Shown here one piece after another: positions 1 through 33,248 of a stretch of DNA of 33,248 nt. Origin of the DNA: Muribaculaceae bacterium (lineage in GTDB: Bacteria; Bacteroidota; Bacteroidia; Bacteroidales; Muribaculaceae); contig JAFUVK010000002.1 of the NCBI GenBank assembly GCA_017477555.1, positions 1 through 33,248 of the forward strand. Direction: 5' to 3'. Made by a program: the position numbers and the translations under genes. Each line of letters starts with the position of its first letter. Position 1 is the stretch's first letter. Under the pieces are notes generated by a model. That model did no database searches, was not told where the DNA came from, and saw only the letters and a list, made by a program, of their open reading frames with translations.

Positions 1-124
1 TGCCTCAAGTCGCATTGTGGGGTAAGGGGAAGGTGTGTGCACGGGACACAAATTCTCACCAATGTTTGCGGCGTGGCCAGCCAACGCGCCACTAGACAAG
101 CGCGGTGAGTGGTCTGGCTTATAG

Positions 125-436
125 GCTGCGGATTTTAGGTCTTTCTCGTTGAGCAAACTGAATATAATGGTTGGAAGCAATATCCGTTACATCTCCATTG
201 CCATCAGTCGATTTGCCAACTGTGACTTCAAGGCATTACTCAATCAATATCGCATTCAGGAGGCTTGCCGAAGAATGAATGATGTAGAGCATTATGGAAG
301 ATATACCATCGAGGCCATTGCCAAGAGTGTGGGCGTAACCTCAAGAACAAGTTTTATCCAAAACTTCAAAAAACAGACTGGACTCACCCCGTCGGCCTAC
401 TTAAAATTCGCACGTGAGAAGGCTGAGGCAAATTGA
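125..436 (+). pseudogene. 5'-truncated AraC-type HTH remnant
   Basis: About 100 residues that align almost end to end with the C-terminal DNA-binding domain of the complete regulator at 9322-11007: shared stretches include CDFKxLLxQYRIxEACRRMN, AIAKSVGxTSRTSFI and TPSAYLK. The similarity begins near 137 (the equivalent of FTFARLHELVGSN in the intact copy), and the frame is closed by a TAG at 122-124. The sequence upstream of that does not resemble the linker, membrane helix or TPR region of the intact gene. It is therefore a 3' fragment, not a full AraC protein (two HTH motifs need about 100 residues, which are present, but the sensor half is gone). A TTG at 149 could in principle start a free-standing HTH peptide of 95 residues. 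Whether it is expressed cannot be told. If the break lies outside the window (1-148 is only the edge), a rearranged gene remains possible. Confidence 0.75.
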
Positions 437-464
437 TAAAAACCCATTAAAAAAACGACTGTTT

Positions 465-499
465 CACCCCCCTAAAAGGGGGTGTTTTGTTTGTTTTTT
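465..499 (+). terminator. Rho-independent terminator after the HTH remnant
   Basis: CACCCCC (465-471) pairs with GGGGGTG (478-484) around a six-base loop and is followed by the T-rich run TTTTGTTTGTTTTTT. The T-rich tail overlaps the left half of the 25-bp dyad at 488-512, so terminator and putative operator share bases. Confidence 0.75.
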
Positions 500-512
500 C
501 GAAGAACGAACA
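488..512. promoter_or_regulatory. Putative operator dyad, copy A
   Basis: A 25-bp imperfect dyad running from TGTTTG to CGAACA. By eye it matches 21 of 25 positions of the dyad at 11014-11038. Its right half ACGAACA (506-512) is 18 nt upstream of the -33 TTG of the promoter at 531-561, exactly as at the second cassette. Operator function is inferred from recurrence and position. Confidence 0.5.
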
Positions 513-530
513 CTGCCCTAGCCACTTTTC

Positions 531-561
531 TTGCCATAGAGAGGTGGTTATTATAATTTTG
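531..561 (+). promoter_or_regulatory. Bacteroidetes-type promoter of the first LRR cassette
   Basis: TTG at 531-533, a 20-nt spacer, then TAATTTTG at 554-561. This matches the known Bacteroidetes primary-sigma consensus (TTG / TAnnTTTG). It implies a leader of roughly 85 nt before the ATG at 655. The leader contains GGCAGTGGATAAGGGTTCGAC (596 on), echoed in the leader of the second cassette. The promoter position is also the main reason for rejecting upstream start codons. Confidence 0.75.
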
Positions 562-654
562 CACTTGAATTTTCGGTACTCTAAAAAAAAAATCTGGCAG
601 TGGATAAGGGTTCGACATTGTCGAGGTTTCATACTGGACCCACACGAAATCATT

Positions 655-3198
655 ATGAAAAAATTATTTACCCTTTGCGTCCTGTTGGCTGGTGTCTTGA
701 CAGGGCAAGCAGCAGTAGAGATGGGGTTGACGCCGGTCATTCCGCCCGTCACCAATCCCGGACCGTCACGCAACATGAAGAAGGCCGCAAACTATGCAGC
801 AGAGGTCGTTGTCAACAATGTAAAGTATGGCATTGATACGGAAATGGGCATGGCTGTTGTGCTTGGTCTAGACGATGATGTACTTGATCTGAACATTGAA
901 GAATCGATCAATTATGAAGGTTCCACTTTTCCTGTCAAGGAGGTCGCCCGCATGGCATTTAATGCTAACGAAATCATTGAGACAGTCCACTTCCCTACCC
1001 ACCTGGCAAAGATAGGCAGTTGGTCGTTCCAAAACTGCGCCTCGCTGCAGTCGGTAGAGATTCCCGAAGGCTGCGAAGTCGACTCAATGGCTTTCGGACA
1101 GTGTATCTCACTGGCCAATGTAACCATTGGAGAAGGAGCAAAATTGAATTATGGCGCATTCTACAAGGACGTTGCCCTGACCAGTGTGACTATTCCGGCT
1201 ACAGTCACCGCACTGGGAAGATATTGCTTTAACGAGTGCACCAACCTCAAACATGTCACGATGCAGGGTGATTATATGTCATTTATCGGTTATGGATGCT
1301 TCATGAAGAGCGGAATTGAAGAGCTGAACTTGCCTGCTACCGTTGATCTGATTGAGGCATGCCTCGCCTATGACAGCCGCAGCCTGAAGTCCATCACGTT
1401 GCCCACCAACCTCGAGACCGTGCCCGCTCAGGCTTTCACCATGTGTACGTCGATAAGCAGTGTCTACCTGCCCGAAAACTACACCAAGTTGGGACAGGAA
1501 AGCTTCTATATGAACAGTAGTCTGACAAGCATCAACCTGGAGAATATCACTGAATTCCCCCGTATGTGCTTGGTGCAATGTGTCAACCTAGCGATAGATT
1601 TGGAGATGAACGACAATACCACATTCATCGGCGAGCAAGCGTTTGCTCGTGGTGCCATCAAGAGTGTCAAAACGGGTTCCAAGACCACGACCATTGACAA
1701 TTTCGCATTCCTTGAGGATGGAGGTCTCAAGAAGGTGACTCTGCTTGAGGGACTGCAAACCATCGGACGCATGGCATTTGCTGGCGTGGGAGCCGAAAAG
1801 ATTGTCATCCCATCTACTGTCACACGAGTTGACGGAGGTGCTTTCCGCAACTCCGGTGGTATCAACAGCGGCCTTAGGACCTTGGTGTGCTTAGCCACCA
1901 CGCCTCCTAGCATGCAAAATCCAGATGAATTGGTTGATGATTATTCGATTGTTACCCTCTATGTACCTGACGCAAGCATCGAGGCATACCAGGCAGCCGA
2001 ATATTGGAAGAAATTCACCAATGTGTTGCCGGTGAGCGAGTTGCCTAACGTCGAGGAAGTTACTATTGATGGTATCGTGTATGAACTTGACTTAAACACA
2101 GGCAAGGCAACTCTGATCAATGGCGCAGCAGCAACTGGTGACTTTGTGGTGCCCAACACCATCGCGCACGACCGCGCATCCTTCACGGTGGTAGGCATCG
2201 GCAAGGGCGCCTTCGATGAGAACACCAAACTGACTAGCATCACCCTCAACGAAGACTTGGAGACCATCGGCGATGACGCCTTCCAGTATTCAAGCATTCC
2301 TAGCCTGCACTTGCCCGCCAAGGTTCAGAGCGTGGGTCACGACTTCCACTACAAGGCTACCAGCCTGGCTGAAATCACCGTCGACGAGAACAACCCGTAC
2401 CTCTGCGCCGAGAACAGCCTGCTCATGAGCAAGGACAAGAAGATCGTTTGGGGCTTCCCCGTGGCTAACCCCGCTACCGAACTGATCTTGCCCGAGGAGG
2501 TTGAGATTGTGAAGAACGATGCTGTGAACCGTTGCAAGAACCTGCACAAGATTGTCATCAACGATGGTTGCAAGACCATCGAAGACTACGCCTTCGACAA
2601 CTGCACCGCTTGCACCGAGTTGATCATTGGTAAGGGCGTTGAGACCATTGGCTATCGTTCATTCCGTTCGCTCTCGTCGATGACTTCGCTCACCATGCCC
2701 GAAGAACTGATTGAGATTGGTGAATTAGCCTTCCACAACTGCGCAGCGTTGCCCGAGTTGAAGTTGCCTAACAAGTTGGAGCGAATCAATCACTGGGCAT
2801 TCAACAACTGCGTGTCATTGAAGACGGTAGAGTTGCCTGCAAGTCTGGTATACATGGGCGCAGGTTCGTTCAATGGCAACAACGCGATGGAAACCATGAT
2901 CAGTTATGCTGATGTCCCGTTTGAGATAGCCGAAATCTTCACTTATGAGCCGCAATACACCATCACTACGCTGAAGGTTCCTGCTGGCAGTGCCGAGCTC
3001 TATAGAAATGCTCCCTTCTGGATGAAGTTCACCAACATCGAGGAGATGCCTTGGACGGCGGTCGATGCTGTGAAGACCACTAATGAGGCACACGTGGTGG
3101 GCATCTACACGCTCGATGGCAAGCGCCTGAGCGAGATGCAGCCTGGTGTCAACATCGTTCGCATGAGCGACGGCACCGCACGCAAGGTTATCAAATAA
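655..3198 (+). CDS. Secreted BspA-like leucine-rich-repeat protein (copy 1)
   Basis: 847 aa from the ATG at 655, chosen because a signal peptide (MKKLFTLCVLLAGVLTG, cleavage near QAA) starts there and the promoter lies at 531-561; the open frame extends further up only through leader DNA. Two blocks of LRR_5 repeats (pattern: aromatic-xxC-x-L-x-x-hydrophobic-x-hydrophobic-P-x-x-hydrophobic) cover about residues 85-410 and 500-780. Each block closes with a TTPP / LYVP..SIEAY...YWKKFTN type cap. The last ~35 residues (VVGIYTLDGKRL ... GVNIVRMSDGTARKVIK) resemble a short type A T9SS C-terminal signal, suggesting export to the cell surface. BspA-family proteins are known as surface adhesins; the ligand here is unknown. 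It is the first gene of a two-gene cassette with the Omp28-like gene at 3269, and a paralogue lies at 5506. The second LRR block is far more conserved between the paralogues than the first. Confidence 0.88.
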   Translation: MKKLFTLCVLLAGVLTGQAAVEMGLTPVIPPVTNPGPSRNMKKAANYAAEVVVNNVKYGIDTEMGMAVVLGLDDDVLDLNIEESINYEGSTFPVKEVARMAFNANEIIETVHFPTHLAKIGSWSFQNCASLQSVEIPEGCEVDSMAFGQCISLANVTIGEGAKLNYGAFYKDVALTSVTIPATVTALGRYCFNECTNLKHVTMQGDYMSFIGYGCFMKSGIEELNLPATVDLIEACLAYDSRSLKSITLPTNLETVPAQAFTMCTSISSVYLPENYTKLGQESFYMNSSLTSINLENITEFPRMCLVQCVNLAIDLEMNDNTTFIGEQAFARGAIKSVKTGSKTTTIDNFAFLEDGGLKKVTLLEGLQTIGRMAFAGVGAEKIVIPSTVTRVDGGAFRNSGGINSGLRTLVCLATTPPSMQNPDELVDDYSIVTLYVPDASIEAYQAAEYWKKFTNVLPVSELPNVEEVTIDGIVYELDLNTGKATLINGAAATGDFVVPNTIAHDRASFTVVGIGKGAFDENTKLTSITLNEDLETIGDDAFQYSSIPSLHLPAKVQSVGHDFHYKATSLAEITVDENNPYLCAENSLLMSKDKKIVWGFPVANPATELILPEEVEIVKNDAVNRCKNLHKIVINDGCKTIEDYAFDNCTACTELIIGKGVETIGYRSFRSLSSMTSLTMPEELIEIGELAFHNCAALPELKLPNKLERINHWAFNNCVSLKTVELPASLVYMGAGSFNGNNAMETMISYADVPFEIAEIFTYEPQYTITTLKVPAGSAELYRNAPFWMKFTNIEEMPWTAVDAVKTTNEAHVVGIYTLDGKRLSEMQPGVNIVRMSDGTARKVIK

Positions 3199-3213
3199 TA
3201 CGTTCAATCAATC

Positions 3214-3247
3214 ATTGCGACATGGGGATGACCCATGTCGCAATTTT
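3214..3247 (+). terminator. Intercistronic 13-bp hairpin (attenuator/terminator-like), cassette 1
   Basis: ATTGCGACATGGG (3214-3226) pairs perfectly with CCCATGTCGCAAT (3232-3244) around GATGA and is followed by TTTTCTT. It lies between the LRR stop (3198) and the Omp28-like ATG (3269). A related hairpin with covarying bases occupies the same place in cassette 2 (8108-8140). Likely partial terminator or processing site that sets the ratio of the two products; this role is inferred. Confidence 0.75.
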
Positions 3248-3268
3248 CTTAAAAAGCGATTAATTCAT

Positions 3269-5221
3269 ATGAAGAAGAAATTACTGTCATTGATGTTTGC
3301 CCTGGGGTGCTTGTTATTTGCGAATGCCCAACAGATGCAACAGGCACCTGCGATGCCGAACATTGTAACGCGCGCCGCCAAGGCTCCAGCCCTCCATGCG
3401 CTGGGACCCAACCAGCTATATCTGGGCCATTACACGAGCGACAACTTACCCTCTCAAGGTGTGGGTTTGGCATCTCTGGAGGAAACCATTTGCTTGGGAA
3501 CGGTCTTGACGCTTGACCAACTCGAGATGTTTAACGGAAGTGAAGTGAAAGCCATCCGATTTGGCTTGTACCAGACGGTTACCGATGCCGCTGTATGCAT
3601 GTGGCCAGTGACCAGCCTATCGCCGCTCACTGTGGGAGACCCTGTGGTGTTTCAAGAAACTCCCTCAACAGTGACGGGATGGAATACCGTTGAGATTGAA
3701 AATCCCTATACCATTAACACTGATGGTATTGTAGGACTGATGCTGGGCTATCAATATCATCAAGTGGCCGGCGACGATAATAAGAGTTATCCTGTTATGG
3801 CCGTGCAAGAGGGAGACATCGCCAAGACCTATGCCTATGGCTTCTTAGGAACAACTTCCAAGAACTGGTTTGATGTGGGGTTGACCTCTTTTGGTAACCT
3901 GTGTGTACAGGCCATTGTTGAGGGCGAGAACCTTCCTGCCTATGATTTCCGGCTACTCGACATGTATGTGCCCGCCTATGCCAAGGTGGGCGATGGACTG
4001 AACTTTTCAGTCGCGCTGCAGAACTACGGTATCAAACCTCTCGATAATTATGCCTTCAATATGCTCATTGACGGAAATGTGGTCGGAATGATCAATTCAC
4101 CCCAGGCATTGACTCCCGAAGTGGTTTATTTGAATCTCAATTGTCCTCTCAATTGGCTGAACCTCTCGGTGGGGACGCACACATTTGGCCTGCAAGTCGC
4201 TAGCATCGATGGCGAGGATATTGATGATGGTAAATTACTCACGGGCGAGTTTACTGCATACTATGAGTCGTTCCCCCGCAAGAAGAACCTCATTGAGCAG
4301 TTTACCTCACAGACTTGTACCTATTGCCCCTGGGGAGAAGCCATCATCAAGCGACTGGACCAGATGCGTGATGATATTGCATGGGTGGCTGTTCACGGAA
4401 ACATGGGAACACCCGAGGACATCTTCCACACCACCAAGAGCGACCAGTTGATGACTTATCTGGGAATTGATGCTTATCCCACAGCCATTTTCAACCGATA
4501 TGACTATCCCAATAGCGGCGTGCTGGGAATGGGTATGGGCTATAATTCCAACTACACTCAGATGGTAGCGGACTATATCAATGACGGATACTTTGGACAA
4601 AATGCCACACCTGTCGCCGCCAGCATTGGAATCACAGGTACATTCGACCCCGAGACACGCGAACTCAGCGTCAAGGTAGCAGGCGAGGGCACTAGCGAGT
4701 TTAAGACACTGTTTGGCTCCATTGTGGGTGTCACAGTTTATCTCACCGAAGACGGGCTGGTTGCGCGTCAGCTCAACAATGGTACATGGGTTAATAACTA
4801 CACACACAACCATGTGATGCGCGATATGCTCAGCACAATCACCGGATCAGCCATCAAGTGGGATGACGATGCTAAGCACTATGCCAATGAGTTCGTCACC
4901 ACGCTGGATGAAAACTGGAATAGCGACAACATGCACATCATCGCCTTTGTCCACCGCAAGGGCAGCGGAGTGAAGAAGCAGGTCATCAACTGCGACATGG
5001 TCGCCATCAGCGACCTTCCAGCTCCTTCCGATGCCGTTGTTGGCGATGTTACGGGTGATGGAGTGGTCGACATCGCCGATGTCAATGCCATCATCAACAT
5101 GATGCTCGGCAAGGTCGAGGCAGTTCCTGCCGCCGACCTCAACACCGACGGAAATGTCGACATCTCTGATGTTAACGCCGTCATCAACCTCATGCTAGGC
5201 AAAGTAACAGATAATGGATAA
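3269..5221 (+). CDS. Secreted Omp28-like protein with CxxC thioredoxin site and dockerin (copy 1)
   Basis: 650 aa. Start ATG 3269 begins a clear signal peptide (MKKKLLSLMFALGCLLFANA). Residues ~35-340 form a beta-rich region I cannot assign with certainty. From ~343 an Omp28-related thioredoxin-like domain follows: the motif KKNLIEQFTSQTCTYCPWGE holds a redox-type pair C350-T-Y-C353, then an AYPTAIFNR strand as in thioredoxin folds. The C-terminus (about 592-648) carries two dockerin-type calcium loops, GDVTGDGVVDIADVNAI and DLNTDGNVDISDVNAV, each followed by a helix ending MLGK. Dockerins bind cohesins; no cohesin is visible in this window. It is the second gene of cassette 1, separated from the LRR gene by a hairpin. 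The shorter paralogue at 8152 lacks the N-terminal ~300-residue region. A disulfide or adhesin role at the cell surface is inference. Confidence 0.85.
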   Translation: MKKKLLSLMFALGCLLFANAQQMQQAPAMPNIVTRAAKAPALHALGPNQLYLGHYTSDNLPSQGVGLASLEETICLGTVLTLDQLEMFNGSEVKAIRFGLYQTVTDAAVCMWPVTSLSPLTVGDPVVFQETPSTVTGWNTVEIENPYTINTDGIVGLMLGYQYHQVAGDDNKSYPVMAVQEGDIAKTYAYGFLGTTSKNWFDVGLTSFGNLCVQAIVEGENLPAYDFRLLDMYVPAYAKVGDGLNFSVALQNYGIKPLDNYAFNMLIDGNVVGMINSPQALTPEVVYLNLNCPLNWLNLSVGTHTFGLQVASIDGEDIDDGKLLTGEFTAYYESFPRKKNLIEQFTSQTCTYCPWGEAIIKRLDQMRDDIAWVAVHGNMGTPEDIFHTTKSDQLMTYLGIDAYPTAIFNRYDYPNSGVLGMGMGYNSNYTQMVADYINDGYFGQNATPVAASIGITGTFDPETRELSVKVAGEGTSEFKTLFGSIVGVTVYLTEDGLVARQLNNGTWVNNYTHNHVMRDMLSTITGSAIKWDDDAKHYANEFVTTLDENWNSDNMHIIAFVHRKGSGVKKQVINCDMVAISDLPAPSDAVVGDVTGDGVVDIADVNAIINMMLGKVEAVPAADLNTDGNVDISDVNAVINLMLGKVTDNG

Positions 5222-5251
5222 AATGGGTAGTAATTGAGGTAATTTCTGACC

Positions 5252-5296
5252 AACACGGCTCGCCCTGCGCATCACGCACGACGGGCCGTGTTTTTA
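5252..5296 (+). terminator. Terminator after cassette 1
   Basis: AACACGGC (5252-5259) pairs with GCCGTGTT (5285-5292), with an additional small inner stem (TGCG/CGCA), followed by TTTTT. It closes the first LRR-Omp28 transcription unit before the second promoter at 5389. Confidence 0.8.
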
Positions 5297-5363
5297 ACTG
5301 GTTTGTTCGCCAACTTGGAACCAAAGTGCCTTTTCTTGGAAAGTTGTTTTTTTAAGAGGAAAC

Positions 5364-5370
5364 ACGAACA
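5364..5370. promoter_or_regulatory. ACGAACA half-site, copy B of putative operator
   Basis: ACGAACA again lies exactly 18 nt before the -33 TTG, as in front of the first cassette. The left half is degenerate here (GTTGTTTTTTT at about 5343-5353), so only the right half is confidently conserved. A distant TTTGTTCG near 5303 is its inverted complement and could be an alternative partner. Confidence 0.4.
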
Positions 5371-5388
5371 AACTCGAGCCCATTTTTC

Positions 5389-5419
5389 TTGACTTAAATA
5401 GGTGAAATCTCTAATTTTG
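5389..5419 (+). promoter_or_regulatory. Bacteroidetes-type promoter of the second LRR cassette
   Basis: TTTCTTG, a 20-nt spacer and TAATTTTGC (TTG 5389-5391, -7 element 5412-5419). Spacing and several flanking bases (including GGTG in the spacer) are the same as at 531-561. The leader contains GGCAGGGAATAAAGGGTTCGAC (from about 5447), matching the leader of copy 1. Confidence 0.78.
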
Positions 5420-5505
5420 CCACCAAGAAAAACTTTCTAAACCTTGGCAGGGAATAAAGGGTTCGACTCAACCAAGGTTAACACTAGAGCCCGTTACGGA
5501 TTCTT

Positions 5506-8088
5506 ATGAAAAAATTATTACGATCTGCATGCCTGTTCTTGATGGCCGCCCTGGCTTTGCAGGCATCTGCCTACAGAGTGACGCTGACTGAGTTGCCTGC
5601 ACCCAGCGATGTGGCTGTCAATGTGGCCAAGATGGCCCATCAGCCCAAAATGGTAGGAAAGGCAGTGAGCTATGACAATCAGATTGTTATTGACAACGTC
5701 ACCTACGGCATCGACATGACCAAAGGCATGGCCGTTGTCTTGGGACTCACCGACTTGACCATCAAGGATCTGGTGTTGGCCAACGAAGTTACCTATGAAG
5801 GTGTCGCCTACCCCGTCAAGGAGATTGCAAACAGCGCCTTCAGAGAGAATGGCACTATCGAGACTGTCCAACTGCCTAACCAACTAGAGACAGTAGGTGC
5901 GTACAGTTTCTTGATGTGCAGCAAACTCAAGAGCATTGCTCTGCCTGATGCTTGCCAGTTTGTCGACACTTGTGCATTTCAACAGTGCGTTTCGATGACC
6001 AGCATTGACTTGAATCAAGTCAAGAAATTGAGTGTCCAAACATTTTGGGGCGACTCCGCACTGACGAGTTTCACATTCCCTGAGACGCTAGACTCGATTC
6101 CTAGCCATCAACTCACCAATTGCGTCAGCTTGACCAATGTTGAGTTCAAGAACAACCATCTCAGGACACTTGCCGGCAACATCTTTATGAACTGCACCTC
6201 GCTCACCAAGGTCAAGTTCCCCGAGACCATCGATGACATGGGAACAGCTATCTGTTGGACATGTAGCATGTTGTCTAATGTAGAACTGCCCACCAACGTG
6301 ACCATGCTCCCAGCTCAGACCTTTGTGAGTTGCTCGAGCCTGAAAAATGTTACTCTTCCCGACAGTTACACTGCTATCGACGGTTCGGCATTCTTTGGAG
6401 CCGGATTGGAGTATATCAATATTGAGAACATTGTGGAATTTGGTGGCATGTGCTTTATCAACTGCCCGTTGACAGGCATGCCCAACATTGTGCTGAACGA
6501 AAACTGCACGGTTATCCCCACGAGCGTGTTCCGCAAGACGGGCATTAAGAGTTTCACTGCCAGCCCGAACTTGGTGACGCTGGGTTCGGAAGTCTTCTAT
6601 GAGTGTGCTGACTTGAGTAGAGTCACGCTCAACGAGGGACTGGAAGAGATTGGACATTTGGAATTTGTGCGTTGCCCCAACATCACCTATGTGACCATCC
6701 CATCGACCGTAACGGTAGTCAATGGCTATGCCTTCTGGGGAACTGGGTTGCAGACACTCGTCTGCAAGGCCACCACACCTCCTGAGAATCTGACTGAAGC
6801 TGATTATGTGATGGACTACAGTGTACCAACACTCTATGTTCCCGAGGAGAGCATCGAGGCATACAGGTCAGCACCCTATTGGCAGAAGTTCACTAATATC
6901 AAGCCGCTGAGCGAGGCTCCCGTAGAGCCACGTATCGAGGAAATCACCATCGATGGAATCGTGTATAGAATTGATTTAAATAATGGAACCGCCATCCTTA
7001 TCAATGGCGCAGCAGCAACTGGCGACTTTGTGGTGCCCAACACCATTGCCCGTGACCGTGCTGAAGTATTCACTGTGATTGGCATTGGGGATGGTGCATT
7101 CGACGAGAACACCAATCTGACGAGTATCACCCTGAACGAGGATCTCGAGACCATCGGCGACGACGCCTTCCAGTACTCGAGCATTCCTGCCTTGCACTTG
7201 CCTGCCAAGGTACAGAGTGTGGGTCACGACTTCCACTACAAGGCTACTAAGCTTGCCGAGATTACTGTCGACGAGAACAACCCGTATCTGTGCGCCGAGA
7301 ACTCGCTGCTCATGAGCAAGGACAAGAAGGTCGTTTGGGGCTACCCCGTGGCTAACCCTGCTACCGAACTGATTCTGCCCGAGGAGGTTGAGATTGTTAA
7401 GAGCGACGCTGTGAACCGCAGCAAGAACCTGTTGACCATTGTGATCAACGACAACTGCAAGACCATCGAGAAGGAAGCCTTCGACAACTGCACCAGCTGC
7501 ACGAGCCTGACTATGGGCAAGGGTGTTGAGTTTATCGGTTATCAGGCATTCCGTTCGTTCAAGAGCATCACCGAGCTGACATTGCCCGAAAATCTCAAGG
7601 AGCTTGATGCATGGGCTTTTAGTTGGTGCCAAAGTTTGAAAGAGATTACTTTCAACGACAAACTGGAGAAGATTGGCAATGGCTCGTTCTATCACAACGA
7701 TGCTCTCGAGGTGGTTGACCTGCCTGCCACTGTGACTTATATCAATGCCTATGCCTTCAATACCTGTGATGCCATTACCGAGTTCCGTTGCCGCGCCACG
7801 GTTCCTCCCGAGGTTATCACCGACTTGTGGGAACCCCAGGGTAACTACATGTCGATTCCGTTGCTGGTTCCCGCTGGCAGTGAAGAGGCCTATGCCAATG
7901 CTCCGGTTTGGCAGAAGTTCACTAACATCGAGGCCCTGCCAACCACCGCTATCGATGCTATTGAGGCTACAGACAATGCCACTGTTGTTGGCATCTACAC
8001 CTTGGATGGCCGCAAGGCTAGCGAGTTGCAGCCTGGCATCAACATCGTTCGCATGAGCGACGGCACTAGCCGCAAGGTTATCAAGTAA
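5506..8088 (+). CDS. Secreted BspA-like leucine-rich-repeat protein (copy 2)
   Basis: 860 aa; ATG 5506 starts the signal peptide MKKLLRSACLFLMAALALQASA. Same architecture as copy 1: a short N-terminal region (DNVTYGIDMTKGMAVVLGL matches copy 1), a first LRR_5 block to about residue 420 ending in a TTPP / LYVPEESIEAY cap, a spacer (VEPRIEEITIDGIVYRIDL), a second LRR block, a VPAGSEEAY...WQKFTNI cap, and the tail VVGIYTLDGRKASELQPG...MSDGTSRKVIK, a probable T9SS type A-like signal. From INGAAATGDFVVPN to EEVEIVKSDAVNR the sequence is nearly identical to copy 1, whereas the first block is only moderately similar. The surface adhesin or ligand-binding role is inferred from the BspA family. Followed after a conserved hairpin by the Omp28-like gene at 8152. 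Confidence 0.88.
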   Translation: MKKLLRSACLFLMAALALQASAYRVTLTELPAPSDVAVNVAKMAHQPKMVGKAVSYDNQIVIDNVTYGIDMTKGMAVVLGLTDLTIKDLVLANEVTYEGVAYPVKEIANSAFRENGTIETVQLPNQLETVGAYSFLMCSKLKSIALPDACQFVDTCAFQQCVSMTSIDLNQVKKLSVQTFWGDSALTSFTFPETLDSIPSHQLTNCVSLTNVEFKNNHLRTLAGNIFMNCTSLTKVKFPETIDDMGTAICWTCSMLSNVELPTNVTMLPAQTFVSCSSLKNVTLPDSYTAIDGSAFFGAGLEYINIENIVEFGGMCFINCPLTGMPNIVLNENCTVIPTSVFRKTGIKSFTASPNLVTLGSEVFYECADLSRVTLNEGLEEIGHLEFVRCPNITYVTIPSTVTVVNGYAFWGTGLQTLVCKATTPPENLTEADYVMDYSVPTLYVPEESIEAYRSAPYWQKFTNIKPLSEAPVEPRIEEITIDGIVYRIDLNNGTAILINGAAATGDFVVPNTIARDRAEVFTVIGIGDGAFDENTNLTSITLNEDLETIGDDAFQYSSIPALHLPAKVQSVGHDFHYKATKLAEITVDENNPYLCAENSLLMSKDKKVVWGYPVANPATELILPEEVEIVKSDAVNRSKNLLTIVINDNCKTIEKEAFDNCTSCTSLTMGKGVEFIGYQAFRSFKSITELTLPENLKELDAWAFSWCQSLKEITFNDKLEKIGNGSFYHNDALEVVDLPATVTYINAYAFNTCDAITEFRCRATVPPEVITDLWEPQGNYMSIPLLVPAGSEEAYANAPVWQKFTNIEALPTTAIDAIEATDNATVVGIYTLDGRKASELQPGINIVRMSDGTSRKVIK

Positions 8089-8107
8089 GTATCTCATTTT
8101 CTAAATC

Positions 8108-8140
8108 ATTGCGACAAGGGGAGATGCCCCTTGTCGCAAT
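8108..8140 (+). terminator. Intercistronic 14-bp hairpin, cassette 2
   Basis: ATTGCGACAAGGGG (8108-8121) pairs perfectly with CCCCTTGTCGCAAT (8127-8140) around AGATG. Compared with the hairpin at 3214-3244, a T-A pair has become A-T on both arms, so the stem is conserved by covariation. There is no T run after it (GTTTAATAG follows), and it ends only 11 nt before the ATG at 8152, so here it may act on translation or mRNA stability rather than termination. Confidence 0.65.
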
Positions 8141-8151
8141 GTTTAATAGAC

Positions 8152-9180
8152 ATGAAAAAGTTTTTTCTATTTTCGGTTCTGCTCTTCATAGGAGTTATAA
8201 CAACTCAGGCCTATCCTAAACTGGTGGCTGTCAACAATGATGCCGCGACCGAGTTCCCCCGACAGAAGCACTTGGTGGAACTGTTTACCTCGCAGGGCTG
8301 CCTATATTGCCCGTTGGGTGAGGAAGTGCTGGAATTGGTGTATCAGAAACCTGAACTGTCAGAGAAGATAGCTTGGGCATCTTTGCACATCAATATCACA
8401 GTGAGTGATGTCTTCTGCACATCCAAGACAAGTACCATTTGCACTGACCTTGGGGCAACCTCATTCCCCTCAGCCACATTCAACCGCAAGGACTATACAG
8501 GCGATGGCAAGTTGCCCATCGTGGTAAGTGCAGTGAATGAGAATATTCCAATCGTGGCGCAAGAATTGTCTCAGATGTTGATGGATGACACTACACCGTG
8601 CCTTGCCAATATCAAGTTGGATGCTACCTATGACGAGACAACACGAATGCTCAATGTTGATGTGTCGGGCCAGACGGCTAGCAACTTCATAGCCACATAT
8701 GGCAACAATGTTGGTTTGACAGTCTATCTGACTGAGGACAGTCTGGTAGCCAGACAATTGTCCCCTGATGGCACATGGGTGCCTGACTATGTGCATAACC
8801 ATGTGGTGCGTGATGTGCTCAGCAGCATTAAGGGCGACATGGTCACCATCACCAACGGCATCTATCAGAAGTCTTTCACCAAGACTCTGAAAGAGGCCTG
8901 GAATGTGAACAACATGCAGGTCATCGCCTTCTTGCACCGCAAGGGCTCAACTCCCATTACACGCGAGGTTATCAACTGCGAAATGATCGACTTGCGGGAT
9001 TTGTTGGCTGTAAAGGGTGACATCAATGGTGATGGCAAAGTAGACATCGCCGATATCAATGCCGTCATCAACATGATGCTGGGCAAGGCCGATGCCGTGC
9101 CTGCTGCCGACCTCAACACCGACGGAAACGTCGACATCTCTGACGTTAATGCCGTTATCAACCTCATGCTCGGCAAGTAA
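8152..9180 (+). CDS. Short secreted Omp28-like protein with CxxC site and dockerin (copy 2)
   Basis: 342 aa from ATG 8152 (signal peptide MKKFFLFSVLLFIGVITTQA). The mature protein enters the Omp28-like thioredoxin domain almost at once: KHLVELFTSQGCLYCPLGEE with C50-L-Y-C53, then TSFPSATFNRKDY. The middle region (VGLTVYLTEDSLVARQLS, YVHNHVVRDVLSSI, NNMQVIAFLHRKGS) matches copy 1 closely. The C-terminus from 289 has two dockerin loops, GDINGDGKVDIADINAV and DLNTDGNVDISDVNAV; the second is identical to copy 1 at protein level. Compared with copy 1 it lacks the ~300-residue N-terminal beta-rich region, so this is either loss in copy 2 or gain in copy 1. The hairpin 8108-8140 lies just upstream. 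Probable surface or periplasmic protein; substrate unknown. Confidence 0.85.
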   Translation: MKKFFLFSVLLFIGVITTQAYPKLVAVNNDAATEFPRQKHLVELFTSQGCLYCPLGEEVLELVYQKPELSEKIAWASLHINITVSDVFCTSKTSTICTDLGATSFPSATFNRKDYTGDGKLPIVVSAVNENIPIVAQELSQMLMDDTTPCLANIKLDATYDETTRMLNVDVSGQTASNFIATYGNNVGLTVYLTEDSLVARQLSPDGTWVPDYVHNHVVRDVLSSIKGDMVTITNGIYQKSFTKTLKEAWNVNNMQVIAFLHRKGSTPITREVINCEMIDLRDLLAVKGDINGDGKVDIADINAVINMMLGKADAVPAADLNTDGNVDISDVNAVINLMLGK

Positions 9181-9220
9181 GCCTCCCACTCACAAAAAAG
9201 GTGAATTGGTTTTTAATTGC

Positions 9221-9260
9221 AACGGCTCATTTTGTGATATATATCACAAAATGAGCCGTT
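9221..9260. repeat. 40-bp perfect palindrome
   Basis: A gap-free inverted repeat: AACGGCTCATTTTGTG, then the centre ATATATAT, then CACAAAATGAGCCGTT. It sits between the Omp28-like stop (9180) and the regulator promoter (9266-9294). No T run follows on the plus strand, while TTTTTAATTGC precedes it. It could be a terminator for the cassette, a cruciform or an operator for the regulator gene. Confidence 0.85.
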
Positions 9261-9265
9261 ATGCT

Positions 9266-9294
9266 TTGTGTATGCGAAAAAATCACTACCTTTG
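9266..9294 (+). promoter_or_regulatory. Candidate promoter of the TPR-HTH regulator
   Basis: TTG (9266-9268), an 18-nt spacer (one shorter than usual) and TACCTTTG (9287-9294). It begins 6 nt after the 40-bp palindrome. It favours a start codon downstream of 9300. Confidence 0.5.
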
Positions 9295-9321
9295 CCAATC
9301 AAAAACCCAAACCTTAAGATT

Positions 9322-11007
9322 GTGTCGAAACAATTCTATATATTGCTGCTGATGCTCATCGCATGGGGATGCGCACAGGCCAAGGTAGTTTATCCAGAAT
9401 ACTGGAAGAGCCTGAACAATGAACAGATGATGGAAAAAGGCGGTCAATTTGCCAAAGCCGAGCAAATGGACAGCGCCTTGGCGTGTTATTCGCTGCTTGC
9501 GAGCCAGTTAAGCCGTGAACATGACCAGGCGAGCGAGGCCATGCGCGCCAAAGCCATCTTTGCTATGGCAAAAATTTATTCGTATCATTACTACAATTAT
9601 CAGAAAGGGGCTGATTGCCTGATGATGGCTCGTCAGCCAGCCGAGGCCGCCAACGACTCGGTGTTGCTGTCTGGAATTTATAGCAACCTGGGACATCTCT
9701 ATCTGCAGCAAGAGCACGAGTCAGCAGGCAAAACAAATGAATTGTCCACGACTAAAAAGTGTTATAAAAAGGCCTATAGTTATGCGGCTGATAATTCTCC
9801 TTCTCAACGCTCAATCATCACCAACTTGGTTGCTATTGGCTTCTGGACGAATTTTGCTGCTAATTTCAATGCCGAGATGCAGGATTATTGCGATAAACAC
9901 AAGCAGCCTGATGATCTTACACAGTTCTGCCGTGCCTCGTGGAGCATGCAGCGGCGCGACTATGACGGGGCACTGAAATATCTGGATGAGGCAGTTGAGT
10001 TGTCCGATAATGAGCGGGTCAGGGGAGTGGTGCTGATGATCAAGTGCAAACTGCTCGACGAGATGGGGCGTGATGCCGAGTCCATGGCGGTGTTGGATGA
10101 GTATGAGAAACTGGTGCGTGGCAATGGTTTGCTCGAAGGCATCCCCGACATCTATGACCAGAAGTATTTGTTCTATTCCAAGCGAGGCAATCAGGCGCTG
10201 GCCAAGGACAATCGACTCAAGTACTTTGAGTCGGTCGACAGCCTGAATCGCATCACCCAGTTGACCTATCTCGAGAAGATTCCCTTTATTTACGACTTGC
10301 AGAAGGCCACTGAAGAAATTCATGTCCAGGAAATCCAGCATCATCGGTTGATGCAGATACTATGGATCGTCATTGTCGCAGCCATCATCTTTATGGTGTT
10401 GGCATTGATGATTTACCGGCGCAACAAGGAAATCCAGGAAAATTATCGCATCCTCTATGAGCAAAACTTGCAACACCTGGCGATTATCGAGGAGGAACGC
10501 AAGAAAATGCCTGTTGTCGACCAGCCTCTGCCTGCATCGGACGAAGAACCCGAACTTACCGAGGATGAGCAGATTGATGCTGAGAAAGCCGCATCTTCGG
10601 GCGATACCGCCAATGATGATAGCAACAATCCTGTGCTCAACGAAGTGTATCAGCGCATCTGCGCCGTCATGGAAAAGTCGCCCGAAGTGTATAGCGAGAA
10701 TTTTACCTTCGCTCGGTTGCATGAGCTGGTGGGCAGTAACACCAAGTACCTGTCACGCGCCATCAGCACCCATGCACAGTGTGACTTCAAGACGCTCTTG
10801 AGCCAGTACCGCATTCGTGAGGCGTGCCGACGCATGAATGATGTGGAGCACTACCGAAACTTTACCATCGACGCCATCGCCAAGAGTGTGGGCATTACCT
10901 CGCGTACCAGTTTCATCAAGAATTTCAAGAGCCAGACGGGCATTACGCCGTCGGCTTATCTCAAGTTAGCCAGGCAGAAAACAAGCGAAAGCCGTTCGGC
11001 CAAGTGA
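9322..11007 (+). CDS. Membrane-bound TPR sensor / AraC-type HTH transcriptional regulator
   Basis: 561 aa from a GTG at 9322 (signal-anchor MSKQFYILLLMLIAWGCAQA); an upstream in-frame GTG at 9268 would overlap the promoter, and ATG 9352 is an alternative. Residues ~30-335 are helical with TPR-like pairs (for example QMDSALACYSLLASQL, YDGALKYLDEAVELSD) and are expected in the periplasm. One membrane helix follows at ~343-366 (ILWIVIVAAIIFMVLALMIY, then RRNK), then a coiled coil, an acidic linker (about 400-440) and an AraC/HTH_18 domain from ~459 to the end, with AIAKSVGITSRTSF as recognition region. This layout is common in Bacteroidetes one-component regulators that bind DNA from the membrane. 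Its HTH is nearly the same as the remnant at 125-436. Linked to two surface-protein cassettes, it is their likely regulator (inference). Confidence 0.85.
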   Translation: MSKQFYILLLMLIAWGCAQAKVVYPEYWKSLNNEQMMEKGGQFAKAEQMDSALACYSLLASQLSREHDQASEAMRAKAIFAMAKIYSYHYYNYQKGADCLMMARQPAEAANDSVLLSGIYSNLGHLYLQQEHESAGKTNELSTTKKCYKKAYSYAADNSPSQRSIITNLVAIGFWTNFAANFNAEMQDYCDKHKQPDDLTQFCRASWSMQRRDYDGALKYLDEAVELSDNERVRGVVLMIKCKLLDEMGRDAESMAVLDEYEKLVRGNGLLEGIPDIYDQKYLFYSKRGNQALAKDNRLKYFESVDSLNRITQLTYLEKIPFIYDLQKATEEIHVQEIQHHRLMQILWIVIVAAIIFMVLALMIYRRNKEIQENYRILYEQNLQHLAIIEEERKKMPVVDQPLPASDEEPELTEDEQIDAEKAASSGDTANDDSNNPVLNEVYQRICAVMEKSPEVYSENFTFARLHELVGSNTKYLSRAISTHAQCDFKTLLSQYRIREACRRMNDVEHYRNFTIDAIAKSVGITSRTSFIKNFKSQTGITPSAYLKLARQKTSESRSAK

Positions 11008-11013
11008 CCAAGA

Positions 11014-11038
11014 TGTTCGTTTTTTGGGAAAACGAACA
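11014..11038. promoter_or_regulatory. Putative operator dyad, copy C (perfect 10-bp arms)
   Basis: TGTTCGTTTT (11014-11023) and AAAACGAACA (11029-11038) are perfect inverted repeats around TTGGG. Only 6 nt separate it from the regulator stop. It matches copy A at 21 of 25 positions. No T run follows on either strand, which argues against a simple terminator. Confidence 0.55.
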
Positions 11039-11176
11039 CACTACCCGTCCATCATCGGGTGGGAGTGCTTTAACTTTTGCACCTTTGCATGGTCAAATGG
11101 ATGTGCTCGTCCCTTCTCAACTTTCGTGACCTTGCTGCGGGGTCATCGAAAAAAGAGGGAAAGCCGAAAAAAGATT

Positions 11177-11206
11177 TTGACGATTCAGATTTTTGTTCTA
11201 CTTTTG
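11177..11206 (+). promoter_or_regulatory. Promoter of ftcD
   Basis: TTG (11177-11179), a 19-nt spacer, TACTTTTG (11199-11206): a full match to the Bacteroidetes consensus. The implied leader is about 135 nt, long enough to hold regulation, but I see no recognisable riboswitch. Confidence 0.75.
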
Positions 11207-11347
11207 TAAGCTATAACGTGAGAGATGTTCTCAAGAGTAAGATAAGATAACATAAGAAAATAAAGAGTGGCAATGATATAGATTTTCCCAATAAGGGTCA
11301 ACTTCTATATTGTTGCCAAAACTAAATCATAAACTTAAAACAAAACA

Positions 11348-13054
11348 ATGAGCAACAAACGCCAAATCGTGGAATGCGTGCCCAACTTCAGCGAGGGCCG
11401 CAACATGGACATCATCAACCAAATCACCGACGTGATACGCCGCGCCAGCGGTGTGAAGCTGCTGGACGTGGACCCGGGCGAGGCCACCAACCGCACTGTG
11501 GTCACCTTTGTGGGCGACCCCGACTCGGTGGTCGAGACCGCCTTCCAGGCCGTGAAAAAGGCCGGGCAGCTGATTGACATGCGTCAGCACCATGGCGCGC
11601 ACCCGCGCATGGGTGCCACCGATGTGTGTCCGCTCATCCCCGTGGCCGGCATCACCCTGGAGGAGTGTGCGGCACTGGCCCGCAAGCTGGCCGAGCGCAT
11701 CGCCACAGAGGCCGGAATACCGTGCTACTGCTATGAGGCAGCAGCCTTCACCCCCGAGCGCCGCAACCTGGCGGTATGCCGCGAGGGCGAGTACGAGGCT
11801 CTGGCCGAGAAGCTCTCCACCCCCGGCAAGCAGCCCGACTTCGGGGCGCGCCCGCTCGACGAGCAGGCCGCACGCACCGGCTGCACCGCAGTGGGAGCAC
11901 GCGACTTCCTGATTGCCACCAACTTTAACCTCAACACCACATCGACCCGCCGCGCCAACGCCATAGCCTTCGACGTGCGCGAGAAGGGACGTCCGGTGCG
12001 CGAGGGCAACCCCATCACCGGCACGCCCAAGAAGGACGAGAACGGACGCACCATCATGCAGCCCGGCACACTCAAGGGCACCAAGGCCATCGGATGGTAT
12101 ATCGACGAGTATAAGATTGCACAGGTGTCGATGAACATCACCGACATCAACCAGACTCCGCTGCACGTGGCCTTCGACGAGGTGTGCCGCTGCGCGCAGA
12201 ACCGTGGTGTGCGCGTCACAGGCACCGAGATTGTGGGCTTGATTCCCAAACGCACACTCATCGACGCCGGCAAGTACTTCCTGGAGAAGCAGCACCGCTC
12301 GACGGGCATCCCCGAGACCGACATCATCGACATCGCCATCCACTCGATGGGTCTGGACGACCTGAAGCCTTTCGACCCGCAGGAGAAGGTGATTGAGTTT
12401 ATGCTCGACGCCGATGACAATGCCGGCAAGAAGCTGGTGGACCTCACGGTCAAGGGATTTGCCGAGGAGACCTCGCGCGAGTCGCCCGCACCCGGCGGCG
12501 GCACCATCGCCGCCACAATGGGCGCACTGGGAGCGGCCCTGGGAGGCATGGTTGCCAACCTGAGCAGCCACAAGCCGGGCTGGGACGACCGCTGGCACGA
12601 GTTCAGCCTCTGGGCCGACAAGGGCCAAGCGCTGATGACCGAGCTGCTGCACCTGGTGGACGAGGACACCGAGGCGTTCAACCGCATCATGGCCGCGTTT
12701 GGCATGCCCAAGAAGACCGACGAGGACAAGGCTGCACGCAGCGCCGCCATCCAGGCCGCCACACTCTACGCCGCACAGGTGCCCCTGCGCACGATGAAGG
12801 AGTCGTTCCAGGTGTTTGAGCTGTGCCGCGCCATGGCCGAGCAGGGCAACCCCAACAGCGTGAGTGACGCCGGTGTGGGTGCTCTGGCCGCCCGTGCCGC
12901 CGTGCTGGGTGCCGGCATGAATGTCAAGATCAACGCCGGCTCGCTCAAAGACCGTGCTGTGGCCGACGCACTCATCGCCGAGGCCAACGACCTCATTGCC
13001 CGCGCCAACGCCGAGGAGGCCGAGATCACCAAGATTGTCGAGTCGAAGCTCTAA
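11348..13054 (+). CDS. ftcD: Bifunctional glutamate formiminotransferase / formimino-THF cyclodeaminase
   Basis: 568 aa. It transfers the formimino group of N-formimino-glutamate (from histidine breakdown) to tetrahydrofolate and then deaminates and cyclises it to 5,10-methenyl-THF, in the cytoplasm. The N-terminal transferase half (about 1-325) starts IVECVPNFSEGRN and has the HHGAHPRMGATD motif, whose second histidine is residue 82, the position of the catalytic His82 known from mammalian FTCD. The cyclodeaminase half (from ~363) shows ESPAPGGGTIAA and FELCRAMAEQGNPNSVSD. Full length and fused as in animals and many Bacteroidetes. It stands alone here: no hutH, hutU or hutI flank it. Own promoter at 11177-11206, terminator at 13101. 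Confidence 0.95.
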   Translation: MSNKRQIVECVPNFSEGRNMDIINQITDVIRRASGVKLLDVDPGEATNRTVVTFVGDPDSVVETAFQAVKKAGQLIDMRQHHGAHPRMGATDVCPLIPVAGITLEECAALARKLAERIATEAGIPCYCYEAAAFTPERRNLAVCREGEYEALAEKLSTPGKQPDFGARPLDEQAARTGCTAVGARDFLIATNFNLNTTSTRRANAIAFDVREKGRPVREGNPITGTPKKDENGRTIMQPGTLKGTKAIGWYIDEYKIAQVSMNITDINQTPLHVAFDEVCRCAQNRGVRVTGTEIVGLIPKRTLIDAGKYFLEKQHRSTGIPETDIIDIAIHSMGLDDLKPFDPQEKVIEFMLDADDNAGKKLVDLTVKGFAEETSRESPAPGGGTIAATMGALGAALGGMVANLSSHKPGWDDRWHEFSLWADKGQALMTELLHLVDEDTEAFNRIMAAFGMPKKTDEDKAARSAAIQAATLYAAQVPLRTMKESFQVFELCRAMAEQGNPNSVSDAGVGALAARAAVLGAGMNVKINAGSLKDRAVADALIAEANDLIARANAEEAEITKIVESKL

Positions 13055-13100
13055 AACCGCAATTCCTCCGGCCAAGTGCCGAAGGATAAGGCTAAAAACA

Positions 13101-13140
13101 GTGCCGTAAGTCGGAAACAAATCGACTTACGGCACAATAA
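13101..13140 (+). terminator. Terminator of ftcD
   Basis: GTGCCGTAAGTCG (13101-13113) pairs perfectly with CGACTTACGGCAC (13123-13135) around a nine-base loop; AATAATTTT follows. The symmetric stem could work in both directions. Confidence 0.75.
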
Positions 13141-13160
13141 TTTTGGGGAACTATATACGA

Positions 13161-13223
13161 CATAAGAACATAAGAACATAAGAACGTAAGGGTCGTGGTC
13201 AAAAAGACATAAGAACATAAGAT
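13161..13223. repeat. CATAAGAA tandem octamers
   Basis: Three adjacent copies of CATAAGAA (13161-13184) followed by CGTAAG, then, after about 20 nt, CATAAGAA and CATAAGAT (13208-13223). Too short and spacer-less for CRISPR. Function unknown. Confidence 0.8.
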
Positions 13224-13358
13224 TCGTGGGGGTCACGATTATTTATAACGAACCTTTAGCTCGTGACCGAATGGGAGCAATTTTCGAATTATCGAACTTC
13301 CTTTGCGTGATTAGCAGTAAATATAAAACGGCAAGCTTTTGGAAAATATACAGCAAAG

Positions 13359-13388
13359 GCACGCACTACTGTGACAGTGGGTGCGTGC
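13359..13388. terminator. Hairpin downstream of secG
   Basis: GCACGCAC (13359-13366) pairs with GTGCGTGC (13381-13388), with an inner ACTG/CAGT stem. It lies 50 nt beyond the secG stop on the minus strand. T tails are weak on both sides (TATTTTGTG on plus, CTTTG on minus), so terminator function is only likely. Confidence 0.45.
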
Positions 13389-13437
13389 TATTTTGTGTTG
13401 TCCCCCGGTGAGGACAGTGTTGTGCCAGTAAGCGATA

Positions 13438-13884
13438 TTACTTGGCGGGAGCTGCAGGTGCGGCAGGTGCCGGCTGCGCGGGAGCTTGCTGAGCGGGAGC
13501 AGCAGCCTTCTCGCCCTGCTGGGCGGGAGCGGCAGCCTTCTCACCCTGCTGGGCGGGAGCGGCCTGCTCAGTACCCTCGGCCTGTGTGCCGAAGGTCGGG
13601 GCCTGCGTCTCGGTGGTGGGGAGCTTCTTGATTTGCGGGGCACCCTGCACGATGGTGGGAGCCTGCACAAAAGCCGATGCGATGCTCAGCACGCAGATAA
13701 AGATGGCCAGTCCCCAGGTTGCCTTCTCGACAAACTCTGTGGTGCGCTTGACACCGACAAACTGGTTGTAACCGCTAACATTGGCAGCCAGACCGCCACC
13801 CTTCGACTTCTGGATGAGGACTACGCCAACCAACAAGACCGATGCAATCAAAATCAGGACTGCAAAGATTACATAAAGTGTCAT
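13438..13884 (-). CDS. secG: Preprotein translocase subunit SecG
   Basis: 148 aa. Small inner-membrane partner of SecYE in protein export. Two membrane helices are clear: residues ~3-24 (LYVIFAVLILIASVLLVGVVL) and ~55-74 (ATWGLAIFICVLSIASAFVQ). Between them is the conserved cytoplasmic stretch IQKSKGGGLAANVSG. The remaining ~70 residues are an Ala/Pro/Gln-rich tail with two exact AAPAQQGEKA repeats, coded by a 30-bp direct repeat; this makes it longer than typical SecG (about 75-120 aa). Last gene of a minus-strand run; its ATG is 4 nt after the stop of the TPR-like gene, so co-translated. Confidence 0.93.
   Translation of the reverse strand: MTLYVIFAVLILIASVLLVGVVLIQKSKGGGLAANVSGYNQFVGVKRTTEFVEKATWGLAIFICVLSIASAFVQAPTIVQGAPQIKKLPTTETQAPTFGTQAEGTEQAAPAQQGEKAAAPAQQGEKAAAPAQQAPAQPAPAAPAAPAK
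13501..13560. repeat. 30-bp tandem repeat within the secG tail
   Basis: Two adjacent 30-bp units (13501-13530 and 13531-13560) that differ at two positions, encoding repeated AAPAQQGEKA. In-frame length (30 bp = 10 codons) means copy number could change without breaking the gene. Confidence 0.85.
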
Positions 13885-13888
13885 ATCG

Positions 13889-14644
13889 TTAATTTTGGTT
13901 TAAAAGTTTCTCATTTAACACCAATTTTCGCAAGAAGCGAATTTGGTCTGCAAAGTAAATACTTTTTTCTGGATTATCGGCACTAATCTGCTCAATAATT
14001 TCTAGTGCCTTCGAAAATTTCTTGCCGGCGATGTAACTCATGGCCAGGCTCTCGCTGAACATGGTGTCGTCGGACTGCTGTGGCTCATCGACCTGTGCGC
14101 CTGCGATTTCGGCCCGCTCATCGGCCTCGACATGAGGCTGCGACGGTGCTTGAGCCACCTGTCGCTCACGCTCCTGACTCTGTGCAATAAAGCGGTCGAT
14201 GAGCCGGTCCTCACGTGTGAGTGGCGCAGCGTGTGCGGGCGATTGTTCGCCCTCTTGTGCCGCCAGCACATCGGCATAGTCGGGCATGGGGTTGAAGATG
14301 GCCTGGCTGATGGCTTGAATCTCCTTGTCGCTGGTGTGTCCGTAAGCGTTGAGAAAGCGGTCGATTGTGGTGTCGGTATCGGGCGTGTCGGGCATCGCCT
14401 CTGGCGGATAGAACTGTGCCAGCTTACCAGCATCCTCGCCCAGCTGCAGCGCCAGAGCGCGCCTGTCGGGGCAGGCTATGGCCAGCCGCGCCAGCAGGTC
14501 CTCGTTGCCTGCCGTGCCGTTGCGCTTGAGGTAGATGAGCAGCGGCAGTGTGCAATAGGGTGCCTGTTCCATGGCCTGGTCGAGCCACTGGCGTGTGACG
14601 GGTGCCGTCTCGTCGGCCAATAAATGTCTCAGTTGGTCAATCAT
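13889..14644 (-). CDS. TPR-like protein of the lptE-secG operon
   Basis: 251 aa, no signal peptide or membrane helix. The N-terminal ~85 residues are helical (MIDQLRHLLADETAPVTRQWL...), the middle is polar and Gln/Glu/Ala-rich (about 120-195), and the C-terminus has one TPR-like helix pair ending with SYIAGKKFSKALEIIEQIS and IYFADQIRFLRKLVLN. This end is typical of the uncharacterised tetratricopeptide-repeat protein found next to secG in Bacteroidetes. Role unknown; linkage to LptE and SecG suggests envelope biogenesis. ATG at 14644, 94 nt after lptE; the gap contains 14-bp tandem repeats. Its stop is 4 nt from the secG start. Confidence 0.75.
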   Translation of the reverse strand: MIDQLRHLLADETAPVTRQWLDQAMEQAPYCTLPLLIYLKRNGTAGNEDLLARLAIACPDRRALALQLGEDAGKLAQFYPPEAMPDTPDTDTTIDRFLNAYGHTSDKEIQAISQAIFNPMPDYADVLAAQEGEQSPAHAAPLTREDRLIDRFIAQSQERERQVAQAPSQPHVEADERAEIAGAQVDEPQQSDDTMFSESLAMSYIAGKKFSKALEIIEQISADNPEKSIYFADQIRFLRKLVLNEKLLNQN

Positions 14645-14651
14645 TCATTGT

Positions 14652-14716
14652 TTTGAGTTTCGAGGTTTGAGTTTCGAGATTTGAGCAGTCGAGCAGTCGA
14701 ATAATCGAGTCACTGC
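14652..14716. repeat. 14-bp degenerate tandem repeats between lptE and the TPR gene
   Basis: TTTGAGTTTCGAGG, TTTGAGTTTCGAGA and TTTGAGCAGTCGAG follow one another (14652-14693), then CAGTCGAATAATCGAG. No coding potential is evident. This is a simple intergenic repeat inside an operon. Confidence 0.7.
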
Positions 14717-14738
14717 CACAACCTTAACAGCCACAATC

Positions 14739-15263
14739 TTACCAGTCGCCCAAGGTGGCATTGAAGATGAGGTCGGACAAGTCCTTGGTGATTTGGTTGC
14801 ATAGCTCGTCTTGCACGTCGGTGAGCATTTCGCTGCTGGAGAAGTCGCGGTAGGCCGAGAAGGACTGATCCTTCGACAGTTCGGGCTTGCGGTTGTTGAT
14901 ATACTTGACCCTGACGGTGATGGTGAGTCGCGTCTGGCTGGCGTAAGCATCCTCGCCAATGGCCTGTGGCGACAGGCTGTAGCCGGTGATCTCGCCCTCC
15001 ATGCGCAGGTCGGCATTGACATTGTCGACCACACGCAACCGCGTCTGCTGCTCAATCATGTCGGCCATACGGTTCTCAAACAGCTGCTGCAGTGGCGGAT
15101 AGACCAGTGCCGCACGAATGGGGAACTCGCCGAACGAGATGGTCCGATAGGTGCTGTAGTCGATCGACGCGCCATTGAGGGTGTAGCGCGGCAGACAAGC
15201 CGATGTCCCGGCCATCAAGGCCAACAGCATGGCCCAAGCGGCTATCTTGAATGCCCGTGTCAT
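14739..15263 (-). CDS. lptE: LptE family LPS-assembly lipoprotein
   Basis: 174 aa. A lipoprotein signal (MTRAFKIAAWAMLLALMAGTSAC, modified Cys at 23; the lipobox TSAC is imperfect) is followed by the LptE-type start of the mature protein, YTLNGASIDYSTYRTISFGEF. Conserved later parts include FENRMADMIEQQTRLRVV and LRMEGEITGYSLSPQA. In the known system LptE plugs the LptD barrel and helps insert lipopolysaccharide in the outer membrane. Assignment rests on the Bacteroidetes pattern and on gene order (sigma54 activator - lptE - TPR - secG). Its ATG overlaps the stop of the sigma54 activator by 4 nt, indicating translational coupling. LptD is not in the window. Confidence 0.85.
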   Translation of the reverse strand: MTRAFKIAAWAMLLALMAGTSACLPRYTLNGASIDYSTYRTISFGEFPIRAALVYPPLQQLFENRMADMIEQQTRLRVVDNVNADLRMEGEITGYSLSPQAIGEDAYASQTRLTITVRVKYINNRKPELSKDQSFSAYRDFSSSEMLTDVQDELCNQITKDLSDLIFNATLGDW

Positions 15264-16540
15264 TTGTCCAAGTTATAGAGCTTGATTTTGCGGTATAGCG
15301 TTCGCTCGCTGATTTGCAGCTCTTGCGCGGTGGCCTTTCGTCGCCCGCCATTGCGGTTGAGCGACTCGATGATGGTGTCGCGCTCGGTCTCCTCGAGGGT
15401 CTTGACGTGTGTGGCCTCGACATCCATCACCTGGCCCACGCCATCCAGTTCCACCACCTGGCCGTAGTCCCGGTCGATGGTCCTCGGCTTTCCGCCAGTC
15501 AAGTCGTGTGGTTGTATGAGTGACTCATGGGTAGCTCCATATCCCAACTGCTTCGACTCGCGCCGCAGCTCGGCCATGCTGGTCGAGTAGTGTGGCATGG
15601 TTGGCGCCGGTGCGGCATTGGCCAGCTGTTCCTTGATTTCGTTGAGCTCCTTCTGCAGCTGCGAGATGATGGCGAACATCATCTCTCGGTCGCGCGAGTA
15701 GTCGACCTGGGCCGGTGCTCCCACGGTGGCGAGCTCCGCCTTGGGCAGATAGGCGCTCAGGGTGTCGGCGGTGACGGTCGTTCCGGCCTCGAACAGTGCC
15801 ACCTGCTCGATGATGTTCTTTAGCTGCCTGACGTTGCCGGGCCAGTGGTAGCTGAGCAGTCGCCTCCGCGCGCTCTCGTCGAGTGTCACCTCCTCAACAT
15901 GGTTGTTGTCGACAAAGTCGTGGAGGAATTTGCGCGTGAGCAGCAGAATGTCGTCGCCCCGCTCGCGCAGTGGCGGCACATCGATTTGCACGGTCGAGAG
16001 TCGGTAGTAGAGGTCTTCGCGAAACTTTCCCTCCTTGATGGCCTGTGGCAGATCCTTGTTGGTGGCGGCCACAACGCGTATGTTGGTCTTCTGCACCACG
16101 CTCGAGCCCACCTTGATATACTCTCCGCTCTCGAGCACACGCAGCAGCCGCGCCTGGGTGCTCATGGGCATCTCGGCCACCTCGTCGAGGAAGATGACCC
16201 CGCCGTCGGCCTCCTCGAAGTAGCCCTTGTGGTCGCGGTCGGCCCCGGTAAACGATCCCTTGACGTGTCCGAACAGCTCACTGTCGATGGTTCCCTCGGG
16301 TATGGCTCCGCAGTTGACAGGGATATACTTCTTGTGGCGCCGCGGGCTGTTCTCATAGATGATTCTGGGAAAATGCTCCTTGCCCGATCCGCTCTCGCCA
16401 ATGACGAGCACCGACAGGTCGACCTCGGCCACCCGCAATGCGCGCTCGATGGCAGCCTGCAGGCCCGGAGCCTGCCCAATGATAGAGAATCGCTGCTGCA
16501 CTTGCAGCACCTGCTTGAGGATATCGTTTTTCTTTGCCAT
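15260..16540 (-). CDS. Sigma54-dependent transcriptional activator (no receiver domain)
   Basis: 426 aa from ATG 16540 (MAKKNDILKQVLQVQQRF). An upstream in-frame start would run into the acyltransferase 3' end, and the family begins here. The AAA+ domain has Walker A GESGSGKE (48-55), the sigma54-contact loop GSFTGAD (95-101), Walker B GGVIFLDE (113-120), and the FREDLYYRLS and HWPGNVRQLKNIIEQ motifs. The C-terminus is a Fis-type HTH (RRKATAQELQISERTLYRKIKLY). There is no N-terminal receiver, GAF or PAS domain, so activity is probably set by level or by a partner. The HFPRIIY stretch after Walker A is slightly unusual. Known Bacteroidetes context is with lptE and secG; here an acyltransferase precedes it by 56 nt. 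Confidence 0.92.
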   Translation of the reverse strand: MAKKNDILKQVLQVQQRFSIIGQAPGLQAAIERALRVAEVDLSVLVIGESGSGKEHFPRIIYENSPRRHKKYIPVNCGAIPEGTIDSELFGHVKGSFTGADRDHKGYFEEADGGVIFLDEVAEMPMSTQARLLRVLESGEYIKVGSSVVQKTNIRVVAATNKDLPQAIKEGKFREDLYYRLSTVQIDVPPLRERGDDILLLTRKFLHDFVDNNHVEEVTLDESARRRLLSYHWPGNVRQLKNIIEQVALFEAGTTVTADTLSAYLPKAELATVGAPAQVDYSRDREMMFAIISQLQKELNEIKEQLANAAPAPTMPHYSTSMAELRRESKQLGYGATHESLIQPHDLTGGKPRTIDRDYGQVVELDGVGQVMDVEATHVKTLEETERDTIIESLNRNGGRRKATAQELQISERTLYRKIKLYNLDK

Positions 16541-16596
16541 TTGTCTATTAGATGAAGTGTTGAGTAATGAAACCGTCACATCGTTGCGCAGCTGGC

Positions 16597-17433
16597 TCAC
16601 CGCCAGTGGCGCATCGCATAGGTCTGCTGCTTGAGCCAAGTGGCCAAGTCGGCAACGTCGGGGTGCTGGGCGATGACCTCGGGCGAGATGGCCTCGCCCA
16701 CCGAGATGCGGAACGTGTCGCCCTTGCGGCGAAACACCTCGTTGGGCAGCTTGAGCGTGCGCAGTCGCCAGTCAATCATCCCCAGTAGTGTGAACGTCAG
16801 GCTGTTGTGTCCATGGAAGTAAATGGGCACGACAGGCACCTTGAGCTTCTGGATGATGCGCACGACACTGGGTTGCCAGTCGCGATCCTCAATGTGGAGG
16901 TCGCGCGTGAACTTACTCACCGCTCCGGCGGGGAAGAATCCCAGCGGATGGCCCTGCTTGACATGGGCCAAGGCCTGTGCGATTCCGCGCATCGACACCG
17001 CCCGCTTGGCCGGGTCGTTGCTCTGCAGTGCATCGACGGCGATGAAGTTGGGCCGCATGGCACTGATGTAGTTCAGGATCATGTTGACCATAACCTTGAA
17101 GTCGGGACAGTAGCCACCCACGAGCTTGATGAGCATGATGCCATCGAGGGCACCAAAGGGGTGATTGCTCACGGTGATGAACGGCCCCTTGCCGGCCATG
17201 CGCTGCAGCACTTGCTCGCCTCGCACCTGCATGGTGATGTCCAGGTCGCGCAGCAGCCCCTCGGTGAACGGCACGCCTGGCGTGTCGCAATTGTGGTCGT
17301 GTATCCAGTTGACCTTGTCGATGTCGAGCAGTCGCGACAAGAACGCTACCAGCCGCGGCTTGCCTTCGAACCATGGCACCATCTGGCGCAGGTCGTCGTA
17401 GTCGAGTACGGTTCGTTTGATGGGTTCTGACAT
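16597..17433 (-). CDS. Phospholipid/glycerol acyltransferase family protein (PlsC-like)
   Basis: 278 aa. An acyltransferase of the LPLAT superfamily: N90-HPFGALDG gives an H91-x5-D97 catalytic motif, one residue longer than the usual Hx4D, and FPAGAVS (167-173) replaces the usual FPEGxxS block. VPVVPIYFHG (about 205-214) is the typical third block. No clear membrane helix is present, so it is probably peripheral. The HPxGxLDG variant is seen in acyltransferases linked to ornithine- or glycine-lipid synthesis and in hemolysin-annotated relatives; whether this one acts on phospholipid or an amino-acid lipid cannot be decided. Probably the first gene of the minus-strand envelope operon; candidate -7 element at 17457-17464. 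Confidence 0.8.
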   Translation of the reverse strand: MSEPIKRTVLDYDDLRQMVPWFEGKPRLVAFLSRLLDIDKVNWIHDHNCDTPGVPFTEGLLRDLDITMQVRGEQVLQRMAGKGPFITVSNHPFGALDGIMLIKLVGGYCPDFKVMVNMILNYISAMRPNFIAVDALQSNDPAKRAVSMRGIAQALAHVKQGHPLGFFPAGAVSKFTRDLHIEDRDWQPSVVRIIQKLKVPVVPIYFHGHNSLTFTLLGMIDWRLRTLKLPNEVFRRKGDTFRISVGEAISPEVIAQHPDVADLATWLKQQTYAMRHWR

Positions 17434-17456
17434 TGTCTGTTGTGAGTTTGGGAGTG

Positions 17457-17464
17457 CAAAGTTA
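17457..17464 (-). promoter_or_regulatory. Candidate -7 element for the acyltransferase operon
   Basis: Reading on the minus strand, TGTTGTAACTTTGCAC contains TAACTTTG 24 nt before the ATG at 17433. A -33 TTG at correct spacing is not clear (TTCC instead). Confidence 0.45.
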
Positions 17465-17532
17465 CAACATTATTTTGGAACGAGTGACATTTTGGCAGAT
17501 TTTTTCACAAAATCGCCCGTCCATCAACACCA

Positions 17533-17560
17533 CAGGAGGGCACTGACTCGTGTCCTCCTG
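17533..17560. terminator. Hairpin after the PCMD-type gene
   Basis: CAGGAGG (17533-17539) and CCTCCTG (17554-17560), with inner CAC/GTG, form a stem just beyond the stop of the minus-strand gene at 17588. No clear T run follows, so efficiency is uncertain. Confidence 0.45.
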
Positions 17561-17587
17561 CTATGGTATGGGTGGTTGCCGCTGGGG

Positions 17588-18547
17588 CTAGAAGACCAGC
17601 GCAAAGTTGTCGACCCACAGGGTCATGCCCACTGTGCCCACGTAAGCCGTTCCGCATCCGCTGCTGGCCATGAGCAGCATGTGGGTGGGTTGAGCATTGG
17701 CGTCGTCCCACTTCTCCTCGGGGCACTTGACCATCTTGCCCTTGCTGTTGCGCGCATAGTACGACTTATCGCCGTTGATCAGTCCCATGTAGCTCTGATA
17801 GCCGGCATGATGAGTGATGTCGCCATACCAGATGGGTATGCGGTGTCCGTTGACCCAATTGGCCGTAGTGGTGCCGAAGCGCTGCCGTCCTGTGCCCACA
17901 CGTGCTGCGTGGAGGTGTCCCTTGCTGTCCTCCCATCGCCGCTGCAAGATGATGAACACCTCGGCATAGTCTCGGCCCTGGATGGTCTTCTTTCCGCCAA
18001 ATCCGCTGCTGTAGGTGCGGTTTCCGGCCGGTGCGTTGAGCTTGTAGTCAAACTGCAGGAACCTGGGACGCTGCTTGTAGGGGATGCCCATCTCCATCTT
18101 GCTGTAGGGGTTCTTGGTGCTCGACAGTGGCTCGATCATCTGTCCGAGGAAGATGGAGCCGCTCACCAGCACATCCATGTTGATGATGCCCACAGCCTTG
18201 ACATGCTCGAGCATGGTGGTAAGCTTGGCACACTTGCCGTTGCCGTGGGTGTCGGGGAAGACAGCGTTGCTGGTCTTGACCACGCCCATGACCTTGGCAT
18301 AGACGTTGCTCGAGCCCCAGGGCGAGCCTCCGAGGTTGGTGTAAGCTTTAGCGCCATTGATGGTCTGCGTGGGACCAATCTCGTAGACGTGCTTGGTTTT
18401 TCCGCCGATGACGCCGCTCTCCTTGATGACGCGTGTCACCCAATGATCCATGTTGCCGTAGTTGATGGGCACCACCTTTTGTGCCCTTACGGCCGGTGCC
18501 CCCGCCAGGGTGAGCGCGATGGCCGCCGTGATGAATAGTTTCTTCAT
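17588..18547 (-). CDS. Secreted protein with PCMD-type (putative carbohydrate metabolism) domain
   Basis: 319 aa from ATG 18547 (signal peptide MKKLFITAAIALTLAGAPAVRA). The mature protein is beta-rich. A region with WGSSNVYAKVMGV, GKCAKLTT, GSIFLGQM and GIPYKQRPRFLQFDYKL matches the pattern I know for the PCMD domain of Bacteroidales secreted proteins (W-SSN ... akL-T ... G-lf-G ... G-p---rP--l---yk), a jelly-roll thought to bind carbohydrate. The C-terminus (MLLMASSGCGTAYVGTVGMTLWVDNFALVF) fits the final strands. No lipobox. Reaction unknown. It lies 51 nt downstream of the DUF2851 gene, same strand, possibly co-transcribed. Confidence 0.7.
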   Translation of the reverse strand: MKKLFITAAIALTLAGAPAVRAQKVVPINYGNMDHWVTRVIKESGVIGGKTKHVYEIGPTQTINGAKAYTNLGGSPWGSSNVYAKVMGVVKTSNAVFPDTHGNGKCAKLTTMLEHVKAVGIINMDVLVSGSIFLGQMIEPLSSTKNPYSKMEMGIPYKQRPRFLQFDYKLNAPAGNRTYSSGFGGKKTIQGRDYAEVFIILQRRWEDSKGHLHAARVGTGRQRFGTTTANWVNGHRIPIWYGDITHHAGYQSYMGLINGDKSYYARNSKGKMVKCPEEKWDDANAQPTHMLLMASSGCGTAYVGTVGMTLWVDNFALVF

Positions 18548-18598
18548 TGTTATTGTCGTTTTTGATTTACACATTATTAATATATAAAGGGCAACTGT

Positions 18599-19882
18599 TC
18601 ACTGCCTCTTGGCTGCCTGACTGAGCAGGCGATGCCCGATGCGGCAGTAGATGCACTTGCGCGAATCGCAGTAGGCCTTGCGCAGCTGAATCAGTGCCTG
18701 TGAGGTGAGTGCGTCGTGGCAGCGGACGCCCGCGCCCACGAAACGGGCCACGATAGCGTTCTGCTCGGGCTTGAGTGCTTCCAGCAGTTCGATGGCACGG
18801 TCGGTCATCGCATAGTCGCCGGTCAGCTCGCCGTAGGCATAGTAGAGCGGTGCCACCAGGTTGATGAGCACAATGTCGATGCTGGCGTTGCTCAGTGCCC
18901 GGCTGGCGTTGGGCACCTCCTTGCCCAGCGTGTAGTGCCTCTGCCAGTATCCCGTGAGCTCGACCTGGAAGAGTTCGCGGAGCTGCTTCTCGCCCTGCGC
19001 CTGCAGGATGCGGCGCATCAGGCTGAAGCCGTCGTAGACGTAGTGCGCCAGCAGCGCGATGCGCCGGTGCGGGAAGTTCTGCGGACGTATGCGGAACATC
19101 TTCCACGCCTCGGGCTCCATGGGTTGCAGCGAGAACTTGTTGGCCAGAAAGGCATACTCGCGTCGCAGCTGCCCTACGTAAGGGTCGCCATCGTCGGCCG
19201 CCTGCCCCAGCAGTCCGGCCTGTCCCAGCAGCAGTGCCTCGAGCTGGAGCCTCGAGTCGCTGTGCTTGTGCAACAGCCGCAGTGGCGCACGTCGGGCCAG
19301 CCGCTCGAGCGCGTCGCTGTTGAGACCGAATCCCAGCGTACGGGCCAGCATCACATAGCACACGTCTTCCCAGCTGCCGGCATACAGGTCGCGCAAGTTG
19401 GCTATGCGCTCCACCTTGCCGTGCAGCCGCTCAAAGGCCAGTGCCTGCACCCACTCGGTGACCACCAGGCTGGGCACCTGCGGCAGTTGTTGCGCGCAGG
19501 GCAGCTCGGTGCGCGCCTCGACCAGGCGCTGGAGGCTCTCGCCGAACCTGGGCGAGACGTCGAGCACAAGCTGCGGTATGCGTTCGCCATCGGTTCGGTA
19601 GACCGGCGCGTCGTCAAACTGCACCACATGCATGATGACACTGTCGTAGGCTGGGTCTTTGTCATGCCCGTGCCTGTGCCAGTCGGTGGCCCGCACATGA
19701 ATCTCGACGTTTCCCACCCACACCCGTCCGTCCATCTCAACCTTGGCGTTGAAGAAGTCGGGTCCGGCATCGGTGTTGAGCAGCCCCGGGTCTAGCACAC
19801 GCACCCGATGGCCATCGTTGGTGGTCATGTCGTCGGTGCGCCACAGCCGGTGCTGCCATACGTATTGCAACAGTTGCTCCAT
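18599..19882 (-). CDS. DUF2851 family protein
   Basis: 427 aa from ATG 19882 ([14 protein letters not shown]; a TTG four codons up is less likely). Recognised from the conserved start ([10 protein letters not shown]), [49 protein letters not shown] and the C-terminal cysteine cluster [17 protein letters not shown]. The D-PDF-NA / GNVEIH / HxHxHD patches look like a nuclease- or hydrolase-type metal site, but no function is established for the family to my knowledge. Cytoplasmic: no signal or membrane helix. A TACTTTCG element on the minus strand (19979-19986) could be its -7 box. Confidence 0.85.
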   Translation of the reverse strand: [427 protein letters not shown]

Positions 19883-20010
19883 CGTGCTCGACAATCAAGG
19901 GGGTTCGATGATTCCCCTTGAAACTCTAGACTATCGCCACACGGCAAGGTTTAAATGCCAATTGTGAAAAAGCCGGTGCGAAAGTACACATTTTTCGCCA
20001 CATAACGGAT

Positions 20011-20046
20011 TAAAGGGGGCAAAAAGTTCCGATTTTGCCCCCTTTA
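20011..20046. repeat. 14-bp perfect inverted repeat between divergent units
   Basis: TAAAGGGGGCAAAA (20011-20024) and TTTTGCCCCCTTTA (20033-20046) around AGTTCCGA. It resembles a two-way terminator (A and T runs on both sides), but no gene ends here: the DUF2851 gene leaves to the left and tRNA-Phe to the right. Confidence 0.8.
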
Positions 20047-20079
20047 GAACAATTTTTCGCATTTTTTCGGCAAAAAATT

Positions 20080-20109
20080 TTGTCATTTCAAAAAGTCGCC
20101 GTAACTTTG
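20080..20109 (+). promoter_or_regulatory. Promoter of tRNA-Phe
   Basis: TTG (20080-20082), a 19-nt spacer, TAACTTTG (20102-20109): full consensus match, ending 19 nt before the mature tRNA 5' end. Confidence 0.8.
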
Positions 20110-20128
20110 CACCCGCAAAACAAAACAC

Positions 20129-20200
20129 GGTACCTTAGCTCAGTGGTAGAGCAGTGGACTGAAAATCCGCGTGTCCCTGGTTCGATCCCCGGAGGTACCA
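20129..20200 (+). tRNA. tRNA-Phe (GAA)
   Basis: Cloverleaf: acceptor GGTACCT/AGGTACC, D stem GCTC/GAGC, anticodon stem GTGGA/TCCGC with loop CTGAAAA (anticodon GAA), T loop TTCGATC, discriminator A at 20200. CCA is not encoded (CCT follows). The T stem as written, CCTGG/CCCGG, has a U-C mismatch at its middle pair (51-63). Confidence 0.95.
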
Positions 20201-20207
20201 CCTGCTT

Positions 20208-20234
20208 AACCTGGCCATGAGGTCAGGTTTTTTT
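20208..20234 (+). terminator. Terminator after tRNA-Phe
   Basis: AACCTGGCC (20208-20216) pairs with GGTCAGGTT (20221-20229), with one G-U, around ATGA and runs into TTTTTTT. Confidence 0.8.
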
Positions 20235-20265
20235 ATTACAATCACAACTCTAATAATATTCACTT

Positions 20266-21159
20266 ATGAGAAAGTTCGTACTCGCGATGGTCGCCATGAC
20301 CATCTTCGCCGCCCAGGCCACAGAACAGACCGACACCGTCAAGGTCATCAACCATGCCAAACAGGTGGTCATCACCGAACGACGTGGCGACATACGCATG
20401 CGCGTCAACGGCCTTGAGGACGACGATGACTACAACTATGAGTACCGCGTCAAGCAAAACAACGACGGCACAGTCACCGCCACACAGACCGAGAACAAGA
20501 ACGTGACGTTTGGCTACCCGTTTAAGCGCTGCGACCCCGACCGCACCGACTCGCACTTCGAGGTGTTTCTCAGCGACGTGTATGTGGGATGGGGCCATAC
20601 CAAGGTAGGCGCCGCCAACAGCGACCAGATACGCAACCACACCTACGAGGCCGGTATCCTCAACCTGCTGGGAGTGGGCTACAACTTCAACCTCAACCGC
20701 TCGCGGCTGTCGCTGGGTGTGGGCTTCAACTGGGCCTTCTACTGCATGAAGAATCCCTACCTGTGGGCCAGGAACGACGAGGGTCAAGTGGTCTACGACG
20801 ACCTGAGCATCCTGGGCGACTACAGCAACCGCCACTCCAACCTGGTGGTGCGCTCGCTGCAGTTCCCGCTGATGTTCAACCAGCGCATCGCCCAGCACGT
20901 CAACGTGGCTGTAGCCGGCGTGATGAACTGGAACTATTACGCCAACCTGGAGAACCGCTACCGCATCGGCAAGACCAGCCACAAACTGACGACTAACGGA
21001 CTGCACCAGCGCAAGGTGTCGTTCGACGTGATGGCTATTGCCACCTTCAAGAGCCTGGGTGTGTATTTCCGCTACTCACCGCAGTCGGTGTTCAAGGGCG
21101 ATTGGGGTCCTGAGCTCAAGAACCGCTGGAACCTGGGTCTGATTCTGCACGGTTTCTGA
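20266..21159 (+). CDS. Small outer-membrane beta-barrel protein
   Basis: 297 aa. Signal peptide MRKFVLAMVAMTIFAAQA, then a short polar region (about 20-75) followed by alternating amphipathic strands: FEVFLSDVYVGWGH, NLLGVGYNFNLNRSRLSLGVGFNWAFY, VVRSLQFPLMFNQRI, VNVAVAGVMNWNYYAN, VSFDVMAIATFKSLGVYFRYSP, and a last strand WNLGLILHGF ending in Phe, as outer-membrane barrels do. About 8-10 strands; resembles the small PorT/OmpW-like barrels of Bacteroidetes. Function unknown. Single gene between the tRNA terminator and its own terminator at 21244. Confidence 0.8.
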   Translation: MRKFVLAMVAMTIFAAQATEQTDTVKVINHAKQVVITERRGDIRMRVNGLEDDDDYNYEYRVKQNNDGTVTATQTENKNVTFGYPFKRCDPDRTDSHFEVFLSDVYVGWGHTKVGAANSDQIRNHTYEAGILNLLGVGYNFNLNRSRLSLGVGFNWAFYCMKNPYLWARNDEGQVVYDDLSILGDYSNRHSNLVVRSLQFPLMFNQRIAQHVNVAVAGVMNWNYYANLENRYRIGKTSHKLTTNGLHQRKVSFDVMAIATFKSLGVYFRYSPQSVFKGDWGPELKNRWNLGLILHGF

Positions 21160-21243
21160 TTCTGCAACGCGGCCAACTACGCGGCACACCGCGTCCCTAC
21201 TGACGACAGAGCACATGCGGGCCAACCGCCTGTCATCAAAACC

Positions 21244-21276
21244 GGGAACAGGTTTTTCCCCTGTTCCCGATTTTTT
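21244..21276 (+). terminator. Terminator after the beta-barrel gene
   Basis: GGGAACAGG (21244-21252) pairs with CCTGTTCCC (21260-21268) around TTTTTCC, followed by GATTTTTT. Confidence 0.85.
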
Positions 21277-21399
21277 GTGCCTAAAAAAGAGGCTCGAGGC
21301 GGCTGAATTACAAAAAAAATACAACGCCGCGAAATTCTTTGTTCGCAAAACTCTATCCTTAAACAAAAAGTTATTACCTTTGCAGGCATTTTTGTGAAC

Positions 21400-22782
21400 A
21401 TGGAACGAGGATACCTCCATTCAGTTGTCTGGATAGTGCTAGTGACACTGCTGGCGCTACTGTTACTCAGCTGGTTACCCACCATCAAAGTGGGCGACTG
21501 GCAGATGCGTCGCATCGACCTGCTGAGTGACCTGCGCGGCGACTCGCTTGCCGCCGGACAGGAGGTGCTCGAGGTGCTTCCCGACACGCAGGAGTCACTG
21601 TCGGCAGGCCGTGTGGTGGTCGACTCGTGCCGTGCCGGCATGACGTGCATTGACGACATGGCCGACGACGAGGACCGCGGCATGAACGCCCTGTACCGCG
21701 CGCTTGAAGGCATCGACACGCTGGGCCGTCCGGTGCGCATCGCCGTGCTGGGCGACAGCTACATCGAGGGCGACATCCTCACTGCCAACTTGCGGCAGCT
21801 GCTGCAGGAGCGATATGGCGGCAGCGGTGTGGGGTTCATGCCCATGACGTGCGACGCACCCGGATTTCGCCGCAGCGTCAGGCAGCGCTTTGGCGGTGGC
21901 TGGACCGCGCACCATGCCAACGACCACAGCGGCTACGACCGGCGTTGGGCCAACCTGACGGGTCACTACTACTTTGCCCGGTCGGGCGCGCAGATGACCC
22001 TGAACGGTGTGTCGGGCTACCTGAGCCGTCTGGACACCTGCAGCCAGAGCACATTCTACTGCATGGGCCACGGCACCGGCCGTGTGACCGCCATCGTCAA
22101 CGGGGGGCAGACGCAGTCGTTCGACCTCTCGCCCAATGGCCACATCCAAGCCGTCACCGTCAGTGCCCGCATGGGCAGTGTGGAGTGGCGCGTGGACCAC
22201 GACGGCGGGCTGACCTACCTGGGTGCCTCGATGGACGACACCCGTGGTGTGCAGGTCGACAACTTCGCGTTGCGTGCGGCCAGCGGTCAGCACCTGCGCG
22301 CCATCTCGGAGCAGATGTTGGCCGACCTGGATGCCGTGCGCCACTACGACCTGGTGATTGTGATGTATGGCCTGAACGTGGCCGGGCGTCAGACGAGCGA
22401 ATATACCACCTACCGCGACCGCATGACCGAGGCCATCGAGCACATGAAGCGCAACATGGCCGGCACAGGGTTCCTGGTGGTGAGTGTGGGCGACCGCGAG
22501 GAGAAGCGCGGCGGCACGTTCCGCACCATGCGTGGTGTGGTGAGCATGGTCAATGCCCAGCAACGCATCGCCTACGACTCGCGCGTGGCGTTCTGGAATC
22601 TGTACACGGCCATGGGCGGCGAGGGCAGCATCGTGCGCATGGTCGACCAGAAGCTTGCCAACCTCGACTACACGCACATCAACTTTGGCGGCGGTGCCCG
22701 CCTGGGGCGCCTGCTGTACGACGCCATCGTGTGGGGCCATGAACAATATCACCAGCAAGTGAAGGAAGGAGGTGAGAGATGA
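21400..22782 (+). CDS. Membrane-anchored SGNH/GDSL-type hydrolase or O-acetyltransferase
   Basis: 460 aa from ATG 21400 (GTG two codons up is possible); a TACCTTTG element lies about 20 nt upstream. One N-terminal membrane helix (9-26) anchors a periplasmic SGNH domain: block I VRIAVLGDSYIEGD with Ser120, a later MYGLNVAG block (Asn of block III in place of GxND), and DYTH with Asp423 and His426 as the remaining triad. A beta-rich insert (about 150-300) separates block I from the rest. The next gene, overlapping by 4 nt, is an MBOAT acyltransferase; such pairs are known to move acetyl groups across the membrane onto polysaccharides (AlgI/AlgJ/AlgX, PatA/PatB). So this is probably the transferase half; the glycan target is unknown. 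Confidence 0.82.
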   Translation: MERGYLHSVVWIVLVTLLALLLLSWLPTIKVGDWQMRRIDLLSDLRGDSLAAGQEVLEVLPDTQESLSAGRVVVDSCRAGMTCIDDMADDEDRGMNALYRALEGIDTLGRPVRIAVLGDSYIEGDILTANLRQLLQERYGGSGVGFMPMTCDAPGFRRSVRQRFGGGWTAHHANDHSGYDRRWANLTGHYYFARSGAQMTLNGVSGYLSRLDTCSQSTFYCMGHGTGRVTAIVNGGQTQSFDLSPNGHIQAVTVSARMGSVEWRVDHDGGLTYLGASMDDTRGVQVDNFALRAASGQHLRAISEQMLADLDAVRHYDLVIVMYGLNVAGRQTSEYTTYRDRMTEAIEHMKRNMAGTGFLVVSVGDREEKRGGTFRTMRGVVSMVNAQQRIAYDSRVAFWNLYTAMGGEGSIVRMVDQKLANLDYTHINFGGGARLGRLLYDAIVWGHEQYHQQVKEGGER

Positions 22783-24266
22783 GCGCAAGTGCAGTGTTTG
22801 ACCATGTCATGTCGCAGCTGACCTATAATCCACAGTCGCCCATGATATTCAGCAGCGGCGTGTTTTTGTGGCTGTTTGCAGCGTTTATCATCGTCTATGC
22901 CATGCTGCACCGCCATCTGGCCGCCCGGTTGCTCTTTGTCACGGCGTTCAGCTACTACTTCTACTACAAGTCGAGCGGCGTGTACTTCTTCTTGCTGGCT
23001 CTGGTCACGTGCAGCGACTGGCTGATAGCCGGGCGCATGCACCGCACCCGCAGCCGTGCGGGTCGCAAGTGGCTGGTAGCGTTGAGCTTGGCAGTGGACT
23101 TGGGTCTACTGGCCTACTTCAAGTACACCAACTTCTTCGGCCACATTGTGGCACAGCTGACGGGCACCCACTTCAGCGACCTGAGCATCTTCCTGCCCGT
23201 GGGCATCTCGTTCTTCACGTTCCAGTCGTTGAGCTACACCATCGACGTCTATCGTGGTAAAATCCGTCCACTGGATTCGCTGCTCGACTACGCGTTCTAC
23301 GTCTCGTTTTTCCCGCAGCTGGTGGCGGGTCCCATCGTGCGTGCCAGCGACTTCATTCCACAGATACGTCGGCCGTTGCGCGTCACCCGCGAGATGGTGG
23401 GCACCGGGGTGTGGTTCATCATGTGCGGCTTGTTTAAGAAGGCCGTGATCAGCGACTACATCAGTGTCAACTTTGTGGAGCGCGTGTTTGCCGACCCGTC
23501 GCTATACAGCGGCCTGGAGAATCTGCTGGGCGTGTATGGCTACGCGTTGCAGATCTACTGCGACTTCTCGGGCTACAGCGACATGGCCATAGGCATCGCT
23601 CTGCTGATGGGATTCCACTTCAACATCAATTTCAACAGTCCCTACAAGAGCGCCTCAATCACCGAGTTCTGGCGACGGTGGCACATCTCGCTCAGCTCGT
23701 GGCTGCGCGACTATCTGTACATCTCGCTGGGCGGCAACCGCAAGGGCCGTTTGCGCCAGAACCTGAACCTGTTCATCACCATGTTCCTGGGTGGGTTGTG
23801 GCATGGCGCTTCGTGGAACTTTGTGGCATGGGGCTCATTGCACGGCTTGGCGCTGATAGCCCACAAGTGGTGGATGCGCCTTACGGGCCAGAAGCCCGGT
23901 GTGCCTCACAGCCGCCGCTGGGTGCAAGTGCTGTGTGTGGTGGTCACATTCCACTTCGCTTGCCTGTGCTGGATATTCTTCCGCAACCGCGAGTTCTCCA
24001 GCTCGATGACCATGCTGAGCCAGATATTCACCAACTTCCACCCCGAGCTGCTGTGGCAGCTGGTGGCGGGCTACTGGCAAGTGATTTCGCTGATGGTGCT
24101 TGGCTATGTGCTGCACTTTGTGCCCGACCGCGTCGAGGCCCGGTGCAAGCGCACGTTTACCCGCCTGCCCATGATGTGCTATGTGCTTGCGCTGGTGGTG
24201 ATGGTGGTGCTCATCGTTCAGGTCAAGAGCAGCGACATCCAGCCGTTTATCTACTTCCAGTTCTAG
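22779..24266 (+). CDS. MBOAT family O-acyltransferase (AlgI/PatA-like)
   Basis: 495 aa, about 10-11 membrane helices. Hallmarks: LPVGISFFTFQSLSYTIDVYRG, FFPQLVAGPIVRASDFIPQI, YCDFSGYSDMAIGIALLMGF, NFNSPYKSASITEFWRRWHISLSSWLRDYLYISLGGN, and LGGLWHGASWNF with the catalytic His of the family. It carries the acetyl (or acyl) group across the inner membrane for the SGNH partner upstream (ATGA overlap 22779-22782). Full length for the AlgI group. No alginate genes are near, so the acceptor is probably a capsule, LPS or peptidoglycan unit of this organism (inference). Confidence 0.92.
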   Translation: MSASAVFDHVMSQLTYNPQSPMIFSSGVFLWLFAAFIIVYAMLHRHLAARLLFVTAFSYYFYYKSSGVYFFLLALVTCSDWLIAGRMHRTRSRAGRKWLVALSLAVDLGLLAYFKYTNFFGHIVAQLTGTHFSDLSIFLPVGISFFTFQSLSYTIDVYRGKIRPLDSLLDYAFYVSFFPQLVAGPIVRASDFIPQIRRPLRVTREMVGTGVWFIMCGLFKKAVISDYISVNFVERVFADPSLYSGLENLLGVYGYALQIYCDFSGYSDMAIGIALLMGFHFNINFNSPYKSASITEFWRRWHISLSSWLRDYLYISLGGNRKGRLRQNLNLFITMFLGGLWHGASWNFVAWGSLHGLALIAHKWWMRLTGQKPGVPHSRRWVQVLCVVVTFHFACLCWIFFRNREFSSSMTMLSQIFTNFHPELLWQLVAGYWQVISLMVLGYVLHFVPDRVEARCKRTFTRLPMMCYVLALVVMVVLIVQVKSSDIQPFIYFQF

Positions 24267-24340
24267 CCCGTTCGGAACACCGCCACAGCCCCATCTACCG
24301 CACATTGATTGAAACAAAGCACACACTTGCTGAAAGTTTC

Positions 24341-24371
24341 TTGCAGCATTGCCATAAATTATCTATTTTTG
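24341..24371 (+). promoter_or_regulatory. Promoter of the LytS-type kinase gene
   Basis: TTG (24341-24343), a 20-nt spacer, TATTTTTG (24364-24371). Transcription would start near 24378, which favours the ATG at 24400 over that at 24385. Confidence 0.7.
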
Positions 24372-24399
24372 TGTTCCGAAACAGATGCCCCCAGGAGCT

Positions 24400-25560
24400 A
24401 TGAAATGGACAACTTACACATCACGTCAAGAGACTATTGCCAACATATTACTATGGTCGGTGATGCTGATTGTGCCCCTGATGGGCATGTTGGTATTGTC
24501 CTCGGTCGATGAGCACTACTCGTTTCGCTGGCTCAACATGTGGCACATCTGGAAGCCCATGCTGGTCATCCTGCTGTCATTCTTGATACACAACTATTTT
24601 ATCGCCCCCCAACTCATCTACAAGAACCATCGCGGCCGCTATGCAGCCCTGCTGACGCTGCTGCTGATGGCCTTTGCCGCCCATCAGTGCACCAGCGGCC
24701 CGCCCGCCAAGCCGCCAATCCCCGAGAGTGCCGCGTCGCAGCAGGAAGCGACAGGCAATCGACTTCCGCCGATGCCCATGGAACAGCCTCCACGCTTCGA
24801 CCGTCCCGACCCTACGGGTTTTCGCCACAAACCACTGGCCAGCCCGCACAATTACACGATGTTCTCGCTGCTGGTCTTCGCCCTGGGTGCCAACCTGGGC
24901 ATCAAGCTATATTTTAAGACCCAACGCGACACGCAACACTTGGCCGAACTTGAGCGCGAGAACCTGCGGCAGGAGCTTATCTATCTGCGCTATCAGGTGA
25001 ACCCGCACTTCTTGATGAACACGCTCAACAACATCCACGCGCTGGTCGACATCGACCCTGCCGAGGCCAAGAACTCGATAGTGCATCTGTCCAAGTTTAT
25101 GCGCTACTTGCTCTATGAGTCCGACAAGAAGGTCATCTCGCTGGCCCAGGCCATCGACCTGATCAACCAATACATCGACCTGATGTCAAAGCGCTATGCC
25201 AAGTGTGTGGACATCCGCTTCGATGCCCCGCAGCAGATTCCCAACATCGGTCTGGCTCCCCTGATTCTGATTCCGTTTATCGAGAACGCCTTTAAGCACG
25301 GTGTGAGCTACGACAAGCCATCGTACATCCACCTGTCGCTCCGTGTCGACACCGACACCATCAAGTTTGACTGCGCCAACTCCATAAACCACAATGCGCA
25401 TGAGCATGGTGGCGTGGGCCTGAACAATGTAATCAAGCGCCTGAACCTGATTTATGGCGAACGTTACACGCTGCACATCGACGACTCCGACCCCTATATC
25501 GTCTCGCTTACCGTACCGGCCGATTCCTTGAGTGCGACAACCGGTCAGCCCGACACCTAG
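24400..25560 (+). CDS. LytS/YehU-type sensor histidine kinase
   Basis: 386 aa from ATG 24400 (AGGAG just upstream, promoter at 24341-24371); ATG 24385 would add five residues. Four membrane helices are visible: ANILLWSVMLIVPLMGMLV, MLVILLSFLIHNYFIA, AALLTLLLMAFAAHQ and MFSLLVFALGANLGIKLYF, with a Pro-rich extracytoplasmic loop between the third and fourth. After a short coiled coil comes the His_kinase domain of the LytS group: RYQVNPHFLMNTLNNIHAL (phospho-acceptor His at 203), then the ATP-binding part with LILIPFIENAFKHG and GVGLNNVIKRL. No other sensor domain, so the stimulus is probably sensed in the membrane. Partner response regulator is the next gene. Confidence 0.92.
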   Translation: MKWTTYTSRQETIANILLWSVMLIVPLMGMLVLSSVDEHYSFRWLNMWHIWKPMLVILLSFLIHNYFIAPQLIYKNHRGRYAALLTLLLMAFAAHQCTSGPPAKPPIPESAASQQEATGNRLPPMPMEQPPRFDRPDPTGFRHKPLASPHNYTMFSLLVFALGANLGIKLYFKTQRDTQHLAELERENLRQELIYLRYQVNPHFLMNTLNNIHALVDIDPAEAKNSIVHLSKFMRYLLYESDKKVISLAQAIDLINQYIDLMSKRYAKCVDIRFDAPQQIPNIGLAPLILIPFIENAFKHGVSYDKPSYIHLSLRVDTDTIKFDCANSINHNAHEHGGVGLNNVIKRLNLIYGERYTLHIDDSDPYIVSLTVPADSLSATTGQPDT

Positions 25561-25596
25561 TCAACGAACAATTAACCACAAAAATAGAACAGCCCT

Positions 25597-26319
25597 ATGT
25601 TAAGATGTATCGTAATCGATGATGAGCCCTTGGCTCTGAAACAACTGATCAGCTACGCCAAGCAGACACCAGAGCTCGAGCTGGTGGCCTCGTGCCAGAG
25701 TGCGCGTGAAGCACTGGAGGTGCTGCGCAACGAGCACATCGACGCAATGTTTATCGACATCAACATGCCCGACCTCAACGGCCTGGACTTTGTCCGCTCG
25801 CTTGAGGACCGCCCGATGGTGGTGTTTACCACAGCCTATAGCCAGTATGCTATCGAGGGCTTCCAAGTCAACGCCATTGACTACCTACTCAAGCCGTTCG
25901 GCCTCAGTGAGTTTCAGCGTGCCGCGCAGCGCCTGAAGCAGCAGTTCGACCTCAAGTATGCCGCCTCGGTGTCGAACGTCGACGAAGACGATTGCATCTT
26001 CCTCAAGTCTGAGTACAAGATTGCGCGCATCGCCATCAAGGACATCCTCTACGTTGAGGCCATGAGCGAGTATCTGCGCATCCACTTCTCGACCGGTGCG
26101 CGCCCCATCACGGCGCTGCTGAGCATGAAGCGCATGGAGGAGCGTCTGCCGTCGTCCACATTTATGCGCACGCACCGCTCCTACATCATCAACCTGAAGA
26201 AAATCATCGAGGTCAACAAGAGCCACATCGTGCTCAGCCCCACCGTGTCGCTGCCCATCGGCGACCTGTACAAAGAGACCTTTATGAACTACATCAACCG
26301 TAAATTCTTGAGTAAGTAA
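25597..26319 (+). CDS. LytTR-family response regulator
   Basis: 240 aa. Receiver domain (1-~120): acidic pair in VIDDEP, phosphorylation site Asp54 in FIDINMPDLNG, TTAYSQYAIEGF and the Lys of LLKPFG. LytTR DNA-binding domain (about 135-235): IFLKSEYKIARIAIKDILYVEAMSEYLRIHF and FMRTHRSYIINLKKI. It sits 36 nt after the kinase gene, forming a two-component pair. Targets unknown; the adjacent SGNH-MBOAT pair is the nearest candidate, by position only. Confidence 0.94.
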   Translation: MLRCIVIDDEPLALKQLISYAKQTPELELVASCQSAREALEVLRNEHIDAMFIDINMPDLNGLDFVRSLEDRPMVVFTTAYSQYAIEGFQVNAIDYLLKPFGLSEFQRAAQRLKQQFDLKYAASVSNVDEDDCIFLKSEYKIARIAIKDILYVEAMSEYLRIHFSTGARPITALLSMKRMEERLPSSTFMRTHRSYIINLKKIIEVNKSHIVLSPTVSLPIGDLYKETFMNYINRKFLSK

Positions 26320-26662
26320 CAATTAAAAAAACTGCAAAGTAACAGTAATCGATTTTTCAAGTAAAAATCACTCTCCACTTTTTTTCTCATAGCTTTTAAT
26401 TTTGAGGATGCTGCGACGAGATGTCGAGGCATCTTCTTTTCATATCTCACCCAGTCGATCGACAGCCTGCAGTGATTTGCAGACGCAAACAAATCCAACA
26501 AACCCACAAGCACCTGTCTTTAAGCCACTTTGCAAAATTGTTAATAACTTTGTGATAAAAAAATTTACAAAAACAAATTTGAAATTCCAAATTATCCAAA
26601 AAAAGTTAGTAACTTTACACCCTCAAAAGTCACCACCCGTCGAATACAGCAAACTGAAGGTC
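26320..26662. other. Intergenic region before rsmH
   Basis: 343 bp, AT-rich, no supported gene and in particular no mraZ. It holds a hairpin at 26404-26436 and two TAnnTTT-like boxes (TAACTTTG at 26545-26552, TAACTTTA at 26610-26617, the latter in the GTAACTTTxCACC context common here); neither has a properly spaced TTG, so the dcw promoter is not certain. Confidence 0.5.
26404..26441 (+). terminator. Hairpin after the two-component genes
   Basis: GAGGATGC (26404-26411) pairs with GCATCTTC (26429-26436, one G-U), with an inner CGAC/GTCG stem, followed by TTTTC. Likely terminator of the kinase-regulator unit, though 85 nt past its stop. Confidence 0.55.
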
Positions 26663-27580
26663 ATGAACGAAGTTGTCTATCACACCCCGGCACTTGTCGA
26701 AGAGTGCATCAACGGACTGAACATCAAGCCCGATGGCACCTACGTGGATGTCACATTCGGTGGCGGCGGCCACAGCCGCGCCATCATCGAGCACCTGTCG
26801 CCGTTGGGCCACCTCTATGGCATGGACCAGGACCTGGACGCATGGCGCAACCGTCTCGACGACCCGCGCTTCACCTTTGTGCTGAGCAACTTCGCCTATC
26901 TGAAGAACTTCATGCGCTACTATGGCGTGACGGGCGTGGACGGCATACTTGCCGACCTGGGCGTGTCGTTCCACCACTTCGACGACTCGGAGCGGGGCTT
27001 CTCGTTCCGCTTCGATGGCCAGTTGGATATGCGCATGAACCGCTCGGCCCGCGTCGATGCCCGCCAAGTCATCGCCACCTACAGCGAGGAGCAGCTGGCA
27101 CAGGTGCTCTACCTCTACGGCGAGCTCAAGCAGAGCCGCCCCATGGCCCGCGCCATTGTCAAGGCGCGCTCGCAGCAGAACATCGACACCACACTGCAGC
27201 TGATCGACGTGGTTCGGCCGCTCATCCGTCCCAGCCAGGAGAAGAAAGAGCTTGCGCAAGTGTTCCAGGCACTGCGCATCGAGGTGAATCATGAGCTCGA
27301 CGTGCTCAAGCGTCTGCTGCAGGCATCGCTCGACGTGCTCCGCCCCGGCGGCCGCCTGGTGGTCATCACCTACCACTCGCTCGAGGACCGGCTGGTGAAG
27401 AACTTCATGCGCAGCGGCAATGTCGAGGGACAAGTGATCAAAGACTTCTACGGCCGTGTGCAGTCGCCACTGGAGCCGGTCAACAACAAGGTCATCACCC
27501 CCGGCGACGACGAGGTGACCCGCAACCCCCGCTCGCGCAGCGCCAAGCTCCGCATTGCCCAGAAGAGCGAAAACCAATAA
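26663..27580 (+). CDS. rsmH: 16S rRNA (cytosine-1402 N4)-methyltransferase
   Basis: 305 aa from ATG 26663 (MNEVVYHTPALVEECI, the usual family start). SAM-binding motif YVDVTFGGGGHSRAI, then DGILADLGVSFHHFDDSERGFSFRFDGQLDMRMN, typical of RsmH/MraW, and the C-terminal VITYHSLEDRLVKNF. It methylates C1402 of 16S rRNA in the ribosome decoding site. First gene of the dcw cluster here; in many bacteria mraZ precedes it but none is seen. Followed after 20 nt by the ftsL-like gene. Confidence 0.96.
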   Translation: MNEVVYHTPALVEECINGLNIKPDGTYVDVTFGGGGHSRAIIEHLSPLGHLYGMDQDLDAWRNRLDDPRFTFVLSNFAYLKNFMRYYGVTGVDGILADLGVSFHHFDDSERGFSFRFDGQLDMRMNRSARVDARQVIATYSEEQLAQVLYLYGELKQSRPMARAIVKARSQQNIDTTLQLIDVVRPLIRPSQEKKELAQVFQALRIEVNHELDVLKRLLQASLDVLRPGGRLVVITYHSLEDRLVKNFMRSGNVEGQVIKDFYGRVQSPLEPVNNKVITPGDDEVTRNPRSRSAKLRIAQKSENQ

Positions 27581-27600
27581 CCTTCAAACACCAAGATAGA

Positions 27601-28005
27601 ATGAAAGACGAAACCGAACATATCGACACCGCAGCACAAGCGTCCCAAGCAGGCGACAACAAGAAACGCAAGCGCCGCCAGGGCAAGGCGCAGAAAGCCG
27701 TGAAAGAGGTGATACAGGGGCGCTCGTTCCTGTCGTGGGACTTCTTTAAGCGCAATGCCGTCTACATCGTGGCCGCCACAGTGATGACGCTGATGTATAT
27801 CAGCAACAAGTTTGTGTGCCAGAGCTACATGCTGCAGGTGATGCAGTTGCAAGACGAGCTGGAGAACGCCAAGACCGACTGCGTGAACGCCAGCGCGAAG
27901 TACAACTCACAGATTCGCGAGAGCCAGATGGTCGCCTTTGTCGACACGGCCCACATCGACCTCACCGCCCCCGAACAACCCCCCTATCAACTGACCGAGC
28001 AATGA
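27601..28005 (+). CDS. FtsL-like cell division protein
   Basis: 134 aa. A basic, polar N-terminus (to ~45), one membrane helix (about 52-70, NAVYIVAATVMTLMYISNK), then a short periplasmic coiled coil (LQVMQLQDELENAKTDCVNASAKYNS). Size, topology and position between rsmH and the PBP gene fit the FtsL-like division protein of Bacteroidetes, which in the known divisome pairs with the DivIC partner and FtsQ. Sequence similarity to proteobacterial FtsL is minimal, so the call rests on context. ATGA overlap with the next gene. Confidence 0.82.
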   Translation: MKDETEHIDTAAQASQAGDNKKRKRRQGKAQKAVKEVIQGRSFLSWDFFKRNAVYIVAATVMTLMYISNKFVCQSYMLQVMQLQDELENAKTDCVNASAKYNSQIRESQMVAFVDTAHIDLTAPEQPPYQLTEQ

Positions 28006-30107
28006 AAGAGACCAACAAACGACACATCCTGTGGCGCTACTCGTTTATCGTGACCATTGTGCTGCTGTTCTCGGCCGCCATCGTCTGGAACATGTTCAAG
28101 ACGTCGGTGGTCTACTCCAGCCGCTGGAACAACAAGGCCGACAGCATCCTGACCCAGGTGACCATCATCGAGCCCGAGCGCGGCAAGCTGCTGGCCGACA
28201 ACGGCACAGTGCTGGCCGCCAACCTGCAGTTCTACATCGCGCGCATCGACTGGCTGGCCGCAGGCATGAAGAAGGACACACTCGACAAGTACCTGCCTGC
28301 CCTGTGCGACAGTCTGGCCGTGCTTGAGCCGTCGAAGACCGCCGCGCAGTGGCGCAGCGAGCTCACCGACTCCTACCAGCGCATCACCACCGACACCAAG
28401 AAGCGCAACCACAGCTACCGCCTGATTCGCCGTCTGCTCACCCACAGCGAGTGGCAACGCCTCAAGCAATTCCCGTTCTGCCCATTCGCCCTGAAGAAGA
28501 AAGTGCTCTACTGCGAGCGACAAAACAAGCGCAGCAAGCCCTATGGCACCATGGCCTCGCGCAGCATAGGCAATGTGGCGCAAGACTCCACCAGCTCGAG
28601 CATGCACGGACGCTCGGGCCTGGAGATGGCTCTCGACTCGATGCTCTATGGCATCCCCGGCGAGGCCACGCGCATACAGCTCACCAACAACATCGTCAAC
28701 CACGAGAGCAAGCCGGCCATCCCGGGCTACGACATCACCACCACCATCAACGTGGCGCTGCAAGACATCGTCGAGAACGAGCTTTACGACATGTGCCACG
28801 AGACCGACGCGCGCTGGGGCACCTGCGTGCTGATGGAGGTGGCCACCGGCGAAATCAAGGCCATCAGCAACCTGGAGTGGAACGACAAGGCCGGCGACTA
28901 TGTCGAGGGCCGCAACAATGCCGTGCTGGGCTATGAGCCAGGCTCGGTGATGAAGCCCATCTCGATGATGATTGCCCTGGAGGAGGGTGTGGTGGGCAAC
29001 ATCGACGCCCCCATCACCACGGGCACTACGTGGATTTACGAGGGCCGTGCCATCAACGACCCGCACGGCGGGGCGCAGCTCACGCCACGTCAGATTATCG
29101 AGACGTCGTCGAACGTGGGCATGTCGCGCCTCATCGTCAAGCGCTACGGCAACAACCCGGGCGGGTTCTACGACAAGCTGAAGAGCATGGGCTTCTTCGA
29201 GCCCTTCCACTCGGGCATCGGCGGCGAGCAGGCCCCCATCATCCACCGGCTGGGCAACACCCGTGCCGACAAGGTGGCGCTCACGCGCATGGCCTTCGGC
29301 TACTCCACCCTGATTCCGCCGCTGAGCACACTGGCCATGTACAACGCCATCGCCAACGACGGCAAGTACGTCAGGCCCCATCTGGTCAAGAAACTCTCGC
29401 GCGACGGTGAGCCTGACAGCATCGTGCCTGTGACCTACATCCGCCAGCAGGTGTGCAGCCCCGAGAACGCGCAGAAGCTGCGCATCATGATGCACGACGT
29501 GGTGTGGGGCAGCCGCGGCACGGCGCGCAAGTGGGTGCAGGACAAGCGTGTGCCTATCGCCGGCAAGACCGGCACGGCCTACACCATCACCAGCGACGGC
29601 CACTACGGCACGCAGAAGCGCTTGGCCTTCTGCGGCTTCTTCCCCTACGACAACCCCAAGTACTCGTGCGTGGTGCTCATGCTCGGTGCCAACCGTGGTG
29701 CCGGCGCCAGCAGCGGCATGGTGCTCAAGAACATAGCCCTGAAGATGTATGCCCGCGGACTGCTGGGCAACGAACCCAACTATGCCCTTACCGTCGACGA
29801 GCAGGGCAACCCGGTGAAGAAAGCCACCTCACAAGCCACACTCTTTGCCAGTACCAATCCCAAACACACAACCAACGTACGCAAAGGCCTCGCCATTGAC
29901 AACGCCAAGGTGTTTCAGCAGCCCGCCGCCACACAGAGCGGCGTGCCCAATGTGCGAGGCCTGTCGGTGAGAGACGCCATCCGCCGCCTCGAGGACGCCG
30001 GACTGTGTGTGCGCTTCACGGGCAGCGGCTTTGTAGCCGGCCAGAGCCTGACGGCCGGCAGCAAGTTTGTCCGCGGACAGGTGATTAACCTCACGCTCAG
30101 GAACTGA
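28002..30107 (+). CDS. ftsI: Division transpeptidase (class B PBP) with PASTA domain
   Basis: 701 aa from ATG 28002 (overlaps the ftsL-like stop by 4 nt). One N-terminal membrane helix (about 12-32), a pedestal domain (EPERGKLLADNGTVLAANL), then the transpeptidase domain with the three active-site motifs: S315-V-M-K318 (EPGSVMKP), S369-S-N371 (SSNVG) and K522-T-G (AGKTGTAYT). A single PASTA domain ends the protein (VPNVRGLSVRDAIRRLEDAG ... INLTLRN). It crosslinks septal peptidoglycan in the periplasm and is a beta-lactam target. PASTA is usual in Bacteroidetes FtsI and Firmicutes SpoVD/PBP2x, unlike E. coli FtsI. Confidence 0.95.
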   Translation: MKETNKRHILWRYSFIVTIVLLFSAAIVWNMFKTSVVYSSRWNNKADSILTQVTIIEPERGKLLADNGTVLAANLQFYIARIDWLAAGMKKDTLDKYLPALCDSLAVLEPSKTAAQWRSELTDSYQRITTDTKKRNHSYRLIRRLLTHSEWQRLKQFPFCPFALKKKVLYCERQNKRSKPYGTMASRSIGNVAQDSTSSSMHGRSGLEMALDSMLYGIPGEATRIQLTNNIVNHESKPAIPGYDITTTINVALQDIVENELYDMCHETDARWGTCVLMEVATGEIKAISNLEWNDKAGDYVEGRNNAVLGYEPGSVMKPISMMIALEEGVVGNIDAPITTGTTWIYEGRAINDPHGGAQLTPRQIIETSSNVGMSRLIVKRYGNNPGGFYDKLKSMGFFEPFHSGIGGEQAPIIHRLGNTRADKVALTRMAFGYSTLIPPLSTLAMYNAIANDGKYVRPHLVKKLSRDGEPDSIVPVTYIRQQVCSPENAQKLRIMMHDVVWGSRGTARKWVQDKRVPIAGKTGTAYTITSDGHYGTQKRLAFCGFFPYDNPKYSCVVLMLGANRGAGASSGMVLKNIALKMYARGLLGNEPNYALTVDEQGNPVKKATSQATLFASTNPKHTTNVRKGLAIDNAKVFQQPAATQSGVPNVRGLSVRDAIRRLEDAGLCVRFTGSGFVAGQSLTAGSKFVRGQVINLTLRN

Positions 30108-30152
30108 CTTGCTCGCCACATGACAACCAGACAACCAAAACCAGAACACAAT

Positions 30153-31601
30153 ATGAAGAAATTAAGTACTCTGTTGCAAGATTTGCGGCCTACACAAGTG
30201 GTGGGGCCAACCGACATCGACATCACCGATGTGGTGTGTGACTCACGCCGGGTTAAGGGCGGCGAACTCTTTGTCGCCGTTGTGGGCGTGGCGGTCGACG
30301 CCCACCGATTCATCCCACAGGTCACACAGGCCGGTGCAGCCGCCGTGCTATGCCAGCAGTTGCCCGACAGCCTGGCCGACGGCGTGACCTATGCCGTGGT
30401 GCCCGACACCACCCATGCGCTGGCCCTGGTGGCCAACGAGTGGTATGACCGTCCCGGCGAGCATCTGCGACTGGTGGGTGTGACCGGCACCAACGGCAAG
30501 ACCACCATCGCCACCCTGCTCTACGAGATGATGCAGAACTTGGGCTACAAGGCCGGCCTACTGTCGACAGTGAAGAACATGATTGACCGCCGCGAGCAAC
30601 CCGCCGCACAGACCACCCCCGACCACCTCACGCTCAACCGCCTGCTGCACGAGATGGTGGAGGCCGGCTGCGAATATGCCTTCATGGAGGTGAGCAGCCA
30701 TGCCTGTGTGCAGCACCGCATCGACGGACTGCGCTGGGCAGGCGGCGTGTTCACCAACCTGACCCAGGACCACCTGGACTTCCACAAGACGATGGACGAG
30801 TACCTGCGCGCCAAAAAGACCTTCTTCGACGCACTGCCCGCCGACGCCTTCGCCCTGGTCAACATCGACGACAAGGTGGGCAAGGTCATGCTGCAGAACT
30901 GCGCCGCCAGCCACTACACCTATGCGCTGCGCACCATGGCCGACTATAACTGCAAGCTGGTGGAGGAGCGCATCGACGGCATGAGCTTGCAAATCAACGG
31001 GCGCGATGTCGAGGTGATGCTCACCGGACGCTTCAACGCCTACAACCTCACGGCCATCGCCGCCACAGCCATGCTGCTGGGCATCGACCGCGACGAGGTG
31101 CTCGTGCAGCTGAGCCGGCTCCATGCCGCCGACGGCCGCTTCCAGACGCTGCACGCTCCCAAGGGCTTCACCGCCATTGTCGACTATGCGCACACACCCG
31201 ACGCACTGGTCAACGTGCTCGACACCATCCGTGACCTGGTGCATGGCCGCGGACAAATCATTGCCGTGTGTGGCTGCGGTGGCGACCGCGACGCCACCAA
31301 GCGGCCCATCATGGCACATGCCGCCGCCACCCGCAGCGACCGCACCATCCTCACCAGCGACAACCCGCGCACCGAGGACCCTGAGGCCATCTTGCGCGAC
31401 ATGGAGAGCGGACTCACCGACGACGACCGCCAGCACACCATCAAGGTCACCGACCGCCGCGAGGCCATACGCACGGCCTGCATGCTGGCCGGGCCGGGCG
31501 ATGTGGTGCTTGTGGCCGGCAAGGGACATGAGACCTATCAGGAAATCAATGGTGTAAAGCACCACTTCGACGACCGTGAGGAGCTACGTGCCTGCTTCTG
31601 A
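30153..31601 (+). CDS. murE: UDP-MurNAc-L-Ala-D-Glu : meso-diaminopimelate ligase
   Basis: 482 aa from ATG 30153 (MKKLSTLLQDL, the usual family start; the ATG at 30120 would add 11 residues and lies 13 nt after ftsI). Adds the third stem-peptide residue in the cytoplasm, using ATP. ATP-binding GTNGKTT (112-118), central-domain block HLTLNRLLHEMVEAG and EVSSHACVQHRI, and the C-terminal D403-N-P-R406 motif, which marks meso-diaminopimelate rather than lysine specificity. KGHETYQ near the end is also conserved. Confidence 0.96.
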   Translation: MKKLSTLLQDLRPTQVVGPTDIDITDVVCDSRRVKGGELFVAVVGVAVDAHRFIPQVTQAGAAAVLCQQLPDSLADGVTYAVVPDTTHALALVANEWYDRPGEHLRLVGVTGTNGKTTIATLLYEMMQNLGYKAGLLSTVKNMIDRREQPAAQTTPDHLTLNRLLHEMVEAGCEYAFMEVSSHACVQHRIDGLRWAGGVFTNLTQDHLDFHKTMDEYLRAKKTFFDALPADAFALVNIDDKVGKVMLQNCAASHYTYALRTMADYNCKLVEERIDGMSLQINGRDVEVMLTGRFNAYNLTAIAATAMLLGIDRDEVLVQLSRLHAADGRFQTLHAPKGFTAIVDYAHTPDALVNVLDTIRDLVHGRGQIIAVCGCGGDRDATKRPIMAHAAATRSDRTILTSDNPRTEDPEAILRDMESGLTDDDRQHTIKVTDRREAIRTACMLAGPGDVVLVAGKGHETYQEINGVKHHFDDREELRACF

Positions 31602-31665
31602 ACAGCGAACAGCTGACAACGAGGCTCATTCATCACTCATCATTAATCACTAATCATAAATCACG
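31602..31665. other. Short AT-rich spacer with ATCA-type repeats
   Basis: The murE-mraY gap ends in a run of near-repeats (CATCACTCATCATTAATCAC, then TAATCATAAATCACG). Simple sequence; no hairpin or gene. Confidence 0.5.
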
Positions 31666-33048
31666 ATGTTTTACCATCTTTTTCAATATCTGCAACAGTT
31701 TGACGTGCCGGGAGCGCGGCTGATGGACTATATCACCTTCCGAGCCGGCATCACACTGGCCCTGTCGCTGTTCATCACCATCGTCATCGGCGGAGCCATC
31801 ATCAAGAAGCTTGAGCGATACTATGCCAAGCAGGGCGGCGAGAGCCAGCGCGACCTGGACAATGGCGGCAAAATCATATCGCACACCGACGCCATCGAGA
31901 AAATCCAGACCGTGCTCACCAACATGGACGAGACCGAACAAGAGAAAAAAGACGATGTGGCCAAGGCGCTGGAAAAAGACCGCAAGTCGCAGACACCCAG
32001 CATGGGCGGCATCATCATCATCATCGCCATCCTGGTGCCGTGCCTGCTCATGGGCAAGCTCAACAACGTGTACATGCTGCTCATGATTCTGGCCACACTG
32101 TGGTGCGGTGCGCTGGGTTTCCTGGACGACTACATCAAGATTGCCCACCACGACAAGCAGGGCCTCAAAGGCAAGTTCAAGGTCATCGGGCAGGTGGGCC
32201 TGGGAGTGGTCGTGGCGCTGGTGATGTGGGCCAGCCCCGCCATAGTCATGAGCGAGAACACCGAGGTGCGCAACCCCACGACGGGCCAGATGGAGGTGGT
32301 TCACGCCCCGCAGGTCAAGGGCACCCAAACCACCATCCCCTTTATCAAGAACCATAACTTCGACTATGCCCGCGTGCCACAGTGGCTGGGCATCACGGGC
32401 AAGACTGCCCGCGCCATCGGGTGGCTGATTTTCGCCGCCCTGGCCATCTTTATCGTTGTGGCCGTGAGCAACGCCGCCAACCTCACCGACGGCTTCGACG
32501 GGCTGGCCAGCAGCACGAGCGCAGTCTATGCCATCGCGCTGGCCATCATGGCCTACCTGAGCGGCAATGTCATCTATGCCGCCTACCTCAACATCATGTA
32601 TATCCCCGACAGCGGCGAGTTGGTGATCTTTGCCGCGGCATTCATTGGGGCCACCCTGGGCTTCTTGTGGTACAACTCCTATCCTGCCCAGGTGTTTATG
32701 GGCGACACGGGCAGCTTGTGCCTGGGCGGCATCGTGGGCGTGTTCGCCTTGCTGCTGCGCAAGGAGTGGCTCTTGCCCATCTTGTGCGGCGTGTTCTTCG
32801 TCGAGGCGTTGAGCAACATGGTCCAGACTGGCTACTTCAGGTACACCAAGCGCAAAACCGGCGTGGGCAAACGCATCTTCAAGATGGCCCCCATCCATCA
32901 CCACTTCCAGATTCCGGCCGGCAAAATCAAGAACGTCATGTTCCAGAAACCCGACAATGCCATCCCCGAGAACAAAATCGTCATCCGCTTCCTGCTGGTG
33001 AGCATCATCCTGGCCGTGCTCACATTCGTCACCTTCAAGGTCCGATAA
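31666..33048 (+). CDS. mraY: Phospho-MurNAc-pentapeptide transferase with long loop insertion
   Basis: 460 aa, about ten membrane helices. It joins phospho-MurNAc-pentapeptide to undecaprenyl phosphate, giving lipid I. Conserved: PSMGGIIII, GFLDDYIKI (Asp pair), LKGKFKVIGQ, NAANLTDGFDGLASS, FMGDTGSLCLGG and APIHHHFQ. Length is 460 against ~360 in E. coli and about 420 in Bacteroides as I recall it. Part of the excess is a charged stretch in the first cytoplasmic loop (about residues 64-108; SHTDAIEKIQTVLTNM, TEQEKKDDVAKALEKD) between helix 1 and PSMGG; part is the extra periplasmic segment (about 195-240) usual in Bacteroidetes. Last visible gene of the cluster; murD, normally next, is not within the following 200 bp. 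Confidence 0.95.
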   Translation: MFYHLFQYLQQFDVPGARLMDYITFRAGITLALSLFITIVIGGAIIKKLERYYAKQGGESQRDLDNGGKIISHTDAIEKIQTVLTNMDETEQEKKDDVAKALEKDRKSQTPSMGGIIIIIAILVPCLLMGKLNNVYMLLMILATLWCGALGFLDDYIKIAHHDKQGLKGKFKVIGQVGLGVVVALVMWASPAIVMSENTEVRNPTTGQMEVVHAPQVKGTQTTIPFIKNHNFDYARVPQWLGITGKTARAIGWLIFAALAIFIVVAVSNAANLTDGFDGLASSTSAVYAIALAIMAYLSGNVIYAAYLNIMYIPDSGELVIFAAAFIGATLGFLWYNSYPAQVFMGDTGSLCLGGIVGVFALLLRKEWLLPILCGVFFVEALSNMVQTGYFRYTKRKTGVGKRIFKMAPIHHHFQIPAGKIKNVMFQKPDNAIPENKIVIRFLLVSIILAVLTFVTFKVR

Positions 33049-33157
33049 CCGACCCAACACCTCTCACTTGGCCTTTCCCATGCCGGGGAGGCTAATCACG
33101 CGGCACGCCGAGGCCACTGAAAAAGTACCCGATTTTCGGTAGTCGCACCTGTAAAAT

Positions 33158-33218
33158 CGCACAAAGTCGGCTTTCTGCTCCTTTTTCTTGCCGCCGTGGT
33201 CGACTTTGTGCGTTTTTT
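33158..33218 (+). terminator. Hairpin with T run after mraY
   Basis: CGCACAAAGTCG (33158-33169) pairs perfectly with CGACTTTGTGCG (33201-33212), followed by TTTTTT. The loop is long (31 nt) with a possible inner GGC/GCC pairing. It looks like a terminator or attenuator 110 nt past the mraY stop. Confidence 0.65.
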
Positions 33219-33248
33219 CGCCTTGAGACCACCCATAGGTATACCCCA

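Follow-up and report, generated by a model that had tools for sequence, protein, structure and literature searches.

A predicted membrane-bound regulator and a putative operator linked to paired LRR and Omp28-dockerin genes in Muribaculaceae

BspA-type LRR (LRR_5) proteins, such as BspA of Tannerella forsythia, are surface proteins, and the hybrid two-component systems of Bacteroides join a periplasmic sensor to an HTH_18 output. Membrane one-component regulators of the CadC type combine a periplasmic sensor, one TM helix and a cytosolic DNA-binding domain in a single chain (PMC9214523). HBP35 of Porphyromonas gingivalis is reported to have thioredoxin and hemin-binding activity and is described as occurring in a modified form on the cell surface and in other forms in the cytoplasm (PMC2907840). 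In Paraprevotella clara, the Omp28-related protein 00502 is reported to be a T9SS-dependent surface protein that recruits trypsin, helped by 00509, a second surface protein of the same locus (PMC9477747). Our literature search, partial in coverage, found no description of a gene set combining LRR, Omp28-dockerin and regulator genes.

We analysed a window of 33,248 nt from contig JAFUVK010000002.1 (assembly GCA_017477555.1, Muribaculaceae bacterium). It carries one LRR_5 and Omp28-dockerin pair (655-5221), a second pair (5506-9180) and then a regulator gene (Table 1). This order had been described in a sequence-only reading and was confirmed by gene calls and Pfam; the promoter design, operator half-site, leader and intercistronic hairpin which that reading had ascribed to both units were each found at both cassettes. 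Its further description of two copies of the same unit needs correction. The units are paralogous and not near-copies, with LRR proteins only 52.6% identical and Omp28 proteins of different types, and a recent tandem duplication of cassettes A and B was rejected on the same grounds. That reading had overlooked the mosaic variation and three features of the locus: the remnant of a second regulator gene, the palindrome in its complete form and the leader's resemblance to a pseudoknot.

Table 1. Features of the LRR/Omp28-dockerin locus (positions refer to the window)
Feature	Position	Strand	Evidence
3' remnant of a second regulator (HTH_18), truncated on its 5' side	139..436	+	HTH_18 45.3 bits
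Terminator-like hairpin after regulator remnant, then T-rich stretch	465..484	+	fold of 455-500, z -2.6
Putative operator of cassette A, palindromic, 2 mismatches	488..512	+	
Putative promoter, cassette A: CGAACA followed by TTG after 18 nt and by TAATTTTG after 41 nt	531..561	+	
LRR_A leader, predicted H-type pseudoknot	589..660	+	covariance model match
LRR_A, BspA-type LRR protein, 847 aa	655..3198	+	LRR_5 404 bits
Intercistronic hairpin A, TTGCGACA..TGTCGCAA	3214..3244	+	-23.3 kcal/mol, z -6.7
Omp28-dockerin_A, long form, CxxC, 650 aa	3269..5221	+	Pfam
Terminator-like hairpin after cassette A	5252..5292	+	fold z -4.5
Putative operator right half-site, cassette B; left arm unrecognisable	5364..5370	+	
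Putative promoter, cassette B, same 18/41 spacing	5389..5419	+	
LRR_B leader, predicted pseudoknot	5440..5511	+	covariance model match
LRR_B, 860 aa	5506..8088	+	LRR_5 336 bits
Intercistronic hairpin B	8107..8141	+	-27.9 kcal/mol, z -8.4
Omp28-dockerin_B, short form, CxxC, HBP35-like, 342 aa	8152..9180	+	Pfam, sequence and fold matches
Terminator-like perfect inverted repeat in the gap from Omp28_B to regulator; L043 and L044 retain its arms	9221..9260	+	
TACCTTTG, probable -7 element for transcription of the regulator gene	9287..9294	+	
Predicted membrane-bound one-component regulator, 561 aa, GTG start	9322..11007	+	HTH_18, hydropathy
Putative operator, perfect palindrome, directly 3' of regulator	11014..11038	+	
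Promoter remnant, standard spacing: GGG replaces TTG, CACCTTTG at 41; no LRR gene after	11057..11087	+	

LRR_A and LRR_B matched LRR_5 (PF13306) with 404.1 and 336 bits (cut-off 27.7), which places them among the BspA-type proteins, and they share with these an N-terminal signal-peptide-like segment. Unlike other BspA-type proteins, the cassette LRRs have two arrays, one on either side of a conserved core, end in a short tail that is also conserved, and are linked to an Omp28-dockerin gene, a dedicated regulator, a palindrome and a leader. The tails of both gave no NCBIfam match at E<=1 and no relevant Pfam match at E<=0.1, and no T9SS C-terminal signal was recognised in them; SprA_N, the sole T9SS component sought, is present in the genome (629 bits).

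The Omp28-dockerin proteins also begin with a signal-peptide-like segment. Both belong to Omp28 (PF11551; 80.8 bits for A, 93.7 for B, cut-off 34.9) and carry Dockerin_1 (32.2 and 35.2 bits, cut-off 22.9). With 97.8 and 86.7 bits they fall below the threshold of 150 for NF033782, the Omp28 outer-membrane lipoprotein subfamily, whereas an Omp28 lipoprotein encoded in the C161 core group exceeds it with 307 bits. CxxC-P was found in 10/10 aligned Omp28 proteins. Of 31 proteins collected for a tree, four without the trimming motif were left out, two of them having CxxC in another context and two having none; since these last two, neither LRR-linked, belong to the family, redox chemistry is not universal in it. 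Omp28_A fell inside a supported group of six, and Omp28_B formed a long branch of uncertain place. The nearest solved relative of Omp28_B is HBP35 (PDB 5y1a), its best match both by sequence (E 3e-9, CxxC aligned) and by fold (E 9e-11, TM 0.50; model of moderate confidence, mean pLDDT 63.8, low around CxxC). Alignment and predicted model agree in a thioredoxin CxxC followed by a beta domain, as in HBP35. Omp28_B is probably thioredoxin/HBP35-like, and it may share hemin-binding or redox activity. Its C-terminal end is a dockerin domain where HBP35 has a conserved C-terminal domain, and it has an adjacent LRR partner, whereas the available part of the HBP35 report mentions none (PMC2907840). 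P. clara 00502 is likewise annotated as Omp28-related, and it recruits a host protein at the surface; unlike the cassette partner, 00509 is called a hypothetical protein, not an LRR protein, in the available part of that report (PMC9477747). Cohesin PF00963 had no match in the source genome (~90% complete). The term dockerin is therefore not to be read as cellulosomal, and a cellulosomal role of these domains was rejected. For a rumen Bacteroidetes genome, the available part of the report states that no cohesins or dockerins were identified (PMC5831590).

The regulator comprises an N-terminal signal, a TPR-like region predicted to be periplasmic, a TM segment and a cytosolic HTH_18 domain. HTH_18 scored 44.3 bits (cut-off 33.6), indicating an AraC-type output, and hydropathy gave one strong hydrophobic segment besides the signal (aa 346-364), indicating a single TM; the TM-HTH regulator that had been proposed to follow the cassettes was thereby borne out. 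The sensor region stayed below the cut-offs of TPR_2 (16.6 bits, cut-off 27) and DUF6377 (18.9 bits, cut-off 36.7). Periplasmic sensor and HTH_18 output are shared with the hybrid two-component systems, but neither a histidine kinase nor a receiver domain is among its Pfam hits. As in CadC, so far as the available part of its description goes, sensor, one TM and DNA-binding domain lie in one chain, but here the HTH is of the AraC type and C-terminal, the TPR-like sensor is N-terminal, and the host belongs to the Bacteroidales (PMC9214523). In a tree from which C135 and C2, matches that were short or weak, and the window's remnant were left out, the nine cassette regulators formed one clade (100/100) apart from 12 of the other regulator-like proteins of the genome. 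Over 139-518, which contains the remnant, the window is 94% identical in DNA to the 3' portion of a regulator gene that is intact in another genome (G008:C191). Only 5/16 regulator-like loci of the genome lie within ~1.6 kb of LRR_5 or dockerin matches, and a general linkage of this superfamily to such genes was set aside as weak.

The putative operator is the palindrome TGTTCGTTTT-N5-AAAACGAACA, with 10-5-10 symmetry. Two copies lie in the window, where 100 shuffles gave a mean of 0.00 at <=3 mismatches, and 397 family genomes were searched. The regulator (E<=1e-110) occurs in four of them, and all five copies of the perfect palindrome lie at regulator loci of these four; a further perfect copy stands between regulator and LRR in G008, outside this sample. 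Palindromes with two mismatches are near background, being present in five more of the 397 genomes as against seven genomes for a reversed control pattern, and one such site (G028:C56) falls inside an open frame. At 8/8 LRR promoters from four lineages, the right arm CGAACA is followed by TTG after 18 nt and by TANNTTTG (TAnnTTTG) after 41 nt, and the 18-nt spacer is only 22-50% identical between lineages although its length is fixed. At three short-Omp28 promoters the spacing is 42 nt; in G028 the site before the short Omp28 gene is a variant, where TACCTTTG stands at 42 nt and another TANNTTTG at 17 nt. The pattern ACGAACA-N40..42-TANNTTTG occurs twice in the window (0.01 expected) and at 11 distinct sites among 115 loci, namely 8 LRR and 3 short-Omp28 promoters and none elsewhere. 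We take the cassette motif to be a Bacteroidales promoter, and TACCTTTG upstream of the regulator gene is presumably a -7 element on the same pattern. The co-occurrence of perfect palindrome and regulator and the invariant promoter spacing support the link of regulator and operator that had been proposed; because the palindrome adjoins the regulator gene, it could also have hitch-hiked.

The palindrome might instead be part of the regulator's transcription end (hairpin and T-run), with the regulator controlling something else and the LRR and Omp28 genes being mere neighbours. It lies about 6-51 nt past the regulator stop codon, and at the window's first site the T-rich stretch behind the terminator-like hairpin runs into its left arm. 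After the regulator of L043 and L044, nothing but this left arm remains. Before promoters, however, it is the right arm that is better kept, and at a fixed distance; at cassette B only this half-site persists, although no regulator gene immediately precedes it, and short-Omp28 genes too have similar sites in front of them. Furthermore, no T-run follows the palindrome, which folds weakly (-10.4 kcal/mol). We consider a transcription end unlikely.

Two RNA elements accompany the cassettes. In the predicted leader pseudoknot, 92.5% of cells are paired, with double changes in 5/15 pairs, compared to <=57% in slid controls. A covariance model built from the window's two leaders and six others gave eight matches in 27 genomes (<=150 candidates scored per genome); these are its own eight training sequences, all LRR leaders, from five genomes. 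By eye, a similar leader was seen before the short Omp28 gene of G028, which is not among the model matches. A hairpin lies between LRR and Omp28 genes at 9/9 adjacencies. No Rfam 15 family was matched at its gathering threshold, either by positions 1-11400 of the window or by L036, L045, L046 and L069, and identity of leader or hairpin with a known Rfam RNA was rejected.

An LRR gene directly followed by an Omp28-dockerin gene, beside a regulator of the same clade, was found in five related genomes (G000, G008, G028, G034 and G387/UBA4262), with nine such adjacencies; all genomes are drafts, and the five are a small set from one genus. As the adjacency is kept in relatives, the cassette reading was not refuted on this point. 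The expected linkage held for these five genomes and did not extend to the 34 other fetched Omp28 neighbourhoods, where no gene labelled LRR in a phmmer search with the cassette LRR proteins immediately precedes a labelled Omp28 gene. A contig scan with two short peptide patterns missed regulators of the G008 type and is therefore not exhaustive. By peptide-pattern scan, viral contigs gave no regulator relative, and they held no exact palindrome; plasmids gave no regulator relative at E<=1e-10. Carriage on phage or plasmid was dropped, as nothing was found in those searched.

Between the window and G034, the cytosolic half of the regulator is 99-100% identical in DNA and the cassette-B promoter 96%, against a background of 86.5% between the genomes, whereas the secreted LRR array, the Omp28 body and the periplasmic segment of the regulator have diverged. 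The N-terminal array of LRR_B (aa 23-460) is unlike its positional counterpart (37% protein identity, compared to 38-40% with other cassette LRRs), and no donor was found among the fetched loci. These comparisons suggest that in module B the ectodomains were exchanged or quickly diverged in a nearly constant regulatory frame. Alternatively, these could be ordinary paralogous surface adhesins with a local regulator, LRR_B and Omp28_B having diverged by relaxed constraint or mis-assembly and not by exchange or selection. The genome is indeed rich in such genes (91 LRR_5 places, 34 LRR_5 open frames, 94 dockerin places), contig positions 1-138 match none of the fetched loci, and four genomes share a well-conserved LRR array of the C161 type. 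But the divergence of LRR_B begins at the end of the signal peptide and stops at the conserved core, on the same contig as the nearly identical promoter B and regulator half, and the diverged frames stay open, with CxxC retained in Omp28_B. This explanation appears improbable, if slightly less so than a transcription end.

Parts of modules also seem to have moved between species. Window positions 139-542, covering a regulator end and site, are 93% identical to G008, although the core genes of these genomes share only ~73%. L043 and L044 match the window up to the centre of the palindrome. Module B, which runs from a right half-site through LRR, Omp28S and regulator to a left half-site, has the usual order of regulator, palindrome and LRR in circularly permuted form. 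All three observations would fit a palindrome that, as its 10-5-10 symmetry may suggest, is a recombination site for exchange of whole modules, the promoter spacing being inherited. A tandem array could yield the same permutation, though, recombination leaves the fixed promoter spacing unexplained, and a casual look at the cassette loci showed no recombinase gene. We regard this reading as very unlikely.

Taken together, gene order, palindrome distribution and spacing, conservation of leader and hairpin, and mosaic divergence make it reasonably probable that exchangeable surface proteins with a role in recognition are encoded here as a cassette under the control of a membrane-bound activator. 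The regulator would act as a one-component factor in the inner membrane, with its TPR-like domain in the periplasm and its AraC-type HTH in the cytosol. A periplasmic cue, either an outside ligand or the cassette's own products in transit, would trigger it to bind TGTTCGTTTT-N5-AAAACGAACA, located 18 nt before the -33 box, and to activate the LRR-Omp28 transcript and, in relatives, possibly a separate short Omp28 gene preceded by a similar site. The pseudoknot-like leader at the transcript start probably sets LRR translation, and the intercistronic hairpin probably shifts the balance of products towards LRR and away from Omp28. Exposure on the cell surface is probable for both proteins; LRR would bind something there, and its Omp28 partner would bind or modify a target. 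More speculatively, and with low probability in our view, LRR array, Omp28 partner and periplasmic segment of the regulator may diversify together in a self-contained, horizontally exchanged module, whose sensor reads its own products or their bound ligand and whose palindrome is possibly a swap seam. If this were true, each variant would carry a matched sensor.

The features that appear to be new here, as judged from sequence, are the palindrome, the fixed 18/41 promoter spacing, the pseudoknot-like leader, the LRR-Omp28 hairpin and the mosaic variation. The control and purpose of the wealth of surface proteins in such genomes, here 91 LRR_5 and 94 dockerin places, are mostly unexplained. Here a predicted regulator, a predicted operator with its fixed spacing and a predicted leader RNA come together with natural variants in which constant and variable parts can be told apart, so that both regulation and ligand become directly testable. 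Among Omp28 relatives, HBP35 is reported to bind hemin and P. clara 00502 to recruit trypsin, so a host or food protein is a possible target. Joint variation of the sensor and its products, if it occurs, would give a bacterial case of cell-surface recognition proteins whose variants come with a matched sensor.

The window is an entire contig (C3) of a 3.15-Mb draft genome in 199 contigs, about 90% complete, whose named relatives carry the labels Bacteroidales or Porphyromonadaceae. The sequence-only reading had described two consecutive LRR-Omp28/dockerin cassettes followed by a regulator, and all five genes were found in this order. LRR_5 repeats are present in both LRR proteins, and the long Omp28_A and the short Omp28_B each have, besides an Omp28 domain and a CxxC-P motif, a dockerin type I domain at the C-terminus. 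At its C-terminus, the regulator has HTH_18; its other features are an N-terminal signal, weakly recognised TPR repeats, and a single strong hydrophobic segment (aa 346-364). The earlier reading had overlooked what is left of another regulator gene. Positions 139-518 are 94% identical to a stretch of the relative G008, where the regulator is intact, and positions 1-138 had no match among the fetched loci. Judged from this comparison, the cut of the regulator gene at the contig start could be either a true truncation by natural deletion or an artefact of the contig end.

Features of the window (C3) and of further loci
Feature	Position	Remark
Second regulator remnant	C3:139-436	upstream of first palindrome
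Palindrome	C3:488-512	directly 3' of regulator remnant
LRR_A, Omp28_A	C3:655-3198, 3269-5221	cassette A
LRR_B, Omp28_B	C3:5506-8088, 8152-9180	cassette B
Regulator	C3:9322-11007
Palindrome	C3:11014-11038	directly 3' of regulator
Palindrome	C161:22171-22195	directly 3' of regulator
C161 gene order, first half		GHL10 - Omp28 (short) - regulator - palindrome - LRR - Omp28 (long)
C161 gene order, continued		TlpA-like - DUF6029 - Omp28 lipoprotein - small dockerin protein - Omp28 (long)
Module B half-sites	C3:5364-5370, 11014-11028; L043:5938; L044:11693	at both ends
M6 metalloprotease-fn3-dockerin gene	L044:7819-9864
Omp28_B end	C3:9008-9180	matches dockerin end of M6 gene
Omp28 without CxxC	L067:5864-7807, L072:2-1840
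Further same-superfamily regulators	C183:17157-19054, C38:5090-9014, C28:592-5335	own genome (G000)
Conserved TlpA-like group	L037:2821-8354	also e.g. L048, L051, L052, L083

The LRR-Omp28 adjacency recurs, with nine cases in total: window A, window B, a second contig of the same genome (C161), the loci L043, L044, L045, L046, and L069 of relatives, and G008:C191. The regulator of C161 is 48% identical to that of the window. On G008:C263, a perfect palindrome lies between regulator and LRR gene, and the contig ends within the latter. In none of the 34 other fetched Omp28 neighbourhoods (L047-L066, L072-L085) is a labelled Omp28 gene immediately preceded by a gene with an LRR label (phmmer). 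Many hold, whole or in part, the series TlpA - DUF6029 - Omp28 lipoprotein - small dockerin - Omp28 (long), and others have lone or tandem Omp28 genes. This five-gene group is conserved (see table), and the cassette may have grown from its neighbourhood.

In our search of 61 relatives, Omp28 matches were obtained in 38 and close regulators (>680 bits) at eight places in four genomes (G000, G008, G028, G034), all eight sharing a contig with a cassette-type LRR gene. In a family sample of 397 genomes, which excludes G008, the regulator was found at E<=1e-110 in four (G000, G028, G034, and G387, UBA4262). A scan of the contig collection with peptide patterns from the regulator pair, which 80 stretches matched, led to four loci, in UBA2720 (two), RUG12632, and UBA4262. 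The nine cassette regulators form one fully supported clade, separate from 12 other regulator-like proteins of the own genome. Three further regulators of the same superfamily adjoin dockerin or LRR_5 genes.

The palindrome TGTTCGTTTT-N5-AAAACGAACA occurs at three places in the whole own genome with up to two mismatches; with up to three, five places were found versus one for the reversed control. All five perfect palindromes in the 397 genomes are located at cassette loci of the four regulator-bearing genomes. Sites with two mismatches also occur in five genomes without a regulator match, the reversed pattern matches seven genomes, and such sites, taken alone, are uninformative. At L043 and L044, the left arm alone is located 3' of the regulator. 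In all eight readable LRR promoters, representing four lineages (window A; window B and L044; C161, L045, L046, and L069; G008), CGAACA is followed by TTG at exactly 18 nt and by TANNTTTG at exactly 41 nt. Since the intervening 18 nt are 22-50% identical between lineages (C161 short-Omp28 promoter included), it is the distance that is kept, not the sequence. Upstream of the short-type Omp28 genes, similar sites are spaced 42 nt from TANNTTTG in C161, G034, and G387; in G028 the site is a variant, with TACCTTTG at 42 nt, but a further TANNTTTG lies at 17 nt. Across 115 loci, ACGAACA-N40..42-TANNTTTG matches 11 distinct sites, exclusively the LRR and short-Omp28 promoters. The last palindrome of the window precedes a correctly spaced promoter remnant without an LRR gene. 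Module B can be read as a circular permutation of regulator-palindrome-LRR.

GGGTTC (GGGTCC in G008) and a downstream complement are common to the LRR leaders. A second helix is predicted whose strands alternate with those of the first (a-b-a'-b'), the arrangement of an H-type pseudoknot. When the first stem was picked by eye, this interleaved helix exceeded dinucleotide shuffles (n=500) in stability in nine of nine leaders (z -2.2 to -5.2, p 0 to 0.024), one of which precedes G028's short Omp28 gene. When the eight LRR leaders are aligned, pairing holds in 92.5% of cells (slid controls, <=57%) and 5 of 15 pairs show double changes; in window B and L044, several helix 1 pairs are absent in the alignment register and a shifted helix is present instead. 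The covariance model, scored on at most 150 candidates per genome, matched its own eight training leaders alone, in 5 of 27 genomes. A strong hairpin separates LRR and Omp28 in all nine adjacencies. Eight of these hairpins read TTGCG(A/G)CA...TGTCGCA; in G008 the hairpin is another one, terminator-like and with a T-run.

Background DNA identity over aligned stretches of about 10-11 kb each is 86.5% (G000/G034), 85.6% (G000/G028), and 87.6% (G034/G028); in cassette B, G034 and G028 share about 98% identity across some 5.9 kb. Between the window and G034, promoter and leader of cassette B are 96% identical and the LRR_B signal peptides are the same protein sequence. LRR_B divergence begins at the signal-peptide end, with 40% protein identity in the array (aa 23-460) and 96% in the core (aa 520-670), and Omp28_B shows 52%. 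The regulators share 72% (aa 111-255), 98% (aa 341-450), and 100% (aa 451-end), with 99-100% in DNA over aa 301-561. Comparing G008 with G000, the C161-type regulator has 35-43% identity in the N-terminal 255 aa and 85% in the HTH, next to 89% for DUF6029, 88% for TlpA, and 82% for GHL10. Two observations run counter to this mosaic pattern. The C161-type LRR array is kept at 89-97% between G000 and G028, G034, and G387, so the variation is not general, and the neighbouring Omp28 lipoprotein and small dockerin genes diverge too in some genomes, to 59-60%. At L043 and L044, an M6 protease gene absent from the window separates Omp28 from the regulator; the window's Omp28_B end matches the dockerin end of that gene, which would fit recombination between two dockerin-coding repeats.

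The best relative of known structure for Omp28_B is P. gingivalis HBP35 (CxxC aligned, E 3e-9), and fold prediction points the same way (Foldseek E 9e-11, TM 0.50; model mean pLDDT 63.8). Published work ascribes thioredoxin and hemin-binding activity to HBP35, with one form on the cell surface (PMC2907840); another study describes T9SS export of, and trypsin recruitment by, a Paraprevotella clara Omp28-related protein (PMC9477747). An SprA homologue makes T9SS machinery likely in the own genome. CxxC is missing in 2 of 31 collected Omp28 proteins, neither adjoining an LRR gene. With 91 LRR_5, 94 dockerin, and seven Omp28 places (and 20 regulator-like ones), LRR and dockerin are common in this genome and Omp28 is not. 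No cohesin match was obtained in this draft despite 94 dockerin type I places; its dockerins must have another role or partner.

The component parts are of known kinds; in the literature searched, which was covered in part, we found no description of the gene set, putative operator, leader, or mosaic. Taken together, the cassette is confirmed as an observation, and its interpretation as one system is strengthened by the comparison among five draft genomes. We favour LRR and Omp28 as a putative surface recognition pair whose synthesis would be switched by the linked regulator.
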